Of a stretch of 64,000 nucleotides of DNA, positions 1 through 64,000 are shown piece by piece (the stretch's first letter is position 1; each line of letters starts with the position of its first letter). The notes beneath the pieces were generated by a model. The model saw only the letters and a program-made list of their open reading frames with translations, ran no database searches and had not been told where the DNA came from. The translations under genes were made by a program, and so were the position numbers. Source of the DNA: Arthrobacter sp. AZCC_0090 (lineage in GTDB: Bacteria; Actinomycetota; Actinomycetes; Actinomycetales; Micrococcaceae); the NCBI RefSeq assembly GCF_014207375.1, contig NZ_JACHEE010000001.1, positions 62,001-126,000 of the forward strand. The letters are read 5' to 3'.

Positions 1-1
1 C

Positions 2-1129
2 ATCCAGTCGGTTGTAGACGCCTACAACCAGAGCCAGAGCAAGGTGAAGGTCAAGGTTCAGGCTTTCCCGCAGGACTCCTACAACGACTCTGTCGTCGCT
101 GCTGCCTCCGCGAACAAACTGCCCTGCATCGTCGACATTGACGGACCGAACGTCCCCAACTGGGCATGGTCGAAATACCTTACCCCACTGAAACTCTCGG
201 CAGATCTGTCCCAGAATTTGCCCAGCACCTTGGGTAAATGGAACGGCCAGACGTACTCGTTCGGATACTACGACGTCGCTTTGGCCATGCTGGCCCGCGC
301 ATCGGACCTGAAAGCTGCCGGCATCCGTGTGGCTACCGTGGACAAGCCTTGGACCAAAGACGAATTTGAATCCGCCCTGGCTGCGCTGAAGAGGCTGGGC
401 AAATGGGACAACCCGCTGGACCTCGGGACGTCAGGCACAGGTGAATGGCTCCCCTATGCCTACTCACCTTTCCTGCAGTCCTTCGGCGGGGACCTGATCA
501 ACCGTAAGGACTTCCAGAGCGCAGACGGCGCGCTTAACGGTGACAAGGCAGTCGAGTGGGCAAACTGGTTCCATGGCCTCATCGCCAAGGGCTACGCCGC
601 GCAGAAGAGCGGCAAGGATTCCACGGCAGATTTCCTGAACAACAAGAGCGCTATCGTCTACACAGGCAGCTGGGCCGCCGATAAGGCCCGTACGGCGCTG
701 GGCGACGACCTGGTCGTCATGCCCTCAGTCGACCTGGGCAACGGACCGAAGATCGGCGGCGGATCCTGGCAGTGGGGTGTGACCACAGGCTGCAAGAACC
801 CGGACGCAGCGATGGACTACCTCTCCTTCTCCCTCAAGCCGGAGAACATCGCCAAGGTTGCCAAGGCCACCGGCACGATTCCCGCTACCGATGCCGCCGC
901 GGCCCTGGTACCAGGTTACGAGCCGACGGGCAAGAACCGAGTCTTCCTTGACTTCTCCAAGAAGTCTGCGGTGCTACGACCCGAAACGCCTGCCTATCCG
1001 TTCATTGCTACCGAGTTCGGCAAGGCCGCCCAAGACATCATTTCCGGTGCCGACCCGAAGCAGGTCCTTGACAAAGCCGTCAAGAACATCGATTCAAATA
1101 TCAAGTCCAACAACGGCTACAAGAGCTAG
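2..1129 (+). CDS. Sugar ABC transporter substrate-binding protein (5' truncated)
   Basis: This is the C-terminal 375 residues of a family 1 extracellular solute-binding protein. The reading frame is open from base 2, so the start, signal peptide and lipobox lie outside the window; a GTG at 44 is only an internal codon. The remaining part has the usual alternating lobes (for example IVYTGSWAADKA and GGGSWQWGVTTGCKNPDAA) seen in MalE-like proteins. It lies directly upstream of two MalF/MalG-type permeases, a GH32 fructosidase and a sugar kinase, so the ligand is probably a fructose-containing saccharide; that specificity is inferred from neighbours. No ATPase gene lies in the visible part of the operon, which fits the actinobacterial habit of sharing an MsiK-type ATPase. 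Confidence 0.9.
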   Translation: MQSVVDAYNQSQSKVKVKVQAFPQDSYNDSVVAAASANKLPCIVDIDGPNVPNWAWSKYLTPLKLSADLSQNLPSTLGKWNGQTYSFGYYDVALAMLARASDLKAAGIRVATVDKPWTKDEFESALAALKRLGKWDNPLDLGTSGTGEWLPYAYSPFLQSFGGDLINRKDFQSADGALNGDKAVEWANWFHGLIAKGYAAQKSGKDSTADFLNNKSAIVYTGSWAADKARTALGDDLVVMPSVDLGNGPKIGGGSWQWGVTTGCKNPDAAMDYLSFSLKPENIAKVAKATGTIPATDAAAALVPGYEPTGKNRVFLDFSKKSAVLRPETPAYPFIATEFGKAAQDIISGADPKQVLDKAVKNIDSNIKSNNGYKS

Positions 1130-1136
1130 CCAGCCT

Positions 1137-1176
1137 CCGGGGTGCCGCGTTGCTAGCTAGCAGCGCGGCACCCCGG
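1137..1176 (+). promoter_or_regulatory. Intercistronic stem-loop after the binding-protein gene
   Basis: Perfect 13-bp arms (1137-1149 and 1164-1176) enclose a second palindrome, TGCTAGCTAGCA, at 1151-1162, so the RNA could form a stem of about 20 bp. There is no T-run, and the permease genes follow on the same strand. A stabilising or partial-termination hairpin that keeps binding-protein mRNA more abundant than permease mRNA is the likely role (inference). Confidence 0.7.
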
Positions 1177-1201
1177 ACCGGACCACTCAGGACCACTCAC
1201 G

Positions 1202-2167
1202 ATGAACTCCTCTTCAGCTCCGGCAGCCTTGCCGGCAACCACCCCTGCCGTCCCTTCAAAGCCCTCGGCCCAGAAGCCACGCCAGCTCAGAAAATACCAT
1301 CGGCGCGAACAACGCGCCGGATGGGCCATGCTCGGCCCGGCGCTGCTCCTGTTGCTACTTTTCGTCTTCGTACCAGCAATGCTCGCCTTTGGCCTGGCCT
1401 TCACCAATGCACGTCTGATTTCACCGAACCCGCCGACATTCGCCGGATTGGATAACTTCGTCCGCCTCTTCGCAGATGAAGGGTTCTACCGGTCCCTCCT
1501 GAACGTGGCGTACTTCGCAGTCATCGTGGTGCCGCTGCAGGCCGGTGTTGCGCTGATCATGGCACTGCTGGTCAATGCAAAGGTCCGCGGAGTCAACTTC
1601 TTCCGCACCGTGTATTTCCTACCCGTAGTCACCTCCATGGTGGTCGTATCGCTCTTGTGGCTGTTCATCTACCGTCAGGACGGCCTGCTCAACGAAATCA
1701 TCACCAAGCTGACCTTCGGAGCAGTTCATGGCCCGGACTGGTTGAACAACACCGCCACGGCAATGCCGGCCATCATCCTGATGTCGGTGTGGCAGGGCGC
1801 AGGGTTCCACATGATCATCTGGCTTTCAGGGCTCCAGACCATTTCAGCCGAGCTCTACGAAGCCGCCGACATTGACGGCGTTGGCCGGTGGCAGCGGTTC
1901 CGGTACATCACCTGGCCAGGCCTGTCTTCCACCCGGAGCCTGATCCTGATCACCATCACGATCCAGGCGCTCAGCCTGTTCACACAAATCAACGTGATGA
2001 CTCAAGGCGGGCCGCTGGATTCGACGACGACGATCGTCTACCAGGCTGTCCGTGCCGGATTCAAACAGCAGGAAACCTCCTACGCCTCCGCGATTTCCCT
2101 AGTTTTCTTCGCGCTCGTCCTCATCATCTCCGGAGTACAGCGCTACCTCACCCGAGAGAAGTCCTAA
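1202..2167 (+). CDS. Sugar ABC transporter permease, MalF type
   Basis: A 321-residue inner-membrane permease of the binding-protein-dependent carbohydrate family (MalF/UgpA-like). After a Pro/Ser-rich cytoplasmic N-terminus, the first membrane segment lies at about residues 40-65 (LLLLLLFVFVPAMLAFGL), and about five more follow. The EAA loop that contacts the ATPase is seen as ELYEAADIDGVGRWQRF near residue 220. It follows the binding-protein gene after a 72-base gap that carries a hairpin, and precedes the second permease with a 1-base gap, so the two permeases are surely co-translated. Substrate is inferred from the GH32 and kinase genes downstream. Confidence 0.93.
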   Translation: MNSSSAPAALPATTPAVPSKPSAQKPRQLRKYHRREQRAGWAMLGPALLLLLLFVFVPAMLAFGLAFTNARLISPNPPTFAGLDNFVRLFADEGFYRSLLNVAYFAVIVVPLQAGVALIMALLVNAKVRGVNFFRTVYFLPVVTSMVVVSLLWLFIYRQDGLLNEIITKLTFGAVHGPDWLNNTATAMPAIILMSVWQGAGFHMIIWLSGLQTISAELYEAADIDGVGRWQRFRYITWPGLSSTRSLILITITIQALSLFTQINVMTQGGPLDSTTTIVYQAVRAGFKQQETSYASAISLVFFALVLIISGVQRYLTREKS

Positions 2168-2168
2168 C

Positions 2169-3098
2169 ATGGCCACCACTCTAGAGCGCACCAGCCGGCG
2201 GGCCGGGGCCCGTTCAACTTCACCGAACCCCCGGCGGCTGCGCGGCATCGGCGGCTGGATTGGCCGGATCCTCCTAGGCATCGTCTTTGCCTTCCCTTTG
2301 CTGTTCATGTTCGTATCTTCGCTGAAGCCGGACCAGCAGATTTTCGGGGATCTATCCTCGATTGCCGCCTTCCTGCCGGTGGGCAATCTCTCGTTTGACA
2401 ACTACGGGGCAGTGTTTGACCGGGTGCCCGCCGCCAGGTTCCTGATCAACTCCATCGGCATCTCCGCCGTGACCGTCATTCTGGGGGTCTTGATCAACAG
2501 CCTCGCGGCATTCGCCCTGTCGCGCATGAGGGTCCGAGGCAAAGGAATCATCCTGACGCTCATCATCGCCACACTCATCGTGCCGTTCGAAACACTGGCG
2601 CTTCCCCTGGTCTGGTGGGTCAACCAGCTGCCCACGCTCGAGCTCGACGGCTTCAACCTGTCACTGACCACCGGATGGCTGGACACCTACCAGGTGCAGA
2701 TCATCCCGTTCGTGGCCAACGCGTTCTCCATCTACCTCTTCCACCAGTACTTCGACTCGATTCCCAAGGAACTAGACGAGGCAGCCCGCGTGGACGGGGC
2801 CAGCTGGTTCAAGATCTACCGCAAGATTGTCATGCCGCTCTCCGGGCCGGCCATCGCCACGGTCTCCATCTTGACTTTCCTCCCGGCGTGGAACTCCTAC
2901 CTGTGGCCCCTCATGGTCGTCCAAAGCGAAGAACTGCGCCCCGTCATGATCGGCGTCCAGTACTTCTTCCAGCTCAACGTCTCCTGGGGCCAGGTCATGG
3001 CCTACTCGTCAATGATCACCCTGCCGGTAGTCGCCTTGTTCATCGCGTTCCAGCGCTCTTTCGTAAACAGCATCGCCTCAAGCGGCGTCAAAGGCTAA
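2169..3098 (+). CDS. Sugar ABC transporter permease, MalG type
   Basis: A 309-residue partner permease of the MalG/UgpE type. The N-terminal ~30 residues are basic and cytoplasmic, followed by six predicted membrane helices starting at about residue 35 (ILLGIVFAFPLLFMFVSS). The EAA motif appears as KELDEAARVDGASWFKI near residue 205. The start ATG is 1 base after the stop of the MalF-type gene. The two permeases would form a heterodimeric channel served by the upstream binding protein and an ATPase encoded elsewhere. Confidence 0.93.
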   Translation: MATTLERTSRRAGARSTSPNPRRLRGIGGWIGRILLGIVFAFPLLFMFVSSLKPDQQIFGDLSSIAAFLPVGNLSFDNYGAVFDRVPAARFLINSIGISAVTVILGVLINSLAAFALSRMRVRGKGIILTLIIATLIVPFETLALPLVWWVNQLPTLELDGFNLSLTTGWLDTYQVQIIPFVANAFSIYLFHQYFDSIPKELDEAARVDGASWFKIYRKIVMPLSGPAIATVSILTFLPAWNSYLWPLMVVQSEELRPVMIGVQYFFQLNVSWGQVMAYSSMITLPVVALFIAFQRSFVNSIASSGVKG

Positions 3099-3130
3099 GC
3101 AAGAAATCCTCAAGGCGAGGAGCGCTGCTC

Positions 3131-3172
3131 CTGCCAGTCTCAAGGGTCTCAACGGGCCCCTGAGACTGGCAG
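3131..3172 (+). terminator. Stem-loop between permease and GH32 genes
   Basis: Perfect 12-bp arms CTGCCAGTCTCA (3131-3142) and TGAGACTGGCAG (3161-3172) with an 18-base loop, no clear T-run. It lies in the 199-base gap before the GH32 start, so it may be a leaky terminator or an mRNA end-stabiliser that separates transporter from enzyme expression. Confidence 0.6.
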
Positions 3173-3297
3173 TTGCGCCCGGTCACCTCCGCTGCGCCTT
3201 GAAATTCTCAGCACCCAGGCCAGCCAGCCTCCCGCCGTCGGCACCCCGAAGACAAGTCGGCATCCCGAACACAATACAGAAGCGAGATTCAAACCCC

Positions 3298-4806
3298 ATG
3301 ACCGCCGTGACCGCCACGACCCCCGATGCTTTCCGGCCTGCGCTGCACTACGCCGCCCGCAGCACCTGGCTGAACGACCCCAACGGCCTAATTTTCCATG
3401 AGGGCCTTTACCACCTCTACTACCAGAACAACCCCGAAGACAACGTGTGGGGAAACATGTCTTGGGGCCACGCCACATCGGCGGACCTTGTGACATGGAC
3501 GGAGCAACCGGTAGCGATTCCTTGCGACGAGCAGGAAGACATCTATTCCGGCAGCATCGTGTTCGACCGGTACAACACCAGCGGATTCGGCACTGAGTCA
3601 AGGCCCGCTCTCGTGGCCATCTACACCAGCGCCTTCAAACCTGCGTCGGAGCACAATGGCGTACAGGCCCAGTCCCTCGCATACAGCCAGGACGGCGGCT
3701 ACACCTGGACCAAATACGCCGGCAACCCGGTGTTGAACCGCGGTTCCGCCGAATTCCGCGACCCGAAGGTCTTTCGCTACGAATCGGGGACCACAAGCTA
3801 CTGGGTGATGGTTGCTGTTGAAGCACTGGACTTCAAAGTCGTCTTCTACAGTTCCCCCGACCTCAAAAACTGGGAGTTTCTGAGCAGCTTCGGCCCGGCG
3901 AATGCTACCGGCGGCGTATGGGAATGCCCCGATCTCTTTCCACTGCTGGTTGATGGTGATCCGGACAACGTGAAATGGGTCCTGACAGTAAACCTCAATC
4001 CCGGCGGACCCAACAGCGGTTCCGCCGGGCAGTACTTCGTGGGAGATTTCGACGGCGTGACGTTCACCTCCTCTTCGACGGTCACCGAAGGCGCGCACGA
4101 CCCGGCCAGACTAGGGGAGTACCAATGGCTCGATTGGGGGCGCGACTACTACGCGGCGGTCTCATTCAGCGACGTTCCCGACGGGCGCCGGCTCATGATT
4201 GCGTGGATGAACAACTGGGAGTACGCCAACGAGATTCCCACCTCACCGTGGCGCAGCCCCATGTCCCTCGTCCGCGAAGTGTCCCTGCAGGGCGTGGACG
4301 GAGCGCCTCGACTCGTGCAGCACGTTGCACGGGAGCTGACGTCGCTCGGTTCCGGAGATCCCACGTTCACGGTCGGTGCCTGTGAAATAGCCGAAGGCGA
4401 ACACATCATGGACGGTGCCGCCGGGAGCGTCCAGCGGATCGAGGCAAACCTCGCGCCTGGAACAGCCGAAGAGTTCGGGGTCATCGTCCGCGGAAACGGA
4501 ACTCGGGGGACCCGTATCGGGATTCGGCCCGCTGAAGGCCGCATCGTTGTCGACCGCCGGGAATCCGGTCAAACAGACTTCCACGAATCGTTCGCTTCGA
4601 TCGACTCGGCCCCCGTCCAGCCAAGCGGCAATTCTTATGATGTCACCATCTACGTGGACCGTTGCTCCGTCGAGGTTTTCGCCCAGGGAGGCCGGGTCAC
4701 CCTGTCCGAGCTGATCTTCCCGACCTGCACCAGCACCGACTTTTCCGTCTACGCATCAGGCGGCACGGCAACGATTAACAGCCTCAAGATCACTCACTTG
4801 GCATGA
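3298..4806 (+). CDS. Glycoside hydrolase family 32 (fructan beta-fructosidase / sucrase)
   Basis: Hydrolyses terminal fructosyl linkages in sucrose, inulin or levan-type oligosaccharides. All three GH32 signature blocks are present: WLNDPNG (nucleophile Asp) about 20 residues from the start, FRDPKVF (transition-state Asp) in the middle, and WECPDLF (acid/base Glu). The five-bladed propeller is followed by the usual C-terminal beta-sandwich (YDVTIYVDRCSVEVFAQGG). I take the ATG at 3298, giving 502 residues, because the N-terminal block then begins close to the protein start; the frame is open back to a TTG at 3199. No signal peptide is visible, so the enzyme is probably cytoplasmic and acts on imported oligosaccharide, consistent with the ABC importer upstream and the sugar kinase 27 bases downstream. 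Confidence 0.95.
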   Translation: MTAVTATTPDAFRPALHYAARSTWLNDPNGLIFHEGLYHLYYQNNPEDNVWGNMSWGHATSADLVTWTEQPVAIPCDEQEDIYSGSIVFDRYNTSGFGTESRPALVAIYTSAFKPASEHNGVQAQSLAYSQDGGYTWTKYAGNPVLNRGSAEFRDPKVFRYESGTTSYWVMVAVEALDFKVVFYSSPDLKNWEFLSSFGPANATGGVWECPDLFPLLVDGDPDNVKWVLTVNLNPGGPNSGSAGQYFVGDFDGVTFTSSSTVTEGAHDPARLGEYQWLDWGRDYYAAVSFSDVPDGRRLMIAWMNNWEYANEIPTSPWRSPMSLVREVSLQGVDGAPRLVQHVARELTSLGSGDPTFTVGACEIAEGEHIMDGAAGSVQRIEANLAPGTAEEFGVIVRGNGTRGTRIGIRPAEGRIVVDRRESGQTDFHESFASIDSAPVQPSGNSYDVTIYVDRCSVEVFAQGGRVTLSELIFPTCTSTDFSVYASGGTATINSLKITHLA

Positions 4807-4833
4807 CCGCAGAACGCGAAGAGAGACCTGTAA

Positions 4834-5922
4834 ATGCAAAACCCAGACGCCATATTCCCGGACCGGAAGTTCCTCGACGTCGTTGTTGTCGGTGAGGCCC
4901 TCATCGACGTCGTCATCTCGCCCGAGGGCATTCGCGAGCACCCCGGAGGGTCGCCGGCAAACGTGGCCTACGGGCTGGGCCGGCTGGGAGTCCCCACCGG
5001 GCTGTTGACCGCGCTCGGCGACGACGAACGCGGTGCTGCCATCGAAGCGCACCTGAGCGGCGCCGGTGTAACGCTTTTGCCGGGCTCATACTCCCTGGAC
5101 AGAACCGCCGTCGCAACGGCCAATGTGGCACCGGATGGCTCCGCGACCTACGAGTTCGATGTCGACTGGGACTTGGATCCGGTCGCTCCCGCCGACCTCC
5201 CCAAGGTGCTCCACACCGGTTCGATCGCCACCTTTCTCACACCCGGTGCCGACGCCGTCAAGAAGCTCCTGCAGCAGTCCCACCGCGGATGTATGGTCAC
5301 CTACGATCCCAACATCAGGCCGTCTCTGCTCGGCAGCCACACCGAGGCGAAGGCGATTTTCGAAGACCTGGCTCAGCTGACCGACGTCGTCAAACTCAGC
5401 GATGAAGACGCGAAGTGGCTCTACCCACGAATGAGCCTGGACGACACAGCCTCACACATCCTGGGTCTCGGCACGGACTTGGCGGTCATCACCAAAGGTT
5501 CCGAGGGTTCGCTGCTCACCACGCCCACGACGCAGCTGGCCATCCCCGCGGTGAAATCCGAGGTGGCTGACACGATCGGGGCTGGTGATTCGTACATGGC
5601 AGCCCTGATCTTTGGACTCCTCAGCAGCGGAACCGGGAGCTTCACCCCGGCGGCACTGGAACGCCTGGGGAAGACCGCATCCATGGCGGCCGCGATCACC
5701 GTGGGGCGTGCAGGCGCTAATCCCCCCACCGAGGCGGAGCTGCGCGACGCTCTGGAGCAGGGGGGAATGCCCTCTGATAGTGAGGGAACCTGGCGTTGGC
5801 GACGAGGTCGGGATGCGCGACGACCTCCAGTCCGTCCACGGGCCAAGCGATGCCAGCCATGCGTCGAACCACGACGTCCTGGGTGCCGAGGACTCTGCCC
5901 GCGCTGCGCAGATGTCCACTGA
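4834..5922 (+). CDS. PfkB-family carbohydrate kinase (probable fructokinase), altered C-terminus
   Basis: An ATP-dependent sugar kinase of the ribokinase/PfkB fold, probably fructokinase, which would phosphorylate fructose released by the GH32 enzyme. Visible motifs are the N-terminal GEALIDVVISPEG and HPGGSPANVAYGLGRLG, and the catalytic C-terminal signature DTIGAGDSYMAAL (Asp base). Family members end soon after the ITVGRAGANPPTEAEL helix at about residue 300. Here about 50 further residues follow, rich in Arg, Pro and Cys, that do not look like part of the fold. The coding sequence therefore seems to have lost its native stop codon at about 5760 and to run into unrelated DNA; this may be a rearrangement junction. 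The kinase core appears intact. Confidence 0.88.
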   Translation: MQNPDAIFPDRKFLDVVVVGEALIDVVISPEGIREHPGGSPANVAYGLGRLGVPTGLLTALGDDERGAAIEAHLSGAGVTLLPGSYSLDRTAVATANVAPDGSATYEFDVDWDLDPVAPADLPKVLHTGSIATFLTPGADAVKKLLQQSHRGCMVTYDPNIRPSLLGSHTEAKAIFEDLAQLTDVVKLSDEDAKWLYPRMSLDDTASHILGLGTDLAVITKGSEGSLLTTPTTQLAIPAVKSEVADTIGAGDSYMAALIFGLLSSGTGSFTPAALERLGKTASMAAAITVGRAGANPPTEAELRDALEQGGMPSDSEGTWRWRRGRDARRPPVRPRAKRCQPCVEPRRPGCRGLCPRCADVH

Positions 5923-5955
5923 CTGACCATTGATCACGGCCTGCCGCGGGGCTGC

Positions 5956-7584
5956 TTAGCCTCGGTCCTTGTTCCCTTTGCCGCCTTGTTGGCCTGAATC
6001 GGAGCGTGGCCGCTGGAGCGTGAAGGATTCGAAGGATGCGAGCTGTCCCTGGGGACCGGTGACGTTGTAGTACGAGACCTCCATCTTCGTCGGTCCTCCG
6101 GGCTCGGTGCCGGGGTCGACGCTGAAGGCCGCGAAACCATAGGAGTTCGCGGCATCCCGTTGAGCCGACCAAGGTGCGTCTTCCTGGACGTAGACCGGTG
6201 GCCCCTTATGCGTTGTGGGGTCGGGTGCGCCAACGTTCGTGATGACGCGGCATGAAGGAGGGTTGTAGAACAACTGATTCGACGGCACGGACGTTCCGCC
6301 CCCGCCCAAGACCATGTGCACCGTCCCTTTGGTGGTATCGATGACGTCGGTGCGGGTGTCTGCCGGAATCGGGGTCAGCGTTGCGTTGGCTTGTTGACCG
6401 CGGATCGGGTGGGAGCGTTCGTAGTGGTGCTCGTGCCCGCAAACAACCAGGTCCACGCCGTACTTGTCGAACAGCGGCACCCATTCCTGCCGGACGCCCA
6501 GGTCGGCACCGTTGAAGGATCCTGCCGTGCTGATGACAACCTGGTGCATGCAGACGACCACCCAGTCGATGTTCCTATCCGACCTTGCCGCGCTGAGTTC
6601 ATTTTCGAGCCAGGCTTTCTGGGCGCCCTTCGAGTAGCCCCTGACGTAGCTGTTGCCGCCGTCTTGGTAGCAGACGTCGTCGTTGGCGAGGCTGATGACC
6701 CGGACTGAACCCGCGGTGAAGGAGTACCAGAGACCGCGGGTGAGGTCGGTCTGCCCCGGCTGGGGCGGAACGGAGAAGTACGTCTGGTAGGCGGCATATC
6801 CGATCGGACCGTTGCCCAGTTCGTTCTCGTGGTTTCCCGCCGCTGGCATCCATGGGCGGTGACGGGCGCTGCGTGAGTTGTTGTCCCAGAAGTCAGTCCA
6901 GGTCCGCACCCGGTTCTCCGAGATATTGGCGTAGCAAAGATCGCCATTGAACAGGTGGAAAAGCGGCTGCACGCGTTCGACGCCGGCCGGCATGTCACCG
7001 GCAGCAGGGGAACCGAGGTTGTCGTTGACCCACTGCGGGCTACCCGAAGTGGAGCCAGACTTCTTTCCGAGCGTGGGGGTGCCTTGGTCACCGAAGCTGG
7101 TGAAGGTGAATTTTCCGCGCCCGCGCGGCCCCGTACGGAAAGAGCCAAACTCTGGCTGCGCGCCGTCGTGGATGGCTGCGTAGACGTAGTCATGGGATGG
7201 AACGAGCTCGCTGAGTTTCGCGTGGTACGCGTACACCTTCTGGCCGGATTTGGCGTCGACGTAGCTGGTTTCTACCGCGTCCTGGCTCCGTCCATAGCTT
7301 CCGTCGATTTCGCCGAGCATCGCCCGCGCATGCTTGACGGGCTGCAAGGTGTGCCACGACACCACGACTTCGCTGGATGCATCGTTACCGAACTGCAGAT
7401 GCAGGCCGTTCACAACCGGGGTGGTCAGCGGGTCGCCGACGGCGGAGGGCAGGGTCGTCTTGTTGCCACCAGCTGATGCCGGGGTTGCGCCCGCCAAAAC
7501 GGCGGCGGCACTGGCGGCTCCGGCAGCCGTGAAGAAGCCGCGGCGCGAGAATCCGGTACTAAAGATTTCCTTGTCATCAGTCAT
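5956..7584 (-). CDS. Tat-exported purple-acid-phosphatase-like metallophosphoesterase
   Basis: A 542-residue secreted phosphatase. The N-terminus has a twin-arginine signal (SRRGFFTAAGAASAAAVLAG, ending near ASAGG), so the folded metalloenzyme would be exported by Tat. A fibronectin-like N-terminal domain (VVSWHTLQPVKHARAMLGE) is followed by the metallophosphoesterase domain with the metal ligands TSFGDQGTP, FHLFNGDLCYA, AAGNHENE, VVCMHQVV and VVCGHEHHYERSHP. The start is the ATG at 7584, just before the Tat signal; a longer frame reaching 7776 adds 64 residues that do not look like a protein N-terminus. It converges on the kinase gene with a 33-base gap. Role: release of phosphate from extracellular organic phosphate (family knowledge). 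Confidence 0.92.
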   Translation of the reverse strand: MTDDKEIFSTGFSRRGFFTAAGAASAAAVLAGATPASAGGNKTTLPSAVGDPLTTPVVNGLHLQFGNDASSEVVVSWHTLQPVKHARAMLGEIDGSYGRSQDAVETSYVDAKSGQKVYAYHAKLSELVPSHDYVYAAIHDGAQPEFGSFRTGPRGRGKFTFTSFGDQGTPTLGKKSGSTSGSPQWVNDNLGSPAAGDMPAGVERVQPLFHLFNGDLCYANISENRVRTWTDFWDNNSRSARHRPWMPAAGNHENELGNGPIGYAAYQTYFSVPPQPGQTDLTRGLWYSFTAGSVRVISLANDDVCYQDGGNSYVRGYSKGAQKAWLENELSAARSDRNIDWVVVCMHQVVISTAGSFNGADLGVRQEWVPLFDKYGVDLVVCGHEHHYERSHPIRGQQANATLTPIPADTRTDVIDTTKGTVHMVLGGGGTSVPSNQLFYNPPSCRVITNVGAPDPTTHKGPPVYVQEDAPWSAQRDAANSYGFAAFSVDPGTEPGGPTKMEVSYYNVTGPQGQLASFESFTLQRPRSDSGQQGGKGNKDRG

Positions 7585-7804
7585 GGAGACAGCTTGGTGC
7601 GGCGTCGAGGCGAAACAGTGAAAACCGTCCAAGCGGCGAGCCACTGACAAATTAATTCTTGGTGACCTTCTCTGCCAATCTGCTGCCCTCGGCAAGCAAA
7701 AGCGGAAGAACCGCGGCCGATGGGTCACCGCAGGCCCTTGGACCGCTGATCGCTCCAGGGATAGCATTGCCGGCACGGACGTCGATCAAATCGAGGAGAC
7801 GGAG

Positions 7805-8440
7805 ATGGGCGAGGCACGGTCAGAGGCGTCGTCAGGGGACCTGATGGTCGATCTGATCATTTCGTTGGACGGGTATGCCTCCGCCGAGGGATGGCCCGGC
7901 TGGTGGGGGCTCGAAGGGCCGGAATACCTGGCTTGGCTTGCGCAGGAGGGGGAAAAGGACTACACCGTCCTTCTCGGTGCGAATACATATCGGCTGATGT
8001 CCAGCATGTCAGAGGCGGCCGCGGCCGAGAGCTCGGGATTCTCCGAGGATGAGGGAGCCAGCCTGACCGGGCTTGCCGCCGTGCCTAAGGTGGTCTTCTC
8101 CTCCACGTTGCAGCCACCCCTGAGTTGGCCGAACTCGGAGCTGGTCACCGGGGACGTGCTCAAGGCGGTGGCCGAGATGAAACGGACCGCGACCGGACCC
8201 TTGCGCACTCTCGGCAGCCTCAGCCTCTGCCGCTCGCTTCTGGCCGCTGGTCTCGTGGACAGGTTCCGGGTGGTCGTCTTTCCGGTGATCACCGGCCGCA
8301 CCGGGCGGGAGCGGATCTACGACGGCTATCCGGACGTCTCGCTCGAGATGGTGGACAGCAGGACCTTCGACGGGCGGCTCCAGTTGCTCGAGTATGTCCC
8401 GACCGTGCTCAGCGATCCGCCGGGTAGCGCTCCGACCTGA
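7805..8440 (+). CDS. Dihydrofolate-reductase-like protein (RibD C-terminal domain family)
   Basis: A 211-residue protein of the RibD_C/DHFR-like superfamily, with the characteristic start VDLIISLDGYASAEGW, the central LLGANTYRLM, and the NADPH-site pattern PLRTLGSLSLCRSLLAAGLVD followed by RVVVFPVITGRTGRERI. Such stand-alone domains are usually NADPH-dependent reductases of unknown substrate. A GAGGAG ribosome-binding site at 7793-7798 supports the ATG at 7805; a second ATG at 7844 would begin right at the fold. Monocistronic. Confidence 0.85.
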   Translation: MGEARSEASSGDLMVDLIISLDGYASAEGWPGWWGLEGPEYLAWLAQEGEKDYTVLLGANTYRLMSSMSEAAAAESSGFSEDEGASLTGLAAVPKVVFSSTLQPPLSWPNSELVTGDVLKAVAEMKRTATGPLRTLGSLSLCRSLLAAGLVDRFRVVVFPVITGRTGRERIYDGYPDVSLEMVDSRTFDGRLQLLEYVPTVLSDPPGSAPT

Positions 8441-8553
8441 GCCAATCCGACTTCGGTGGGCGAGCAACACTTCAGCGCCCGCCCCGTCCAATCGCGACAT
8501 GCCTCGAGGACGACGGCGGCAATCGCGCGCCGCTGTTGTTGGAAATCGCTGAC

Positions 8554-8970
8554 TCAGTCCTGCTCGTCGAATAGGCGAGTCAAGCAATCGGCATAGTTGG
8601 TCAGTATGGCCGCGAAAGTGAGCAGGTGGAGGCCGCCGTAGATGGCCGCCTCCGCCCTTTCCCTGTCTGCTTCGCCGGCGTGGCAGAGGAGTGGTTCGCA
8701 ACTGGTTCCGTTCGCGGTGAGCGTTGCGATTCCCCAAGGGTGACGGGGGTCGGTGACTGCGATGCCTGCTGCGTCGAGTGTGTCGCGGAGGACGTATCTT
8801 GTGACTGTCCTCCACGACTGGAGGAAAGATGGCCGCAGTTCTTCAACGAGTTCCTCGTCTTTGCTGTCGTAAGCGCGCCCCAGATTCGTGGAGAGCTCGT
8901 CCCACTCCTGGGCGTCGCGGACCATGAGATGTCCGGCGCGTAGGCGGGCAATTGTTTCGTTCAACGTCAT
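8554..8970 (-). CDS. Hypothetical protein, 138 residues
   Basis: A mostly helical, acidic protein that I cannot assign to a family. It has Cys at two close positions (TSCEPLLCH) in the middle and ends in a helical stretch (YADCLTRLFDEQD). There is no signal peptide or clear membrane segment. It has a modest GGGGA-type site upstream of the ATG at 8970. It stands alone between convergent and divergent neighbours. Codon use resembles that of the surrounding genes, so it is probably a real gene. Confidence 0.6.
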   Translation of the reverse strand: MTLNETIARLRAGHLMVRDAQEWDELSTNLGRAYDSKDEELVEELRPSFLQSWRTVTRYVLRDTLDAAGIAVTDPRHPWGIATLTANGTSCEPLLCHAGEADRERAEAAIYGGLHLLTFAAILTNYADCLTRLFDEQD

Positions 8971-9318
8971 GGTCAGTCCCCAAACTTCCTATTGTTTCTG
9001 GTCCCCGCCGATGAGGCAGGCCATCATGTGAGAGAACGGACAGAACCCCCGCATGATTCCCACGTGCAATTGGCTGCCCAGAGGCGTCCAGGCTTCACCT
9101 GGTTCGATCGAGGGCTGGACTTACAGTCCGTCTGGCTTCATCTGGGAACGGGTGTCTGACTGTCCTAGGACCAGGAGGGCCACGCGCCAGAGCCGGTCTC
9201 TGTCCTAAGGTCGAATCGACACCGCCGGCACGGATCGGGCTTGCCAAAAGAGGTTTGACCGAGGGGTGGGCTTGACCGAGGCGCCCGGTGGGAATCGCCG
9301 AGCTATTGAGGAGTACCG
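8971..9318. other. Intergenic region without a gene
   Basis: Separates two divergent genes and must hold both promoters. The only structure seen is a direct repeat TTGACCGAGG at 9255-9264 and 9272-9281 (17-base period), 40-60 bases upstream of the epimerase start, which could be an operator pair or overlapping -35 boxes. A GAGGAG site precedes the ATG at 9319. Confidence 0.4.
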
Positions 9319-10191
9319 ATGAGAATTGCAGTGACGGGTGGAAGCGGAAAGCTTGGCCGGCACGTGGTGCGCCGGCTCAGGGAGGACGGGCACCAGGTAT
9401 TGAACCTGGACCGTGCGGGGGAGAGGAACCCCGGCCTGGCGATCGTGGATTTGCGTGACTACGGTCAAGTGTTGGACGTGTTTTTGGGGCTGGATGACAG
9501 GCACAGCGGCTTCGATGCCGTGGTGCATCTGGGTGCCATTCCGGCACCCGGCATCGTCCCGGATTCCGCGACGTTTGAGAACAACATGCTCGCTACGTAC
9601 AACGTGTTTCAGGCGGCCCGCCGGGCCGGCGTCAAGAAGATTGTCTACGCCTCAAGTGAGACGGTGCTGGGCCTGCCGTTCGACGTCGACCCTCCCTATA
9701 TTCCGGTGGACGAGGAATACCCGGCCCGGCCGGAAAGCACGTATTCGCTGGTGAAGCATCTGGAGGAACAGATGGCCATCGAGTTGACGCGCTGGGACCC
9801 CGAGCTGAGCATTATCGGGCTGCGGTTCTCCAATGTCATGGATGTGGAAGATTATGAACGGTTTCCGTCCTTCGACGCGGACCCGATGCTGCGTAAATGG
9901 AACCTGTGGGGGTACATCGACGGCCGCGACGGTGCCCAGGCCGTGGCGCGGGCCCTTGAGAACGGCAAACCGGGATTCGAGGCGTTCATCATCGCCAACG
10001 CGGACACGGTCATGAGCCGGTCCAGCGCCAGCCTGGCCGCGGAGGTGTTCCCCGACGTGAAGGTGATCAAGGAACTGGGCGGGCACGAGACCATGCTCTC
10101 CATCGATAAGGCCACGCGGCTACTCGGGTTCGAGCCCGAACATACCTGGCGCGCCTACCATCCGAACCGCACTACCCCGATTGAGGATTGA
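9319..10191 (+). CDS. NAD-dependent epimerase/dehydratase family protein
   Basis: A 290-residue extended short-chain dehydrogenase. The Rossmann motif VTGGSGKLGRHVVRRL is at residues 4-19, the catalytic tyrosine lies in STYSLVKHLEE (YxxxK) at about residue 140, and VVHLGAIPAP marks the cofactor loop. It is typical of UDP-sugar epimerase or uronate-dehydrogenase-like enzymes; the exact substrate cannot be read from sequence. The next gene, an aldo/keto reductase, starts 8 bases after its stop, so they form an operon, probably for sugar or sugar-acid oxidation-reduction. Confidence 0.88.
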   Translation: MRIAVTGGSGKLGRHVVRRLREDGHQVLNLDRAGERNPGLAIVDLRDYGQVLDVFLGLDDRHSGFDAVVHLGAIPAPGIVPDSATFENNMLATYNVFQAARRAGVKKIVYASSETVLGLPFDVDPPYIPVDEEYPARPESTYSLVKHLEEQMAIELTRWDPELSIIGLRFSNVMDVEDYERFPSFDADPMLRKWNLWGYIDGRDGAQAVARALENGKPGFEAFIIANADTVMSRSSASLAAEVFPDVKVIKELGGHETMLSIDKATRLLGFEPEHTWRAYHPNRTTPIED

Positions 10192-10199
10192 GGATCATC

Positions 10200-11231
10200 A
10201 TGCAGTACCGTACTTTGGGCAACAGCGGCGCCGTGGTTTCGAACTACGCGCTGGGAACCATGACGTTCGGGGCTGAGGCCACCGAAGAAACGTCCCGCGC
10301 CATCTTGGACAGCTACGTTGCAGCCGGTGGCAACTTCATTGACACCGCCGATGTTTACAGCGCCGGTGTATCGGAGGAGATCATCGGTCGGTGGCTGGCC
10401 GAACGGCCCGATGCGCGGGACCGCGTGGTGCTGGCCACCAAGGGTCGCTTCCCCATGGGGACGGCGCCGAACGACGTCGGCACTTCCCGACGCCACCTCA
10501 CGCGGGCGTTGGACGATTCGCTGCGCCGTTTGGGCGTGGAGCAAATCGACCTGTACCAAATGCACGCGTGGGACCCCATTACGCCTTTGGAGGAGACGCT
10601 TCGTTTCCTGCACGAATCCGTCAGCAGCGGCAAGATCGCCTACTACGGTTTTTCCAACTTCCTGGGGTGGCAATTGACCAAGGCCGTCCACGTGGCTAAG
10701 GCCTTTGGCTGGAGCGCACCGGTGACCCTGCAGCCGCAATACAGCCTGTTGGTCCGTGAGATCGAATCGGAGATTGTTCCGGCTTCGCTGGATGCGGGCA
10801 TCGGGCTGCTGCCGTGGTCGCCGTTGGGTGGCGGATGGCTCTCCGGTAAGTACAAGCGCGACGAGCCGCCCGTCGGTTCCACCCGCCTGGGTGAAAACCC
10901 GAAGCGCGGCATGGAGGCATGGCAGGCCCGCAACGATGACCCCCGCACCTGGGAGGTCATCGGAACAGTGGAAAAGATCGCAGCGGATCATGGCGTCAGC
11001 GCCTCCCAGGTGGCGCTGGCATGGTTGGCGGACCGGCCTGCCGTGACGTCCGTGATCCTCGGTGCCCGCACCACCGAGCAACTGGCGGACAACCTTGCCG
11101 CGGCAGACCTGGAACTCAGCCCCGAGGAAACCCTGCGGCTCACCGAGGCCAGCCAACCGCGCGTGGGCGTCTATCCATACGGTCCAATGGCCCACGAACA
11201 GCGCAGCCGGAAGATCGAAGGCGGCCGGTAA
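10200..11231 (+). CDS. Aldo/keto reductase
   Basis: A 343-residue NADPH-dependent (beta/alpha)8 oxidoreductase, close to the YajO/voltage-gated-channel-beta type. The catalytic tetrad is visible: Asp and Tyr in FIDTADVYSAGVSEE, Lys in VVLATKGRF, and His in YQMHAWDP. The cofactor tail appears as SVILGARTTEQLADNL. I choose the ATG at 10200, with GAGGAT just upstream, rather than the in-frame TTG at 10188, which overlaps the previous stop. It is co-transcribed with the upstream epimerase and is followed by a terminator hairpin. Confidence 0.93.
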   Translation: MQYRTLGNSGAVVSNYALGTMTFGAEATEETSRAILDSYVAAGGNFIDTADVYSAGVSEEIIGRWLAERPDARDRVVLATKGRFPMGTAPNDVGTSRRHLTRALDDSLRRLGVEQIDLYQMHAWDPITPLEETLRFLHESVSSGKIAYYGFSNFLGWQLTKAVHVAKAFGWSAPVTLQPQYSLLVREIESEIVPASLDAGIGLLPWSPLGGGWLSGKYKRDEPPVGSTRLGENPKRGMEAWQARNDDPRTWEVIGTVEKIAADHGVSASQVALAWLADRPAVTSVILGARTTEQLADNLAAADLELSPEETLRLTEASQPRVGVYPYGPMAHEQRSRKIEGGR

Positions 11232-11242
11232 CGCCGGGTGCC

Positions 11243-11273
11243 GGGCCTCAGCCGCGCTTAGCGTCTGAGGCCC
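11243..11273. terminator. Bidirectional terminator-like hairpin
   Basis: Perfect 9-bp arms GGGCCTCAG and CTGAGGCCC with a 13-base loop, placed between convergent genes (aldo/keto reductase and arfB). No long T-run, as is common in high-GC actinobacteria. Confidence 0.6.
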
Positions 11274-11324
11274 AGCGAGCTGGCAGACACTTCTCCGTGT
11301 GGTCGGCGTTGTCGACGGGACGCG

Positions 11325-11747
11325 CTACTCGACGGACGGCCGCTTTCGTTGCCGTTTCGTCGCCGCCCGCTGTTCCTTCGCGGCGAGGCGTCGACGGTTC
11401 GAGGACCGGGTGGGTTTGGTCGCCCGGCGCGCGGCAGCTTCGGGAGCAAGACCCTCCGCCACGAGGTTCGAGAGCTTGGCGAGGGCGATCTCGCGATTGC
11501 GCAGTTGGGAACGCCGCTCGGAGGCAGTCACCGTGATCACCCCGGCGATGAGACGCCGTCCAAGACGGGTGACCAACATCGACCGTTGGTTGTCAGAAAG
11601 CGCCGCGGAGTCGGCGACATCCCACGAGAGTTCGACGCGGCTGTCCGAGGTGTTGACATGTTGACCGCCTGGGCCGGAGGAACGCGAGAACCGCCAGGCG
11701 AGTTCCGAGTCGGGAATCGTGAGCGCGGGCGACACCTCAAGATCCAT
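11325..11747 (-). CDS. arfB: Peptidyl-tRNA hydrolase ArfB (class I release-factor-like)
   Basis: A 140-residue ribosome rescue factor. It has the GGQ peptidyl-tRNA hydrolysis motif at residues 27-29 in SSGPGGQHVNTSDS, and a Lys/Arg-rich C-terminal tail (the last 30 residues contain TKPTRSSNRRRL and KRQRKR) that in ArfB enters the empty mRNA channel. No codon-recognition domain is present, which separates it from RF1/RF2. It would release peptides from ribosomes stalled on non-stop mRNA. Confidence 0.92.
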   Translation of the reverse strand: MDLEVSPALTIPDSELAWRFSRSSGPGGQHVNTSDSRVELSWDVADSAALSDNQRSMLVTRLGRRLIAGVITVTASERRSQLRNREIALAKLSNLVAEGLAPEAAARRATKPTRSSNRRRLAAKEQRAATKRQRKRPSVE

Positions 11748-11800
11748 CCAACTAGCGTTGCACGATACGGGAGGGAGGAACAGTCGTAGCGATTGGATAG

Positions 11801-12529
11801 TTAGTGCGGGGCGGCGTGCCTGGCCCGCGGGGCCGGTTCAACGGAGTCCACGGCATAGGGTTTGGTCGCCGAACGCTGCATTGGTAGACGCAGGCGCGCC
11901 TGATAAGCGCCGTTCCGGAATGTGGCGCGGGGGTCCATCTGGAGAACCAGGAGCGGTTCGTCGCGGGATGCGTCCATCCGTATCAGCATGCCGTGCCGCC
12001 GGCCGTCAACGAGCAGCGGGGTCGCGGGCTCGACTGCCGTCTGCTTGAGGAGTTCCCGATATTTCGGCCCTGCCGCCAAGAAGAGGATTCCGTGGGCGAC
12101 CCCAACGACTCGCAGCGGGATTACCGCGTCGGGCTGCAGGGTGGGTGCCGGGTGTAATTCGTCTTCCTGCGCAAAGGATTCCGTTGCTGTCGTCAAGCAC
12201 CGGTCGCATGCTTGGCACCTGGTGCGCGTTCCGACGTCGGCCAAAAGGGTCACAAGTAGTCCTCTAGGTGCGTAACCCCATTTGTCGGCCACAAAATGGC
12301 ACCATGCAGGGTGGTACTCCCTCCCGTTCTTCATCACATAAACCTGGTCTTCGCCAAGAAGGGGGACTCCCTCCCGCCAGGCGGCTGGCTCTACGGGCTT
12401 GAGGCCGTTGGCATGTGCCCGGGCTATGTGGCTCGCCTTGAAGTACCTGCGGATCCACGGACTGAGTGGCTGTTGTGGTCTAGGAATTGCGGAGCCTTCC
12501 TGTGCGGCGGTGTGCGTTTCGCTCCCCAA
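11801..12529 (-). CDS. Hypothetical protein with a CxxCxxC cluster, 242 residues
   Basis: I do not recognise the family. A Trp-rich N-terminal half (SPWIRRYFKAS, REYHPAWCHFVADKWGY) is followed at about residue 100 by RTRCQACDRCLTT, a CxxCxxC cluster that could bind zinc or an iron-sulfur cluster, and then a predominantly beta region. No signal peptide. The start is a TTG at 12529 with AGGGGG a few bases upstream; no earlier Met alternative exists. It is transcribed away from the thioredoxin-like gene, and the two promoters share about 100 bases. Confidence 0.6.
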   Translation of the reverse strand: MGSETHTAAQEGSAIPRPQQPLSPWIRRYFKASHIARAHANGLKPVEPAAWREGVPLLGEDQVYVMKNGREYHPAWCHFVADKWGYAPRGLLVTLLADVGTRTRCQACDRCLTTATESFAQEDELHPAPTLQPDAVIPLRVVGVAHGILFLAAGPKYRELLKQTAVEPATPLLVDGRRHGMLIRMDASRDEPLLVLQMDPRATFRNGAYQARLRLPMQRSATKPYAVDSVEPAPRARHAAPH

Positions 12530-12631
12530 TAGCCCCCTACCTAGCTTGATGGCTTTTCCCGCAAGTCTCCAGTCCGACGACCGTAGCCCTTCATCAAGCG
12601 GTCGGTCGGACTGCGTCTGCGGTCTTCCCCC

Positions 12632-12663
12632 TTGACCTTTCCCCTAGGGGAAGGTGCAAAAGT
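12632..12663 (+). promoter_or_regulatory. MerR-type promoter/operator of the thioredoxin-like gene
   Basis: TTGACC at 12632-12637 serves as -35, followed by the dyad ACCTTTCCCC-TA-GGGGAAGGT (12635-12655) inside the -35/-10 spacer, and a weak -10 (AAAAGT, 12658-12663) about 20 bases away. A long spacer filled by a dyad with CCTT and AAGG arms is the classic MerR-family activatable promoter. Start of the controlled gene is 44 bases downstream. Confidence 0.75.
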
Positions 12664-12706
12664 GGGTGCGCGCAGGGTGAAAGGCCGTTCAAGAAAAGGG
12701 GGAGTC

Positions 12707-13030
12707 ATGCTAAGAAAAGACGTTACGGACGCATCCTTCGACGCCGACGTGCTGAAGTCAGCCAAACCGGTCGTCGTCGAATTCTGGGCGGATTGGGCTG
12801 GACCTTGCACCAGGCTGTCCTCGGTGCTTGAACAACTCGGGGTGGAATATGCCAACAAAATCGAAGTTGTCAAAGTGAACGTCGATGAAAATCCCGAAAC
12901 CGCGGGTGCCTTCGGAATTAGCTCTGTCCCGTCCGTGTTCCTTTTCAAGGACGGCGAACGGAGAATCTCCGTGATCGGCGCCGGGGCGAAGCAGTATTTC
13001 GAAAGGGGATTCGCTGACTACCTCCGCTAG
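12707..13030 (+). CDS. Thioredoxin-like protein with a single-cysteine active site (AGPC)
   Basis: A 107-residue protein with full thioredoxin fold signals: VVVEFWADW, the active-site loop, KVNVDENPETAGAFGISSVPSVFLFKDGE including the cis-Pro (SVPS). The active site, normally WCGPC, reads WAGPC: codon GCT (12797-12799) replaces the first, nucleophilic Cys (residue 31), while the second Cys (residue 34) remains. It therefore cannot act as an ordinary dithiol reductase; a monothiol, chaperone-like or thiol/metal-buffering role is possible. I take the ATG at 12707, preceded by AAAGGGGGA. The gene lies between two MerR-type operators and just upstream of merR. Confidence 0.9.
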   Translation: MLRKDVTDASFDADVLKSAKPVVVEFWADWAGPCTRLSSVLEQLGVEYANKIEVVKVNVDENPETAGAFGISSVPSVFLFKDGERRISVIGAGAKQYFERGFADYLR

Positions 13031-13046
13031 CACGTACTTCACTCCA

Positions 13047-13078
13047 TGAACACCTTTCCCCTACAGTGGGAGGTCAAT
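13047..13078 (+). promoter_or_regulatory. Second MerR-type operator, upstream of merR
   Basis: ACCTTTCCCCTACAGTGGGAGGT-type dyad at 13052-13074 shares its left half (ACCTTTCCCCTA) with the operator of the thioredoxin-like gene. Candidate -35 TGAACA (13047-13052) and -10 GTCAAT (13073-13078) are 20 bases apart, the long spacer of MerR-activated promoters. Suggests autoregulation. Confidence 0.6.
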
Positions 13079-13099
13079 GGGGGTAGGAAGTTGAGGTGC

Positions 13100-13492
13100 A
13101 TGGTGCGAATCGGCGAAGCCGCCCGGGCGGCGGGCATGACGAGCAAGGCCCTGAGATTCTATGAAGAGCACGGTCTGCTGCCGGCTGCGAAGCGCACCGC
13201 GAACGGATATCGCGATTACACGAGCGAAACCATCAACAGGCTCGATTTCATTCGCCGCGGGCGCGCTGCAGGGCTGTCGCTGGCGCAGATCCGCGAAATC
13301 CTGTTCTTGCGCGACACAGGCCGCGGCCCCTGCACTCATGTACGGGACCTGCTTTCCGATCAGCTGGCGGGTCTCGACGAGCAGATCGCCGAACTGCTCG
13401 CGCTGCGCGCCACGGTCGCGGAGTACCACGCCGTCGCGGCCGCCGCGGACCCGGATGCGTGCGACGCCGGCCGTATCTGCAGCTATCTCTGA
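13100..13492 (+). CDS. MerR-family metal-type transcriptional regulator
   Basis: A 130-residue MerR regulator. The winged helix-turn-helix is at residues 1-40 (VRIGEAARAAGMTSKALRFYEEHGLL), followed by the dimerisation helix. Cys78 in RGPCTHVRDLL and a C-terminal Cys pair (Cys121 and Cys127 in ACDAGRICSYL) resemble the inducer-binding Cys pattern of ZntR/CadR/CueR-like proteins, so it probably senses a thiophilic metal or a thiol stress signal. The ATG at 13100 places the helix-turn-helix at the protein start. Its likely targets are its own promoter and the thioredoxin-like gene upstream, both of which carry MerR-type dyads. Confidence 0.9.
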   Translation: MVRIGEAARAAGMTSKALRFYEEHGLLPAAKRTANGYRDYTSETINRLDFIRRGRAAGLSLAQIREILFLRDTGRGPCTHVRDLLSDQLAGLDEQIAELLALRATVAEYHAVAAAADPDACDAGRICSYL

Positions 13493-13504
13493 AAGGCCTG
13501 GCCC

Positions 13505-13876
13505 ATGGCAATCCGATACGTTCGAGGCATCGCCGCCACGGCAGCAGTCGTCGGGATGCTGGGTGGTTGCGCGGCACCGGTAGCTCCGCAAGGCAACGTT
13601 TCGGCACGTCCGACGACAACCGCTGCCATCACTGCCCCCTTCGCCCTCTTAACGCACTGTGGCATCTATGAAGCGAGGGTGCAGGACACATTCTTCGTCG
13701 CCGACCAGCTGCTGGACGACGGCAACGGCAATCCCCTTGCAGGATGGGACAATCCCTACCAGTCGGGCACCATCACTGTGCAGGACGAAAAGGCGGTCTT
13801 CCATGACGACCGCGGCCACATCGTGACCTTCCATGAACGACCGGGCGCCACAAGCTACCTGAGAACGTGCTCCTGA
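13505..13876 (+). CDS. Small predicted lipoprotein
   Basis: A 123-residue protein with a short basic N-terminus, a hydrophobic h-region (AATAAVVGM) and the lipobox LGGC at residues 18-21, so it should be lipid-anchored on the outer face of the membrane. The mature part has two further Cys (residues 52 and 122), which could form a disulfide. No family is recognised. It begins 12 bases after merR stops and may be read from the same transcript, which would place it in the MerR regulon. Confidence 0.7.
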   Translation: MAIRYVRGIAATAAVVGMLGGCAAPVAPQGNVSARPTTTAAITAPFALLTHCGIYEARVQDTFFVADQLLDDGNGNPLAGWDNPYQSGTITVQDEKAVFHDDRGHIVTFHERPGATSYLRTCS

Positions 13877-13927
13877 GGCGCGACACCGACAAGGGCCGGT
13901 CAACCGGTCCTGGAGAGGAGAAAGGCC

Positions 13928-14728
13928 ATGAACTCCACGATCCTCGTGACAGGCGGAACCGGCACGCTCGGACGGCTCGTGGCCTCTCGCCTGGTGGACG
14001 CGGGACGCGCCGTGCGTGTGGTCGGCCGTCACGCTCCTCCGCCGGAGCAGGGGGTCGAGTTCGCGACGTGTGACCTTGACACGGGCGACGGAGTCGAGGC
14101 CGCTTTGGAAGGCGTCCGCACGGTGGTGCATTGCGCGGGCGCGCAGAAGGGCGACGGCGAGAAGGCCCGCCGCCTCGTCGCCGCGGCATCCCGCTCGGGT
14201 GTCACGCACCTCGTGTTCATCTCCGTCGTGGGGGCGGACACGATCCCGGTGGTGAGCGGCTTCGACCGTGCGGCTTTCGGCTACTTCGCGTCCAAGCGGG
14301 ACGCGGAACTGGTCGTGGCCGGCTCCGGGATCCCGTTCAGCACCCTCCGGGCAACCCAATTTTTTGAATTGACGCTGCTGACTGCGCGGACCATGGCCAA
14401 GCTCCCGGTCATTCCAGTGCCAAGGGGCTTCCGGTTCCAACCCGTCGACGCCGGCGAGGTCGCGGACCGGCTCGTCGAGCTCGCTCTGGGCGATCCCGCG
14501 GGCCCCGTGCCCGATCTCGCGGGGCCCGTCTCCTACCCGCTGGATGACCTCATCCGCTCATATCTCGCCGCGGCCGGCCAGCGGCGCGTCCTCGTCCCCG
14601 TACCTATGCCCGGGAGGGCGGCAAAGGCTATCCGGGAGGGCGCCAACCTGTCCGAGGACCGGGCCGTCGGACGGAGGACCTGGGAGGAGTTCCTCAGCGA
14701 GCGCGTGCCCGGTGAGGCGCGAGCGTAA
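13928..14728 (+). CDS. NAD(P)-binding SDR / NmrA-like oxidoreductase
   Basis: A 266-residue atypical short-chain dehydrogenase. The dinucleotide-binding motif VTGGTGTLGRLVASRL is at residues 6-21; VVHCAGAQKGDGEKAR and THLVFISVVGAD follow, and the YxxxK equivalent is GYFASKRDAE. The C-terminal half lacks the full epimerase domain, as in NmrA/NAD(P)H-binding proteins of unknown substrate. A strong AGAGGAGAAAG ribosome-binding site precedes the ATG. Confidence 0.85.
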   Translation: MNSTILVTGGTGTLGRLVASRLVDAGRAVRVVGRHAPPPEQGVEFATCDLDTGDGVEAALEGVRTVVHCAGAQKGDGEKARRLVAAASRSGVTHLVFISVVGADTIPVVSGFDRAAFGYFASKRDAELVVAGSGIPFSTLRATQFFELTLLTARTMAKLPVIPVPRGFRFQPVDAGEVADRLVELALGDPAGPVPDLAGPVSYPLDDLIRSYLAAAGQRRVLVPVPMPGRAAKAIREGANLSEDRAVGRRTWEEFLSERVPGEARA

Positions 14729-14731
14729 TGT

Positions 14732-14760
14732 CCGTTCACGGGCGAACAGGGCATGAACGG
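14732..14760. terminator. Terminator-like hairpin between convergent genes
   Basis: CCGTTCA (14732-14738) and TGAACGG (14754-14760) form a 7-bp stem with a 15-base loop, positioned just after the oxidoreductase stop and before the stop of the convergent glycosylase gene. Confidence 0.45.
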
Positions 14761-14781
14761 CCCGGATCCACGTTCTACGCG

Positions 14782-15366
14782 TTAGCGCTCGGAAGCCTTC
14801 GCGGCCTTGATGGCGGCTTTGGCGGCCTGCTTGCTGGCACGCACTTTTCTTAGCGACTCCGGGTCCACGATGTCGGCGACGGAAAGGAATGCGCTCTCCT
14901 TGCCGTAGGGGTCGGCAGCCTCACGCCAGCCTTGTGCTTGGAGTCCGCACTGCTTGCCGAGTAGGGCCAGGAAGATCTTTGCCTTCTGCTCTCCGAAACC
15001 GGGCAAGCCCTTCAACCTGCGGAGCACTTCCTGGCCGTCGGGGTCGTCTTTGGTCCAGATGGCAGTTGCGTCCCCATTCCAATCACGCTGTACCATGGCC
15101 GCGAGGTCCTGGACGCGGCTGGCCATGGAGCCAGGAAAGCGGTGGACGGACGGACGCTCCTTGAAGATCTCAACGAAGCCTGCGGGATCATATTCGGCGA
15201 TTGCGGTAGGGGATACGGACCCGATGCGCGTCCGGATCTTTTCGGGTCCGGCAAACGCTGACTCCATGGTCACCTGTTGGTCAAGCAGCATGCCGATGAG
15301 AAGTGCGAACGCGTCATCGCTGAGTAGTTGGTCGGCGGCGGGGTCGCCAGTGATGTGCAATTCCAT
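14782..15366 (-). CDS. HhH-GPD-type base excision DNA repair protein
   Basis: A 194-residue DNA glycosylase-like protein of the HhH-GPD superfamily. LLIGMLLDQQVTMESAF matches the first helices, and the helix-hairpin-helix reads LKGLPGFGEQKAKIFLALLG near residues 115-135. The canonical catalytic Asp of the GPD loop is not obvious. The C-terminus is Lys/Ala-rich (KQAAKAAIKAAK). I use the ATG at 15366 (MELHITGD), because the upstream in-frame extension lies in the noncoding strand of the ABC permease. Role: recognition or removal of damaged bases (family inference). Confidence 0.88.
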   Translation of the reverse strand: MELHITGDPAADQLLSDDAFALLIGMLLDQQVTMESAFAGPEKIRTRIGSVSPTAIAEYDPAGFVEIFKERPSVHRFPGSMASRVQDLAAMVQRDWNGDATAIWTKDDPDGQEVLRRLKGLPGFGEQKAKIFLALLGKQCGLQAQGWREAADPYGKESAFLSVADIVDPESLRKVRASKQAAKAAIKAAKASER

Positions 15367-15460
15367 TCGCCCATCCTCCCACCTGCCTCTTGATCTGCCG
15401 CTGCAGCGGGGCTCTGAATTTGAAGACGAGGCACTGGGACCCTGTGGCTCCCGATACTCC

Positions 15461-16222
15461 TCAGGCGATCTTGCGCCGATAGGCGGCCATGGCGAGGACG
15501 TAGGCGAGAACGAGTGTGCCGACGCACCAAGCGAGAGCGATCCAGATGTTGCTGCCGACCGGGCGCTGCGCGAACAGGTCCTGGATTGTATTGACGATCG
15601 ACGTGACCGGCTGGTTCTCAGCGAAGGCGCGCACGGGACCCGGCATGGTGGCCGTGGGCACGAAAGCCGAGCTGATGAACGGCAGGAAAATGAGCGGGTA
15701 GGAGAATCCTCCGGCACCGTCCACGGACTTCGCTGTTAGTCCCGCTATGATCGCGAGCCAGGTGAGTGCCAGGGTGAAGAGCGCCAGGATTCCGGCGACA
15801 GCGAGCCATGCCAGGGGGCTTGCCGAAGTGCGGAATCCCATGGCAAGGGCCACCAGCACGATGATCACCAGGGAGAGCCCGTTGGCCACCAGCGAGGTCA
15901 GAACATGTGCCCAAAGTACGGACGATCGCGCGATCGGCATGGACTGGAGCCGCTCGAAAATGCCGCTCTGCATGTCGTAAAACAAACGAACTGCGGTGTA
16001 CGCGATGCCCGACGCGATCGCGATCAGCATGATTCCGGGCAGCAGGTAATTGACGTAGTCGCCCGCGTCTGTCCTGATCGCACCGCCAAACACGTAGACG
16101 AACAGCAGCATGAGGGCGATCGGAGTGATCGCGGTGGTGATGATGGTGTCCACGCTGCGGAAGATGTGGCGCATGGAGCGGCCCAGCAGGACGGCCGTGT
16201 CTCCGAAGAAGTGTTTGCTCAT
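15461..16222 (-). CDS. ABC-2 type exporter permease (DrrB-like)
   Basis: A 253-residue membrane protein with about six helices, of the ABC-2 export permease family. The N-terminal GRSMRHIFRSVDTIITT followed by ITPIALMLLFVYVFGGAI is typical of daunorubicin-resistance DrrB-like permeases. Its ATG overlaps the stop of the ATPase gene by 4 bases (ATGA), so translation is coupled. It would export a drug or lipid; the substrate is unknown. Last gene of the padR-DUF1048-ATPase-permease operon. Confidence 0.92.
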   Translation of the reverse strand: MSKHFFGDTAVLLGRSMRHIFRSVDTIITTAITPIALMLLFVYVFGGAIRTDAGDYVNYLLPGIMLIAIASGIAYTAVRLFYDMQSGIFERLQSMPIARSSVLWAHVLTSLVANGLSLVIIVLVALAMGFRTSASPLAWLAVAGILALFTLALTWLAIIAGLTAKSVDGAGGFSYPLIFLPFISSAFVPTATMPGPVRAFAENQPVTSIVNTIQDLFAQRPVGSNIWIALAWCVGTLVLAYVLAMAAYRRKIA

Positions 16223-17019
16223 GACCTTTCCTTACTTGACTCGACCTTGCCGTTGTTTCCCACAAGTGCGAGGAAGATATCCTCCAAAGTCGGCTGTTTT
16301 TCGACGTACTCGACTTTCGCTGGCGGGAGCAGTTGTTTCAGTTCGGCGAGAGTGCCGTTGGCGATGATCCGCCCCTCATGAAGAATGGCGATCCGATCCG
16401 CAAGTTGCTCGGCCTCGTCCAGATACTGCGTGGTGAGCAGAACGGTGGTGCCCTGCGTGGCGAGCTGTTTGACGATCTGCCATACGTCGATGCGTGCTTC
16501 GGGATCTAGTCCCGTGGTCGGCTCATCGAGGAAGATGACCTCCGGCTGCCCGATCAGGCTCATGGCGATGTCAAGGCGACGTCGCATGCCTCCTGAATAC
16601 GTCGACACCTTTCGCGTTGCCGCATCGGCGAGGTTGAAGCGTGCGAGGAGATCATCCGCCACCCCGCCTGGGTCTTTCAGATGCCGCAGCTTGGCCACCA
16701 ACACCAGGTTCTCCCGACCGGAGAGGATCTCGTCGACCGCGGCGAACTGTCCGGTCAGGCTGATGGACTCCCGAACGCGGAGAGGGTCCGCTGCGACGTC
16801 GAATCCGTTCACTATGGCTGTGCCGGCGTCTGGGCTCAGCAGCGTGGACAGGATTCTCACCATCGTGGTCTTTCCTGCTCCGTTAGAGCCGAGAAGGGCG
16901 AAGATGGAGCCCGGTTCCACGTCGAAGTCCACTCCGCGAAGTACGTGCAGCTCCTTGTAGGACTTTTCCATGCCCTGCACGCTGATTGCAGGTTCGCGGG
17001 TGGTGCTTGCGTAGCTCAT
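16219..17019 (-). CDS. ABC exporter ATP-binding protein (DrrA-like)
   Basis: A 266-residue ATPase: Walker A GSNGAGKTT, Q-loop region LTGQFAAVDEILSG, signature YSGGMRRRLDIAMSL, Walker B VIFLDEPTTGLDPEAR and switch His in LLTTQYLDEAEQL. The YSGGMRRRLD signature and the C-terminal extension (ILHEGRIIANGTL) place it with DrrA-type drug exporter ATPases. The ATG at 17019 overlaps the DUF1048 stop by 4 bases; the longer frame to 17097 lies inside that gene and is rejected. Confidence 0.93.
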   Translation of the reverse strand: MSYASTTREPAISVQGMEKSYKELHVLRGVDFDVEPGSIFALLGSNGAGKTTMVRILSTLLSPDAGTAIVNGFDVAADPLRVRESISLTGQFAAVDEILSGRENLVLVAKLRHLKDPGGVADDLLARFNLADAATRKVSTYSGGMRRRLDIAMSLIGQPEVIFLDEPTTGLDPEARIDVWQIVKQLATQGTTVLLTTQYLDEAEQLADRIAILHEGRIIANGTLAELKQLLPPAKVEYVEKQPTLEDIFLALVGNNGKVESSKERS

Positions 17020-17396
17020 GAGTCCGTCTCCTTCGCGCTGTCTCCAGCAGCGGCGTCGATCGCCTTGGTCAGGCGCTCGCGCTCCTTGTTGATCCATTGG
17101 CCAACCGTGTAGTTGCGCATGAACGTCTCTGCGAACTCCACGGGGTCGTCACCGACGATTCCGCGGATCGCCGTTCCGTCCGCGACGCTCTGTTCGAAGA
17201 GATCGGCGAGGTCGCCGAGCATCGACAACAGCACATCGCCCTTCGTGATGGACCCGAAGTACATCAGGTACCTCTCCAGTGCCATCGCTGCCGCGCGATA
17301 GTCGGCGGGAAGCTGCTCCACGCGTGTCTTGTATTGCCGGTATTGCTTCTTCTGTTCGAGCGATCCGGTGAGCTGCTCGATCCACCCTGCGGCCAT
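17016..17396 (-). CDS. DUF1048 family protein
   Basis: A 126-residue soluble helical protein of the DUF1048 family, recognised by the LEQKKQYRQYKTRVEQLP start and YRAAAMALERYLMYFG core. In many Gram-positive bacteria it lies between a PadR regulator and an ABC exporter, as here (1 base after padR and overlapping the ATPase gene). It may be a small accessory or sensory partner of the exporter; its biochemical role is not known. Confidence 0.85.
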   Translation of the reverse strand: MAAGWIEQLTGSLEQKKQYRQYKTRVEQLPADYRAAAMALERYLMYFGSITKGDVLLSMLGDLADLFEQSVADGTAIRGIVGDDPVEFAETFMRNYTVGQWINKERERLTKAIDAAAGDSAKETDS

Positions 17397-17397
17397 G

Positions 17398-17727
17398 TTA
17401 ATTTCCTCCTTCTCGGAGCTGTTCCAGTCGCTCGGACAGGAACCTCCACGTGTTCCAGAATTCGTCCAGTTCCTTTTTGCCTTGCTCGTTGAGCGAGTAC
17501 ACCTTGCGCGGGGGGCCCTTTTCGGACGGACGCTTCTCGACGTCTACGAGGCCTTTCTGTTCGATCCTGACGAGCAGTGCGTACACGGTGCCCTCTGCGA
17601 TATCGGAGAAGCCCTTCGCCCGGAGCAGCGTGGTGATTTCGTACCCGTACGCCGGGTTCCCGGTCAGGAGCGCAAGGACGATGCCCTCGAGTGTCCCTTT
17701 GAGCATCTCCGTCATCTGCTTGCCCAT
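17398..17727 (-). CDS. PadR-family repressor
   Basis: A 109-residue PadR-type winged-helix regulator of the short (PadR-s1/LmrR-like) class: LKGTLEGIVLALLTGNPAYGYEITTLLRAKG, then AEGTVYALLVRIEQKGLV and the wing EKGPPRKVYSL. The ATG at 17727 has GAGGAG 8 bases upstream; the in-frame TTG at 17742 is less likely. It heads the exporter operon and overlaps in position with a dyad on its own promoter, so it probably represses the operon until an exporter substrate binds (family knowledge from LmrR). Confidence 0.92.
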   Translation of the reverse strand: MGKQMTEMLKGTLEGIVLALLTGNPAYGYEITTLLRAKGFSDIAEGTVYALLVRIEQKGLVDVEKRPSEKGPPRKVYSLNEQGKKELDEFWNTWRFLSERLEQLREGGN

Positions 17728-17764
17728 CGGACGCCTCCTCAACTACTCAGTGTTACTAGCTACT

Positions 17765-17797
17765 GATACATAGTATCGCTAAGTACCGGAACTGCAA
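17765..17797 (-). promoter_or_regulatory. padR operon promoter with dyad over the -10
   Basis: On the minus strand TTGCAG (complement of 17792-17797) and TACTAT (complement of 17770-17775) are separated by 16 bases. The dyad GATAC-ATA-GTATC (17765-17777) covers the -10, the position expected of a repressor site. Autoregulation by PadR is the natural reading. Confidence 0.65.
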
Positions 17798-17889
17798 GCC
17801 CCTGGACGACGTCTTCCGCCAGCTATAGTTGCGGCGTGACCGAGCTACCGTCCCGTTGCGTGAGCCGAGCAAGTAGTTCCCCGGCGTGA

Positions 17890-18948
17890 ATGGAGGGAAA
17901 GCCTTTGATCAAGGTCCGTATGCTTGTGCCCGCAAATGTGCGCCATCGTTCAGGTGGAAACGTTTACAACGAGAGGCTGGCTGAATCCCTGCGTGCCCAA
18001 GGCGCGGAAGTGGCGGTTCGGAGCCTCGCCGGCGACTGGCCTTCCGGAACCGCCAGAGACAAGAACCAGCTAGCGGCGGCGCTCGCCGGGGATGATTTGC
18101 CCATCTGCATTGTGGATGGCTTGATCGCAGTAGGCGCACCCGCCGAAATCGAGCACGCAACCACTGCCGGGCACCGTGTCTGGGTGTTGCTTCACATGAC
18201 CCCGTCTGCAGAACAGCCGCTTGGGAGGAGCGCACTCCGCGCAGCGACAGGCGTTCTGTGCACCGGCTCCGGGACTGCCGAAGAAGTCAAGCGGTGGGGG
18301 ATGCCAAACGTTCACCTGGCGACCCCCGGTGTGGATCGCCCGAGGGTAGATCGCCCGAGGGGAAAAGCAAGGCCGCCCGGGGCATCGCAGGCATTCCACT
18401 TCATCATGGTTGGCGCACTACTGCCCAATAAGGACCAGATCTTCTTTGTCGAGGCCCTGGCACGGATCCGGGATTTGGCGTGGACAGCGGCGCTGGTGGG
18501 TTCCACCGCGTCCGACCCGTCCTACGCAGCGGCCGTGCGGGAGCGCATTATCCAACATGGGCTCGAAAGCCGGGTGGAGCTGAGAGGTGAACTCTCAGGC
18601 GAGGACTTGGAGGAACAGTGGCTCCGCGCAGATCTCAGTTTGCTGATCTCGCACTCGGAATCCTTCGGCTTGGTGGTCCAGGAGTCTCTGGCACACGCCA
18701 TACCGGTGGTGATCCGCAGCGGAACCGGAGCCGTCGAAGCGCTCGGAGCCCACGGGGCCGGCGAAGCCATTGATCTAGCCTCGGGAACCGGATCCTTGGC
18801 GGAAGTCCTTGAGAAGTGGCTCAGCAATTCCGTCCTGCGGCAGAAGTGGTGGGATGCGGCTGCGGCAGCCAGCCGGGTGTTGCCGCGATGGGATGAAACC
18901 GCACGGCAGGTCCTGCGGGTCCTCTCGTCAGAATCGGGGAGCCAATGA
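17890..18948 (+). CDS. Glycosyltransferase family 4 protein
   Basis: A 352-residue GT-B glycosyltransferase. The N-terminal domain starts with VRMLVPANVRHRSGGNVYNERLAESL (acceptor side, Gly-rich loop). The GT4 C-terminal signature is clear: FIMVGALLPNKD and, near residue 255, SHSESFGLVVQESLAHAIPVVI with the EX7E glutamates. The start is uncertain: the ATG at 17890 is followed by GGAGGG (17892-17897), which is itself well placed to serve a TTG start at 17905. Single gene; its stop is 9 bases from the convergent CoA-ligase gene. Donor and acceptor cannot be deduced. Confidence 0.88.
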   Translation: MEGKPLIKVRMLVPANVRHRSGGNVYNERLAESLRAQGAEVAVRSLAGDWPSGTARDKNQLAAALAGDDLPICIVDGLIAVGAPAEIEHATTAGHRVWVLLHMTPSAEQPLGRSALRAATGVLCTGSGTAEEVKRWGMPNVHLATPGVDRPRVDRPRGKARPPGASQAFHFIMVGALLPNKDQIFFVEALARIRDLAWTAALVGSTASDPSYAAAVRERIIQHGLESRVELRGELSGEDLEEQWLRADLSLLISHSESFGLVVQESLAHAIPVVIRSGTGAVEALGAHGAGEAIDLASGTGSLAEVLEKWLSNSVLRQKWWDAAAAASRVLPRWDETARQVLRVLSSESGSQ

Positions 18949-18957
18949 GGCCAGACG

Positions 18958-20547
18958 TTATCCCCGCGCTCGCAGTTCGCGCCGAAGGATTTTCCCCGAC
19001 GCCGACTTGGGAATCGCGTCGACGAACTCGACGAACCGGACCCGCTTGAACGGCGCGGCGTGCATGGCAACGAACTCCATGACGTCTTCGTCCCCGACCT
19101 CGGCCCCAGCCTGCCGGACGACGAACGCCTTCGGCACCTCTTCGCCGTCGTCCGCGTGGACGCCGATGACCGCGGCGTCCGCGATCTGGGGGTGGGTGAG
19201 CAGGAGCGCCTCGAGCTCGGCGGGCGCGATCTGATAGCCCTTGTACTTGATGAGCTCTTTGAGCCGGTCCACAATGGTCACGACGCCGCCGGCCGAGACC
19301 GTAGCGATGTCACCTGTGCGGAGGAAGCCATCCGGGTCGATCGTCGCCGCGGTCGCGTCCGGCTGGTTGAGGTAGCCGAGCATGACTTGCGGGCCCCGGA
19401 CCAGGAGTTGACCCCGCCCGGTCTCCCCGTCGGCGGGGAGCGGGATCTCTTCGTCGGTGGCAATGTCGAGCAGTTTGCACTGCGTGTTGGGGATGGCGTA
19501 CCCAACGGAATCAAGGGGAACAGTGCCTGCGTCCCGAAGGGGAATTGAATGGGAGACGGGGCTGAGTTCGGTCATGCCGTATCCCTGGAGCATGACGCAG
19601 CCGAGACGACGCACGACGGCGGCGCCCAGTTCGCCATCGAGCGGCGCCGCCCCCGAGACCACGACCCGGACCGACGAGAGGTCGTACTGGTCGACGAGCG
19701 GGTGCTTCGCGAGCGCGACCGCGATTGGCGGGGCGATGAATAGGTAGGTGCAGCGGTAGTCCTGGGTGATGCGCAGGAACTCGGGGAAGTCGAACTTCGG
19801 CATCGTCACGAGCCGCGCACGCTCGGCAAAGGCGAGGTTCAGCAGGACAGTCAGACCGTAGATATGGAAGAACGGGAGGACGGCGAGGAGCACATCGTCG
19901 GGAGTCAACCCGAAGCCGCTGTTCTGGGCCACGTTCGCCACGAGGTTGTACTGGCTGAGCATGACGCCTTTCGGGGTGCCGCTCGTGCCCGAGGAATAGG
20001 GAATGACGGCGGGGGAGTGCGGGTCGATGCGCAGGTCAGGAGCAGGGAGGCCCGCGCCGAGCGCTTCAGCGAGCGAAGGATGTCCGGCGGCGGTAGCCAA
20101 GTCTCCGCCGTCGAGCACCACGAGCCGCTCGGCCGGGATCCCGGCCGCTTGCGCCGCGGCCTCGGCCCGTTCAAGGAACGGCGAGATGGTGAAAAGCCAG
20201 GAGGCGCCCGCGTCGGTGAGCTGGCGGCCGACTTCCTCGGCCGTGTAGAGCGAGTTGACGGTGGTCACGGCGACGCCCGCGCGGAGGATCCCGTGGAAGA
20301 CGACGGCGAACGCCGGAATGTTGGGGCAGAACAGGCCCGCGGTGGTCCCCGGCCCGGCCTCGTGACTCGCGAGCCAGCCGGCGAGCGCGTCGATGCGCGT
20401 GACAAGCTCGCGGTAGCTTGTCTCGGCGCCGGTCATGCCGTCCACGACGGCGATCCGGTCCAGGTCCATGGCATCCAGCCCGCCGAAGAGGTACTCGTAG
20501 AGCGTGGCCTTGGGGATCTCGACGTCCGGGTACGGGCTGGCGAACAT
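18958..20547 (-). CDS. AMP-dependent acyl/aryl-CoA ligase (4-coumarate-CoA-ligase-like)
   Basis: A 529-residue adenylate-forming enzyme that activates a carboxylate to its CoA thioester. The P-loop is IPYSSGTSGTPKGVMLSQ, the A5 motif is LQGYGMTELSPVS, the A7/A8 region is FLRTGDIATVS and VDRLKELIKYKGYQIAPAELE, and the catalytic Lys sits in IPKSASGKILRREL at the very C-terminus. Sequence style is close to plant 4CL-like and actinobacterial phenylpropanoid CoA ligases, but the acid is not determined. The ATG at 20547 has AAGGAG six bases upstream. A perfect 14-bp inverted repeat lies directly before that site, so translation or transcription is probably controlled there. Confidence 0.93.
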   Translation of the reverse strand: MFASPYPDVEIPKATLYEYLFGGLDAMDLDRIAVVDGMTGAETSYRELVTRIDALAGWLASHEAGPGTTAGLFCPNIPAFAVVFHGILRAGVAVTTVNSLYTAEEVGRQLTDAGASWLFTISPFLERAEAAAQAAGIPAERLVVLDGGDLATAAGHPSLAEALGAGLPAPDLRIDPHSPAVIPYSSGTSGTPKGVMLSQYNLVANVAQNSGFGLTPDDVLLAVLPFFHIYGLTVLLNLAFAERARLVTMPKFDFPEFLRITQDYRCTYLFIAPPIAVALAKHPLVDQYDLSSVRVVVSGAAPLDGELGAAVVRRLGCVMLQGYGMTELSPVSHSIPLRDAGTVPLDSVGYAIPNTQCKLLDIATDEEIPLPADGETGRGQLLVRGPQVMLGYLNQPDATAATIDPDGFLRTGDIATVSAGGVVTIVDRLKELIKYKGYQIAPAELEALLLTHPQIADAAVIGVHADDGEEVPKAFVVRQAGAEVGDEDVMEFVAMHAAPFKRVRFVEFVDAIPKSASGKILRRELRARG

Positions 20548-20559
20548 GGCGGCTCCTTC

Positions 20560-20592
20560 GACGCACGACGGCGGGAGTCGCCGTCGTGCGTC
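20560..20592 (-). promoter_or_regulatory. Perfect inverted repeat in the leader of the CoA-ligase gene
   Basis: Arms GACGCACGACGGCG (20560-20573) and CGCCGTCGTGCGTC (20579-20592) pair perfectly with a 5-base loop. On the minus strand it ends only a few bases before the AAGGAG site, 12 bases from the ATG. It could be an operator or an mRNA hairpin influencing translation. Confidence 0.7.
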
Positions 20593-20820
20593 CATTACAC
20601 CCGGTGGAGGGGGCAGCGACAAGGGTCGCCCGTCTCAGGGCGCTTATCTTCCGGCATGGTTGACAGCGTTGATGACGCATCGCATCGTGTGGCGCCAGGG
20701 CGGTCCGGCCGTCGCCCCACACACCGTGAGCCATGGCCTCTTGCCCGTGGGCGTGCCAGTATGTTGGGAATCAGGGGCGATTCAATCCGGCCCGGCTGCG
20801 GACAGAATGGACACGCGGTC

Positions 20821-23511
20821 GTGACGTACATCAACGACTTGCGCGATGTGGGAAACGGCGATGTCGCCGTGGTCGGTGGCAAGGGTGTTGGCTTGGGCGG
20901 CCTGGTCCAGGCCGGGGTGCCAGTCCCTCCGGGGTTTGTATTGAACACTGCGGCCTATGCCGCTTTTGTGGATGCAAATCACCTCGACGCGGCCATCCAA
21001 GAGCTGGCTACCCTGTCGCCGAAAGCCGCGCCGCAGGACTATGAGGAGGCCTCGGAGCGGATCCGCGCCTTGTTCACCGGAGGCACCATGCCGGCCGGGA
21101 TTGCCGACGAGCTTGGCGCCGCCTATCGAAGCCTCGGCGACGGGGACGAGGCCGTAGCGGTCCGCTCCTCTGCCACGGCCGAGGACCTCGCTTCGGCCAG
21201 CTTCGCCGGACAGCAAGAAACGTATCTCAATATCCGTGGTACGGGAGCCTTGGCCGTCGCGGTCACAGATTGCTGGGCTTCGCTATGGACGGCACGTGCC
21301 ATGGCCTACCGGGCCCGTGAAGGCATCGGACCGGAAACGGTGCGCCTGGCAGTCGTGGTCCAGCGGATGGTCGAGGCCGAGGCGGCTGGGGTCATGTTCA
21401 CGGCCAATCCGGCCAATGGGCGCCGGGACCAGATCGTGATCAGCGCAGCATGGGGCCTGGGCGAGTCCGTGGTCAGCGGAACGGTCACCACGGACGACGT
21501 CGTCATCGATGCCGGGACCGAGCGGGTGCTGTCGCGTCGGACGGCAAACAAGGAAACGATGACTGTCTACGCGGACGGCGCCGCCGAGGGCCAAGGAACT
21601 GCCGGTCAGGGAATTAGGGAGCAGCCGGTTCCGGCGGCTCGCCGGAACCAGCCAGTACTGGACGACCAGGCCGCGGGCGCACTGGCCCGCTATGGAACAC
21701 GGATTGCCGAACATTTCGGGGCTCCGCAGGACATCGAGTGGGCACGAGCAGGCGGCGATTTTTTCATGCTGCAATCCCGGCCCATCACGGCACTACCCGA
21801 ACCCACCGCCGACACCCCGGATACCTGGCCGGTGCCCTATCCCAAGGGGCTTTACTTCCGGGCGAGCATCGTGGAGCAATTGCCCGACCCGCTCTCGCCG
21901 TTGTTCGCCGATCTCATTGACGGCTCGGTGACCCGCTCGCTCAAGACCCTGATGAACGAGGCCGTCGGCAGCGTCGTCGTACGGAACGGCGACGTCGGAC
22001 TGCCCACCATCAATGGCTACGCCTACTATTACTACCGCACCTCAGCAATGTGGCGGGTGATGGGAAAGGTGGTGACCGCGGTACGCGCCCTGGCTAGCGG
22101 CAAGGCCCACATGGGCGTGGCCGGATGGCGGGAATTCTCCCACCCCCGCTATCAGCAAGTGGTCAAGGACTGGTCGGCAAAGCCTGTGGGCGAGCTTTCG
22201 GGAGACGAACTGCTTGAGGGCGTCCAGACGTTGCTCGACGCAGGAACTGTGTATTACACCGCCGTGGAGTCAGTCATCCCGATCGCTGCCACAAGCGAGA
22301 TTTCATTCCGCGCGTATTACGACAAACTCGTCCGACGCGATGGAGATCCTCCGGCCGAGACCTTCCTCCTCGGCTACGACAGCGAACCCATCCGGGCAGA
22401 GAAATCGTTGTACGACCTCGCAGCATGGGCGCGGGAGGTTCAGGGTCTGGCCTCGGCGATCCTCAATGAACCGACGGCGGCACTGGCCGAGTCGCAGCGC
22501 ACCGGGTTCCCGCCTGCCGGCGTGGACCAAGCACTCTGGCAGCAATGGCATCAACGCTTCCAGGCCCACCTCGACCGGTTCGGCCATGCGGTCTACAATC
22601 TAGACTTCCTCAGTCCGGTGCCGGCCGACGAACCCTCGGCGCTGCTCGACGCGGTGAAGTTTTACCTGCGGGGACAGGGACATGACCCGCACGAGCGCCA
22701 GCGGCTCTCGGCTGCCCGCAGGGAAGACCAAACCAGCCGAATGCTCGCCCGGCTCGGGGGGACCCGGATCGGGAGCAGCCGCCGGGCCTTGTTCCTCCGT
22801 CTGCTTCGGTGGGCGCAGAAATCCGCTCCGATCCGTGAGGATGCACTGGCCGACGTCGGGCTGGCCTGGCCGCTGATGCGGCAGATGCTGTTCGAGCTTG
22901 GTCAAAGGCTGGCCGGCTCCGGGGTCATCGCCCAGTCTGCCGACGTGTTCTGGTTACGCGAGCAGGAGCTGCTGACCGCCGTCGAGTTCGGCCTTGCGGG
23001 GGAGGGGACGATTACGGGAGCTGAAAGGCCCGTTCGAGCCGAGGCTATCGAGGAACGCAAGATGCTCTGGCGCGGCCAGGCCAAGGCCGCGGCTCCACAA
23101 TTGCTGCCGGAGAGCCGCTGGATGGAACGGAGCTTCGGGGGGATGATGCCGGCGCGTTCGCAGCAACAGCAGGGCGACGTCATCAAAGGGGTAGGCGCCA
23201 GCTCGGGCCGGGTCACTGCTCCTGCCCGGGTCCTCAACGGCCCCCAGGACTTTGCACAGATGATGCCCGGAGACGTCCTGGTGGCGCGCATCACCACGCC
23301 TGCATGGACCTCGCTGTTCGCGATGGCCTCGGCCGTGGTCACCGACGTCGGCGGCCCGTTGAGCCACAGCTCGATCGTGGCCCGGGAGTATGGGATCCCG
23401 GCGGTGCTCGGCACCGGAGTGGCCACCCAGCGGATTGCTAGCGGCCAACAGATCCGCGTCGACGGCGACGCTGGCACCGTCACGATTGAGGGACGGCCTT
23501 CAGGGAAGTAA
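20821..23511 (+). CDS. PEP-synthase-like phosphotransferase (rifampicin phosphotransferase family)
   Basis: An ~896-residue protein with the three-part layout of rifamycin phosphotransferases: an N-terminal PEP synthase ATP-grasp domain (GGKGVGLGGLVQAGVPVPPGFV, AVRSSATAEDLASASFAGQQETYLN), a large middle domain where the antibiotic binds in Rph proteins, and a C-terminal swivelling phosphohistidine domain (GGPLSHSSIVAREYGIPAVLGTG, His near residue 840). PEP synthase proper would end in a PEP-binding TIM barrel, which is absent. I take the GTG at 20821, which places the ATP-grasp at the N-terminus; an ATG at 20761 is in frame, and the frame is open to 19864 only as antisense of the CoA-ligase. 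Rifamycin activity is plausible but unproven; many soil actinobacteria carry homologues. Confidence 0.85.
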   Translation: MTYINDLRDVGNGDVAVVGGKGVGLGGLVQAGVPVPPGFVLNTAAYAAFVDANHLDAAIQELATLSPKAAPQDYEEASERIRALFTGGTMPAGIADELGAAYRSLGDGDEAVAVRSSATAEDLASASFAGQQETYLNIRGTGALAVAVTDCWASLWTARAMAYRAREGIGPETVRLAVVVQRMVEAEAAGVMFTANPANGRRDQIVISAAWGLGESVVSGTVTTDDVVIDAGTERVLSRRTANKETMTVYADGAAEGQGTAGQGIREQPVPAARRNQPVLDDQAAGALARYGTRIAEHFGAPQDIEWARAGGDFFMLQSRPITALPEPTADTPDTWPVPYPKGLYFRASIVEQLPDPLSPLFADLIDGSVTRSLKTLMNEAVGSVVVRNGDVGLPTINGYAYYYYRTSAMWRVMGKVVTAVRALASGKAHMGVAGWREFSHPRYQQVVKDWSAKPVGELSGDELLEGVQTLLDAGTVYYTAVESVIPIAATSEISFRAYYDKLVRRDGDPPAETFLLGYDSEPIRAEKSLYDLAAWAREVQGLASAILNEPTAALAESQRTGFPPAGVDQALWQQWHQRFQAHLDRFGHAVYNLDFLSPVPADEPSALLDAVKFYLRGQGHDPHERQRLSAARREDQTSRMLARLGGTRIGSSRRALFLRLLRWAQKSAPIREDALADVGLAWPLMRQMLFELGQRLAGSGVIAQSADVFWLREQELLTAVEFGLAGEGTITGAERPVRAEAIEERKMLWRGQAKAAAPQLLPESRWMERSFGGMMPARSQQQQGDVIKGVGASSGRVTAPARVLNGPQDFAQMMPGDVLVARITTPAWTSLFAMASAVVTDVGGPLSHSSIVAREYGIPAVLGTGVATQRIASGQQIRVDGDAGTVTIEGRPSGK

Positions 23512-23577
23512 CGGTGGCCGATATGTCTCTCTGCGGTCGTGCAGCGTGGAGCGGGTGCCGAAGCGGGGTCGGAACGG

Positions 23578-24171
23578 TCAGCTCTGGACGGCCGCCATAA
23601 CCCGTTCGCCGTTGAAGTATTCGAGATGCCAGCCGTCAAGGGGGTGGTGGTGGGCCAAGTTGAGCGCGGCGTTTTCGATGCTTTGCAGGGTGCGGCCGAT
23701 GGCGCGGTTGAGGCTCACGCGGAGGAGTGTGCCGTGGGCGACAACCAGGACGCGGCGGCCGCGGAACTCTTCGGCGAGTGCTTCCAGCACGGTCAATCCG
23801 CGGGAGGCTGCCTCGTCCTCGCTTTCGGCGCCGTGGAGGCTGCCAGAGTTGAGCAGTGCGTCCAGTTCCGGGCCGGCCTGCAGGCCCTCGGCCCGCCCGA
23901 AGTGACGCTCGGCGAGCTCGGGCACGCGCCGGTCCACGCTGAGGCCCAGCCCTGCTGCGATCAGGTCGGCGGTTTCCGCGGCCCGGCTCAGCGGCGAGGA
24001 TACGATCGCGTCCCATTCGTAGGCGGACAGGACGGCGACGGCGTCGCGCGCTTGGCCGCGGCCGACGTCGTTCAGTGGAATGTCGGTGGATCCTTGCAGC
24101 CGGCGCTGCGCATTCCAGTCTGTCTGGCCATGGCGGACGAGGGCGAAGATAGTTTGGGGCATGCCTTCCAT
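23578..24171 (-). CDS. Histidine phosphatase family protein (phosphoglycerate-mutase-like)
   Basis: A 197-residue branch-1 histidine phosphatase. The catalytic RHG motif is LVRHGQTDWNAQRRLQG (His at residue 14), and the second His lies in VLVVAHGTLLRV. YEWDAIVSSPLSRAAETADLIA gives the second Arg. Proteins of this length act as broad phosphatases rather than as glycolytic phosphoglycerate mutase. It converges on the PEP-synthase-like gene with a 66-base gap and diverges from the secreted glycosidase gene. Confidence 0.9.
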   Translation of the reverse strand: MEGMPQTIFALVRHGQTDWNAQRRLQGSTDIPLNDVGRGQARDAVAVLSAYEWDAIVSSPLSRAAETADLIAAGLGLSVDRRVPELAERHFGRAEGLQAGPELDALLNSGSLHGAESEDEAASRGLTVLEALAEEFRGRRVLVVAHGTLLRVSLNRAIGRTLQSIENAALNLAHHHPLDGWHLEYFNGERVMAAVQS

Positions 24172-24305
24172 TCTGCCCTGCGTCTATTCGGCCCCCCGCA
24201 TCCTGGCAGTTGCGTAAGTGAACGTGGGGTGAAGGTTGGGTCAATAGGCGCCCCAAACCGCCACATGGGCCCGGATCCTCCGTCGAGTCTCTATACGGTG
24301 GACGC

Positions 24306-25964
24306 ATGAAATTCCCCCTGAAGTCCCGCAGTGCGCTGACTGGCGGCCTGGTCCTCGCCGTCTGCTCAGCGATCCTCAGCCCCTTGGGCCAAGCCCACGC
24401 GGATGGTGGCCAGAGCAGCGAAAACGGCAAGGATCGAAGCGCCCACCTCAACCTTGGTGCCGCTGACCTGCCCGAGACCCGAACCGTGATGGCCCTCGCC
24501 CCGGGCGTCACCCTGACCAAGATCAGCCGCGGGGGCGCAGACTCTTCGCTTTTCTGGACAGCCGAAGTTGCCATCCCCTCAGACTCACCGGATCCTGACG
24601 CACCAGCCTCCGCCCTCTCAAGCCAGGCCACCGCGCAACGCACGGCCGATAAGCTCACAGCCGCCGGCGTCGATGCCCGCGTTGAACATGTCCAGTCGCC
24701 GCTGCTTGCCGACGCCGGAGGCGACCTCGGATACCGGGTTCGCGCCGGCCACCTTGCCGCGCAGGCCGACGGAGCCCCTCTCGTCGCGAAGATCAAAGCC
24801 GCCGGCTTTGCCTCGTCAGTGATCTACTCAGGCTGGGACGGCGACGCCGGGACCAGCACGAAGACCCGCGGATCATGGAACCTTGAAGTCATCACGATCG
24901 ACCCAAAAAAGTACCAAGGCCAGCTCGCAGCGTCGTTCGGCCCGGATCTGGAGAAACGGGAGACGACGAGCCAACTGGCTTCCGACTCGCACGCCATCGC
25001 CGCAGTCAACGCTGGCTTCTTTGTCTTCGACCCGAAGGCCGGTGCCGAAGGAGACCCCGCCGGTGTTGGCGTGTACGCGGGCAAGACCCTTAGCGAACCT
25101 GTCGCCGACCGCCCGGCCCTTGTCATTGATGGCAAGAAGAACGCCACCAGCGTCCAACGACTGACCTGGGCCGGCAAAATCTCCTCGGCTTCCGGGGAAG
25201 CGGCTTTGGACGGCATAGACCGGGTCCCCGGCCTGATCCGAAACTGCGGCGGCGCCAACGACGTTCCCACCCCGCGCCCACTCCAGGACGTCACCTGCAC
25301 CAACCCGAACGAGCTCGTCACCTTCACCCCGGAGTTCGGCCCGTCCACCCCCGCCGGTGCGGGCCTTGAGGTGACAGTGGACAGCCACGACACCGTTACT
25401 TCCATCGCCGAAACCCGCGGCGCGGCGATTCCTGTGGGCGGACACACCATCCAGGCAACCGGAACCGACGTCGCACGGCTACGCGCACTCGCACCGGTGG
25501 GCGCGAAGCTGAAGATCGACGCCGGCTTGCGTGGCCAGGATGGTAAAGCCTTTCACGCGAACGAGGCCACCAGCGTCGTGAACGGTGGGCCGCTGCTGGT
25601 CAAGGACGGTAGTGAAGATGTCACAGTCAAACAAGACGGCATGGTCCATCCCAACGACGGAAACAGCTTCTATTACGGCTGGGTCCACAAGCGGAACCCC
25701 CGGACCTTCGCCGGGACCGACGCCCAGGGTAGAACCATGCTTGTCACCGCAGACGGACGCTCAACCGCCTCACTGGGACTGAGCTTGAAGGAAGAGGCCG
25801 ACGTCGCTGCGTCACTTGGGATGGTTCAGGCCATGAACCTGGACGGTGGCGGCTCGACAACGGCCGTTGCCGAAGGGAAGGTCCAGAACAACCCGTCGGG
25901 CGGATCGGAACGTCCCGTCGGGGACGCCCTGCTCGTGCTTCCGGCCCGCAAGGATGAGCGGTAG
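24306..25964 (+). CDS. Secreted phosphodiester glycosidase (NAGPA domain)
   Basis: A 552-residue exported protein. A Sec signal peptide (MKFPLKSRSALTGGLVLAVC, cleaved near QAHADGG) is followed by an SPOR-like repeat region (residues ~105-180: TADKLTAAGVDARVEHVQSP, GDLGYRVRAGHLAAQADG), which in other proteins binds denuded peptidoglycan. The C-terminal half is the NAGPA phosphodiester glycosidase domain, marked by AAVNAGFFVFDP, TSVVNGGPLLVKDG and MNLDGGGSTTAVAEGKVQNNPSGGSERPVGDALLV. It may cleave phosphodiester-linked sugars such as wall teichoic-acid-like or other surface glycopolymers (inference). Monocistronic with a double hairpin after the stop. Confidence 0.9.
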   Translation: MKFPLKSRSALTGGLVLAVCSAILSPLGQAHADGGQSSENGKDRSAHLNLGAADLPETRTVMALAPGVTLTKISRGGADSSLFWTAEVAIPSDSPDPDAPASALSSQATAQRTADKLTAAGVDARVEHVQSPLLADAGGDLGYRVRAGHLAAQADGAPLVAKIKAAGFASSVIYSGWDGDAGTSTKTRGSWNLEVITIDPKKYQGQLAASFGPDLEKRETTSQLASDSHAIAAVNAGFFVFDPKAGAEGDPAGVGVYAGKTLSEPVADRPALVIDGKKNATSVQRLTWAGKISSASGEAALDGIDRVPGLIRNCGGANDVPTPRPLQDVTCTNPNELVTFTPEFGPSTPAGAGLEVTVDSHDTVTSIAETRGAAIPVGGHTIQATGTDVARLRALAPVGAKLKIDAGLRGQDGKAFHANEATSVVNGGPLLVKDGSEDVTVKQDGMVHPNDGNSFYYGWVHKRNPRTFAGTDAQGRTMLVTADGRSTASLGLSLKEEADVAASLGMVQAMNLDGGGSTTAVAEGKVQNNPSGGSERPVGDALLVLPARKDER

Positions 25965-25974
25965 CCCAAGAGGA

Positions 25975-26016
25975 CAGGGCCCAGGAGCGCTGGGGCCCTG
26001 GGCTGGGCCCCAGGGC
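25975..26016 (+). terminator. Two overlapping GC-rich hairpins
   Basis: CAGGGCCC (25975-25982) pairs with GGGCCCTG (25993-26000), and GCCCTGGG (25995-26002) pairs with CCCAGGGC (26009-26016). The two stems are mutually exclusive alternatives. Most likely the terminator of the phosphodiester glycosidase gene. Confidence 0.6.
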
Positions 26017-26129
26017 TAGATCCAGTCCCGCTTCTTGAACGCCAGGTACAGGAATAATGAACCGCCGGCCATGAGTGCACTCGATAGCCACAGACCGTAA
26101 TCGTTCTGGAAACCGAAGAAGGGCACGTT
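26016..26129 (-). pseudogene. corA remnant: last 37 codons of a CorA-type Mg/Co transporter
   Basis: The minus strand encodes NVPFFGFQNDYGLWLSSALM followed by a hydrophobic helix and the end FKKRDWI, then TAG. This is the terminal part of CorA proteins: the N of the GMN selectivity motif, the short periplasmic loop, the second transmembrane helix and the basic tail. Upstream of the N the sequence loses all CorA character (the G and M of GMN read R and Q), so the gene was cut precisely at that motif. The frame stays open to 26609 but carries no CorA features. Confidence 0.75.
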
Positions 26130-26130
26130 C

Positions 26131-26492
26131 TGCCGGACCTCGGAGTTTCTGCGCGGCTCGGATCTTGACCGCGCCAAGCAGCGGCTGGCGCACTGGGACG
26201 ACGTCGGGACGCCTGGGGAGCTGGGCCGGCGCGCCTCCGATTTGTTGGAAAGCTTTTCGCTGACACTTACTCGGCGGTTGTCGACATAACAATTTCCGTC
26301 ATGCGGACGACGCAAAGGAGCGACGCCTCCGGCGCTTCTGCCGTGGAACGTATTGTGGAGTGGGAGCGTGGACGTCAGGAGCAGCTGGGAAGAATCAAGG
26401 ACACCTTCGTGGAAGTCACCAAGCCTGGACAGGTAGACCTCGCATCGATCTCCGTGGCCCTGAAACTCCTGCGAACCCTCGCCCGGCGCTAG
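26131..26492 (+). pseudogene. NAD-glutamate dehydrogenase remnants (large GDH class)
   Basis: Two pieces in different frames. Piece 1 (about 26131-26289, no start codon) reads DRAKQRLAHWDDVGTPGELG then RRASDLLESF, resembling the GVPxELAxRV...LDI region near the C-terminal third of 180-kDa NAD-dependent glutamate dehydrogenases. Piece 2 (from an ATG at 26301 to 26492) ends VDLASISVALKLLRTLARR, which matches the invariant end of these enzymes (xxFDLATLSVALRxxRxL). About 200 codons between them are missing and the frame has shifted. Together with the corA tail on the other strand this marks a deletion scar. The assignment rests on motif memory, not on an alignment. Confidence 0.6.
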
Positions 26493-26558
26493 CCGTCGAT
26501 TCTTGAGATCGTGATGCTTTTGTGATCCAGACTTAAAATCACCTAAGGTTGATGCCCG

Positions 26559-27065
26559 ATGGCAGCTTTTGAAGAGACAACCGATCAGCCACAGCCCGCG
26601 CCTGCGCACGGGCCTGTATTCGTGGATGCGTCAGGCCGGCGCCTGCGGCGGGTCAAGCTTGTAGGACTCGGGGCCTTGGGGCTCGTGGCTGGGTACGTCG
26701 TCCTTCTGCTGGTTGCTTTGTTCGGTGGGCCCAACGTGGCCGCACCCTTCCTGCCTTTGCCTGCCGCCCCGAAGGCCGCCGCTCCTGTGGCCCCGGAGGT
26801 CGGTGAAGTTCCGTCACCCCCCTCCAACGCGGCCGGGCTCCCGTCAAGCGACTCTCGATTGCCCGTGCCCTTGGCCCCGGCAGCTTTCGAGACTGCTGCG
26901 GCTCCGCTTTCGCCCGTTCCCGCAACGCAAGCGATCAATGGTGCCGCCGTGCAGCATGGCGCGGCTATTGCCGCTCCGACGCCGAGCGCGTCGCCGACAA
27001 GCCCGGGCAAGAGCGGGACGGCTCCAGGGCAGACCACGCGACGGTCCACGCCTACGCACCCGTGA
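26559..27065 (+). CDS. Single-pass Pro/Ala-rich membrane protein
   Basis: A 168-residue protein with a ~35-residue cytoplasmic N-terminus ending in basic residues (GRRLRRVK), one transmembrane helix (LVGLGALGLVAGYVVLLLVA, residues ~34-54), and a long low-complexity extracellular tail rich in Pro, Ala, Ser and Thr. No enzymatic domain. It overlaps the start of the deacetylase-glycosyltransferase gene by 4 bases (GTGA), so the two are translationally coupled; it is probably an accessory subunit or wall-spanning partner in exopolysaccharide synthesis. Confidence 0.8.
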   Translation: MAAFEETTDQPQPAPAHGPVFVDASGRRLRRVKLVGLGALGLVAGYVVLLLVALFGGPNVAAPFLPLPAAPKAAAPVAPEVGEVPSPPSNAAGLPSSDSRLPVPLAPAAFETAAAPLSPVPATQAINGAAVQHGAAIAAPTPSASPTSPGKSGTAPGQTTRRSTPTHP

Positions 27066-29218
27066 GTGCCCGCCGCCTGAGCAAGCGCACTGCTCCAGTC
27101 AGTGTCAAGGCACACTGGTTCATCCTCCTTGCCGTCTTGTTTGCGCTGGGCGTGGCGCTTGCCGTGCAGGGCTACATGCATCACCTCGCCGGGATCGCCG
27201 ATGACTCGGTACCCGGGAGCGGCTCCGCCGGCACGGTCCCCGCCGCGGTGTCCCACGGCAGCCCGGTGGTGGACGCCCGGGGCGGGTCAGTGCGCACGGT
27301 CGGCCCTGCCGACCACACGCTGGCCCTGACGTTCGACGACGGCCCGGACCCTGTCTGGACACCTCAAATCCTCGACGTCCTCCGGAAACACCATGTCCAC
27401 GCCACGTTTTTCGTCGTGGGTACGGCTGCCATAGACAATCCCGACCTCATGCGCCGCATCGTCGCTGATGGCGACGAGATCGGCGTGCACACGCTCACCC
27501 ACGCGGACCTTGGAAGCGCCCCGGCCTGGCGCCAGCAACTCGAGGTGCAGGGAGGCCAGCAAACGATCACCGGCATGACGGGCCACGCGGCGACGCTCCT
27601 GCGTCCGCCGTACAGCTCTGAGAATGACGCCGTGAGGGACGGCACGTGGACGGCGATGCGCGCCGCGGCGGCCCAAGGCTATCTCACCGTGCTTACCACG
27701 AAGGACAGTGAGGACTGGCAGCGGCCCGGCGTCGCCGCGATCGAGCGGAACCTCGCGCCGTCCGGCCCGCAGGGCCTGATCCTCTTGATGCACGACGGCG
27801 GCGGCGACAGGGCGCAGACGGTCGCCGCGCTTGACTCATCCCTCACGAAGTTCGAGAACCAAGGCTTCCGTGTCACGACGGTGGGCGACGCCGTCGGCAT
27901 TGCCAGCATGCGGGAGGCGTCAGCGGGGGAGCAAATCAGCGGTACCGCGTTCGTGTGGGGAATCCGGGTCAGTGACTTCGTCATCACCGCCATCTCGTGG
28001 GCTCTCGTTGCGGCCGGCCTCGTGACGGTCATCAGGGCCGTCCTCGTTGTCGGGTTCGCGGCGCGCCACAGTCGCGCGGCGCGCCGCTCCCGGGGGGTCG
28101 GTAGCAGCCGACGCCGGGTGGATGTGCCGGTGCGGCCCGAAATCACCGAGCCGGTCAGTGTCATTGTCCCTGCGTACAACGAATCGGCCGGCATCGAAGC
28201 CGCGGTCCGATCCATCGCCGCTTCGACCCATCCGGTCGAGATCATCGTGGTCGACGACGGGTCGACCGACGGTACCGCTGACATCGTTGAAGCGCTCTGC
28301 CCGCCGGGCGTCACCTTGATCCGGAAGGAGAACGGTGGCAAGCCGTCCGCCCTGAATGCCGGGCTCCGCGAAGCAAGCCACGATCTCGTGGTGATGGTCG
28401 ACGGCGACACAGTCTTCGAACCGGAAACGGTTCACGCCCTCATCCAGCCCTTCGCCGACCCTCGAGTGGGCGCAATTTCGGGGAACACCAAGGTTGCCAA
28501 CCGCGGAGGGATCCTCGGCGCGTGGCAGCACATCGAGTACGTTGTTGGCTTCAATCTGGACCGCAGGCTGTTCGACGTCGCGGAATGCATGCCGACCGTC
28601 CCCGGGGCCATTGGTGCCTTCCGCCGCGATGCCCTCCTCCGGGTTGGCGGAGTCAGCGACGATACGCTCGCTGAGGACACCGACCTGACCATGTCACTGT
28701 GCCGTGACGGCTGGCGGGTGGTGTACCAGGACGACGCAAGGGCATGGACCGAGGCTCCGGCGAGCCTCGGGGCGCTGTGGAAGCAGCGGTACCGTTGGTG
28801 TTACGGCACGCTCCAGGCCATGTGGAAGCACCGCGGCGCGGTCCTGCAGGGAGGAGCGGCCGGAAAGCTCGGCCGGCGTGGTCTCGGCTACCTGCTTGTG
28901 CTGCAGGTGCTGCTGCCACTGTTCGCCCCGGTAGTGGATGTCTTCGCCATCTACGGCTTGGTCTTCCTTGATCCCGTCCGGATCGCGGCGCTCTGGCTGG
29001 TCTTCCTCCTCGTTCAATTCCTCATGGCTGCCTATGCTTTCCGGCTCGACAATGAACGGCTTCGCCCGCTATGGACACTTCCGCTTCAGCAGTTCGTCTA
29101 CCGGCAGCTCATGTATCTCGTCGTCATCCAATCCGTGGTCACGGCTTTGGCCGGCGTGCACCTGCGCTGGCACCGAATGGAGAGGTACGGCAGCCTGCGC
29201 GTCCCGCCCGCCGCGTAG
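27062..29218 (+). CDS. Bifunctional polysaccharide deacetylase / family 2 glycosyltransferase
   Basis: A 718-residue membrane protein that joins two activities. After an N-terminal helix (residues ~20-40) comes an extracellular NodB domain: LALTFDDGPDPVW (catalytic Asp), HATFFVVG, IGVHTLTHADLG (metal His), LLRPPYSS and LILLMHDGG. After a second helix near residue 310, a processive GT2 domain follows: VSVIVPAYNESAG, VVDDGSTDGTADI, VVMVDGDTVFEP (DxD), AEDTDLTMSLCRDG and KQRYRWCYG (QxxRW), with C-terminal membrane helices. This is like PgaC plus PgaB in one chain: it would polymerise N-acetylglucosamine-type sugars inside and deacetylate the product outside. GTG start, overlapping the upstream gene. 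Confidence 0.92.
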   Translation: MSARRLSKRTAPVSVKAHWFILLAVLFALGVALAVQGYMHHLAGIADDSVPGSGSAGTVPAAVSHGSPVVDARGGSVRTVGPADHTLALTFDDGPDPVWTPQILDVLRKHHVHATFFVVGTAAIDNPDLMRRIVADGDEIGVHTLTHADLGSAPAWRQQLEVQGGQQTITGMTGHAATLLRPPYSSENDAVRDGTWTAMRAAAAQGYLTVLTTKDSEDWQRPGVAAIERNLAPSGPQGLILLMHDGGGDRAQTVAALDSSLTKFENQGFRVTTVGDAVGIASMREASAGEQISGTAFVWGIRVSDFVITAISWALVAAGLVTVIRAVLVVGFAARHSRAARRSRGVGSSRRRVDVPVRPEITEPVSVIVPAYNESAGIEAAVRSIAASTHPVEIIVVDDGSTDGTADIVEALCPPGVTLIRKENGGKPSALNAGLREASHDLVVMVDGDTVFEPETVHALIQPFADPRVGAISGNTKVANRGGILGAWQHIEYVVGFNLDRRLFDVAECMPTVPGAIGAFRRDALLRVGGVSDDTLAEDTDLTMSLCRDGWRVVYQDDARAWTEAPASLGALWKQRYRWCYGTLQAMWKHRGAVLQGGAAGKLGRRGLGYLLVLQVLLPLFAPVVDVFAIYGLVFLDPVRIAALWLVFLLVQFLMAAYAFRLDNERLRPLWTLPLQQFVYRQLMYLVVIQSVVTALAGVHLRWHRMERYGSLRVPPAA

Positions 29219-29458
29219 CGCCGACTGTCGCGAGGCTCGCGCGCAACTCCCGCCGAAATAGGAACTCGTTAACCGATCGTGGACCATCAATTTTGGCTGA
29301 CCCATGGCTCTTCCGGGGATCGTGGCATAGGGTCTTAGCCAATACCCGCTAGCGACTCGCTTCGGTTTACACGCACGACGTGAGCGTTCAGCCTGGATTT
29401 GGGCATGGGATCCGGCCAACACCGATTCCCGACAATTGAAAACGTGAGGGAGAAACAC

Positions 29459-29719
29459 ATGGCGCTTGCTCGTGGTGGACATCGTTTGGCCGCATATCTT
29501 CCCTGTGTTCCCGCCCCGGCGCCAAGGGTGCCAGCCTGTGGGCGGTGCGGTCCGGGGTTTTCCCTGATATTCCATGAGTACGTTCCACCGGTCTACGCTG
29601 TCGACGGCAGTGGACTGCGGCCGGCGTCGGTCAGCTATAGCTGCTCAAGATGCGGTACGGCCGACAACCACCAAGTCCCCTCAGGCTGGGCGCCGCCTGA
29701 GTGGCAGTGGTATTCCTGA
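29459..29719 (+). CDS. Small Cys-rich protein, possible zinc ribbon
   Basis: An 86-residue protein. CGRC (ACGRCGPGF) and, 35 residues later, CSRC (YSCSRCGTADNHQV) form two CxxC knuckles, the spacing of a zinc ribbon. A strong site, GAGGGAGAAACAC, precedes the ATG at 29459. It ends with aromatic residues (PPEWQWYS). No family is recognised. It lies alone between the glycosyltransferase and moaA genes. Confidence 0.65.
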   Translation: MALARGGHRLAAYLPCVPAPAPRVPACGRCGPGFSLIFHEYVPPVYAVDGSGLRPASVSYSCSRCGTADNHQVPSGWAPPEWQWYS

Positions 29720-29881
29720 CGTTCAGGACGATGGGAAGTCCTGAGCCGGGGACAGATCGTGGGATTGGCACAAGAGATCCTGCTTGCGGAGCCCACCGGG
29801 ATGGCCATTGTGGGCGCTCGGGACCGGGCATACGCTGAGAGGTACGAACGGCTGGCACTTACAGCCTTGAGGGGGCGCTGC

Positions 29882-30922
29882 ATGGACGCCAATTCCATCA
29901 CCGACACCTTCCACCGGCCCCTGCGGGACCTGCGGATTTCCGTCACGGACAGGTGCAATTTCCGTTGCGTCTACTGCATGCCCAAGGAGATTTTCGGCAG
30001 GGATTTCGTTTTCATGCCCCGGGACCAGCTGCTGACATTTGAGGAAATCACCCGGCTGGCCTCGATCGCCGTCGCACATGGCGTGCGGAAGATTCGGTTG
30101 ACCGGCGGGGAACCGCTGTTGCGGAAGGACATAGAGGAATTGGTCCGGATGCTCGCTCGCTTGCGCACTCCTGACGGGCTGGCGCCGGACCTGGCCCTGA
30201 CCACGAACGGTTCGGTTCTGGCTCAGAAGGCGAAGGTCCTCAAGGAGGCCGGGCTGGACCGCGTGACGGTGTCCCTGGATTCGTTCCGGGAGGAGACCTT
30301 CCAGGCCATGAACGACGTCGGCTATCCCGTGGCCAAGGTCCTGCACGCGGCGGACGTCGCCCAGGCTGCAGGGCTGGGGCCGGTGAAGATCAATATGGTG
30401 GTCAAGCGCGGAACGAACGACCAGGACATCCTTCCCATGGCGAGCCATTTCAAGGGTTCCGGGTCTATACTGCGGTTCATCGAGTACATGGACGTGGGCG
30501 CGTCCAACGGCTGGAAAATGGATGAGGTGGTGCCCTCCGCCGAGGTCCTGGCCCGTATCAGCGCAGCGTTCCCGCTGGAGCCGGTGGAGCCTAACTACCC
30601 CGGTGAAACCTCAGATCGCTGGCGCTACGCGGATGGCAGTGGCGAAATCGGAGTCATCTCCAGCGTGACCCAGGCTTTTTGCCGCGGCTGCACCCGCGCC
30701 CGGCTCTCCGCCGACGGGAAGCTGTTCACCTGCCTGTTTGCCACGGCCGGCACGGACCTGAGGGCCCTCTTGCGAGGCGGCGCGTCCGACGTCGAGCTTT
30801 CGACGGCGTTGTCCGCCCTCTGGGGCGGCCGCTCGGACCGCTATTCGGAACTGCGGGGCGCGAACACGCCCTTGGACCTTGCCGCGGCACACAAGATCGA
30901 GATGTCGTACATCGGCGGATAG
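29882..30922 (+). CDS. moaA: GTP 3',8-cyclase MoaA
   Basis: A 346-residue radical SAM enzyme for the first step of molybdenum cofactor synthesis (GTP to 3',8-cyclo-GTP). The N-terminal radical-SAM cluster is CNFRCVYC (Cys 25, 29, 32). [12 protein letters not shown] gives the GGE SAM site; the second, C-terminal cluster is [18 protein letters not shown]. The chain ends in GG (SYIGG), the tail that MoaA inserts into its active site. The ATG at 29882 has GAGGGGG just upstream; an in-frame extension to a GTG at 29759 is open but adds 41 residues with no MoaA similarity. No other moa gene is nearby. Confidence 0.95.
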
Positions 30923-30952
30923 CCGAGTGCCGTACTGGTGTAACCCTTAGGC

Positions 30953-31324
30953 TTACGCCTCAACTAATCCCGCACAGGGCGCGTCCACCACGGCACCGGC
31001 GTGCCATGGGCGGGCAGTTCGCTCTCTCGGCGGGAGCGCATTATGGCGCCGCGGCGGGACGGGAAGCTGCGGCATTTCGGAATGACTGGGTTGCCGCACA
31101 GTGGGAACCGGAGTCGCGGGCGAAGGTGCGCGGACCGGGACTTCCGGGCAAAGATCAGTGATCAGGCCCATTCCGGCATACTCGCGAACATCACTGATGC
31201 CGCAGACCGCGGCGGGCTTGTCGGGAAAGGACCTGGAGATTGCCACCACGGTTCCATCCGGTGCTTTGAGCCTGAACCTGAAGCTCGTGTCCTCGTCGAT
31301 GAAGAGTTCAAACATCCCGGTCAT
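30953..31324 (-). CDS. YegP-like DUF1508 protein with a low-complexity tail
   Basis: A 123-residue protein. The first ~60 residues are a DUF1508/YegP domain: FELFIDEDTSFRFRLKAPDG, VVAISRSFPDKPAAVCGISDVREYA. It usually comes as one or two copies of this small beta-alpha unit. The remaining half is Pro/Arg-rich and without visible fold, so the protein may have acquired an unrelated tail. AGGAGG sits 7 bases before the ATG at 31324. Function unknown. Confidence 0.75.
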   Translation of the reverse strand: MTGMFELFIDEDTSFRFRLKAPDGTVVAISRSFPDKPAAVCGISDVREYAGMGLITDLCPEVPVRAPSPATPVPTVRQPSHSEMPQLPVPPRRHNALPPRERTARPWHAGAVVDAPCAGLVEA

Positions 31325-31521
31325 GCGTATCCTCCTGAACAGCGGACGACTCGCGACGCCCGGTAGGTCTCGCCGGGTCCGGGGCGCGGCGGTGCGCCCA
31401 GTACTTTAAGTCCGGCAAATGGATCATCTGACTCACAGCGTGTGATGCTCGCCACGCGGTGTAGTTAACTAAAATACGGGGAAGATCCTTGACTGGCTAG
31501 TGCACCAAGGCCTCACCCTGG

Positions 31522-32385
31522 TCATCGCTGCTCAAGGATCCGGTGCGCGGCGTCTTGGGCAGCCAATGCCCTGTCGTCAACTATCTGCCCGGGCAAGTGT
31601 CCGGCAGTCGCGATAGCCCTCCGCAGCTCCGCCACGGTGCGCGGCGTGCTCACGCCCTGGTGTGCCATTGCGTGGCAGTTGGGGCACAGCGGCACGAGGT
31701 CCGCTACGGGATCGAGCCGGTAGCCGTCGCCAAGCTGTGAGGCCGGAACTACATGGTGGACGTGCATGAAGTCTTTGCCGATGTCCCCGTACGTGATTTC
31801 GAAGGAGAAGCTGCATGCTGCACAGGACGTTCCGTGGAAAGCCAGGCAGATCCGGCGGGCTTCAGGGCTTCGCTCGTAGCGGTTCATTTCGACCCGGCTG
31901 ACGGCTCCGTCCGGGTAGCTTCCGGGAACGGTCTGGCATGGATCGGAGACTGCTGGTCCTTGCTCGCGCCACAAGCGCTGAAGGTCGGGTTCTGACTCTG
32001 AAGGGATGGTCCGTCCGGAGGCGCGGAGGCTTTTCCAGGCCACGCCCGGCACTTCGCTGGCGAGGACGATCGACGGTATCTGGTCGCCTAGGGGGAGCAA
32101 GGCATCGAAGACGACGCTCACGTACCGCATGGTATTGCTCGGCTCGGAGTATTTTGGCGCCTCATAGCTTTCGGACATGACGACGCCGTGTCCGATGAGT
32201 CCGCGTCCGTGTTCCCCCCGGCCCTGCAGGAGAAGCCAGGCCTGCGTGCCGGGCTCGATACTCCGGTGTCGCCCGACGCTCCACCGACCCAGGAATTGAC
32301 CTGTTTCGGCGACCTGCTCGATCACGGCATCATAGTTCCAGCCGTTCCAAAGCCCTGGATTCCACGCCAGGATGATGGCTGCCAT
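31522..32385 (-). CDS. EVE-like domain + HNH endonuclease (candidate modification-dependent nuclease)
   Basis: A 287-residue protein of two domains. Residues ~5-100 (AWNPGLWNGWNYD, FLGRWSVGRHRSIEPGTQAW, LLLQGRGEHGRGLIGHGVV) have the pattern of EVE/PUA-like domains, which bind modified bases. Residues ~165-243 are an HNH nuclease of McrA type: CAAC (188-191), MHVHHVVP (catalytic His 210-211), LCPNCHAMAH with Asn 236, Cys 234/237 and His 242. EVE-HNH enzymes such as VcaM4I cut DNA bearing modified cytosine. There is no methyltransferase partner, as expected of a type IV restriction enzyme. Flanking genes are housekeeping genes, so it stands alone rather than in a large defence island. Confidence 0.82.
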   Translation of the reverse strand: MAAIILAWNPGLWNGWNYDAVIEQVAETGQFLGRWSVGRHRSIEPGTQAWLLLQGRGEHGRGLIGHGVVMSESYEAPKYSEPSNTMRYVSVVFDALLPLGDQIPSIVLASEVPGVAWKSLRASGRTIPSESEPDLQRLWREQGPAVSDPCQTVPGSYPDGAVSRVEMNRYERSPEARRICLAFHGTSCAACSFSFEITYGDIGKDFMHVHHVVPASQLGDGYRLDPVADLVPLCPNCHAMAHQGVSTPRTVAELRRAIATAGHLPGQIVDDRALAAQDAAHRILEQR

Positions 32386-32425
32386 GGCTACTCCTTCCTA
32401 CACGCTCGCCGGAACAGATTCTGGT

Positions 32426-32890
32426 CTATAAGAGCCGGGTCCGGACGATCTCACTGACGGCCTTGCCGTCGAAACGGCCAGCGACCTTGGCCGTGACGGG
32501 TTTCATCACGGCACCCATCTGCCTGATCGAGAGCTCCTGGCCGTCGGCCTTCAGGGCAGCGACGGCTTCGTCGACGATGGCTTCAACCTCCGCTTGGGTC
32601 AACATCCTGGGCAGGTAGGCCTCGATGACTTCTGCTTCGGCGATCTCCGCGGCCGCGCGCCCGGCCTCGCCGGCTTCCGTGTAGATGCGGGCAGTGTCCC
32701 GGCGCTTGGCTGCTTCCTTCTGCAACAGGGCCGTCACTTGGGTGTCGTCCAGATCGACGGGCGTCTTGCCGGACTTCTCGCGCGTCTCGATCTCGCCCAG
32801 GACGTTGCGGACGGTGGTGAGCGCGGTCTTGTTGTGGTCCTTCATATGGACGACGACGTCTGCATGCAGGCGTTGTTTCAGGGTGCTCAT
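32426..32890 (-). CDS. GatB/YqeY domain protein
   Basis: A 154-residue helical protein of the YqeY family, homologous to the tail domain of the amidotransferase subunit GatB. Recognisable blocks: [56 protein letters not shown] and [29 protein letters not shown]. Full family length. Thought to interact with tRNA, role uncertain. It diverges from clpC with a short (~130-base) intergenic region. Confidence 0.93.
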
Positions 32891-33024
32891 GGCATCCCCT
32901 CTCCTTGGTTGTTGGTCTAATTCTTCACGATTCTGGCTCTCTAATATTCTGCCTCCGCCAAATGCCCCAAGAAGGCCTGCAGCGACGTAGCATCAAGGTA
33001 GGCAGCAGCCAGGAGTGTGGCGAA

Positions 33025-35532
33025 ATGTTTGAGAGATTTACGGACCGTGCCCGTCGCGTCGTCGTGCTTGCCCAAGAAGAGGCACGCATGCTCAACCACA
33101 ACTACATCGGTACCGAGCACATCCTCTTGGGTCTGATCCAGGAGGGAGAGGGCGTTGCGGCCAAGGCACTTGAGTCCTTGAGCATTTCGCTCGATGGCGT
33201 CCGCGAGCAGGTACAGGAGATCATCGGCCAGGGCCGGCAGGCTCCGTCTGGTCACATCCCCTTCACCCCGCGTGCGAAGAAGGTACTTGAACTCGCACTC
33301 CGGGAAGCCCTGCAGCTCGGCCACAACTACATCGGTACCGAGCACATCCTGCTGGGCCTCATCCGTGAGGGTGAAGGCGTTGCCGCGCAGGTGCTTGTCA
33401 AGCTTGGGGCCGATCTTAGCCGTGTCCGCCAGCAGGTCATCCAGCTGCTCTCCGGCTACCAGGGCAACGAACCTGGCGGCGCCAGCGCCAGCGCAGGTGC
33501 CGGACCGGCTCAGGCTGAGGCGGTTCCGGCCGGTTCGGTGGTGCTGGACCAGTTTGGCCGCAACCTCACCCAGGCTGCGCGCGAAAACAAGCTTGATCCT
33601 GTGATCGGCCGTGAGCTGGAGATGGAACGCGTCATGCAGGTCCTCTCTCGGCGCACCAAGAACAACCCCGTCCTGATCGGTGAGCCCGGCGTCGGCAAGA
33701 CCGCCGTCGTCGAAGGCCTTGCCCAGGCGATCGTCCGCGGGGACGTCCCGGGAACCCTCAAGGACAAGCAGCTTTACACTCTTGACTTGGGGTCCGTGGT
33801 GGCGGGCTCCCGGTACCGCGGTGACTTTGAAGAGCGCCTGAAGAAGGTTCTCAAGGAAATCCGCACCCGCGGCGACATCCTCTTGTTCATTGACGAGATT
33901 CACACCCTCGTGGGTGCCGGTGCGGCCGAAGGTGCCATCGATGCCGCGTCCATCCTGAAGCCGTTGCTGGCCCGTGGTGAACTCCAGACCATTGGTGCCA
34001 CCACCCTGGATGAGTACCGCAAGCACATCGAGAAGGACGCAGCTCTGGAACGCCGTTTCCAGCCGATCCAGGTCCAGGAACCCTCAGTGGCCCTCACTGT
34101 TGAGATCTTGAAGGGCCTGCGTGACCGTTACGAGGCGCACCACCGGGTTTCCATCACCGACGGCGCGCTGGTCGCCGCAGCGAACCTCTCGGAGCGTTAC
34201 GTTTCCGACCGCTTCCTGCCGGACAAGGCGATCGACCTGATCGACGAAGCCGGTGCTCGCCTGCGCATCCGCCGCATGACCCCTCCACCGGAATTGAAGG
34301 CCATGGATGGGCGCATCGCCGAGGTCAAGATGGAGAAGGAATCCGCCATCGACGCCCAGGACTTCGAAGGCGCTGCATCGCTGCGTGCCAAGGAGCAGAA
34401 GCTCGTCGCTGAGCGCAAAGAGAAGGAACGCAACTGGAAGTCCGGCGGCATGGACGGCAATGCCGAGGTCAACGAGGAACTGATTGCCGAGGTTCTCGCG
34501 AACTCCACTGGCATCCCTGTCTTCAAGCTGACCGAGGAAGAATCCAGCCGGCTGCTCAAGATGGAAGACGAGCTGCACAAGCGGGTTATTGGCCAGAATG
34601 AGGCGATTAGTTCGGTGTCGCGGGCCATCCGCCGCACCCGTGCAGGCCTCAAGGACCCCAAGCGTCCGGGCGGTTCGTTCATTTTTGCCGGCCCTACCGG
34701 CGTCGGCAAGACCGAACTCGCCAAGGCGCTGGCCGAGTTCCTCTTCGCCGACGAAGAGGCCCTCATTACGCTGGACATGTCCGAGTACTCGGAGAAGCAC
34801 TCGGTTTCCAGGTTGTTCGGTGCCCCTCCGGGATACGTCGGTTACGACGAGGGCGGGCAGCTGACCGAAAAGGTCCGCCGCCGTCCGTTCTCCGTGGTGT
34901 TGTTCGATGAAGTGGAGAAGGCACACTCCGACCTCTTCAACTCGCTGCTGCAGATCCTGGAGGACGGCCGGCTGACGGATAGCCATGGCCGGGCGGTGGA
35001 CTTCAAGAACACGGTGATCATCATGACCACCAACCTGGGAACCCGCGATATCTCCAAGAGCGTGGCGACCGGCTTCCAGTCCGGCACGGACACCACCACC
35101 GGCTACAACCGGATGCGGGCACGGGTCACCGAAGAGCTCAAGCAGCAATTCCGCCCCGAGTTCCTCAACCGCGTTGACGACATCATCGTCTTCCCCCAGT
35201 TAAGCCAGGACGAGATCATCGAGATCGTGGACCTGATGATCGGCCGTCTGGAGCAGCATCTGGCGGACAAGAACATGGGCATCGAGCTCACCACGGCCGC
35301 CAAGGTGCTCCTGGCTACCCGTGGCTACAACCCGGCCATGGGTGCCCGGCCGCTGCGCCGCACCATCCAGCGCGAGATCGAGGACCAGCTCTCCGAGAAG
35401 ATTCTCTTCGGTGAACTGCACCCGGGCGACATCGTGGTGGTCGACGTGGACGGCGAAGGCGACGACGCCAAGTTCACCTTCGCCGGCAACGCGAAACCGC
35501 GCGTCCCTGACGCGCTGCCCGCCGCGAGTTAG
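33025..35532 (+). CDS. clpC: ATP-dependent Clp protease ATP-binding subunit ClpC
   Basis: An 835-residue Hsp100 unfoldase partner of ClpP. Order: two Clp-N repeats (residues 1-145, each with [12 protein letters not shown]), first AAA+ domain (Walker A GEPGVGKT at 219-226, Walker [16 protein letters not shown]), UVR-like middle domain with coiled coil, and second AAA+ domain ([28 protein letters not shown], sensor [10 protein letters not shown]). The ATG at 33025 ([11 protein letters not shown]) matches the usual ClpC start and has AGGAG 10 bases upstream; longer in-frame extension to 32905 is intergenic. Degrades misfolded or adaptor-delivered proteins. Confidence 0.97.
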
Positions 35533-35571
35533 ACGGAGACCAAGCCCGGCCGCCGTCGGGCTCCCTCCGTC
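35532..35571. terminator. clpC terminator, shared with the convergent gene
   Basis: GACGGAG (35532-35538) pairs with CTCCGTC (35565-35571), with inner AGCCCG/CGGGCT pairing, starting right at the clpC stop and reaching the stop of the opposing gene. Works in both directions. Confidence 0.7.
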
Positions 35572-36433
35572 AGACTACGTGGCCGAGGCTCGTGAGCAAG
35601 CGGGCGACGGCGTCCTCCGCGGTTGGGAGCGGGCCGAAGACCTCGCGCTGCCGGGTGGTGTCTGCGACGTAGCGTCCGGTCTGGAACCAGTCCATCATGG
35701 CCCCCAGATCCCCCGCCATCGGGGTGGTTGGTCCGAGGACCGTGACCGGCGTACGCAGCAGGCGGGCAGCGATATCTGCGATTTCCCGCATGCTTACCGG
35801 CCGGTCCCAGCCGATATCGATTCGCTGCCCGTCTACTCCGGTTGCGTCGACTGCTGCGGCAAGATAGCCAGCGAGATCGGCGGTGAGAACGAAAGTCAAG
35901 GGGATGCTCGGGGACCCGAACCAGGTGAGTTGCCCTTTGCTGAAAGGGTCGCCGCCGAAACGGGCGAGGGTGTCAAGGAATGCTCCCGGACGCAGCGCCA
36001 CGAACGGAACTGCGAGTTCTTCGAGGCGATCCTCGGTCAGTTTCTTGTGCCAGAAGTGCGGAACGTCCGGGGTTTGATCGCAAGTGAGGATGCTCGTCAG
36101 GACGAACTTGCGGATGCCGGAACGGCTGGCCGCGTCGACGAGGTTGATGTTGCCCACTGTGTCGATGACCGGGCTATCGCCTTCCCGGTGTCGGGTGTAT
36201 CCCGCCGCTGAGGTGATCACGGTGTCAATGCCGTCCATGGCCCGCAGAAGCGAGTCTGGATCCATCATGTCGCCTCGGGCGATCGTGACCCCCGAAGCTT
36301 CCAATCGCGTCGCATCCGATCCGGGGCGCACCAAGGCGTGGACTTGCTTTCCCCGCGTCAGCAACTCGGACACCACCTGGGCGCCCAGCATGCCGGTGCC
36401 GCCGACCACAAGCACTGGTCCAAGCTCGGTCAT
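35570..36433 (-). CDS. NmrA-like NAD(P)H-binding oxidoreductase
   Basis: A 287-residue atypical SDR. VVGGTGMLGAQVVSELLTRG is the nucleotide-binding loop; VHALVRPGSDATRLEASGV and KKLTEDRLEELAVPFVALRPGAFLD are typical of NmrA/quinone-reductase-like proteins. The usual YxxxK Tyr is replaced (HKKLTED), as in many family members that act as redox sensors or reductases of unknown substrate. It begins immediately after the stop of the upstream SRPBCC gene, so the two form an operon. Confidence 0.88.
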   Translation of the reverse strand: MTELGPVLVVGGTGMLGAQVVSELLTRGKQVHALVRPGSDATRLEASGVTIARGDMMDPDSLLRAMDGIDTVITSAAGYTRHREGDSPVIDTVGNINLVDAASRSGIRKFVLTSILTCDQTPDVPHFWHKKLTEDRLEELAVPFVALRPGAFLDTLARFGGDPFSKGQLTWFGSPSIPLTFVLTADLAGYLAAAVDATGVDGQRIDIGWDRPVSMREIADIAARLLRTPVTVLGPTTPMAGDLGAMMDWFQTGRYVADTTRQREVFGPLPTAEDAVARLLTSLGHVV

Positions 36434-36886
36434 CTACTCCTCCACCTCGCCGCGCCACCCTCCGGTTTCACTTCCACGCGACTCTATGAATTCCTTGAAC
36501 TTCTTCAGGTCTGCCTTCACCTGCACATCGTCAACTTTGAGCGCGGCTCCCGCCTTCTCCATGAATGTTTCTGGCGCCCATTCGAAATGGACCTTGACGT
36601 GCGTGTGATTGGCGTCCAGCGGCGAAAACCTGATGATGCCTGCGTGCGACTTGCCATCAATGCTGCGCCAAGCGATCCGGTCGTCGGGTTCCTGGTCGAC
36701 TATTTCAGTATCGAATTCCCGTTCCACGCCTCCGACCTTGGTGACCCAATGATTGGTCGTGTCGGTCAGCTGGGTAACGGACTCCACCCCTGGCATGAAT
36801 TCAGGAAACGATTCGAACTGTGTCCACTGGTTGTAAGCCGTGTGAACAGGGACAGCCACGTCAATCGCCTCTTCAACCTTTTGCAT
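36434..36886 (-). CDS. SRPBCC (polyketide cyclase/START-like) protein
   Basis: A 150-residue helix-grip protein: EAIDVAVPVHTAYNQWTQFESFPEFMPGVESVTQL at the N-terminus is typical of bacterial cyclase/dehydrase (COG5637-like) proteins, with WRSIDGKSHAGIIRFSPLD in the middle. It binds a hydrophobic ligand in an internal cavity; no catalytic role can be assigned. First gene of a two-gene operon; AGGGAGGAGGAAAA lies right before the ATG at 36886. Confidence 0.88.
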   Translation of the reverse strand: MQKVEEAIDVAVPVHTAYNQWTQFESFPEFMPGVESVTQLTDTTNHWVTKVGGVEREFDTEIVDQEPDDRIAWRSIDGKSHAGIIRFSPLDANHTHVKVHFEWAPETFMEKAGAALKVDDVQVKADLKKFKEFIESRGSETGGWRGEVEE

Positions 36887-37045
36887 TTTTCCTCCTCCCT
36901 GGAACTTGTATGGGACTGGCCGCAGGGATGGCCTGTGGAGGCGTCCCCTGAGTGAAGCCAGTCACACTTGAACGTTAAGCCTGCTGTTTATCCAAGTCCA
37001 GCCCGGCCAGGTGCAGCGTCCGTGCCCGGCCATCCAACAACCCGG

Positions 37046-39163
37046 TTACGTCCGGGCGCGCCCCTGGCGCGCGACCGCGTCGATCGTCACGGCTGCGACC
37101 AGAACAAGTGCAGTGACGACGTACTTCGCCGGTGCGCTGTAGCCCTGAAGCCCCATGCCGTTATCGATCGTCGCGATCACCAGCCCGCCGAGGACCCCGT
37201 GCAGCACCTTGCCTCGCCCTCCGAACAAGCTTGTACCGCCGATCACCGCGGCCGCCACGGCGTAAAGCACCAGTGTGCCGCCGTCGTACGACGTCGAGAC
37301 CGAGCGGAGCCGGGAGGCGTAGACGATTCCGGCGATTCCTGCTGTGAAGGAGGCGAGCATAAAAGCGATCGTGCGGATGCGCGCAAGGTTCACGCCTCCC
37401 CGCCGCGAGGCCTCGGCGTTGCCGCCAATAGCGTAGACGTAGCGGCCGAACCGGGTTCGGCCGAGCAGCAACGTCCAGGTGGCGAGGACGCCGAGCACCA
37501 CGAGCAGGACCCACGGCACGCCGCTGATTTCGACCAAGGTGCCGCGATTTGTGTTGCATAGCCAGACCGTGGCCACGCCGGCCGCAACCACCGCTGCGAT
37601 TTTCAGGGCGCTCACGCTCGGCGGCGGGGCGACGAGTCCCGAGTTCCGTCGTCGGGCGTCCCGTACCCACGTCCAGGTGCCGAACACTCCCGCGACGACC
37701 ACCATGAGGCTCCAGCTGGTGATTGGAGTGAGATTACCGCTGGCGATGTTGTTGATGACGGGGTCGTTGATGGGCACTACTCCGCCGCTGCCGAGGATAA
37801 TCAGCATCACGCCGAGCCAGCCGAGCTGGCCTCCGAGTGTGACGACGAACGAAGGTAGACCGAGGCGGGTAATGATCGTGCCGTGCAGGATCCCGATCCC
37901 GGCGCACGTTGCTAGCCCGACGACGATCCCCGCCCACCAAGGCCAGCCGGTCGCCTCCTGGACGAGTTCGGCCATGATGACGCCGCCCACGCCCCCGACG
38001 TACCCGATTGACAAGTCGATCTCGCCAAGCAGGAGCACGAAAATCTGGCCCATCGCCAGCAGCATGAAGACTGAACCCTGAATAAGCAGGTTCACCATGT
38101 TGCCTGGGGTCAGGAAATTCGGGTTCAGCGATTGGAACAGGACAGAGATCAGGAGCAAGCCCGCGAGCACTGGCAGCACTCCGCTCTCGCCGCCACGAAC
38201 CCGTGCCAGCGCTGCACGGAAGTAATCGGCCAGCGACGTGGCGGTAATGTCGGGATTCAGCGCCAATGCGGCATCGCGCGCGGCAGCTTCGGTGGTCGGC
38301 TCGTCCTGGAGCGGGGCTATGGCGGGCGGGAGCGGTCCCTTCGCCGCGGAAATCAGGCGTTTCGGTGGCGTTGGCTGTGCAAGTTCGGGCCTAATCCGGT
38401 CCGAGTTGCCCGTGGTCATCAAGTCGACCACGATTTGCGTGTCCAGTTCTTCGGTAGGCCTAACGTCCACGAGCCGCCCAAGCCTGAGGACGGCGATGCG
38501 GTCTGCCACTTGGAAAACGTCGTTCATGTTGTGCGAGACGACGACGACGGCAAGGCCGCGGTCCGCGAGCTGCCGGATCAGGTTGAGGACGACCTCTGTC
38601 TGGGCGACGCCGAGTGCCGCCGTCGGCTCGTCCATGATGACGAGCTTCGAGTTCCACAGCACGGATTTCGCGATCGATACCGACTGGCGTTGCCCACCTG
38701 ATAGCGAGGCGACAGGCTGCCGGATCGAACGCACGCTGGTCACGGCCAGGCTCGCCAGCGTTTCCCTGGCCGTGATCTCCATGCTCTCTTCATCGAGGAG
38801 AAGATGGCGCAGCCGCTCGCGGCCGAGGAACAGGTTCTGGACGATGTCGAGGTTGTCGCACAGTGCCAGGTCCTGATACACGGTCTCGATGCCGAGCGCG
38901 GCGGCTTCGTGTGGTGAGTTCAACCGTACGGGCTTGCTTTCCCAGAACAGCTGGCCGCCGTCGGGGGTGTGAATGCCGGCGACGCATTTGATCAATACCG
39001 ACTTGCCCGCGCCGTTGTCGCCCGCCAGGGCGGTCACCTTCCCGGTAGGTACCTCGAGGGTGATGTCGACCAGTGCCTGCACGGGCCCGAAATTCTTGTC
39101 GATCCCTACCAGCCGAAGCAGCGGTCCGGCGGCAGGAAGGGCCGGGGTTTCCAACTCACTCAT
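37046..39163 (-). CDS. Xylose-type ABC importer: fused ATPase and permease
   Basis: A single 705-residue chain joins two subunits that are normally separate. Residues 1-252 are a single-copy sugar ATPase (XylG/FrcA-like): Walker A GDNGAGKS (48-55), LSGGQ (154-158), LVIMDEP (174-180), His 211. Residues ~253-325 form a Pro/Ala-rich linker. Residues ~326-705 are an RbsC/XylH-like permease with about ten helices, with IFVLLLGEIDLSIGYVGGVGG and GRYVYAIGGNAEASRRGGVN motifs. The ATG at 39163 lies 8 bases after the stop of the binding-protein gene. The frame is continuous, with no sign of a frameshift at the linker. Fusion would fix ATPase-permease stoichiometry. Confidence 0.93.
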   Translation of the reverse strand: MSELETPALPAAGPLLRLVGIDKNFGPVQALVDITLEVPTGKVTALAGDNGAGKSVLIKCVAGIHTPDGGQLFWESKPVRLNSPHEAAALGIETVYQDLALCDNLDIVQNLFLGRERLRHLLLDEESMEITARETLASLAVTSVRSIRQPVASLSGGQRQSVSIAKSVLWNSKLVIMDEPTAALGVAQTEVVLNLIRQLADRGLAVVVVSHNMNDVFQVADRIAVLRLGRLVDVRPTEELDTQIVVDLMTTGNSDRIRPELAQPTPPKRLISAAKGPLPPAIAPLQDEPTTEAAARDAALALNPDITATSLADYFRAALARVRGGESGVLPVLAGLLLISVLFQSLNPNFLTPGNMVNLLIQGSVFMLLAMGQIFVLLLGEIDLSIGYVGGVGGVIMAELVQEATGWPWWAGIVVGLATCAGIGILHGTIITRLGLPSFVVTLGGQLGWLGVMLIILGSGGVVPINDPVINNIASGNLTPITSWSLMVVVAGVFGTWTWVRDARRRNSGLVAPPPSVSALKIAAVVAAGVATVWLCNTNRGTLVEISGVPWVLLVVLGVLATWTLLLGRTRFGRYVYAIGGNAEASRRGGVNLARIRTIAFMLASFTAGIAGIVYASRLRSVSTSYDGGTLVLYAVAAAVIGGTSLFGGRGKVLHGVLGGLVIATIDNGMGLQGYSAPAKYVVTALVLVAAVTIDAVARQGRART

Positions 39164-39171
39164 TGTTCCAA

Positions 39172-40392
39172 CTACTGGATTCCTGCCGCGGTGCAAGCGT
39201 CCTTCACCTGCGAGATGCACAGCGAAGAGACCGTTGCAGCGCCGTCCTTGACGACGGTGTCGGCCATGTTCTTCGTTGTCACCCACAGCGGGGTCAGCAG
39301 GACCGATGCGACGTCGGTCTTCGCGGTGTCGTCAGTGGTCTTGCCATTCACCAGGGTTGAGGGAATGCTCGTGCCTGCCCGCAGATAGAGTGCCGCCGCC
39401 GCGGCAGCCTGGGCCTCAAAGTAGATCGGCTTGTACACCGTTCCGCACTGGTAGCCCTTCAGGATGTTCTGCAAACCGGACAATGACGCATCCTGCCCTG
39501 TGGTGGGGAAGGTTTTGGCAGGGATTTGCTTGCTCTGCAGGTAGGCGATCACCGCGTTGGCGTTGTCATCGTTGGGCGTGACCACCGCGTTGATGTTCGG
39601 GTGGGCAGTGTACTGCTGGGCGAACGTCGTCTGTGCCACTGAAGGAGTCCAGGTACCGGCGGGCTCGCCTGCGTTCACGTACTCGCCGTTGTCAAAGTGC
39701 GGCTTCAGTACGCCGTTGTAGCCTTGGGCGAATAGCTTCGCGTTATTGTCGGTCGGGTCGCCATCCATGATCAGGACGTTCGGCTTGGTGACTTTCCAGT
39801 CTGCGAGGCAACTGATTTCGCCCTGGCCGATCAGTTGACCGACCTTGACGTTGTCGAAACTGACGTAGGTTCGATCCTTCGCCCCGCCTTTGACGAGCCG
39901 GTCATAGTCGATCACCTTGACGCCCCGCGAGGTCGCGGCCGCCTCGATGGCAGCGCCTGAACCCGAGTCGAGGGCATCGACCAGCAGCACGGACGCCCCG
40001 GCCGTGATGTCAGCCTCGGCCTGTGTTTGCATCGTGCTTGCGCTGCCCTGCGCGTTGTCAATCTTGAACTTGCTGGCGTCGAGTCCCGCGGTTTCGAATG
40101 CCTTCTTCAGGTACGGGGCATCGAAGGTGACGTACCGCGCGGAAGTCGTGGTGTCCGGTAGAAGTACGCCGACCATGCCCTTGCCTTGCGAAGCGAGCGA
40201 CGTGAGCTGTTTCATCGCTGAGAAATCGGCCGTGAACGCATCCGCCGAGATCTGGGGTACGGCTCCTCCGGAACTCGTGGTGCTTGGCGAAGTCGGTGCA
40301 CTCGGGCTTGAGCAGGCAGCGAGCGCCGTGATAGCGAGGGTTGCAATGAAGGCGGTTCCGGCGCCTCGTGCCGGGACCTTCATGTTTAACAT
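39172..40392 (-). CDS. Xylose-type periplasmic binding lipoprotein
   Basis: A 406-residue sugar-binding protein of the XylF/Peripla_BP_4 type. Signal peptide with lipobox LAAC (Cys 27). Domain features: VGVLLPDTTTSARYVTFDAP, SVLLVDALDSGSGAAIEAA, VKVIDYDRLV and AVVTPNDDNANAVIAYL, then TGQDASLSGLQNILKGYQ. These blocks are diagnostic of D-xylose and related pentose-binding proteins. The ATG at 40392 has GGAAGG seven bases upstream. First gene of a two-gene operon with the fused ATPase-permease; no xylose isomerase, kinase or ROK repressor is within the window. Confidence 0.93.
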   Translation of the reverse strand: MLNMKVPARGAGTAFIATLAITALAACSSPSAPTSPSTTSSGGAVPQISADAFTADFSAMKQLTSLASQGKGMVGVLLPDTTTSARYVTFDAPYLKKAFETAGLDASKFKIDNAQGSASTMQTQAEADITAGASVLLVDALDSGSGAAIEAAATSRGVKVIDYDRLVKGGAKDRTYVSFDNVKVGQLIGQGEISCLADWKVTKPNVLIMDGDPTDNNAKLFAQGYNGVLKPHFDNGEYVNAGEPAGTWTPSVAQTTFAQQYTAHPNINAVVTPNDDNANAVIAYLQSKQIPAKTFPTTGQDASLSGLQNILKGYQCGTVYKPIYFEAQAAAAAALYLRAGTSIPSTLVNGKTTDDTAKTDVASVLLTPLWVTTKNMADTVVKDGAATVSSLCISQVKDACTAAGIQ

Positions 40393-40512
40393 TTCTTTCC
40401 TTCCATTGGTTGCGACTTCAAGCGACCTGGCGGGGTCGGGCCGGAACCTGGGCGTTGTCGCCGGACGTAGGTCCACGCCGGAGGCCACGGCGGTTTTCAC
40501 CAACGGACGTCG

Positions 40513-40544
40513 AAAAGTCAGCACAGAGCTGACTGGCGACTTTT
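40513..40544. promoter_or_regulatory. Nested dyad in the sugar-importer control region
   Basis: AAAAGTC (40513-40519) pairs with GACTTTT (40538-40544); nested inside, GTCAGC (40517-40522) pairs with GCTGAC (40528-40533). 120-150 bases upstream of the binding-protein start on the minus strand; operator-like. Confidence 0.45.
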
Positions 40545-40579
40545 ATGACCAGCGACTCGATATCACGGGGTCCTCTCTG

Positions 40580-40613
40580 GACGAACATGCCGGCGATGGC
40601 GGGCATGTTCGTC
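40580..40613. promoter_or_regulatory. 12-bp perfect dyad, operator-like
   Basis: GACGAACATGCC (40580-40591) and GGCATGTTCGTC (40602-40613) are perfect inverted copies with a 10-base spacer, i.e. arm centres about two helical turns apart. This suits a dimeric regulator. Confidence 0.55.
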
Positions 40614-40681
40614 AATGTTGCTCTATGACTACGTTCTAGACCGGAAGTCGGCTCTTAGCAAGGCTTCGTGCGCGGCAGGAT

Positions 40682-40739
40682 TCGACGACGGCGATGCCGG
40701 GGTTCCCGGGGCACAGGAGCCGAGCGTCGCCGTCGTCGA
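40682..40739. repeat. 13-bp perfect inverted repeat with 32-base loop
   Basis: TCGACGACGGCGA (40682-40694) and TCGCCGTCGTCGA (40727-40739). The loop is itself GC-rich (GGGGTTCCCGGGG). Could be a structured leader RNA for the downstream SPW gene or a terminator. Confidence 0.5.
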
Positions 40740-40972
40740 GGGCCTAGGGGCCAATCCGCGCGGGCACCGGTCGGGAAGCAGCTGCGTACGGATTTTGTTA
40801 CATCAATACCGGAGCGGCGATGGCAGCGGAACCGTGCGGCCCGTTGGGCGCCAGGACTGTCACCGCGGCGCCCGATGGCGGTACTTCGTAAGAAGTCACC
40901 GTCAACAAGAGAAGCCCTGGGGTGCCCTCCAAGGCGTCCCGGGGTGCAGTCCACATCACAGGGGTGGTTTCA

Positions 40973-41335
40973 ATGAAGAAATGGACGCGATGGCAGGATT
41001 GGGTCACGGTTGTTGCCGGACTCTATGCTGCCCTATCGGTCATCTGGACCACGGCGGCCGGTGGGTCGGCTGCCTTGATGGTCGTGTTCGGCGCTTTGCT
41101 GATCATCAGCGGCGTCATCAATCTGGCCATGCCCGGAACGCCGGTCATGGAGTGGGTCCAGGCAGGCTTGGGCGCCTTGCTCTTCCTCTCTCCGTGGATG
41201 GGTTCCTACGCCATGCAAACCGGCGTCGCCTGGACATCTTGGATTACCGGGCTGGTGGCGCTCGTGGTCACAGCGACCGCGATCAAGCCCAGCACCGAGG
41301 AACACCGGCATCACATGGTCAGCCCTTCGCACTGA
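40973..41335 (+). CDS. SPW-repeat membrane protein
   Basis: A 120-residue membrane protein with four helices arranged as two SPW units. The first unit reads WTRWQDWVTVVAGLYAALSVIW, the second LGALLFLSPWMGSYAM. SPW proteins are small integral membrane proteins of unknown role, common in soil bacteria. The start ATG at 40973 begins MKKWTRWQDW, as in homologues; upstream in-frame codons back to 40922 are not supported. Followed by a strong terminator. Confidence 0.88.
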   Translation: MKKWTRWQDWVTVVAGLYAALSVIWTTAAGGSAALMVVFGALLIISGVINLAMPGTPVMEWVQAGLGALLFLSPWMGSYAMQTGVAWTSWITGLVALVVTATAIKPSTEEHRHHMVSPSH

Positions 41336-41368
41336 ACAGAGTTGACCCTGAAAAACAGAGTTGACCCC
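41335..41368 (+). repeat. Short direct repeat
   Basis: AACAGAGTTGACCC occurs at 41335-41348 and again at 41354-41367, 19 bases apart, right after the SPW stop codon. Meaning unknown; TTGACC could serve as a -35 but no gene follows on this strand. Confidence 0.5.
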
Positions 41369-41380
41369 AAACAGTGAACA

Positions 41381-41415
41381 GCGACCGGCGGGGCTTAATC
41401 GGAACCGCCGGTCGC
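41381..41415. terminator. Strong terminator hairpin
   Basis: GCGACCGGCGG (41381-41391) and CCGCCGGTCGC (41405-41415), perfect 11-bp stem with a 13-base loop, followed by TTGCTCTTGT. Lies between convergent genes. Confidence 0.8.
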
Positions 41416-41458
41416 TTGCTCTTGTATCCGCACGCAGAATCCCGGGTAGACCCTCAGG

Positions 41459-42457
41459 TCACGCTTGCAGGACCGCAGCCCCGGTTACTCGGCCGGCGGC
41501 CAGGTCCCGTAGCGCCTGATCGGCTTCAGCCAACGGATATGCCGTGGTGGTCGGGGCCAGGGGAATTTCTGCTGCCAGGGACCAGAACTCCTCGCCGTCT
41601 GCCCGGGTGTTGGCGGTAACACTGCGGAGTTGCCGCTCATGGAAGAGCTCGGTGGAATAGTTCAAGGGTGGTATGCCGCTCAGGTGGATGCCTGCAATGG
41701 CGAGCGTCCCGCCCCGGTCCAATGCCCTGAGCGCCACAGGGACGAGGTCCCCGACAGGGGCAAAAAGTATTGCTGAGTCGAGCATGTCTGGCGGGGAGTC
41801 GAAGGCGTCGCCGACAAAGACGGCGCCCAGATCACGTGCCAGTGACCGGGCCTGCTCCGAACGGGTCATCACGTAGACCTCGGCCCCTTGATAGCGTGCC
41901 ATTTGCGCCGTGAGATGGGCTGAACCCCCGAATCCGTAGAGGCCCAGCCGGCCACCGCGCGGAACGGCGGCGCGTTTGAGTGCGCGGTAGCCGATGATGC
42001 CCGAGCACAGTAGGGGTGCTGCGTGCTCGTCTGAAAATTGATCCGGAATGGCATAGGCGAAATCCTCGGAGACTGTCAGCTGTTCGGCGTAGCCGCCGTC
42101 CCTGTCCCATCCGGTGAAGACAGGGGAGAGGCAAAGATTCTCTTCGGCGCGCCGGCAATACCGGCACGTCCCACAGGTTCCTCCAAGCCAGGCCACCCCG
42201 ACCCTGTCGCCACGTTGGAATCTCACACAACCATCGCCCATGCCGCTGACCACCCCCACCACTTCATGACCGGGCACTACATCCGGCACCCGCGGCGCAA
42301 GGTCGCCCTCGGCCAGATGCAGATCCGTCCGGCAGACACCACAGGTCCGGATACGGACCAGCAGCTCTTTGTACCCCGGTTGCGGATCGGGCCTCTCGCC
42401 CCAAACAAGTGGCGCTGACGTTATCGGACCGGGTTCATGCACCCACCACGCACGCAT
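41459..42457 (-). CDS. Zinc-dependent alcohol dehydrogenase (AdhA-like)
   Basis: A 332-residue medium-chain dehydrogenase. Catalytic zinc ligands: Cys in [15 protein letters not shown], His-Glu in [10 protein letters not shown]. Structural zinc: [15 protein letters not shown]. The Rossmann loop reads [19 protein letters not shown], the GFGGSAH form of the zinc-binding ADH family seen in actinobacterial AdhA. Probably oxidises or reduces a primary alcohol/aldehyde with NAD(H). It is 114 bases downstream of another zinc ADH gene on the same strand; the two may be co-transcribed. Confidence 0.92.
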
Positions 42458-42571
42458 CGTTCCTTGCCTCGAAGCTTGATCTGGCGCCTTCTCTATGGAT
42501 TCTCCCGCTGTTCCGTGGCATACGCCACAGCTCCGTCATTCCCCAGGAGCCTGCGGTTCACCCCATACCGG

Positions 42572-43627
42572 TCAGGGAGTCAGAAGGACCTTGATGGCGC
42601 GCCGTTCGTCCATGGCGCGGTACGCCTCAGGGGCTTCCTCGAGCGGCATCACGGCGTCGAAGACCCGGCCCGGATTGATCGTGCCGTCGAGTACGTCCGC
42701 GAGCAGTTCCGGGATGTACGTCCGGGCCGGGGCCATTCCGCCCGCAATCGAGATGTTGGTGTCGAACAGGTAGCGTAGTGGAGCCTCGGCCCCGCCTGTC
42801 GGGACACCCACAAAGCCGAGCGCGCCGCCCGGGCGGACGCTGTGCAGTGCCTGTTCCATGGATTCCTTGGTCCCGACGCACTCCAGCACAGAGTCCGCCA
42901 GTACGCCTCCCAACAACTCGCGGACCTTGGCGACGCCCTCTTCGCCACGTTCAGCCACGATGTCCGTGGCTCCGAACTCGCGGGCAATGGCCTGGCGGTC
43001 GGCGTGCCGGGACATAGCGATGATTCGCTCGGCTCCGAGCCGCTTCGCCGCGAGCACGCCACAGAGACCCACCGCGCCGTCGCCGACAACGACGACGGTC
43101 CTACCGGGCCGGACCTTAGCTGCCAGGGCGGCGTGGTGGCCGGTAGCCATGACATCGGACAGCGTCAGCAGGCTGGCGCGTAGCGCGTCGTCCGGCACCG
43201 TGACGCCGGGAACCTTGACGAGGGTGGAGTCTGCGAGCGGTACCCGGACCGCCTGGCCCTGGCCGCCGTCGATCGCGTACCCGCTATCGTCCTTGCCTCC
43301 CCAGCCAGCCAAATGGTCGCAGGCCACCGTGACGCCTTCCAAGCATTGCGGGCACGCGCCGCAGCTGACGACGAACGGGGCGATCACGAAATCGCCGACC
43401 GTCAGGGTGCCGACATCGTCGCCAACGCTCTCCACGGTGCCGATGAATTCATGCCCGATCGCGGATGGCTTGCGGGTGGGCTTGACACCACGGTAAGGCC
43501 AAAGGTCCGATCCGCAGACGCAGGAAGCGATGACCTTCACGATGACGTCGGTGGGCAGCTGGACCGTAGGGTAGTTACGGTCTTCAACACGGATGTCGCC
43601 GGGGCCGTGGATGATGGTGGCGCGCAT
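42572..43627 (-). CDS. Zinc-dependent dehydrogenase, MDR superfamily
   Basis: A 351-residue enzyme. Catalytic zinc site: ASCVCGSDLWPYRG and AIGHEFIGTV; structural zinc: CGACPQCLEGVTVAC; cofactor loop VVVVGDGAVGLCGVLAAKRLGAE. The gap of ten residues and the MRATIIHGPGDIRVEDR start are typical of actinobacterial threonine/alcohol dehydrogenase-like MDR proteins annotated as IMP-dehydrogenase-like or ADH; substrate unknown. I use the ATG at 43627, which has GAGGAG seven bases upstream, over the in-frame start at 43639. Confidence 0.92.
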   Translation of the reverse strand: MRATIIHGPGDIRVEDRNYPTVQLPTDVIVKVIASCVCGSDLWPYRGVKPTRKPSAIGHEFIGTVESVGDDVGTLTVGDFVIAPFVVSCGACPQCLEGVTVACDHLAGWGGKDDSGYAIDGGQGQAVRVPLADSTLVKVPGVTVPDDALRASLLTLSDVMATGHHAALAAKVRPGRTVVVVGDGAVGLCGVLAAKRLGAERIIAMSRHADRQAIAREFGATDIVAERGEEGVAKVRELLGGVLADSVLECVGTKESMEQALHSVRPGGALGFVGVPTGGAEAPLRYLFDTNISIAGGMAPARTYIPELLADVLDGTINPGRVFDAVMPLEEAPEAYRAMDERRAIKVLLTP

Positions 43628-43777
43628 GGTGCTCCTCAAATGGTGGTTGATGGGCTTGGATCGAGTCTATCGCCGAGGCTTTTGGTCTCGGCGGGGGAGG
43701 TTGAGTCCGAGGTCACCGGAGCAGCGTTCGTGTGAAACGGCAACGTAGGTGGTCAGAATCCTGGCGCGGAATCGTCC

Positions 43778-44053
43778 CTACATCAGCCACTGGACAGTGA
43801 CGTTCATGGCAAGCAGGGCATTTGTCAGGGGTGCAAGTATCGAATCGTCGGCCTCCATGCGGCGCAGCGTCTCCAGGAATTCATCCAGCTGAACGGTTGT
43901 GAACCCGCCGTCCTGGAGCTGTTGGATGGCAAGCTCCCTATTCTGTTTCCTGGTGTTGCTGAACCGCGGATTAACCTCCGGCGGTAGCGATTCCATCTCC
44001 AAGGCCTTTACTCGTCCCGCCGGTTCAATGCCCAAAAATGCCCTAGCCTTCAA
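43778..44053 (-). CDS. Hypothetical protein, up to 91 residues
   Basis: A small helical, charged protein; no family recognised. The frame begins with TTG at 44053 and has no good ribosome-binding site; an internal ATG at 43996 would give 72 residues. The body (QLQDGGFTTVQLDEFLETLRRMEADDSI) looks protein-like, with even hydrophobic spacing. A region of lower GC precedes it. Confidence 0.4.
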   Translation of the reverse strand: MKARAFLGIEPAGRVKALEMESLPPEVNPRFSNTRKQNRELAIQQLQDGGFTTVQLDEFLETLRRMEADDSILAPLTNALLAMNVTVQWLM

Positions 44054-44208
44054 GGTTATTGTTGCATTTCATACGCTACTATCTTGCCCCCGTGGGTTGC
44101 ACTGCTGCAGTTCCTTCGTGCTGCCCGATCTTTGAGTGCCGCACCCCGTCACGCCGTTCGAAAGGACCCCCAGGACAGACTGGGCTCCCCAACCAATAGC
44201 ATTGGTCA

Positions 44209-45420
44209 ATGATGCATAAGTCGTCGGCTGATGGCGCGTTGACCCACGAGGTGGCCCGGGATCCCCGCCGTGTGCATTGGATGGAACTGTTCTTCGACCT
44301 CGTCTTCGTGGCTTTCGTCGGGCAGCTTGCCCGTGGTATTCACGGCAATCCTGGGTGGGCAGAGTTCGGTACCTTCGTCCTGCTCTTCTTCCCGGCTTGG
44401 TGGGCATGGGTGAACATCGTGTCCGTGGTCAACCTCTTGCCCGGACTGTCGTCCCGGGCCCTGGGTATCGCCATGCTCGCGGCCATGGCAGCGGCGAGCG
44501 TCATGGCCGCGGCTGCGCCGGGCGCTTTTGGCGAACGGGCTTGGGCCTTTTCGCTGGCGAATGCCGCCATACGCGTGGTCCTGCTGGTCTTATGGTTGTA
44601 TCAACACCGCGAGAAGTCAGCCGGGACCCCGTGGCGCATTTGGATCTACAACGGCGGAACGGCTGCCCTCTGGTTTGCCGCGGCCTTCTTGCCGCTCGCT
44701 GTTGCGGTTGCCCTGTGGGCGACGGCTATCGTCGTCGAGGTTGGCATGGTGGCGATCAGTGCGCGCCTTTGGCCTGATCGTGGCATCGGCGGTATCAATA
44801 TCGAACACGCTTCCGAGCGGCTTGGATTGTTCGTCATCATTGTCCTCGGCGAATCCATCTTCACGATCGTCACTGAGGTATCCGATGATTGGGGTCCGGG
44901 CGCCGGGCTGGTCGGCGCGCTCGGACTCCTCATTGTTTCCTTCCTTGGATGGGCGTTCTTCCAGTACGGCACCGGGACCATCACTGCGGGGCTAGAGCGC
45001 CTGCAGGCCCGCTCGGACTTCGCGGGGATACTCCAGACCACGTTGTTCCTGCCGTTTCTCCTCGTGCTGGGAGTGACAGCAATCGCCGGGGCGATCGCGA
45101 CTGCCATTCCAGCACCATACGAGCACCTGCCGATCGGTTCAGGGATCTCGCTCGGCGGCGGTCTGGCTCTTTTCTATGCGTGCAATGCGATCGTGACCCT
45201 TCGCTATGGTCAGCCACCGCGGGTAGTGCTGCCATGGGCCGTGCCCACGGTGGTGATCGCAGTCCTGCTCATACCGGTGAGCACTCTGGTTCCCGGCGCC
45301 GTTATTTTGGGCCTTGCCGTGATTGTCTTGCTCCTTGTCACGGCCTACGTGGAGATCCACAGGCGGCGGCGCAGGAGACCCGCCCCTGCAGCCGCGCCTC
45401 CGTCACCGCTTAGCCGTTGA
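44209..45420 (+). CDS. Low-temperature-requirement A (LtrA) family membrane protein
   Basis: A 403-residue protein with about ten to twelve membrane helices. The LtrA signature HWMELFFDLVFVAFVGQLARG lies at residues ~24-44, and ERLGLFVIIVLGESIFTIV is the second conserved block with the Gly-Glu pair. Members have unclear function (named from a Listeria cold-growth mutant). The stop overlaps that of the convergent aldehyde dehydrogenase gene by 11 bases. Confidence 0.9.
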   Translation: MMHKSSADGALTHEVARDPRRVHWMELFFDLVFVAFVGQLARGIHGNPGWAEFGTFVLLFFPAWWAWVNIVSVVNLLPGLSSRALGIAMLAAMAAASVMAAAAPGAFGERAWAFSLANAAIRVVLLVLWLYQHREKSAGTPWRIWIYNGGTAALWFAAAFLPLAVAVALWATAIVVEVGMVAISARLWPDRGIGGINIEHASERLGLFVIIVLGESIFTIVTEVSDDWGPGAGLVGALGLLIVSFLGWAFFQYGTGTITAGLERLQARSDFAGILQTTLFLPFLLVLGVTAIAGAIATAIPAPYEHLPIGSGISLGGGLALFYACNAIVTLRYGQPPRVVLPWAVPTVVIAVLLIPVSTLVPGAVILGLAVIVLLLVTAYVEIHRRRRRRPAPAAAPPSPLSR

Positions 45421-46819
45421 TGATCTGTGGCACGCCGAGGGCTTTGAGGCCTTCGACGCCGAATTCGAGGCCGTAGCCGGACTGCTTTGCTCCGCCGAAG
45501 GGGATGCGGGGATCCACGGCGCCGTGCTTGTTGATCCAGACCGTTCCGGCCTGAATGCGCGCGGCTACCTTCCTTGCCTCGTCCAGGTTCGATGACCACA
45601 CCGAGGCGCCGAGTCCGACGTCGAGCGCGTTCGCCTGAGCGACCGCCTCATCAACCGTGCTGTAGCGGATGATCGGCAAGGCAGGGCCGAACTGTTCCTC
45701 GGCGACCAGCGGATTGCCGTTGTCGATGTCGGCCACGAGGGTGGTGGGGTAGAAGTTGCCGGGCTGCTCGGGGTTCGGGTTGCCGCCGAGCAGGATGCGG
45801 GCGCCGGAGTCGCGGGCTGCGTCCACGAGCTCGGCGACGATGTCGTACTGCGCGCGGTTCTGCAGCGGACCCAGGACGTTGTTCTCGTCCAGGCCGTTGC
45901 CCATCGGCATCGCTGCTGCGACAGCGGCAAGCTCGGAGCAGACGGCCTCGTAGATGTCCTCGTGGACGTAGAGGCGCTTGAGCGCGGCGCAGGTCTGGCC
46001 GGTGTTGATGAAGGCACCCCAGAAGAGGCCTTCGGCGATCGCTGCGGGATCGGCGTCGGGTAGGACGATTCCGGCGTCGTTGCCGCCGAGCTCCAGGGTG
46101 AGGCGTTTGACGGTGTCCGCGGAGGATTTGATGATCGCTTTGCCGGTGGCGGTGGAGCCGGTGAACATGACCTTGCCGATCGCGGGGTGTTCGGCGAGGC
46201 GGGCGCCGACGTCGCGGCCTCCGGAGACCACGGTGAGGAGGCCGTCGGGGAGTTCCTCGTTGAGGACCTTGGCCAGGGCCAGCACACTGAGCGGGGTGTA
46301 TTCGGAGGGCTTGACCACCACGGCGTTGCCCATGCGCAGGGCGGGGGCGATCTGCCAGATGGTGATCATCATGGGCCAGTTCCAGGGGCCGATCGCGCCG
46401 ACGACGCCGATGGGCCGGTAGTGCAATTCGGCGCGGGTCTCGCCGTCGTCCACGACGGTTTCCGGTTCCAGCGGCGTTCCGGCAGCGGCACGCAACCAGG
46501 CGGCGCAGGCGCCGACTTCGAAGCGGGCGTTGGGGCCGTTGAGCGGTTTGCCCTGCTCCCGGGAGAGCAGGTGGGCGAGTTCTTCGGCGGAGCGTTCGAC
46601 GGCGTCGGCGGCCTTGAGCAGCGCAGCTGAGCGGGCGTCGTGGCCCAGCGCAGCCCACGCGGGCTGGGCAGCTTGCGCGGCGGCGACAGCGCGTTCAAGG
46701 TCTTCGACGGTGTGCACCGGGGCTTGCCCGACGGCGGTGCCGGTTGCGGGGTTGAAAATCGTGCGGGATTCGCCGGAGGACGGGGTGATTGAAGCCAGAA
46801 GTGCGTCGTAGGTTTCCAA
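45410..46819 (-). CDS. Aldehyde dehydrogenase (amine-derived aldehyde)
   Basis: A 469-residue NAD(P)-dependent aldehyde dehydrogenase. The catalytic Cys is residue 277 (NTGQTCAALKRL), the general base Glu 243 (TLELGGND), the oxyanion Asn is in GPWNWP and the cofactor loop is FTGSTATGKAI. It is the last gene of a minus-strand set with a copper amine oxidase, an APC permease and a membrane protein, so its natural substrate is probably the aldehyde made by the oxidase. The family (succinate-semialdehyde/phenylacetaldehyde-like) is too broad to fix the substrate. Confidence 0.93.
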   Translation of the reverse strand: METYDALLASITPSSGESRTIFNPATGTAVGQAPVHTVEDLERAVAAAQAAQPAWAALGHDARSAALLKAADAVERSAEELAHLLSREQGKPLNGPNARFEVGACAAWLRAAAGTPLEPETVVDDGETRAELHYRPIGVVGAIGPWNWPMMITIWQIAPALRMGNAVVVKPSEYTPLSVLALAKVLNEELPDGLLTVVSGGRDVGARLAEHPAIGKVMFTGSTATGKAIIKSSADTVKRLTLELGGNDAGIVLPDADPAAIAEGLFWGAFINTGQTCAALKRLYVHEDIYEAVCSELAAVAAAMPMGNGLDENNVLGPLQNRAQYDIVAELVDAARDSGARILLGGNPNPEQPGNFYPTTLVADIDNGNPLVAEEQFGPALPIIRYSTVDEAVAQANALDVGLGASVWSSNLDEARKVAARIQAGTVWINKHGAVDPRIPFGGAKQSGYGLEFGVEGLKALGVPQIING

Positions 46820-46987
46820 GGGTTACTCCACTCTGAGTTGGTACTGCTCACCGGCCGGCGTGGCCGTGAGGCTGGTGTTGACTCTGCCTGCCCGACGGGA
46901 AGGCGTCTTGTGTATCTGGGAAGGGCCGTTGACGTTGGGTGAACGGCTTCGATGAGGGAATGCTGTTTCAGGAGGGCGGCGAGGCCA

Positions 46988-47518
46988 TCACAGGGCCATC
47001 AGGATCATCGCTCCCAACGCACCTGCCGAAGAAAGGGCCTCGACAGGTTCAAACGCGTGACGACGGTGTCCTGTCCGGCCGCTCGGCCGGACCGACCGGG
47101 CCGCCACCATGATTGAGTAGGCGATCACTGCAATCGCGAGGGCTACCGCCAGGACGGGGTTCACTCCTCCAAGTCCCGAGTGCGCGTGGGCTTGGTGGAT
47201 TGCACCCGACGAGCCTGGGGAGAGGGTTGTGACGAGGATTGCGAACATGGTCAGGATTGACATTGAGCGGTGTACTTCCATGCCACCACGGCGATCCTTG
47301 GGGAGGAGCACCAGCGGAAGTGGAGAGGTGAGGAGCAAAATCAGGCCCCAAACAACGCCCGGAAAGATGCCTGGCCCAACGGTTGTGTCCGCCATCGCCA
47401 CGAGCATGAGTGCCATCGGGCCCCATTGGCTGAGGTTTCTGACCAGACCTTCGCGCAGCGGGCTCCAGATTCCGAGGGCACAGCAGGCCAGCATGACTAT
47501 CGAAAGGATGGTGTGCAT
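46988..47518 (-). CDS. Multi-pass membrane protein, amine operon
   Basis: A 176-residue protein with about five hydrophobic helices (SIVMLACCALGIWSPL, MALMLVAM, GVVWGLILLLTSPLPLVLL, ILTMFAILVTTLSPG, AVALAIAVIAYSIMVAA). A His-containing loop, AIHQAHAHSGLGG, could bind a metal, perhaps copper, which the neighbouring amine oxidase needs; this is only a suggestion. No known family is assigned. It starts 26 bases downstream of the permease stop and so is probably in the same operon. Confidence 0.7.
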   Translation of the reverse strand: MHTILSIVMLACCALGIWSPLREGLVRNLSQWGPMALMLVAMADTTVGPGIFPGVVWGLILLLTSPLPLVLLPKDRRGGMEVHRSMSILTMFAILVTTLSPGSSGAIHQAHAHSGLGGVNPVLAVALAIAVIAYSIMVAARSVRPSGRTGHRRHAFEPVEALSSAGALGAMILMAL

Positions 47519-47544
47519 TGGTTTGCCGATCGTCAGTCCCGGTG

Positions 47545-49059
47545 CTACAAGTCTTCTTCGTCACCGAGGTGGACGGCGGCTGGGCCTTCTTCGCCGTGCC
47601 CGATCCGCCGATAGACGGCCGGCCGGCTACGGCGGAGGCGGAACGCCCAGGCGATCCCCACCAATCCGGGCACGATGATGGTGGCCGGCAGGATGAACGT
47701 CAAAGCATTGGTGTCGTTCTGGCCTAGCAATACGTTGAAGTTGACCACGATCAGAACGAAGATCACGGCGAGGAGCACGAACCCCAGGGCAGGTGCGATC
47801 ACACGGGTCCAGATTCCAGCGTCATGCCTGTTTTTGCGGAAGAATCCAATGACTGCCAGCGAAACAACGGTCATCAGGAGGACAAGTCCCATGGCGCCGT
47901 CATTGGTCAGCCACGTGAACATGGTCAGGACTGGGTAGAGATCGCCGAGCGTCGATCCGGTTCCCGCGATGGCGAAGGCTACCGTGACTACGACGGCGAT
48001 GACCGTCTGGGCGATCGACCCGGCGTACGGGGCGCCGCTGTGCCGACGCACGGCCCCAAGCTTTCGGGGAAGGACCTGTTCGCGGCCAAGGGAGAAGAAG
48101 TAGCGGGCGGCCGCGTTGTGGAAGCTGACGAGGGCTGCGAAGAGGCTGGTGACGAAGAGCAGTCGGGCCAGGTCTGCGAGAAGGACGCCCGTGTGGTCGC
48201 CCAGGAAGCCGAACATCAGGTCCGGTCCTTGTTTTGCGGACGCATCGACCACCGCGGACGGTCCTGTTCCGATCGCCATGGCCCAGGAAGAAACAGCGTA
48301 GAACAGGGCGATGATGGCTACCGCGGTGTACGTTGCCCGGGCGACCGTGTGCTTGGGGTCCTTGCTTTCCTCGCCGTAGATCGCAGCCGACTCAAATCCC
48401 ATGAACGCGGCGATGCCGAAGGAGAGGACCGCTCCGACGCCTGGCACGAAGAGGCTTTCCGGGCTAAGGGGCGCTCCGCTGACGCCTTCCGGTGCCACAG
48501 CAAAGGAGACGACGTCGTAAACGATCACCACAAGGAACTCCAGGCCGACGAGCACCCCAAGGACTTTCGCCGACAGATCCACCCGGTTCACACCAAGAAA
48601 CGCGACGACGGCGATGCAGACCAGCACCGGGATCCACCAGGGGACTGTGGCGCCGAAGCGTTCGTTGATCAGGCTTGAAACGGTGAATCCGAAGAGGCCG
48701 TAGATGCCGACTTGCATCAGGTTGTAGGCCATCAGCGCCACCATGGAAACCCCGACGCCAACGGGCCGGGAGATGCCCTGCGCGACGTAGGAATAGAAGG
48801 CGCCGGCGTTGACGACGTACCTGCTCATCGCCGCGTAACCGACCGCGAAAACAGCGAGAGTTCCGCCAAGCAGCAAGAAGGACAGCGGTACGCCGGTGAC
48901 CCCGGTGACGGCGAACGTCGTCGTCACGCCGCCGGCGAGGACGGTAAGCGGTGCCGAGGCTGCGATGATCATGAAGGTCACCGCAGGGACGCCAAGGCGG
49001 CGTCGTTGATGATGCGGGTGGGCCACTTCGGTGGGCTCTTTTCCTGTTGTCACGCTCAT
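47545..49059 (-). CDS. APC-family amino acid/amine permease
   Basis: A 504-residue transporter with about 12 helices. The APC start is [28 protein letters not shown], with the conserved [15 protein letters not shown] block in the middle (helix 6) and [17 protein letters not shown]. Such proteins import amino acids, polyamines or aromatic amines. Its ATG overlaps the amine oxidase stop by 4 bases (ATGA), so they are translated together; the substrate is probably the amine that the oxidase consumes. Confidence 0.93.
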
Positions 49060-50999
49060 TTTTGTGCCTCCATATGGCAGTGGCCGCCTTCAGCGGGCTT
49101 CGACGCCGGGACATCGAGCACGGGGCTTCGGTCGAAGAAGCCTTCGGGGCGGAGTTTGAAGCCCACCGTGTCTACCGGCATGATGGGCCAGTCCTCCGGT
49201 CGGGGGAAATGGGTCAGTCCGAAGGTGTGCCACACCACGATGTCCTGTCCGTCGATGTCCCTGTCACGGGCAACGTAGGCCGGCAGCCCGGCTCCTCCGG
49301 AGTGTTGGTTGACGAAATCGCCGCTGGGGTAGTGCTCGGCCTCGTCGTGGCGGGTCACCCACAGGTCCTTGGTGGCGAATGCGGCACGCTGGGCGATTGA
49401 TGATTGGGGGTCGGCCAGGAGCATGGGATGCCCTTGGCCATGGAGTTTGTACGCCACGGGTTCGCCGAGGCGGTTGAGGGATTCGGGATTCGAGATCACC
49501 CAGGCCCGTCCCGCCGCCATGTCGGACTCCCGCACACCTTCCGATTCGCGCTTAAGGACAGTACGACGGCGGGTGAAGGCGTTGCCGCGTTCGTTGCCTG
49601 CGCCCATTGGCACCCGGACAGCGTCCTCTTCCTCGACGCGGTTGGTGAGTCCGTCGACGGCAAAGTCCAGGCGGGCGCTGAAGAGGTGCTGGTGGAAGGG
49701 GGCGCCGAGACCGGGGGCGAGTTCGGAGGCATAGGGGTAGCCTTTCCCGGGGTGGGCGCTGGTGAAGACGACGCCGGTGGCCTTGGCCTCGAACTCGATG
49801 GTGCCGTCGAGGTAGAGGTACCAGTAGAAGCCGTAGTCGTAGTTGCCAATGGTGGTAAAGAAGCTGATGACCAGCCGTCGGTTCCGACGCGTGTAGTTCA
49901 CTCCGCTCCACAGATCACTGTGCTTGGCGAGGATGCTCCAGTCCTCTTCGTGCATGCAGATGCCGTTGCGGATTTCGCGCGGCTGGCCGAACGCATCGCT
50001 GACTACCGGGCTGAGGTAGGTGATTTCGCCGAGGCAGTCACAGCCAAGTTCCAGGGAGTTTGCGTACTGGCCCACCAGGTATTCACCGGTGTCGAAGTAG
50101 TTCTGCCAGGAGCGCACGGGGGAGGGGTCGCCGTAAGGCACTACCATTTCGGCGATCGAAGCCCGCTTGAGGATACTGCGGCGGCGATCGCCGTCGTCGA
50201 ACGCGACATTGTGCAGGACCACGCCTTCGCGGACATCGAAACCGATGTCGAGGCTCCACTTTTCCCACTCGACGTGGTTTCCGCCCTGAACCGTGAAGCT
50301 CGGGCCTTCCGGCTGGGTGATGTGGATCGGCTTTTGAGTAGTGCGCATCGGGCCGGTCAGCTCCGGGTCCGTGAAGTTGCCGCGCTCCTCCGGGACCGGG
50401 ACCGCTCCGAAATCCAGAACCTTGTCCACGGTCTTGCTGACGACGTCGACGTAGGCAACCAGTCCGTCCACAGGGTGGGCCCAAGCGCTGTCTTCCGGAA
50501 ATTCCTGAACGAAAGCCAAGCCACGCAGGATCCGGCGGCCCTTCTCTTCCGGGTATTCGAAAACGCCGGCCGACAGGGGAGCGACCCTCACTTTGCTGAC
50601 GTCGAGATTCCGGTCAGCCAAGGCCTTCAGCCAGCGTTCGTCCTGGGAGAGGACCTCCTCCACTACCTCGAATTCTTCTTCGATGACCGGAAGCTCGCCC
50701 GCCACCGAGGTGTCGAGTGCCACCTTCGAGACGACTTCCTGCTGCGTCACAGAGACAACGACGTCCTGTGCCGCTCCGGATGAAACGTCATGCAAGAACG
50801 CCCTGAACCTGCGGTCCACGATTCCCGAATTGCGCCCCGAGTCGCGCGGGGGATCGAGCAGTCCAAGGTAGGCCACCCGGGTGGTTTCGTCGAAGAGTCC
50901 GGCGGCGGCGAGAATGCCCTTGACTGCCGTGATGTCATCGGCGGTAGTCAACGCGTACGCAGCCATTTCGGCGATTTCTGGAGAGGAAGTTGTGCTCAT
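49056..50999 (-). CDS. Copper-containing primary-amine oxidase
   Basis: A 647-residue copper amine oxidase, close in style to the Arthrobacter globiformis phenylethylamine oxidase. The tyrosine turned into topaquinone is Tyr 387 in TTIGNYDYG; the catalytic base is Asp 303 in [10 protein letters not shown]; copper ligands are [11 protein letters not shown] and, near the C-terminus, [12 protein letters not shown]. No signal peptide is seen, so it is cytoplasmic like its relatives. It turns a primary amine, water and oxygen into aldehyde, ammonia and hydrogen peroxide. First gene of the operon; ends in a His/Met-rich tail ([10 protein letters not shown]). Confidence 0.96.
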
Positions 51000-51025
51000 G
51001 GAAGGCCTTCGGGGTCGTCGGATTT

Positions 51026-51047
51026 ATTTTCTATGTGTGTAGAGAAT
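51026..51047. promoter_or_regulatory. Operator-like dyad in the amine oxidase/TetR intergenic region
   Basis: ATTTTCTA (51026-51033) and TAGAGAAT (51040-51047) are inverted copies with one mismatch and a 6-base spacer. It covers the -10 of the amine oxidase promoter, the expected place for TetR repression. Confidence 0.5.
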
Positions 51048-51071
51048 AGCATCGTGTAATCTGAGTCACAA
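51043..51071 (-). promoter_or_regulatory. Amine oxidase operon promoter
   Basis: On the minus strand TTGTGA (complement of 51066-51071) and TATTCT (complement of 51043-51048) are 17 bases apart, a good sigma-70-type promoter. A small dyad ACAAC-G-GTTGT (51068-51078) overlaps the -35 box. Confidence 0.6.
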
Positions 51072-51100
51072 CGGTTGTAGAAAAAAGATTTGGGGAACGC

Positions 51101-51763
51101 GTGCCGAAGATCGTAGACCACGACAAGCGCCGGGTGGAGCTCGTCGAAGCCACCTGGCGGATCATCGCGAAGAGGGGGATCGAGGGTGCAACCATGCGTG
51201 AAATTGCGATGGAAGCGGGCTTTGCCAATGGTGCACTCAAGCCTTATTTTCCGACGAAAGATGACCTGCTGACTTTTGCCTTCGCGCACGTTTTCAACCA
51301 GACGAACGCCCGCATGGGCAACTCAACTGCGCACCAGCACGGACTGTCGGCGCTGCGCAGCTACTGCCACGAAATCCTGCCGCTCGATGCCGAGAGGCTC
51401 AACGAGGCGCGAATAGCCATCGCGTTCTGGCAGCGCGCACTCACGGACCCCGCGAAGGCGGCGTTGCATGATTCCTCGATGGAGCAATGGCGTGAGTCGC
51501 TCTTCGCCAGGCTCCGTGAAGCCAGGGACCTGGGCGAGCTGAAGGAGGGGCTGAACGACGACGACATCGTCGGCGGGATCATGACGTTCGCGCTCGGTGC
51601 GCAGATCACAGCAACCCTCACCCCCGAGCACCACTCGCCGGATCAGTTGCGGTCCCAACTGGAGGCCTATCTTTCGCTCATTTCAGCCGAAAGGAGCGCA
51701 CTCGTCCCGACTGCCGGATCGGCGAGCTCCCATGAGGGCGGACGGTTCCTCAGCGGCTGTTAA
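51101..51763 (+). CDS. TetR/AcrR-family regulator
   Basis: A 220-residue TetR-family protein. The N-terminal helix-turn-helix is RRVELVEATWRIIAKRGIEGATMREIAMEAGFANGALKPYFPTKDDLLTFAF (residues ~10-60) and the helical C-terminal half is the ligand/dimer domain. GTG start at 51101 directly before MPKIVDHDKRR. It is divergent from the amine oxidase operon with about 100 bases between, so it is the likely regulator of that operon, with the amine or aldehyde as effector. It converges on the FGE gene. Confidence 0.92.
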   Translation: MPKIVDHDKRRVELVEATWRIIAKRGIEGATMREIAMEAGFANGALKPYFPTKDDLLTFAFAHVFNQTNARMGNSTAHQHGLSALRSYCHEILPLDAERLNEARIAIAFWQRALTDPAKAALHDSSMEQWRESLFARLREARDLGELKEGLNDDDIVGGIMTFALGAQITATLTPEHHSPDQLRSQLEAYLSLISAERSALVPTAGSASSHEGGRFLSGC

Positions 51764-51781
51764 GTGGGCGCAGAACGGACG

Positions 51782-52741
51782 TTACGCGGACGCCACCGTG
51801 CGGAACCCGCAGTTACCGCTTGAGGAATCGGGGGTATTGGAAGTCCTGGCGGCGACGCGATAGCGGTTGCAGTAGGAATCGTGGCAGAGGTAGGACCCGC
51901 CGCGCATGACCCGGCCAGCGCCGATCGTGGGGCCTTGGGGGTTGTGGGCGCGGGAGTTGCGGTAGTACTTGGGCAGGAACCAGTCCGCGCACCATTCCCA
52001 CACGTTCCCGGCCACTTCGTAGAGTCCGTAGCCGTTGGGCGGGAATGATTTCACGGCGGCGGCGCCCAAATGGCCGTCCTCTTCCGTGTTCAGGGTGGGG
52101 AAGGTGCCTTGCCAGATGTTGCAGCGGTGTTCGCCCTCCGGCGTGAGGTCATCGCCCCAGGCGTAGCGTTTTCCGGCGAGCCCGCCCCGGGCGGAGTACT
52201 CCCATTCGGCTTCAGTGGGCAGGCGGCGCCCGGCCCAAGCGCAGTAGGCCAAAGCGTCGTGGTGGGAGACATGCACTACCGGGTGCTCCGGCGTCGTGCT
52301 CCAGTGCGAATCGGGTCCTGCGGGGTGTGCCCAATCGGCGCCTCGGACGTTCAACCACCACGGCGCCCCGGCAGCGGCGCCGAGGATCTCGCTCTCGGGT
52401 GCCTTGACGAGCAGATGGAACACCGCCGAGGTCCCGTACTCCTCCGCTTCTGTCCGGTAGCCGGTGTCCTGGGCGAAGGTGGCGAACATCCGGTTGGTGA
52501 CCGCGGTCGCATCAATACGGAAGGCGTCGAGGTGCACGTCGTGCACTGGGCCCTCGCCGTCGGCGGGGTATCCCTCGCCAAAGGCGTCTCCCATGGCAAA
52601 CGCACCGCCCGGAATCAGCACGTCCGCGTGTTGGGCGGGCGAGGCTTCCTGGGGAGTGCCGCGGTTGACGGCGGCTAGCGGAGCCGAGGCCCGCGACGGG
52701 GAGCAGCAGCCCGCACCAAGGGGTGAATCCGTTGATTCCAT
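51782..52741 (-). CDS. Formylglycine-generating enzyme (sulfatase maturase)
   Basis: A 319-residue FGE/SUMF1-type enzyme. VLIPGGAFAMGDAFGEGYPADGEGPVHDV opens the fold; ATAVTNRMFATFAQDTGY, RLPTEAEWEYSARGGLAGKRYAWGD and VAGNVWEWCADWF follow. The copper-binding, catalytic Cys pair is Cys 286 and Cys 291 in SYLCHDSYCNRYR, and the C-terminal NCGFR is intact. It converts the Cys of CxPxR in sulfatases to formylglycine using oxygen. Its target is almost surely the sulfatase encoded about 0.9 kb away on the other strand. The ATG at 52741 has AAAGGAAA upstream. Confidence 0.95.
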   Translation of the reverse strand: MESTDSPLGAGCCSPSRASAPLAAVNRGTPQEASPAQHADVLIPGGAFAMGDAFGEGYPADGEGPVHDVHLDAFRIDATAVTNRMFATFAQDTGYRTEAEEYGTSAVFHLLVKAPESEILGAAAGAPWWLNVRGADWAHPAGPDSHWSTTPEHPVVHVSHHDALAYCAWAGRRLPTEAEWEYSARGGLAGKRYAWGDDLTPEGEHRCNIWQGTFPTLNTEEDGHLGAAAVKSFPPNGYGLYEVAGNVWEWCADWFLPKYYRNSRAHNPQGPTIGAGRVMRGGSYLCHDSYCNRYRVAARTSNTPDSSSGNCGFRTVASA

Positions 52742-52841
52742 GCGTTTCCTTTACGAGGAACTACGGCTGATCGCCTGAGGGATGGGCCCGGAGGCCGGGC
52801 CGGCCGAAGCCCGCCGCGCGCGTGTATTTAGCCTAGCAAAA

Positions 52842-52913
52842 GCACTCCACTTGTTCCATTGACCACGCATTCCACTTGTGTCATTGACGAAGCATTCCAC
52901 TTGTGTCATTCTT
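52842..52913. repeat. Three tandem direct repeats, 25-bp period
   Basis: GCACTCCACTTGTTCCATTGAC (52842-52863), GCATTCCACTTGTGTCATTGAC (52867-52888) and GCATTCCACTTGTGTCATT (52892-52910) start exactly 25 bases apart. They lie in the divergent promoter region of FGE and the PadR-sulfatase operon. A tandem operator for the adjacent PadR protein is the simplest reading. Confidence 0.75.
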
Positions 52914-52966
52914 CTTTTAGGACGTGAGCCACGTCACGATAGTTGGATCGTCATCGGAGAGAACCA

Positions 52967-53584
52967 ATGAAGCTTGAAAACATCCTTTTAGGGGTGCTGC
53001 TGGAACACCCTGGCACGGGTTATGACCTGAAAAAATACCTCGACGTGCACGGCCGGTTTCTCCGCTCGAACACGCAGATGAGCCAGGTCTACCGATCGCT
53101 CGCCGGGATGGAGAAGCAGGGCTGGGTGACGCACACGGTGGAGCCCCGTCCCGGGGCCCAGGATGCCAAGACCTACCGCGTGACCGGGGAGGGGGCCACC
53201 GTCTTCCTCGACTGGCTGACCGGCCCCTACCAGCCGCCATCTCGATTCCAAGACCCAGAGTTCGGCGCGCGCCTGAGCTTTGCCGGGTTCATGAGCGCAG
53301 AACAGTTGTTGCGCCTCCTGGATATTGAGATCCATACCCGGCAGGAGGAAATCGCCAGGTACCGCTACCGGGACCGCCGTGAGGACTGGGCGCCGACCAT
53401 CCCGTTCGATTCCGAATTCGCCGATTCGCTCGGCGAGAGGCTCCACCGCCTCGGCGCCGCGGCGATCGACGCGCACGTCGCTGCCATGATCGAGCTCCGC
53501 AAAGACCTCCTCGATGGGAAATTATCGTCGCGTTCCCTCACCGCACTTCCCGGCGATGCCACCCCCGCCGACGTCGCCCGCTGA
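52967..53584 (+). CDS. PadR-family regulator of the sulfatase locus
   Basis: A 205-residue PadR protein of the long (PadR/Vir-like) class: the winged helix reads LENILLGVLLEHPGTGYDLKKYLDV, TQMSQVYRSLAGMEKQGWVTH and a wing, AKTYRVTGEGA; the C-terminal half is the helical dimerisation domain. The ATG at 52967 has GGAGAG upstream. It is the first gene of the operon with sulfatase, MFS and GH3, and stands beside triple repeats in its promoter region, so it probably regulates both the operon and the divergent FGE gene. Confidence 0.92.
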   Translation: MKLENILLGVLLEHPGTGYDLKKYLDVHGRFLRSNTQMSQVYRSLAGMEKQGWVTHTVEPRPGAQDAKTYRVTGEGATVFLDWLTGPYQPPSRFQDPEFGARLSFAGFMSAEQLLRLLDIEIHTRQEEIARYRYRDRREDWAPTIPFDSEFADSLGERLHRLGAAAIDAHVAAMIELRKDLLDGKLSSRSLTALPGDATPADVAR

Positions 53585-53590
53585 CCGAGC

Positions 53591-53606
53591 GGGACGACGT
53601 CGTCCC
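53591..53606. promoter_or_regulatory. 16-bp perfect palindrome before the sulfatase gene
   Basis: GGGACGACGTCGTCCC, self-complementary, lies in the 38-base gap between the padR stop and the sulfatase start, with extra GAGC/GCTC flanks. It may be an operator half-site pair or a hairpin near the sulfatase ribosome-binding site. Confidence 0.6.
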
Positions 53607-53622
53607 AGCTCCTGAAAGGACC

Positions 53623-55398
53623 ATGATGAGGGCCATCATCCTCATGTTCGACAGCCTGAACAGGCACATGCTTTCCCCGTATGCCGACACCATCGTCGAA
53701 GCGCCGAACTTCGTCCGTCTCGCCGCGAAGTCGGTCACCTTCGAGAATTTCTACGCCGGATCGATGCCGTGCATGCCCGCGCGCCGCGAGATGCACACTG
53801 GCCGCTACAACTTCCTGCACCGTAGCTGGGGCCCGTTGGAGCCGTTCGACGACTCCATGCCCGAGATGCTCGGCAAAGCCGGTGTGCACACACACCTAGC
53901 ATCCGATCACCCCCACTACTGGGAGGACGGCGGTGCCACGTACCACCCCCGTTACACGACGTGGGAGTTCTTCCGCGGCCAGGAGGGTGACCCCTGGAAG
54001 GGCGTTGTCGCCCAGTCAGCGGACGACGGCGGTGCCAGCGACTGGCGCTCGGGCATGAAGCGCCAGGACGTCATCAACCGCAGCTACATGCCCACCGAGG
54101 CGGAGCACTCCCAGACCCGCACGGTCGACGCCGGTCTGCACTTCATCGACACCAACCAGGCCGCCGACCAGTGGATGCTCCAGATCGAGCTCTTCGACCC
54201 GCACGAGCCCTTCTTCACCCACCCGGCGTTCAAAGCAATGTATCCGCACAACTACGACGGCCCAGGGTTCGACTGGCCCGGCTACCAGAAAGTCACCGAA
54301 CCTCAGTCCCAAGTGGACCACGCCCGCTACGAATACGCAGCCCTCGTCTCCATGTGCGACAAATCCCTGGGCAGGGTCCTGGATGCGATGGACCAGTACG
54401 ACATGTGGAAGGACACCCTGCTGCTGGTCAACACCGACCACGGCTTCCTGCTCGGTGAGCACGGATGGTGGGCGAAATCGGTCCAACCGTGGTTCAACGA
54501 GCTGGTTCACCTGCCGATGTTCCTGTGGGACCCGCGAACCGCTGGTCGCGACACCCGCCGCGGCGCCCTCGCCCAGACGATCGACATCGCCCCCACGATG
54601 CTCCGCTACTTCGGGCTCGAGCCGACGGCGGACATGCAGGGCCGGGATCTCGCCGTCGTCCTCGAAGACGACACCCAAGTGCGTGAAGCCGCGCTCTTCG
54701 GAATCCACGGCGGTCACGTCAATGCCACCGATGGCCGCTACGTCTACATGAGAGCGGCAGCTGACGCTTCGAACGCTCCGCTCGAGGACTACACCCTCAT
54801 GCCTACCCACATGCGCTCCCGGTTTGCTGTCCCGGATCTCTCCGATTGGCAGCCCGCGGACCCTTTCTCTTTCACGAAGGGCCTGCGCACCATGAAAATG
54901 CCGGCCACCTCGTTCATGAACTCTTGGGCGCACGGAACCTTGCTGTTCGATCTCAAGACCGATCCGGAACAGAACACCCCCCTCACCGACGACGACACCG
55001 AACTGCGAATGTTGCAGCTGCTCGCCGAACTCATGCACGCAAGCGACGCCCCCCGCAGCCAATTCGAACGGCTCGGCATTCCGTTCCACAGCGTCCCCGG
55101 GAAGGAACATCTTCAAGTCCGTCGGCAAGCGGCGCGTTCCACGGCCGCCCTGGAGCCCCTCCCGCCGCTAGGGGAGTTCCCCGACGACGGTGCAGCCTTG
55201 AATACCCCGATCCTTGAGCTCATGCAGGATCCGCGCTATCGAGACAGCCTTGAACGGCACCTCCCGCAGCTTGTTTCCACCGAACTGATCAACATCCCCG
55301 CTCAGCTCACGCTCCACCAACTGGCAAAGGTCAGCCCTATCCCGGTCACCCTGCTGGTCCAACTGGCCGAGGAACTCGCCACAGTCCCCACAGCATGA
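53623..55398 (+). CDS. Type I sulfatase
   Basis: A 591-residue formylglycine-dependent sulfatase. The CxPxR motif is Cys 50 in SMPCMPARREMHTG, so it needs the FGE encoded across the divergent promoter. The metal site uses Asp 10 (LMFDSLNRH), and the C-terminal NTDHGFLLGEHGWWAK supplies the second Asp/His pair. Only one Asp is at the N-terminal site (usually two), a trait of S1 subclasses such as phosphonate-monoester-hydrolase-like members; the substrate is unclear. No signal peptide, so cytoplasmic. Two adjacent ATGs (53623, 53626) are possible; AAAGGA suits the second. Followed by MFS and GH3 genes in the same direction. Confidence 0.93.
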   Translation: MMRAIILMFDSLNRHMLSPYADTIVEAPNFVRLAAKSVTFENFYAGSMPCMPARREMHTGRYNFLHRSWGPLEPFDDSMPEMLGKAGVHTHLASDHPHYWEDGGATYHPRYTTWEFFRGQEGDPWKGVVAQSADDGGASDWRSGMKRQDVINRSYMPTEAEHSQTRTVDAGLHFIDTNQAADQWMLQIELFDPHEPFFTHPAFKAMYPHNYDGPGFDWPGYQKVTEPQSQVDHARYEYAALVSMCDKSLGRVLDAMDQYDMWKDTLLLVNTDHGFLLGEHGWWAKSVQPWFNELVHLPMFLWDPRTAGRDTRRGALAQTIDIAPTMLRYFGLEPTADMQGRDLAVVLEDDTQVREAALFGIHGGHVNATDGRYVYMRAAADASNAPLEDYTLMPTHMRSRFAVPDLSDWQPADPFSFTKGLRTMKMPATSFMNSWAHGTLLFDLKTDPEQNTPLTDDDTELRMLQLLAELMHASDAPRSQFERLGIPFHSVPGKEHLQVRRQAARSTAALEPLPPLGEFPDDGAALNTPILELMQDPRYRDSLERHLPQLVSTELINIPAQLTLHQLAKVSPIPVTLLVQLAEELATVPTA

Positions 55399-55434
55399 CC
55401 CCCCTTCCGCCTGCCAATGTAGACAGGACACCTC

Positions 55435-56781
55435 ATGGCAACCCAAACCGCTAAATCAACTGCATCCGAAGGCTCGACTCAGGCCCATCACGTTCCGCAC
55501 CGCTGGCGGAACCTGGCCACCCTCACGGGCGTCACCGTCGTCGACAACACCGAAGCAGGACTCAGCGCCACCCTGTTCCCCACGATCGCCGCGGCAATGA
55601 AGCTGCAAAGCAGCCACCTCGGCCTTCTCGCTGCCCTTGGAAAGCTCATCGCCGTCCCGGCCGGGCCGGCCTGGGCATGGCTCGCTGGCCGGATCGGCCG
55701 TCGCAATGCGCTCATTGCGACAACCCTGACCGGGGGAGGGTTCGGCATCGCTGCCGGTTTCTCCCATGACTTCGCCCAGCTGCTGATCTTCAATACCCTG
55801 ATGTCGGCGTCCATTATCGGAGGCAGCCCCATCGCCAATGCCATCATCGCCGACTCATTCGACGACTCCCAACGGGGGAAAGCGGCCGGCTACTTCTACG
55901 GCTTCATGAGCCTGATCAGCTCTTTCATCGCCCCGGTTATCGCCCTGTTCACGGGCCTGTCGGACGGCTGGCGTTACGGCATGTGGACCATCGGCGGCAT
56001 CTGCGTTGTCGCTGGCCTCGCCGTCGCCGTACTGCTCCGCGACCCCGGTGTGGGAGCGTCCGAAAAGCAGCTAGCGGACCTCTCCAGCCGCGACCGCGTG
56101 ATTCCCAAGGTCACCGTGCGGTCAGTGATTTCACTCTTCAAGATCCCCTCTTTCTCCCTGATGATGCTCTCGCGGCTGTTGTCCGGGCACCTGCTGATCG
56201 CCATCTTCGGTATCCAATTCCTGGTTGCCGAACGCGGGTTCACGAATGCCGTCGCCGCAGTCGTCCTTGTCCCGTTCGGCATCGGGTACTTTGCCGGCAC
56301 CGCGGGCGGCGGCTGGTTCGTGGCACTCTTGGACCGTCTCCTGCCTGACAAAGGCCGGATCGCCTACCTCCAGGGCGCGCAGGTGCTCTTCGCTGTGGTT
56401 GCCTTCTTCGCTACCCAGTTCCACTATGAGGGCATCTTCATCTACGGCATCTTCTGGGCCATCCTGGGCTTCGCCCAAGGCGCGAACCCGCCCGCAAACC
56501 GGCCCATCGTCGCCGCCGTCATTTTGCCCGAACTACGTAACCAAGCCTTCGCGATCTTCCTCACCGTGTTCGAGACCATGGGCTGGGCCGTCTTCTCCCT
56601 CGGTGCCGGGGCCCTGGCCTCGACCCTCGGGATCCAGGCGGTGTTCCTCTGGACCCTGGTCATCCTCATGCTCGTCAACGCCGCTGTCCTGACCGGCCTT
56701 TACTTTTGCTATCCGCAGGATGTCGCCCGGGTCCGGGACACCCTCGAGAAACGGCGCCAGGAAGCCCTGCGCGAAGGCTGA
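55435..56781 (+). CDS. MFS transporter of the sulfatase locus
   Basis: A 448-residue major facilitator with 12 helices: NTEAGLSATLFPTIAAAMKL, then AGRIGRRNALIATTLTGGGFG (the MFS loop between helices 2 and 3) and ANAIIADSFDDSQRGKAAGYFYG. It resembles carbohydrate- or organic-anion-type importers rather than drug exporters. It starts 36 bases after the sulfatase gene, so it is the best candidate for uptake of the sulfated substrate. No other transporter is in the locus. Confidence 0.9.
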   Translation: MATQTAKSTASEGSTQAHHVPHRWRNLATLTGVTVVDNTEAGLSATLFPTIAAAMKLQSSHLGLLAALGKLIAVPAGPAWAWLAGRIGRRNALIATTLTGGGFGIAAGFSHDFAQLLIFNTLMSASIIGGSPIANAIIADSFDDSQRGKAAGYFYGFMSLISSFIAPVIALFTGLSDGWRYGMWTIGGICVVAGLAVAVLLRDPGVGASEKQLADLSSRDRVIPKVTVRSVISLFKIPSFSLMMLSRLLSGHLLIAIFGIQFLVAERGFTNAVAAVVLVPFGIGYFAGTAGGGWFVALLDRLLPDKGRIAYLQGAQVLFAVVAFFATQFHYEGIFIYGIFWAILGFAQGANPPANRPIVAAVILPELRNQAFAIFLTVFETMGWAVFSLGAGALASTLGIQAVFLWTLVILMLVNAAVLTGLYFCYPQDVARVRDTLEKRRQEALREG

Positions 56782-56825
56782 CGCGCCGCCGGCCAACAGC
56801 AAAATTACCTTCTAGATAGGAACCC

Positions 56826-59312
56826 ATGATGGAAATGCTCTCCCCGGAACGCCGTTCAGTAGATCAGATTGCCGACCAGCGCCTCGAATCACTCCTGGAC
56901 CAGTTGAGCCTTGAGGAGAAGGTCAGGTTGCTGACGGGCCGGGATTTTTGGACGACGTGGCCGGTAGAGAAGATCGGGCTGCGGCGGATGCTGTTCTCGG
57001 ACGGGCCGTCGGGGGTGCGTGGCGAGGTGTGGGATGAGCGGCGGCCCTCCATGAACTTCCCGTCAGCGACCGCCATCAGTTCGTCCTGGGATCCGGCGAT
57101 CGCGGACCGTCTGGGGGCGGCGTCGGCGGTGGAAGCGCGCCGCAAGGGCGTCGACGTCGTGCTCGGCCCGACCATCAACCTGCACCGTTCCCCGTTGGGC
57201 GGCCGGCATTTCGAGTCGTTCAGCGAGGATCCGGTCCTGACCGCGGAACTCGCGGCGGCGTATGTGGCCGGCGTGCAGCGCAACGGGGTGGGTGCCACCC
57301 CCAAGCATTATGTTGCCAATGATTCGGAGACGGACCGGTTCACCGTGGATGTCAGGGTGGGGGACCGCGCCCTGCGTGAGCTGTATTTGCTGGCGTTTGA
57401 GAAGGCCATTGTCGAATCGAAGGCGTGGCTGGTGATGAGCGCCTATAACTCGATCAACGGCGCCACGGCCACGGAGAACGAGTTGCTGGAGTCCCCGCTG
57501 AACAGCGAATGGGACTTCGACGGCGTGGTGATCAGCGACTGGACCGCCGTGCGCAGCGTGGAAAGCGCCAAGCACTCCCAAGATCTGGCCATGCCCGGCC
57601 CGGAGGGGCCGTGGGGTTCGGAGCTCGTGCTGGCGGTGAAATGCGGGACGGTTCCCGAGGCCGCGATCGACCGGAAGGTGCTGCGGATCCTGCAGCTCGC
57701 CGGACGGGTGGGTGCCTTGGAAGGTTTTGAGCCCGTGGCCGCTGAACCGGTGGACCAGGAGGACCCGGTCGTGTTCGCCCGGGAGGCGTCCGTGGCCGGG
57801 ACAGTGATGGTGAAGAACGACGGCGTGCTGCCGCTGGCTCCGGCGTCGGTTGCCAGGGTTGCGGTGATCGGACACAATGCCCGCCATGCCCGGACTCAGG
57901 GTGGCGGTTCCGCGACCGTGGTTCCGGAGAAGATCGTCACGCCGTTGAACGGGGTCCGTGCTGCGTTCGGCCCGGATAAGGTCAGCTACAGCGTGGGTGC
58001 GGTAGTCCAGGAAGGCATTGCCGAACTACCCCTGGAGCAATTGAGGAATCCGGTGACTGGCGGGCCGGGGCTGCGGGTGCGCTTCTTTGCATCCACCGGA
58101 ACCGAACTCCTCGCCGAGGACCGCCGCTCTACCGCGTTGGTCTGGTTCGGCGGGGACGCTCCGATCGCGGAGTCCTCCATGGTCCAGTTCCACACCCTGT
58201 ACACCCCCGAGGAGACCGGCATGATCCACCTGGGGTTCTCCACGGTGGGGCATGGCCGGATTTTCGTGGACGGGGTCCTGGCCCGCGAGGCAACCATCGA
58301 GGCCACGGGCACGGACCTGGGCGCGGCGTTCCTCGCCCCGCCCTCGGCCTCCGTCCCGATCCGTGCTTCTGCTGGTGTGCCTTTGGAAGTGACGGTGGAA
58401 CTGGACCTCGCCGGCCGCACCGGGTCCCTGTCCAACGCCCTGGCCGTGACCATCGGGCTCGAAGCGGACGATACAGACCCCGAGGCCCTGATCAAGGACG
58501 CCGTTGCGGCGGCCCGGGCGGCCGAGGTCGCCGTCGTCGTGGTCGGCACGAACTCGAGGGTGGAATCCGAAGGCTACGACCGAACCACCCTGGGGCTTCC
58601 GGGCCTCCAGGACCGGCTGGTCCGTGCCGTCGCCGCGGCCAACCCGCGCACCGTGGTGGTGGTGAACTCCGGGGCCCCGGTGCTGCTGCCTTGGCGGGAC
58701 GAAGTGGGCGCGATCCTCATCGGGTACTTCGGTGGCCAGGAATTCGGCACTGCCCTCGCCGACATCCTCACCGGCGCCGCCGAACCCGGCGGGCGGCTCC
58801 CCACCACCTGGCCCGCCACGCAGGAAGACGTGCCTGTCCTCAACACCACACCCGACGTCGAGGGAAAGTTGGTGTACGAGGAAGGTGTCCACATCGGCTA
58901 CCGGGCTTGGCTGAAGGCAGGAGTGAAGCCGGCCTACGAGTTCGGGCACGGACTCGGTTACACCAACTGGACCCTTGACTCCGTTGGCGCTCCCGTTACT
59001 GCGGCGCCCGGTGCCGTCGTAGCCCTCCACATGACCCTGTCCAACACCGGCACCCGGCCCGGCAAGCAAGTTGTCCAGGTCTACGCCGAACGGCCCGGCT
59101 CTGCTGTCGATCGTCCCGTTCGCTGGCTCGTCGCCTCCGCACCAGTGTGGGCCGAATCCGGCGAAACCGTCACCGCCACCCTGAACGTGCCCACCCGGAT
59201 GCTCGCCTACTGGGACAACGGCTGGCAATACGAACCCGGGGACTACCGCCTCCACATCGGCACCTCAGTCAGCGAGCTTCCGCTTGCCGTGGACTTGAGG
59301 CTCAACGCCTAG
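56826..59312 (+). CDS. Family 3 glycoside hydrolase with PA14 domain
   Basis: An 828-residue GH3 beta-glycosidase. The nucleophile Asp is residue 238 in DFDGVVISDWTAVRS; the KHYVAND substrate-binding block (160-166) and SDGPSGVRGE are intact. Between the two main GH3 domains is a PA14 insert (RFFASTGTELLAEDRR, YTPEETGMIHLGFSTVGHGRIFVDGV) that shapes substrate choice, and the C-terminal FnIII-like domain ends the chain. No signal peptide, so it works inside the cell. Last gene of the sulfatase operon; it probably cleaves the desulfated glycoside. Confidence 0.95.
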   Translation: MMEMLSPERRSVDQIADQRLESLLDQLSLEEKVRLLTGRDFWTTWPVEKIGLRRMLFSDGPSGVRGEVWDERRPSMNFPSATAISSSWDPAIADRLGAASAVEARRKGVDVVLGPTINLHRSPLGGRHFESFSEDPVLTAELAAAYVAGVQRNGVGATPKHYVANDSETDRFTVDVRVGDRALRELYLLAFEKAIVESKAWLVMSAYNSINGATATENELLESPLNSEWDFDGVVISDWTAVRSVESAKHSQDLAMPGPEGPWGSELVLAVKCGTVPEAAIDRKVLRILQLAGRVGALEGFEPVAAEPVDQEDPVVFAREASVAGTVMVKNDGVLPLAPASVARVAVIGHNARHARTQGGGSATVVPEKIVTPLNGVRAAFGPDKVSYSVGAVVQEGIAELPLEQLRNPVTGGPGLRVRFFASTGTELLAEDRRSTALVWFGGDAPIAESSMVQFHTLYTPEETGMIHLGFSTVGHGRIFVDGVLAREATIEATGTDLGAAFLAPPSASVPIRASAGVPLEVTVELDLAGRTGSLSNALAVTIGLEADDTDPEALIKDAVAAARAAEVAVVVVGTNSRVESEGYDRTTLGLPGLQDRLVRAVAAANPRTVVVVNSGAPVLLPWRDEVGAILIGYFGGQEFGTALADILTGAAEPGGRLPTTWPATQEDVPVLNTTPDVEGKLVYEEGVHIGYRAWLKAGVKPAYEFGHGLGYTNWTLDSVGAPVTAAPGAVVALHMTLSNTGTRPGKQVVQVYAERPGSAVDRPVRWLVASAPVWAESGETVTATLNVPTRMLAYWDNGWQYEPGDYRLHIGTSVSELPLAVDLRLNA

Positions 59313-59420
59313 CAACCGTTCTTGCCGCCCCACCCTGTCCGCCCTGTTCTGCCGCAAACGCCGTCGATAGACTTAAGAGGCGCCAAGGGACGCAAAGTTG
59401 GTTGCGGGAAAGGCAAGATC

Positions 59421-59834
59421 ATGACCGACAGCAGCGGCGTCGAAGACCCCACTGAAGACGAGGAACGCGGAGTTTCCGAGGAGTCGGAGCTCCGGGGCCG
59501 GTACGTCGAGGGCAACTACGGGAAGACGGGAACGCAGCCCGGGCGGCACTCGGAAGACGAAGAAGGCCAATATAGCGAAGGCGACTACGGCACCGCCGGA
59601 AGCCAAGGGGGTCTGCCCGAGCCTCTCGGTAGGAAAGCCAGAGAGTCTGGGCGCTATGCAAAGGCAGACCTTGGCGACGCGGGAACCGTTCCGGGGCGCA
59701 CTGCGGCGTCGGAAATCGGCCAGTACGCCGAGGGGGATTACGGCGCGGACGGAACGGTGGGTCCAGTACGCAAATCAGCCGATCGACCAGCGCCACCCGA
59801 TGAACCAGCGCCACCCGAAGAAGGCGACGCCTGA
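59421..59834 (+). CDS. Acidic protein with four GxYxExxYG-type repeats
   Basis: A 137-residue, low-complexity, acidic protein. Four repeats of about 23-30 residues are seen: GRYVEGNYGKTGTQPGRH, GQYSEGDYGTAGSQGG, GRYAKADLGDAGTVPGRT and GQYAEGDYGADGTVG, ending in a Pro-rich PAPPDEPAPPEE tail. No signal peptide or membrane helix. I do not recognise a family, but such repeat proteins occur in Micrococcaceae; it may be a stress or envelope-associated disordered protein. GGAAAGG lies upstream of the ATG at 59421. Confidence 0.75.
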   Translation: MTDSSGVEDPTEDEERGVSEESELRGRYVEGNYGKTGTQPGRHSEDEEGQYSEGDYGTAGSQGGLPEPLGRKARESGRYAKADLGDAGTVPGRTAASEIGQYAEGDYGADGTVGPVRKSADRPAPPDEPAPPEEGDA

Positions 59835-59842
59835 CGGGCGAG

Positions 59843-60070
59843 TTACGCAGGGCCGGCCGGGGCGACTTCAGCCTTGGCGCGGATGAAGCTGAGATCCTCG
59901 GAGGAGAGGCTGACCTGGCTGTGCTGGTCGGAGTCCGGAGTGATGCCGGTTTCCTGGTGGATTATTTCCGCAATGGTGCGCGGCAGGACCACGCATCCGG
60001 GGTTGTCGGTGAGCCACCGCTGCGTTTCGGGGGTGAGCCTGTCCCAGTGGTCCCTGATGTTCATCTCCAT
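59843..60070 (-). CDS. Hypothetical small protein, 75 residues
   Basis: A 75-residue, mostly helical acidic protein (NIRDHWDRLTPETQRWLTDNPG, then a QVSLSSEDLSFIRAKAEV helix). No known domain. It starts with ATG GAG ATG (60070 or 60064). The coding character (regular hydrophobic spacing, clean stop) supports a real gene, and it converges on the repeat protein with only 8 bases between. Confidence 0.6.
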   Translation of the reverse strand: MEMNIRDHWDRLTPETQRWLTDNPGCVVLPRTIAEIIHQETGITPDSDQHSQVSLSSEDLSFIRAKAEVAPAGPA

Positions 60071-60370
60071 GGATGACGCCTAACTGAGTGGGTACAGAGA
60101 AAGATGCCGGCCGAGGCCGGTGCCGGAAGCGTAATTAGGATACGCCGGGGTAGAGGGGAATGACAGGCCTTTCCGAAGCCGCGCATTTGTGCCCGTGAGG
60201 GCAAGTCCGCGGCGGCTTGCGGGTTATGGGCGAATCCGCAAGCCAGTAATTGCGTCCAACTGCGGATGCGCCTAGCGTGATCAGACAAGGAGAGTCGTGG
60301 ACGGTTAGCCCCGTGGCCTGAAGTGTTGAATTTCCAAGCAAAATAGTTAGCGCTCTAAACGGACGATGAG
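60071..60370. other. Promoter region without a gene
   Basis: 300 bases between divergent small gene and MFS gene. It holds a dyad TTAGCGCTCTAA (60347-60358), 13 bases before the MFS start, with the AGCGCT core known in LacI-type operators. I see no open reading frame that is convincing. Confidence 0.45.
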
Positions 60371-61855
60371 ATGACAACTCCAAGCGAAGGCGTCGGCTTC
60401 CGTTCCAAACGGGGCCCGGTACTCATAGCCCTGATGCTGTCGAGCGGCCTCGTCGCAATCGACGCCACCATCGTGGCGACCGCGGTGCCTTCGATTGTGC
60501 GCGAAATCGGCGGGTTCGCTTCGTTCCCTTGGCTCTTCTCGGCATACCTCCTTGCGCAGGCGGTGTCGGTTCCGGTTTACGCGAAACTCTCCGACATGGC
60601 AGGTCGGAAGCCGATCATTCTGACTGGCATTGGGCTCTTCCTGCTCGGCTCGATCCTCTGTGGTTTGGCGTGGAGCATGCCTACGCTCATCGCGTTCCGC
60701 GTCGTGCAGGGCTTGGGTGCCGGCGCGGTCCTGCCCGTTGCCATCACCATCGCCGGAGATATCTATTCGTTAGCAGAGCGCGCGAAGGTGCAAGGCTACC
60801 TCGCCAGCGTGTGGGCTGCCTCGTCTGTGGTGGGCCCGACCCTCGGCGGGGTGTTCTCTTCGCTTGGGCTTTGGCGTGGAATCTTCCTCGTCAACATCCC
60901 TCTGTGCCTCGTGGCTGCGTGGATGTTGGTTCAAAGGTTCCACGAGAACATCAACCGGATCAAGCACCGGGTCGACTATCTGGGGGCAGCTCTTCTCACG
61001 GTCAGTTTGACCCTCGTAATCCTCGGAGCTTTGGAGGGCGGCCAGGCGTGGGCGTGGGGCTCCCCGATCAGCATCGCAGTGTTCGCAGTTGGTTCAATTT
61101 TGTTCATTGCTTTCGTCCTGGTCGAAAGGCGAGCAGCCGAACCTGTCCTGCCGCGATGGGTCGTCTCGAGGCGCCTTCTCATCACCACGGCATTGATCTC
61201 TTTCGGCGCCGGAGCCATAGTGCTTGGCCTTACCTCGTACGTTCCCACTTTCCTCCAAGGAGCGCTTTCAGTCTCGCCGGTTCTTGCGGGCCTTTCCTTG
61301 GCGGCCCTGACAATCGGTTGGCCGATCAGCGCATCACAGTCGGGACGTTTCTACCTTCGAATCGGATTCAGGGCAACAGCCTTGATCGGTATCACGGTCA
61401 CGCTCATCGGCTCGTTGGTCCTCGCCGTCACGGCCTACACGCCGAACGTTGTGCTGGTTGCCGCCAGCTGTTTTGTCGCCGGGCTCGGACTTGGGCTCCT
61501 CGCGACTCCGAGCCTGATCGCTGCCCAGTCAAGTGTCGATTGGAACGAGCGCGGAGTGGTGACTGGCACCAATCTCTTCGCCAGGTCCATCGGCAGTTCT
61601 CTCGGTGTCGCCGTCTACGGGGCCGTGGCAAATGCAATCTACGCAGGCAGTCCCGGCGGCGGGAAGAATTCGCAGGCGATCGTATCGGCCTCTGCGGCAG
61701 TATTCCTCGCCGTGTTGGTAAGCGCCGCGCTCACCATCGTCGCTGTCCTCGCAATGCCCTCCACGGTCCTTGATGCTACAGCTCCTCAGGGCAAGGCCAC
61801 AGGGTCGCAGCTCCAAAAAGTGCGGCCACCAAACGTGCAAGAAGGCGGCCCTTAG
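60371..61855 (+). CDS. MFS transporter, DHA2/EmrB type
   Basis: A 494-residue transporter of the 14-helix drug/H+ antiporter class. Helix 1 carries LIALMLSSGLVAIDATIVATAVPSIV (the DHA2 motif D1 region), and the loop YAKLSDMAGRKPIILTGIG is the MFS A motif. ALITIAGDIYSL-like PVAITIAGDIYSLAERAKVQGYLASVWAASSVVGPTLGGVF gives motif C, the mark of antiport. It probably exports a drug or toxic compound. Monocistronic, no regulator gene next to it; a dyad with AGCGCT core lies in its promoter region. Confidence 0.93.
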   Translation: MTTPSEGVGFRSKRGPVLIALMLSSGLVAIDATIVATAVPSIVREIGGFASFPWLFSAYLLAQAVSVPVYAKLSDMAGRKPIILTGIGLFLLGSILCGLAWSMPTLIAFRVVQGLGAGAVLPVAITIAGDIYSLAERAKVQGYLASVWAASSVVGPTLGGVFSSLGLWRGIFLVNIPLCLVAAWMLVQRFHENINRIKHRVDYLGAALLTVSLTLVILGALEGGQAWAWGSPISIAVFAVGSILFIAFVLVERRAAEPVLPRWVVSRRLLITTALISFGAGAIVLGLTSYVPTFLQGALSVSPVLAGLSLAALTIGWPISASQSGRFYLRIGFRATALIGITVTLIGSLVLAVTAYTPNVVLVAASCFVAGLGLGLLATPSLIAAQSSVDWNERGVVTGTNLFARSIGSSLGVAVYGAVANAIYAGSPGGGKNSQAIVSASAAVFLAVLVSAALTIVAVLAMPSTVLDATAPQGKATGSQLQKVRPPNVQEGGP

Positions 61856-61865
61856 CTTTGCCTCC

Positions 61866-62342
61866 TCAGGTGACGTAGTTCTCCGGCTCCTCTGGAGACT
61901 GATTTTCTTCGTGGCCACCTGCTTCGTGGCCACCCGTACGGACCACACGGATTTTCGTGGTGCGGGACTCTGACTGTTCGGGGAGCTGAACGCGGATTTC
62001 GAGGACGCCGTCCTCATAAGTGGCAAGAATGCCGTCCCCGCTCACCCCACGGGGGAGAGTGATGCTACGGGAGCGTTCACCGTAGCGGAGCTCGCTGCGG
62101 TAACCCTTCTTGACTACATGTTCGGCGTTCTCCTCGCGCCGCGCCTGAATGTGCAGGGTGTCGTCGTCGACGCTGATGTCGACGTCCGTCTCGGGGTCGA
62201 TTCCCGGCAGATCGATTCTGACAACAAGTGTGTCCCCCTCTTGGTATTGCTCGATGCGAAGCGAAGGGTCAGCTTCGCCTTGGAGGAAGCGTCGGACGGG
62301 CTCCGGGACTTCGAGTCCGCTGCGTCGGAGAAAGTTGTCCAT
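61866..62342 (-). CDS. Hsp20/alpha-crystallin small heat-shock protein
   Basis: A 158-residue chaperone. The alpha-crystallin domain spans ~30-125: GDTLVVRIDLPGIDPETDVDISVDDDTLHIQA, YGERSRSITLPRGVSGDGILATYEDGVLEIRV (the conserved GVL motif). A His/Glu-rich tail follows (GGHEAGGHEENQSPEEPENY). The ATG at 62342 has AGGAGG six bases upstream. It would hold unfolding proteins in soluble complexes. Stop is 10 bases from the convergent MFS stop. Confidence 0.95.
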   Translation of the reverse strand: MDNFLRRSGLEVPEPVRRFLQGEADPSLRIEQYQEGDTLVVRIDLPGIDPETDVDISVDDDTLHIQARREENAEHVVKKGYRSELRYGERSRSITLPRGVSGDGILATYEDGVLEIRVQLPEQSESRTTKIRVVRTGGHEAGGHEENQSPEEPENYVT

Positions 62343-62523
62343 GATGACCTCCTGATAGGTGCCCATTGCCAGCCAATACGGGCTTGCTGGGATGAGAAAA
62401 AAGCTACGCCTAGCGTGCTCGCGTGGATAGCCCCGGGCTCTTTCGGAGTCGGCGCCCATGGATCAACTGCCCAATCTTGACGTCCGGTGTGCTCAGTCGG
62501 AAACTGAGCATAGGAGGCGCGCC

Positions 62524-62721
62524 GTGGGCAATTTACCGTGGATACTCGTGCTAATTATCCCATCACTAGGCTTCATCCTCTTCCTGATTTACGCAAATAT
62601 TCGGTTGGCGGCCAGGCGGAGAGCTCTTGGGTTGCCCCCACTAGGACTGACTCCAGTTCGTTCGAAGACTCGGCACAGGAAGCATCACAAGTACGTGATC
62701 ATTCATCGCGTCAAACACTGA
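62524..62721 (+). CDS. Small single-helix membrane protein
   Basis: A 65-residue protein with one membrane helix at residues 4-25 (LPWILVLIIPSLGFILFLIY) and a basic, cytoplasmic C-terminal tail (RSKTRHRKHHKYVIIHRVKH). The GTG at 62524 with AGGAGG (62512-62517) six bases upstream is the clear start; the frame is also open to an ATG at 62458. No family recognised. It diverges from the hsp20 gene. Confidence 0.65.
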   Translation: MGNLPWILVLIIPSLGFILFLIYANIRLAARRRALGLPPLGLTPVRSKTRHRKHHKYVIIHRVKH

Positions 62722-62859
62722 GAAGGGCTCCAAGGACCTTCTCAGCGCTTTGGTGCCGGAGGTCCGGCCTGTCTGATGGAACTCGAGATGCCTTGACCGG
62801 ATGGACCCAACGCGAGCATGCTGGTGCCTGTTCGCTTTGCTCTTTCAGGAAGGCCGACG

Positions 62860-63666
62860 ATGTTCTCTCCCGGCTCTGCATCCCTAACTTTACGCATTCG
62901 GCTGGTTTGCTCGGTGGTGATAGCTGCCGTCCTGTTGCTGGTTGCGGTACCGGCGGAGGCAGCCACCCCAGGAAGCGGCAACGACGTGTCCTGGCCCCAA
63001 TGCGGCAAGACCCTGCCAAAAGGCCAGACGTTCGCCATCGTGGGCGTGAACAATGGCTTGGCCAACACCACGAACCCGTGCCTGGCTGCAGAGCTGACCT
63101 GGGCACGTACATCGAAGGGCGGGACGGCTCAGCCGCTGGTTGCCCTTTATGCGAATACCGCCAATCCCGGCGCGGCCGGGTCGTGGTGGCCCACGAGTAA
63201 CACCTATGGCGGGACCGCAGTGAGCAATCCGTACGGACAATGCACGAGCGGAAGCGTTGATGCCGCCTGCTCCTACATGTACGGGTACGCCAAGGCGTAT
63301 GACGACGCGAACAGCCGTGGAGTGAGCAACCCCGGCTCTTACACTTGGTGGCTAGATGTCGAGACGGGCAATAGCTGGTCTACGGACCAGACGGCGAACA
63401 GGGCGGACCTGGAGGGCATGGTGGCCTACTTCGCGAGCATTGGGACCTCCGCGGGTCTCTACTCCACCGCAGCCCAGTGGAACCAGATCGTCGGGACGGT
63501 TCCGTCATCGAGCAGCCTCTACACCTTGGGCAGCTGGCTGCCGGGGGCGAGTTCGCTGGCCTTGGCGAAACGCAAATGTTCCAACGCACCCCTGACCGGC
63601 GGTGGCAAGGTCACCCTCACCCAATACGTCTCGGGCGGTTTCGACTACGACACTTCCTGCGTCTGA
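62860..63666 (+). CDS. Secreted glycoside-hydrolase-like protein
   Basis: A 268-residue exported protein. A Sec signal peptide (LRIRLVCSVVIAAVLLLVAVP, cleaved near AEAATPG) precedes a TIM-barrel-like domain that opens DVSWPQCGKTLPKG and contains TWWLDVETGNSW, IGTSAGLYSTAAQWNQIVG and LTQYVSGGFDYDTSC. This pattern is seen in actinobacterial proteins related to GH25/DUF1906 cell-wall hydrolases; the Asp-Val-Glu of LDVETG may be catalytic. Five or so Cys suggest disulfides. AGGAAGG lies upstream of the ATG at 62860. Confidence 0.82.
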   Translation: MFSPGSASLTLRIRLVCSVVIAAVLLLVAVPAEAATPGSGNDVSWPQCGKTLPKGQTFAIVGVNNGLANTTNPCLAAELTWARTSKGGTAQPLVALYANTANPGAAGSWWPTSNTYGGTAVSNPYGQCTSGSVDAACSYMYGYAKAYDDANSRGVSNPGSYTWWLDVETGNSWSTDQTANRADLEGMVAYFASIGTSAGLYSTAAQWNQIVGTVPSSSSLYTLGSWLPGASSLALAKRKCSNAPLTGGGKVTLTQYVSGGFDYDTSCV

Positions 63667-63680
63667 CCCACCAACGCGTG

Positions 63681-64000
63681 TCAGCTCTGATGGAAGTCCG
63701 CGGCCTTCGGAGCGTCGAGCATTCCGGCGACTTTCTCTTCCAGAGCTGCGATGGTCGCTTCGGGAAGGACAATCAGGCCATCCAATTCGCGCCGGGCACG
63801 CTTGTAGGCTGTCTGCCGCTCTGCCGGCGTCGCCGCGCTGTCCGAAGCGATTCTGAGCAGCTTCCTGGCGGTGGCGAGCCGCTGACGCTCGGGCCCGGAA
63901 AAATTGCTGTCCTTGACGCGTTTGGCTTCCCGCTCGGCTACATCAAACGCCAATTCAAAGCTGCGCACGGCGGCGCGGTATTCCGCCAGCCGGGCCGCCG
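63681..64000 (-). CDS. Hypothetical helical protein (cut by the window end)
   Basis: The frame runs off the right edge on the minus strand; the GTG at 63968 is not necessarily the start, since upstream codons (AARLAEYRAAV) continue in the same helical style. The visible ~106 residues are Ala/Arg/Glu-rich, with heptad-like repeats (AFDVAEREAKRVKD, ATARKLLRIASDSA) and probably form coiled coils. No family recognised. It converges on the secreted protein gene with a 14-base gap. Confidence 0.6.
   Translation of the reverse strand, partial: AARLAEYRAAVRSFELAFDVAEREAKRVKDSNFSGPERQRLATARKLLRIASDSAATPAERQTAYKRARRELDGLIVLPEATIAALEEKVAGMLDAPKAADFHQS

Follow-up and report, generated by a model that had tools for sequence, protein, structure and literature searches.

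Marine and gut Bacteroidota carry sulfatase loci in which secreted or periplasmic sulfatases are combined with glycoside hydrolases and a transporter. The locus described here, a cassette of approximately 7.5 kb from Arthrobacter sp. AZCC_0090, likewise combines a sulfatase with a glycoside hydrolase and a transporter, but would place import of the whole substrate first. It lies within the window, i.e. the complete stretch of 64,000 nucleotides that was analysed, and comprises a maturase, its client, a presumed importer, a glycosidase, a regulator and a predicted operator. On balance we favour, with some reserve, the reading that this is a PadR-controlled cassette for the intracellular use of a sulfated glycoside. 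A formylglycine-generating enzyme (FGE) gene on the minus strand is followed by a divergent control region of 225 bp (52742-52966) and then, on the plus strand, by the genes for a PadR-family regulator, a sulfatase, an MFS transporter and a family 3 glycoside hydrolase (GH3), separated by gaps of 36-44 bp. A previous reading of the same DNA from its letters and open reading frames (the sequence-only reading) had placed these five genes together, with FGE across one shared control region from the others and no signal peptide on any of the enzymes; profile searches bore out the family of each, and the layout was as described. The FGE, PadR, MFS and GH3 frames have an in-frame stop 0-4 codons upstream, while the sulfatase frame is preceded by 80 open codons in which the first ATG, GTG or TTG after the stop is its own ATG, thereby ruling out a signal peptide hidden by a wrongly chosen start. 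Additionally, the annotated starts of five public relatives match that of the window to about one residue. Scans of the locus for promoters (one site against 0.9 in shuffled sequences) and terminators (one against 5.0) were uninformative.

To place the cassette among its relatives, 103 loci were mapped (the window, 17 genome stretches, five chosen from 20 plasmid regions, and the best 80 of at least 564 confirmed relatives), of which 100 remained once three duplicates had been dropped and 83 are flanked by 7.5 kb or more on either side. Neighbours were tallied by tblastn (E 1e-10), since the ORF caller errs in GC-rich DNA by producing spurious antisense frames; such tallies cover only families for which a query was used and miss GH3s of other types, as in genome G016, where one was detected by Pfam and none by tblastn. 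With order and strand checked, the cassette recurs in genome G054, Streptomyces bluensis and Streptomyces himastatinicus, in keeping with the expectation that a homologous gene order should exist elsewhere. The GH3 match of S. himastatinicus falls in two pieces. The order PadR-sulfatase-MFS with gaps below 400 bp occurs in 12 of the 100 loci, and in four of them GH3 lies within 2 kb. A different arrangement is found on a Streptomyces anulatus plasmid (GH3, MFS, TetR, FGE, PadR, MFS, GH1, sulfatase). Linkage was compared with whole-genome counts for 18 loci with near-full-length sulfatases from 15 genomes, some of them related and hence not independent, and with G062 left out because a contig end truncates it. 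FGE was present within 7.5 kb of the sulfatase in 11 of the 18 loci (one being a broken copy on contig C6) against 0.12 expected, and GH3 in five against 0.42 expected; FGE is absent within 10 kb in a further five. It is highly improbable that the genes are mere neighbours, with GH3 and the MFS protein serving unsulfated glucosides while the sulfatase has a different substrate. Such a reading would account for G022 and G066, which carry the closest sulfatases in the tree but no GH3 within 10 kb, yet it fits poorly with the narrow gaps on one strand, with the shared gene order in Streptomyces, where the plus-strand genes are 61-71% identical, and with the enrichment of FGE and GH3 over the genomic background.

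The FGE (51782..52741, minus strand; 319 aa) is an aerobic, SUMF1-type maturase: it matches PF03781 at 267 bits (cut-off 23.3), its residues 18-316 align to the Streptomyces coelicolor FGE structures 2q17 (448 bits) and 6muj (447 bits), and it has the active-site pair C286/C291 in the motif CHDSYC, which the S. coelicolor enzyme shares. It differs from the latter in carrying an N-terminal CCSP motif and in that its gene faces away from a sulfatase operon, with an operator-like region between the two. Among the 83 loci, 43 have an FGE within 7.5 kb of the sulfatase. The sequence-only reading had given the locus a maturase of its own, which holds as far as proximity is concerned but not exclusivity: of the two FGEs of the Arthrobacter genome, the one on contig C6 is broken, and no oxygen-independent maturase was found there, the search giving one TIGR03942 match at 21 bits (cut-off 349). 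This leaves the window FGE as the sole intact maturase with a full score detected in the genome, so that it probably serves more than its own cassette.

The sulfatase (53623..55398, plus strand; 591 aa) matches PF00884 at 104 bits and carries the expected maturation motif, CMPAR at residues 50-54 (C50, R54), together with the further active-site residues D10, H194, D272/H273 and K285. The motif is retained as C.PAR in all 48 aligned relatives and in 96 of 98 family ORFs. Where the second, usual though not universal, S1 signature G-K...(W)-H is expected (PS00149; Lys113 and His115 of AtsA), the protein has DHPHY at residues 95-99. This Asp-His-x-His-Tyr (DHxHY) element is present in 48/48 aligned relatives, none of which has K[WM]H, and in 95 of the 98 ORFs, the others being two with DNxHY and a fragment. 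The available portion of PMC5066984 reports that, among 4058 FGly-sulfatases, Lys113 is found in 94%, with Asp at this position in 87 sequences and Ser in place of Gly112 in 87; the absence of the signature does not, given such variation, exclude S1 membership, and the present family may correspond to the clade from which the 87 Asp113 sequences come. The predicted model (pLDDT 86.6) adopts the S1 alpha/beta fold and resembles the S1_7 ulvan sulfatase 6hhm (VIA Z 35.4, rmsd 3.1 over 395 residues) ahead of the phosphonate monoester hydrolase (S1_0) 2w8s (VIA Z 33.9, rmsd 3.0 over 383). With both it shares the fold over residues 1-480, the CxPxR motif, the first metal Asp, the Asp-His pair, His194 and Lys285, while differing in its approximately 21% identity, in DHxHY for GK...H and in its lack of a signal peptide. 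A C-terminal stretch (about residues 487-591) is absent from the aligned Paenibacillus and Escherichia coli members.

On this basis of motifs and model, the protein was provisionally placed among the S1 FGly-dependent sulfatases, without a subfamily, and sulfate-ester hydrolysis is its predicted activity; it belongs to a widespread family without a close solved structure. That sulfate is the true ester is unproven, because the S1 Lys/His pair is absent and the likeness to phosphonate monoester hydrolases is nearly as great. The enzyme might instead be a phosphonate monoester or phosphodiester hydrolase acting on a phosphorylated or phosphonylated glycoside, which we judge improbable. In favour of this reading, formylglycine is used by both kinds of enzyme (as stated in the accessible part of PMC5066984), the best NCBIfam match is the phosphoric/sulfuric ester hydrolase PehA (109 bits, far below its cut-off of 900), the two Z scores are close and the S1 Lys is missing. 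Against it, Foldseek ranks the dimeric sulfatases 4upl and 4upi first, and 38 of the 83 loci have further genes of the sulfatase family within 7.5 kb; of 17 such neighbouring proteins that were aligned, six keep the canonical GKWH.

The MFS protein (55435..56781, plus strand; 448 aa; PF07690, 106 bits) weakly resembles the symporter MhpT (E 5e-13; 49 bits, cut-off 410) and is presumed to import the sulfated substrate, the direction of transport not being readable from sequence. Beside relatives of the sulfatase, the importer is in some cases an MFS protein and in others an oligopeptide-type ABC system. In the nearest relative, G022, whose sulfatase is 88% identical, the order is PadR-sulfatase-SBP_bac_5-permease-permease/ATPase, with ABC genes replacing MFS and GH3, while PTS genes precede the E. 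coli homologue. Binding-protein ABC systems and the PTS are uptake systems, and their presence next to sulfatase relatives strengthens the part of the sequence-only reading in which the MFS protein was an importer. Many MFS proteins are nevertheless exporters and PadR regulators often respond to phenolic compounds, and a drug-exporter-like MFS gene, scoring below family cut-offs, lies next but one downstream of the cassette. A detoxification system, in which the MFS protein works as an exporter and a toxin of plant or microbial origin is altered by the enzymes rather than used as a nutrient, is very improbable all the same in view of the ABC and PTS genes of G022 and E. coli. Within 7.5 kb, an oligopeptide-type ABC system was counted in 28 of the 83 loci, an MFS of the window or a second type in 26, a third-type MFS in six and any counted importer in 56, leaving 27 without an MFS or oligopeptide-type importer by the queries used; sugar ABC, PTS and GH2 genes, which are outside the counted families, occur in some loci. 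On a sulfatase tree built for 60 of the 100 mapped loci (28 of these 60 belong to neither importer group), the importer labels change eight times each, at least five of these changes being forced by well-supported branches. Since shuffled labels were equally clustered in 69 and 63 of 500 trials, there is hardly any link between importer type and the sulfatase tree, a result that swapping would explain but that noise could also produce.

The GH3 (56826..59312, plus strand; 828 aa; PF01915, PF00933 and PF14310) resembles BcpE2 of Streptomyces scabiei (7pjj), and its model (pLDDT 82.3) superimposes on that structure with VIA Z 46.8 and rmsd 3.2 over 782 residues at 45% identity (Foldseek E 6.5e-91). 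The key residues D59, R127, Y207, D238, W239 and E580-S-E582 were identified; those of BcpE2 with counterparts are D59, R127, Y207, D239/W240 and the Glu at 582, D238 is the predicted catalytic Asp, and both Glu of the window motif are present in the 7pjj alignment. The GH3 N- and C-domains, Fn3 and PA14 are arranged as in the BcpE2/KmBglI type, with PA14 at about residues 400-546. Pfam gave no PA14 line for the window protein even at an E-value limit of 10, and gave PA14 matches in the syntenic GH3s of S. bluensis (4.9e-5; 23.6 bits, cut-off 24) and G054 (0.022). The earlier assignment of a PA14 domain is consequently upheld by these relatives and by the alignment of the model with PA14-bearing GH3s. 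Beta-glucosidase activity on heterosides is predicted from sequence and model; BcpE2 itself was assayed on unsulfated plant heterosides and is not linked there to a sulfatase, as far as the available text of PMC9426481 goes.

The PadR regulator (205 aa; PF03551, 39.2 bits, cut-off 27) is better read from the ATG at 52967 (52967..53584, plus strand; MKLENILLG, preceded by GGAGAG) than from the listed TTG at 52943, and 35 of the 83 loci have a PadR gene within 7.5 kb. The control region contains three tandem 25-bp direct repeats (52842..52916; core TCCACTTGTGTCATTGAC), which are likely to be the PadR operator. Similar sites precede 18 of 20 PadR relatives with at least 57% identity (window included) and none of 24 below it, in a comparison shaped post hoc, the motif having been taken from the window itself and the 57% threshold chosen once the data had been seen. 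Other upstream regions of the same loci gave 11 matches in 231, some of which may derive from spurious ORFs beside the same control region. In nine genomes, the sites cluster at the cassette only (8/9 genomes), and single matches elsewhere are about as numerous as for a reversed control pattern; the G022 sites are too diverged for the search pattern used and were seen in the separate upstream comparison. No second cluster was found in the genomes searched, and a wider PadR regulon as a pointer to the aglycone pathway was thus rejected. As the motif lies between FGE and PadR, joint control of maturase and client, as suggested by the sequence-only reading, is plausible.

Pseudomonads desulfate imported sulfate esters in the cytoplasm to obtain sulfur. 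The cassette could similarly scavenge sulfur under sulfur limitation, with the sugar as a by-product, and some loci of the family indeed have an importer without a glycosidase among the counted families. We regard this as rather unlikely, because GH3 or GH1 lies within 7.5 kb in 32 of the 83 loci (GH3 in 28, GH1 in eight), because control lies with a local PadR, whose motif forms clusters nowhere but at the cassette, and because no sulfate-assimilation protein was found among the 10 window proteins scanned.

We take the best reading to be import followed by intracellular desulfation and then deglycosylation, and infer the direction of transport, the enzyme activities, the order of steps, repression and the substrate class. 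The MFS protein would take up the intact sulfated compound, from which the sulfatase, its Cys50 oxidised to formylglycine by the FGE encoded across the control region, would strip the sulfate; the BcpE2-like GH3 would then split the aglycone from its sugar, which is most likely beta-glucose. PadR would repress via the tandem repeats until released by substrate or product. Several observations weigh against this reading: by the queries used, 51 of the 83 loci have neither GH3 nor GH1 and 27 have no MFS or oligopeptide-type importer within 7.5 kb, G022 and G066 lack a nearby GH3, and the 10 window proteins scanned include no clear aglycone-degrading or sulfate-assimilating enzyme, unless the neighbouring amine oxidase forms part of the pathway. 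The BcpE2 active site is said to hold all five glucose hydroxyls (available portion of PMC9426481), so that a sulfate on the terminal glucose would demand desulfation before GH3 acts, while a sulfate on the aglycone would permit either order. The claim that a whole sulfated glycoside must first enter the cell is sustained, as the enzymes look cytoplasmic and the sulfatase gene frequently has importer and glycosidase genes beside it (both in 29 of the 83 loci). A plant or algal origin of the substrate was a guess. Glucosinolates (thioglucosides with an O-sulfate) are attractive candidates without evidence, and no such bacterial locus was met in the literature searched. No description of this cassette was found in the open-access literature searched, and what had been proposed as a new pathway belongs rather, as an uncharacterised case, to a type of locus that is widespread.

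More tentatively, and with somewhat less than even confidence, the family may represent a large unsolved FGly branch with a DHxHY centre, intact-import substrates and exchangeable importers (MFS, oligopeptide-type ABC, sugar ABC or PTS) and maturases (FGE or radical-SAM), ranging from actinobacteria through Chloroflexota, Bacillota and Pseudomonadota to Asgard archaea. If true, sulfated glycosides would have a general import-then-desulfate route as a counterpart to the export-then-desulfate loci already known. The cassette points to uptake of intact sulfated glycosides by soil bacteria, and offers a compact, testable system for a sulfatase family lacking a close solved relative: the DHxHY change would test which parts of the accepted FGly-sulfatase mechanism are obligatory, and the predicted operator motif provides a handle on the inducer and hence on the substrate.

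The cassette lies on contig C1 of the 4.92-Mb genome, which shares its genus with another genome searched (G095), and comprises a formylglycine-generating enzyme gene (FGE, 51782-52741, minus strand) divergent from plus-strand genes for a PadR regulator (start ATG at 52967), a sulfatase (53623-55398), an MFS transporter (55435-56781) and a GH3 enzyme (56826-59312), separated by gaps of 38, 36 and 44 bp, respectively. Each enzyme was read from the first possible ATG, GTG or TTG codon in its frame; thus, no signal peptide was overlooked at a different start, and the sequence-only reading was right in describing the enzymes as lacking one. In the scheme that we favour, with somewhat better than even confidence in the whole, the MFS protein would take up a sulfated glycoside intact, FGE would convert Cys50 of the sulfatase, the latter would then desulfate the imported compound, the GH3 would cleave the glycoside after desulfation, and PadR de-repression would switch the cassette on. 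We are more confident that an imported substrate is desulfated inside the cell than we are of the exact role of the GH3, since neither GH3 nor GH1 was found nearby in 51 of 83 loci by the queries used. Every single part of the cassette is of an already known kind, while literature searches found no description of such a cytoplasmic, maturase-linked, importer-alternating and PadR-linked assembly built on a family of sulfatases whose signature is altered.

The sulfatase belongs to a large family: at least 564 relatives were confirmed in one scan, the best 80 of these 564 deriving from Actinomycetota, Chloroflexota, Bacillota, Pseudomonadota, Armatimonadota and Asgard archaea. No close solved structure was found: the sulfatases and phosphonate hydrolases retrieved by a 48-member profile match no better than E 9e-31. 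The structural model (pLDDT 86.6) has the S1 fold and matches by VIA, at 20-21% identity, an S1_7 ulvan sulfatase (Z 35.4), a phosphonate monoester hydrolase (Z 33.9) and iduronate-2-sulfatase (Z 33.5), while the top Foldseek hits are the dimeric sulfatases SpAS2 and SpAS1 (16-17% identity). C-x-P-A-R, DPHEP, D10, D272, H273 and K285 are invariant across 48 aligned sulfatases. The available text of PMC5066984 describes a second signature of FGly sulfatases, Gly-Lys...His (Lys113/His115 of AtsA), with His115 as the proposed base for sulfate elimination. In contrast, Asp-His-x-His-Tyr stands there in all 48 aligned family members and in 95 of 98 sulfatase ORFs (at least 48% identity), the others being two with Asp-Asn-x-His-Tyr and one fragment; of 17 sulfatase-family sequences from the neighbourhood, aligned alongside, 6 retain GKWH. 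Among 4058 sequences counted in that source, Asp replaces Lys113 in 87 and Ser replaces Gly112 in 87, and we infer from these figures that the 87 may represent the window sulfatase family. The Asp-Asn-x-His-Tyr ORFs, L104 10001-11782 and L041, are natural variants of this unusual active-site motif; L041 (8957-10764, genome G096) is split over two overlapping frames and is perhaps a decayed or misassembled gene.

Homologous gene order, the absence of which would have spoken against a functional cassette, was found with strands conserved in genome G054 (72-82% identity), Streptomyces bluensis (57-71%) and S. himastatinicus, FGE and PadR being about 0.8-1 kb apart in the two Streptomyces. After dereplication, 12 of the 100 loci have PadR-sulfatase-MFS with gaps below 400 bp. 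Among the 83 loci having at least 7.5 kb on either side of the sulfatase, the neighbours include FGE (43), other sulfatases (38), PadR (35), oligopeptide-type ABC systems (28), GH3 (28), MFS (26), GH1 (8) and a third MFS type (6). Against the whole-genome background of 15 genomes, FGE lies within 7.5 kb of the sulfatase in 11 of 18 loci (0.12 expected) and GH3 in 5 of 18 (0.42 expected). The Poisson P for GH3, 7.5e-5, is a guide only, the genomes being related. The cassette is accessory: of the 199 genomes searched, six others, all of the same genus, carry copies at 77% identity or more.

In a tree of 60 sulfatases, the MFS and ABC labels need eight changes each, at least five forced by well-supported branches. 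The cleanest case of this alternation is the nearest relative, G022 (PadR 82%, sulfatase 88% identity), where genes for an SBP_bac_5 binding protein, a permease and a fused permease/ATPase follow the sulfatase on the same strand and MFS-GH3 is missing. An E. coli homologue (53% identity) comes after PTS EIIC-GAT and IIB genes. Of 5426 complete E. coli genomes, 552 carry this stretch; in CP088669.1 (L047, 7303-10482) it is flanked by rlmC and artJ, and no adjacent gene is annotated as a glycosidase. Both PTS and binding-protein ABC systems of this type mediate uptake, so that the MFS at the equivalent place is most simply viewed as an importer. This provides the best support for the central idea of whole-substrate import, the direction of transport being assigned by analogy.

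Judged by its sequence, the window FGE is an orthodox aerobic enzyme, matching S. coelicolor FGE with 448 bits across residues 18-316 and carrying CHDSYC at residues 286-291. A CCSP motif near its N-terminus (residues 12-15; 52697-52708, minus strand) is possibly a copper-loading site; among the 35 FGE ORFs in the mapped loci, counting that of the window, 19 have CC.P ahead of the core. The genome holds four PF03781 matches: the window FGE (267 bits), two on contig C6, which are parts of a single FGE broken by a TGA and a frame change, and one of lower score (106 bits) on C16. A radical-SAM sulfatase maturase was not found in this genome (best match 21 bits, cut-off 349). The window FGE is thus the sole intact full-scoring maturase found and is therefore probably shared; the cassette does carry an intact maturase, as had been proposed, though probably not an exclusive one. 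The broken FGE lies in a second module (C6, 262000-281900) with an open-frame sulfatase (68-70% identity to that of the window), an SBP_bac_5 ABC system, a GH1 homologue and a mandelate-racemase-type enzyme. Elsewhere, a cluster c26 protein lies near the sulfatase in five loci (L078, L086, L110, L114 and L118; Chloroflexota, Bacillota and an Asgard archaeon); the one representative scanned (L086) is a radical-SAM/SPASM protein, and these proteins are presumably oxygen-independent, sulfatase-maturase-type substitutes for FGE.

The FGE/PadR intergenic region contains three head-to-tail 25-bp repeats (52842-52916). Three pattern matches were reached in none of 100 window shuffles, the pattern being derived from the site itself, and the 16-bp core TTCCACTTGTGTCATT, with up to two mismatches, matches the whole genome at two of the repeats only. 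Allowing at most 5 of 18 mismatches on either strand within 250 bp upstream of PadR, sites (consensus TCCACTTGTGTCATKGWC) were found for 18 of the 20 relatives whose PadR identity reaches 57% (window counted; 11 of 13 outside the genus), a line set after the data were viewed, and for none of the 24 PadR genes that are more distant; with shuffled motifs, the mean was 0.24 and the maximum 4 of 20. The spacing between copies is 25-26 bp within the genus and 34 bp in three Streptomyces. As motif and PadR type travel together, the motif is most likely the PadR operator. FGE and PadR are divergent, with sites between them, in the window, G054, two further genomes (G004 and G016), S. bluensis and S. 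himastatinicus, which makes joint control of both sides plausible.

By sequence, the solved structure nearest to the GH3 is that of Streptomyces scabiei BcpE2 (7pjj, 647 bits), which the model matches with a Foldseek E of 6.5e-91 and, by VIA, Z 46.8 (rmsd 3.2, 782 residues, 45% identity). The BcpE2 residues D59, R127, Y207, D239, W240 and E582 (PMC9426481, available text) correspond to D59, R127, Y207, D238, W239 and one Glu of ESE 580-582. As the same text describes release of glucose from many plant heterosides by BcpE2, an aglycone-bearing glucoside is a reasonable guess, no more, for the substrate of the window GH3. The PA14 domain claimed earlier is borne out: model residues of about 416-546 form strands and one helix, a predicted fold as expected for PA14, and the model matches a PA14-bearing K. 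marxianus enzyme (VIA Z 52.3), while Pfam detected PA14 in GH3 relatives only and not in the window GH3.

Downstream of the cassette, a short ORF (59322-59834; 170 aa, with repeated EGxYG-like stretches) without a Pfam or NCBIfam match at E 0.001 precedes a drug-exporter-like MFS gene. On the upstream side, genes for an amino-acid permease, an AGAO-like copper amine oxidase and a TetR regulator (47545-51763) adjoin the cassette and are probably a separate amine-utilisation unit.
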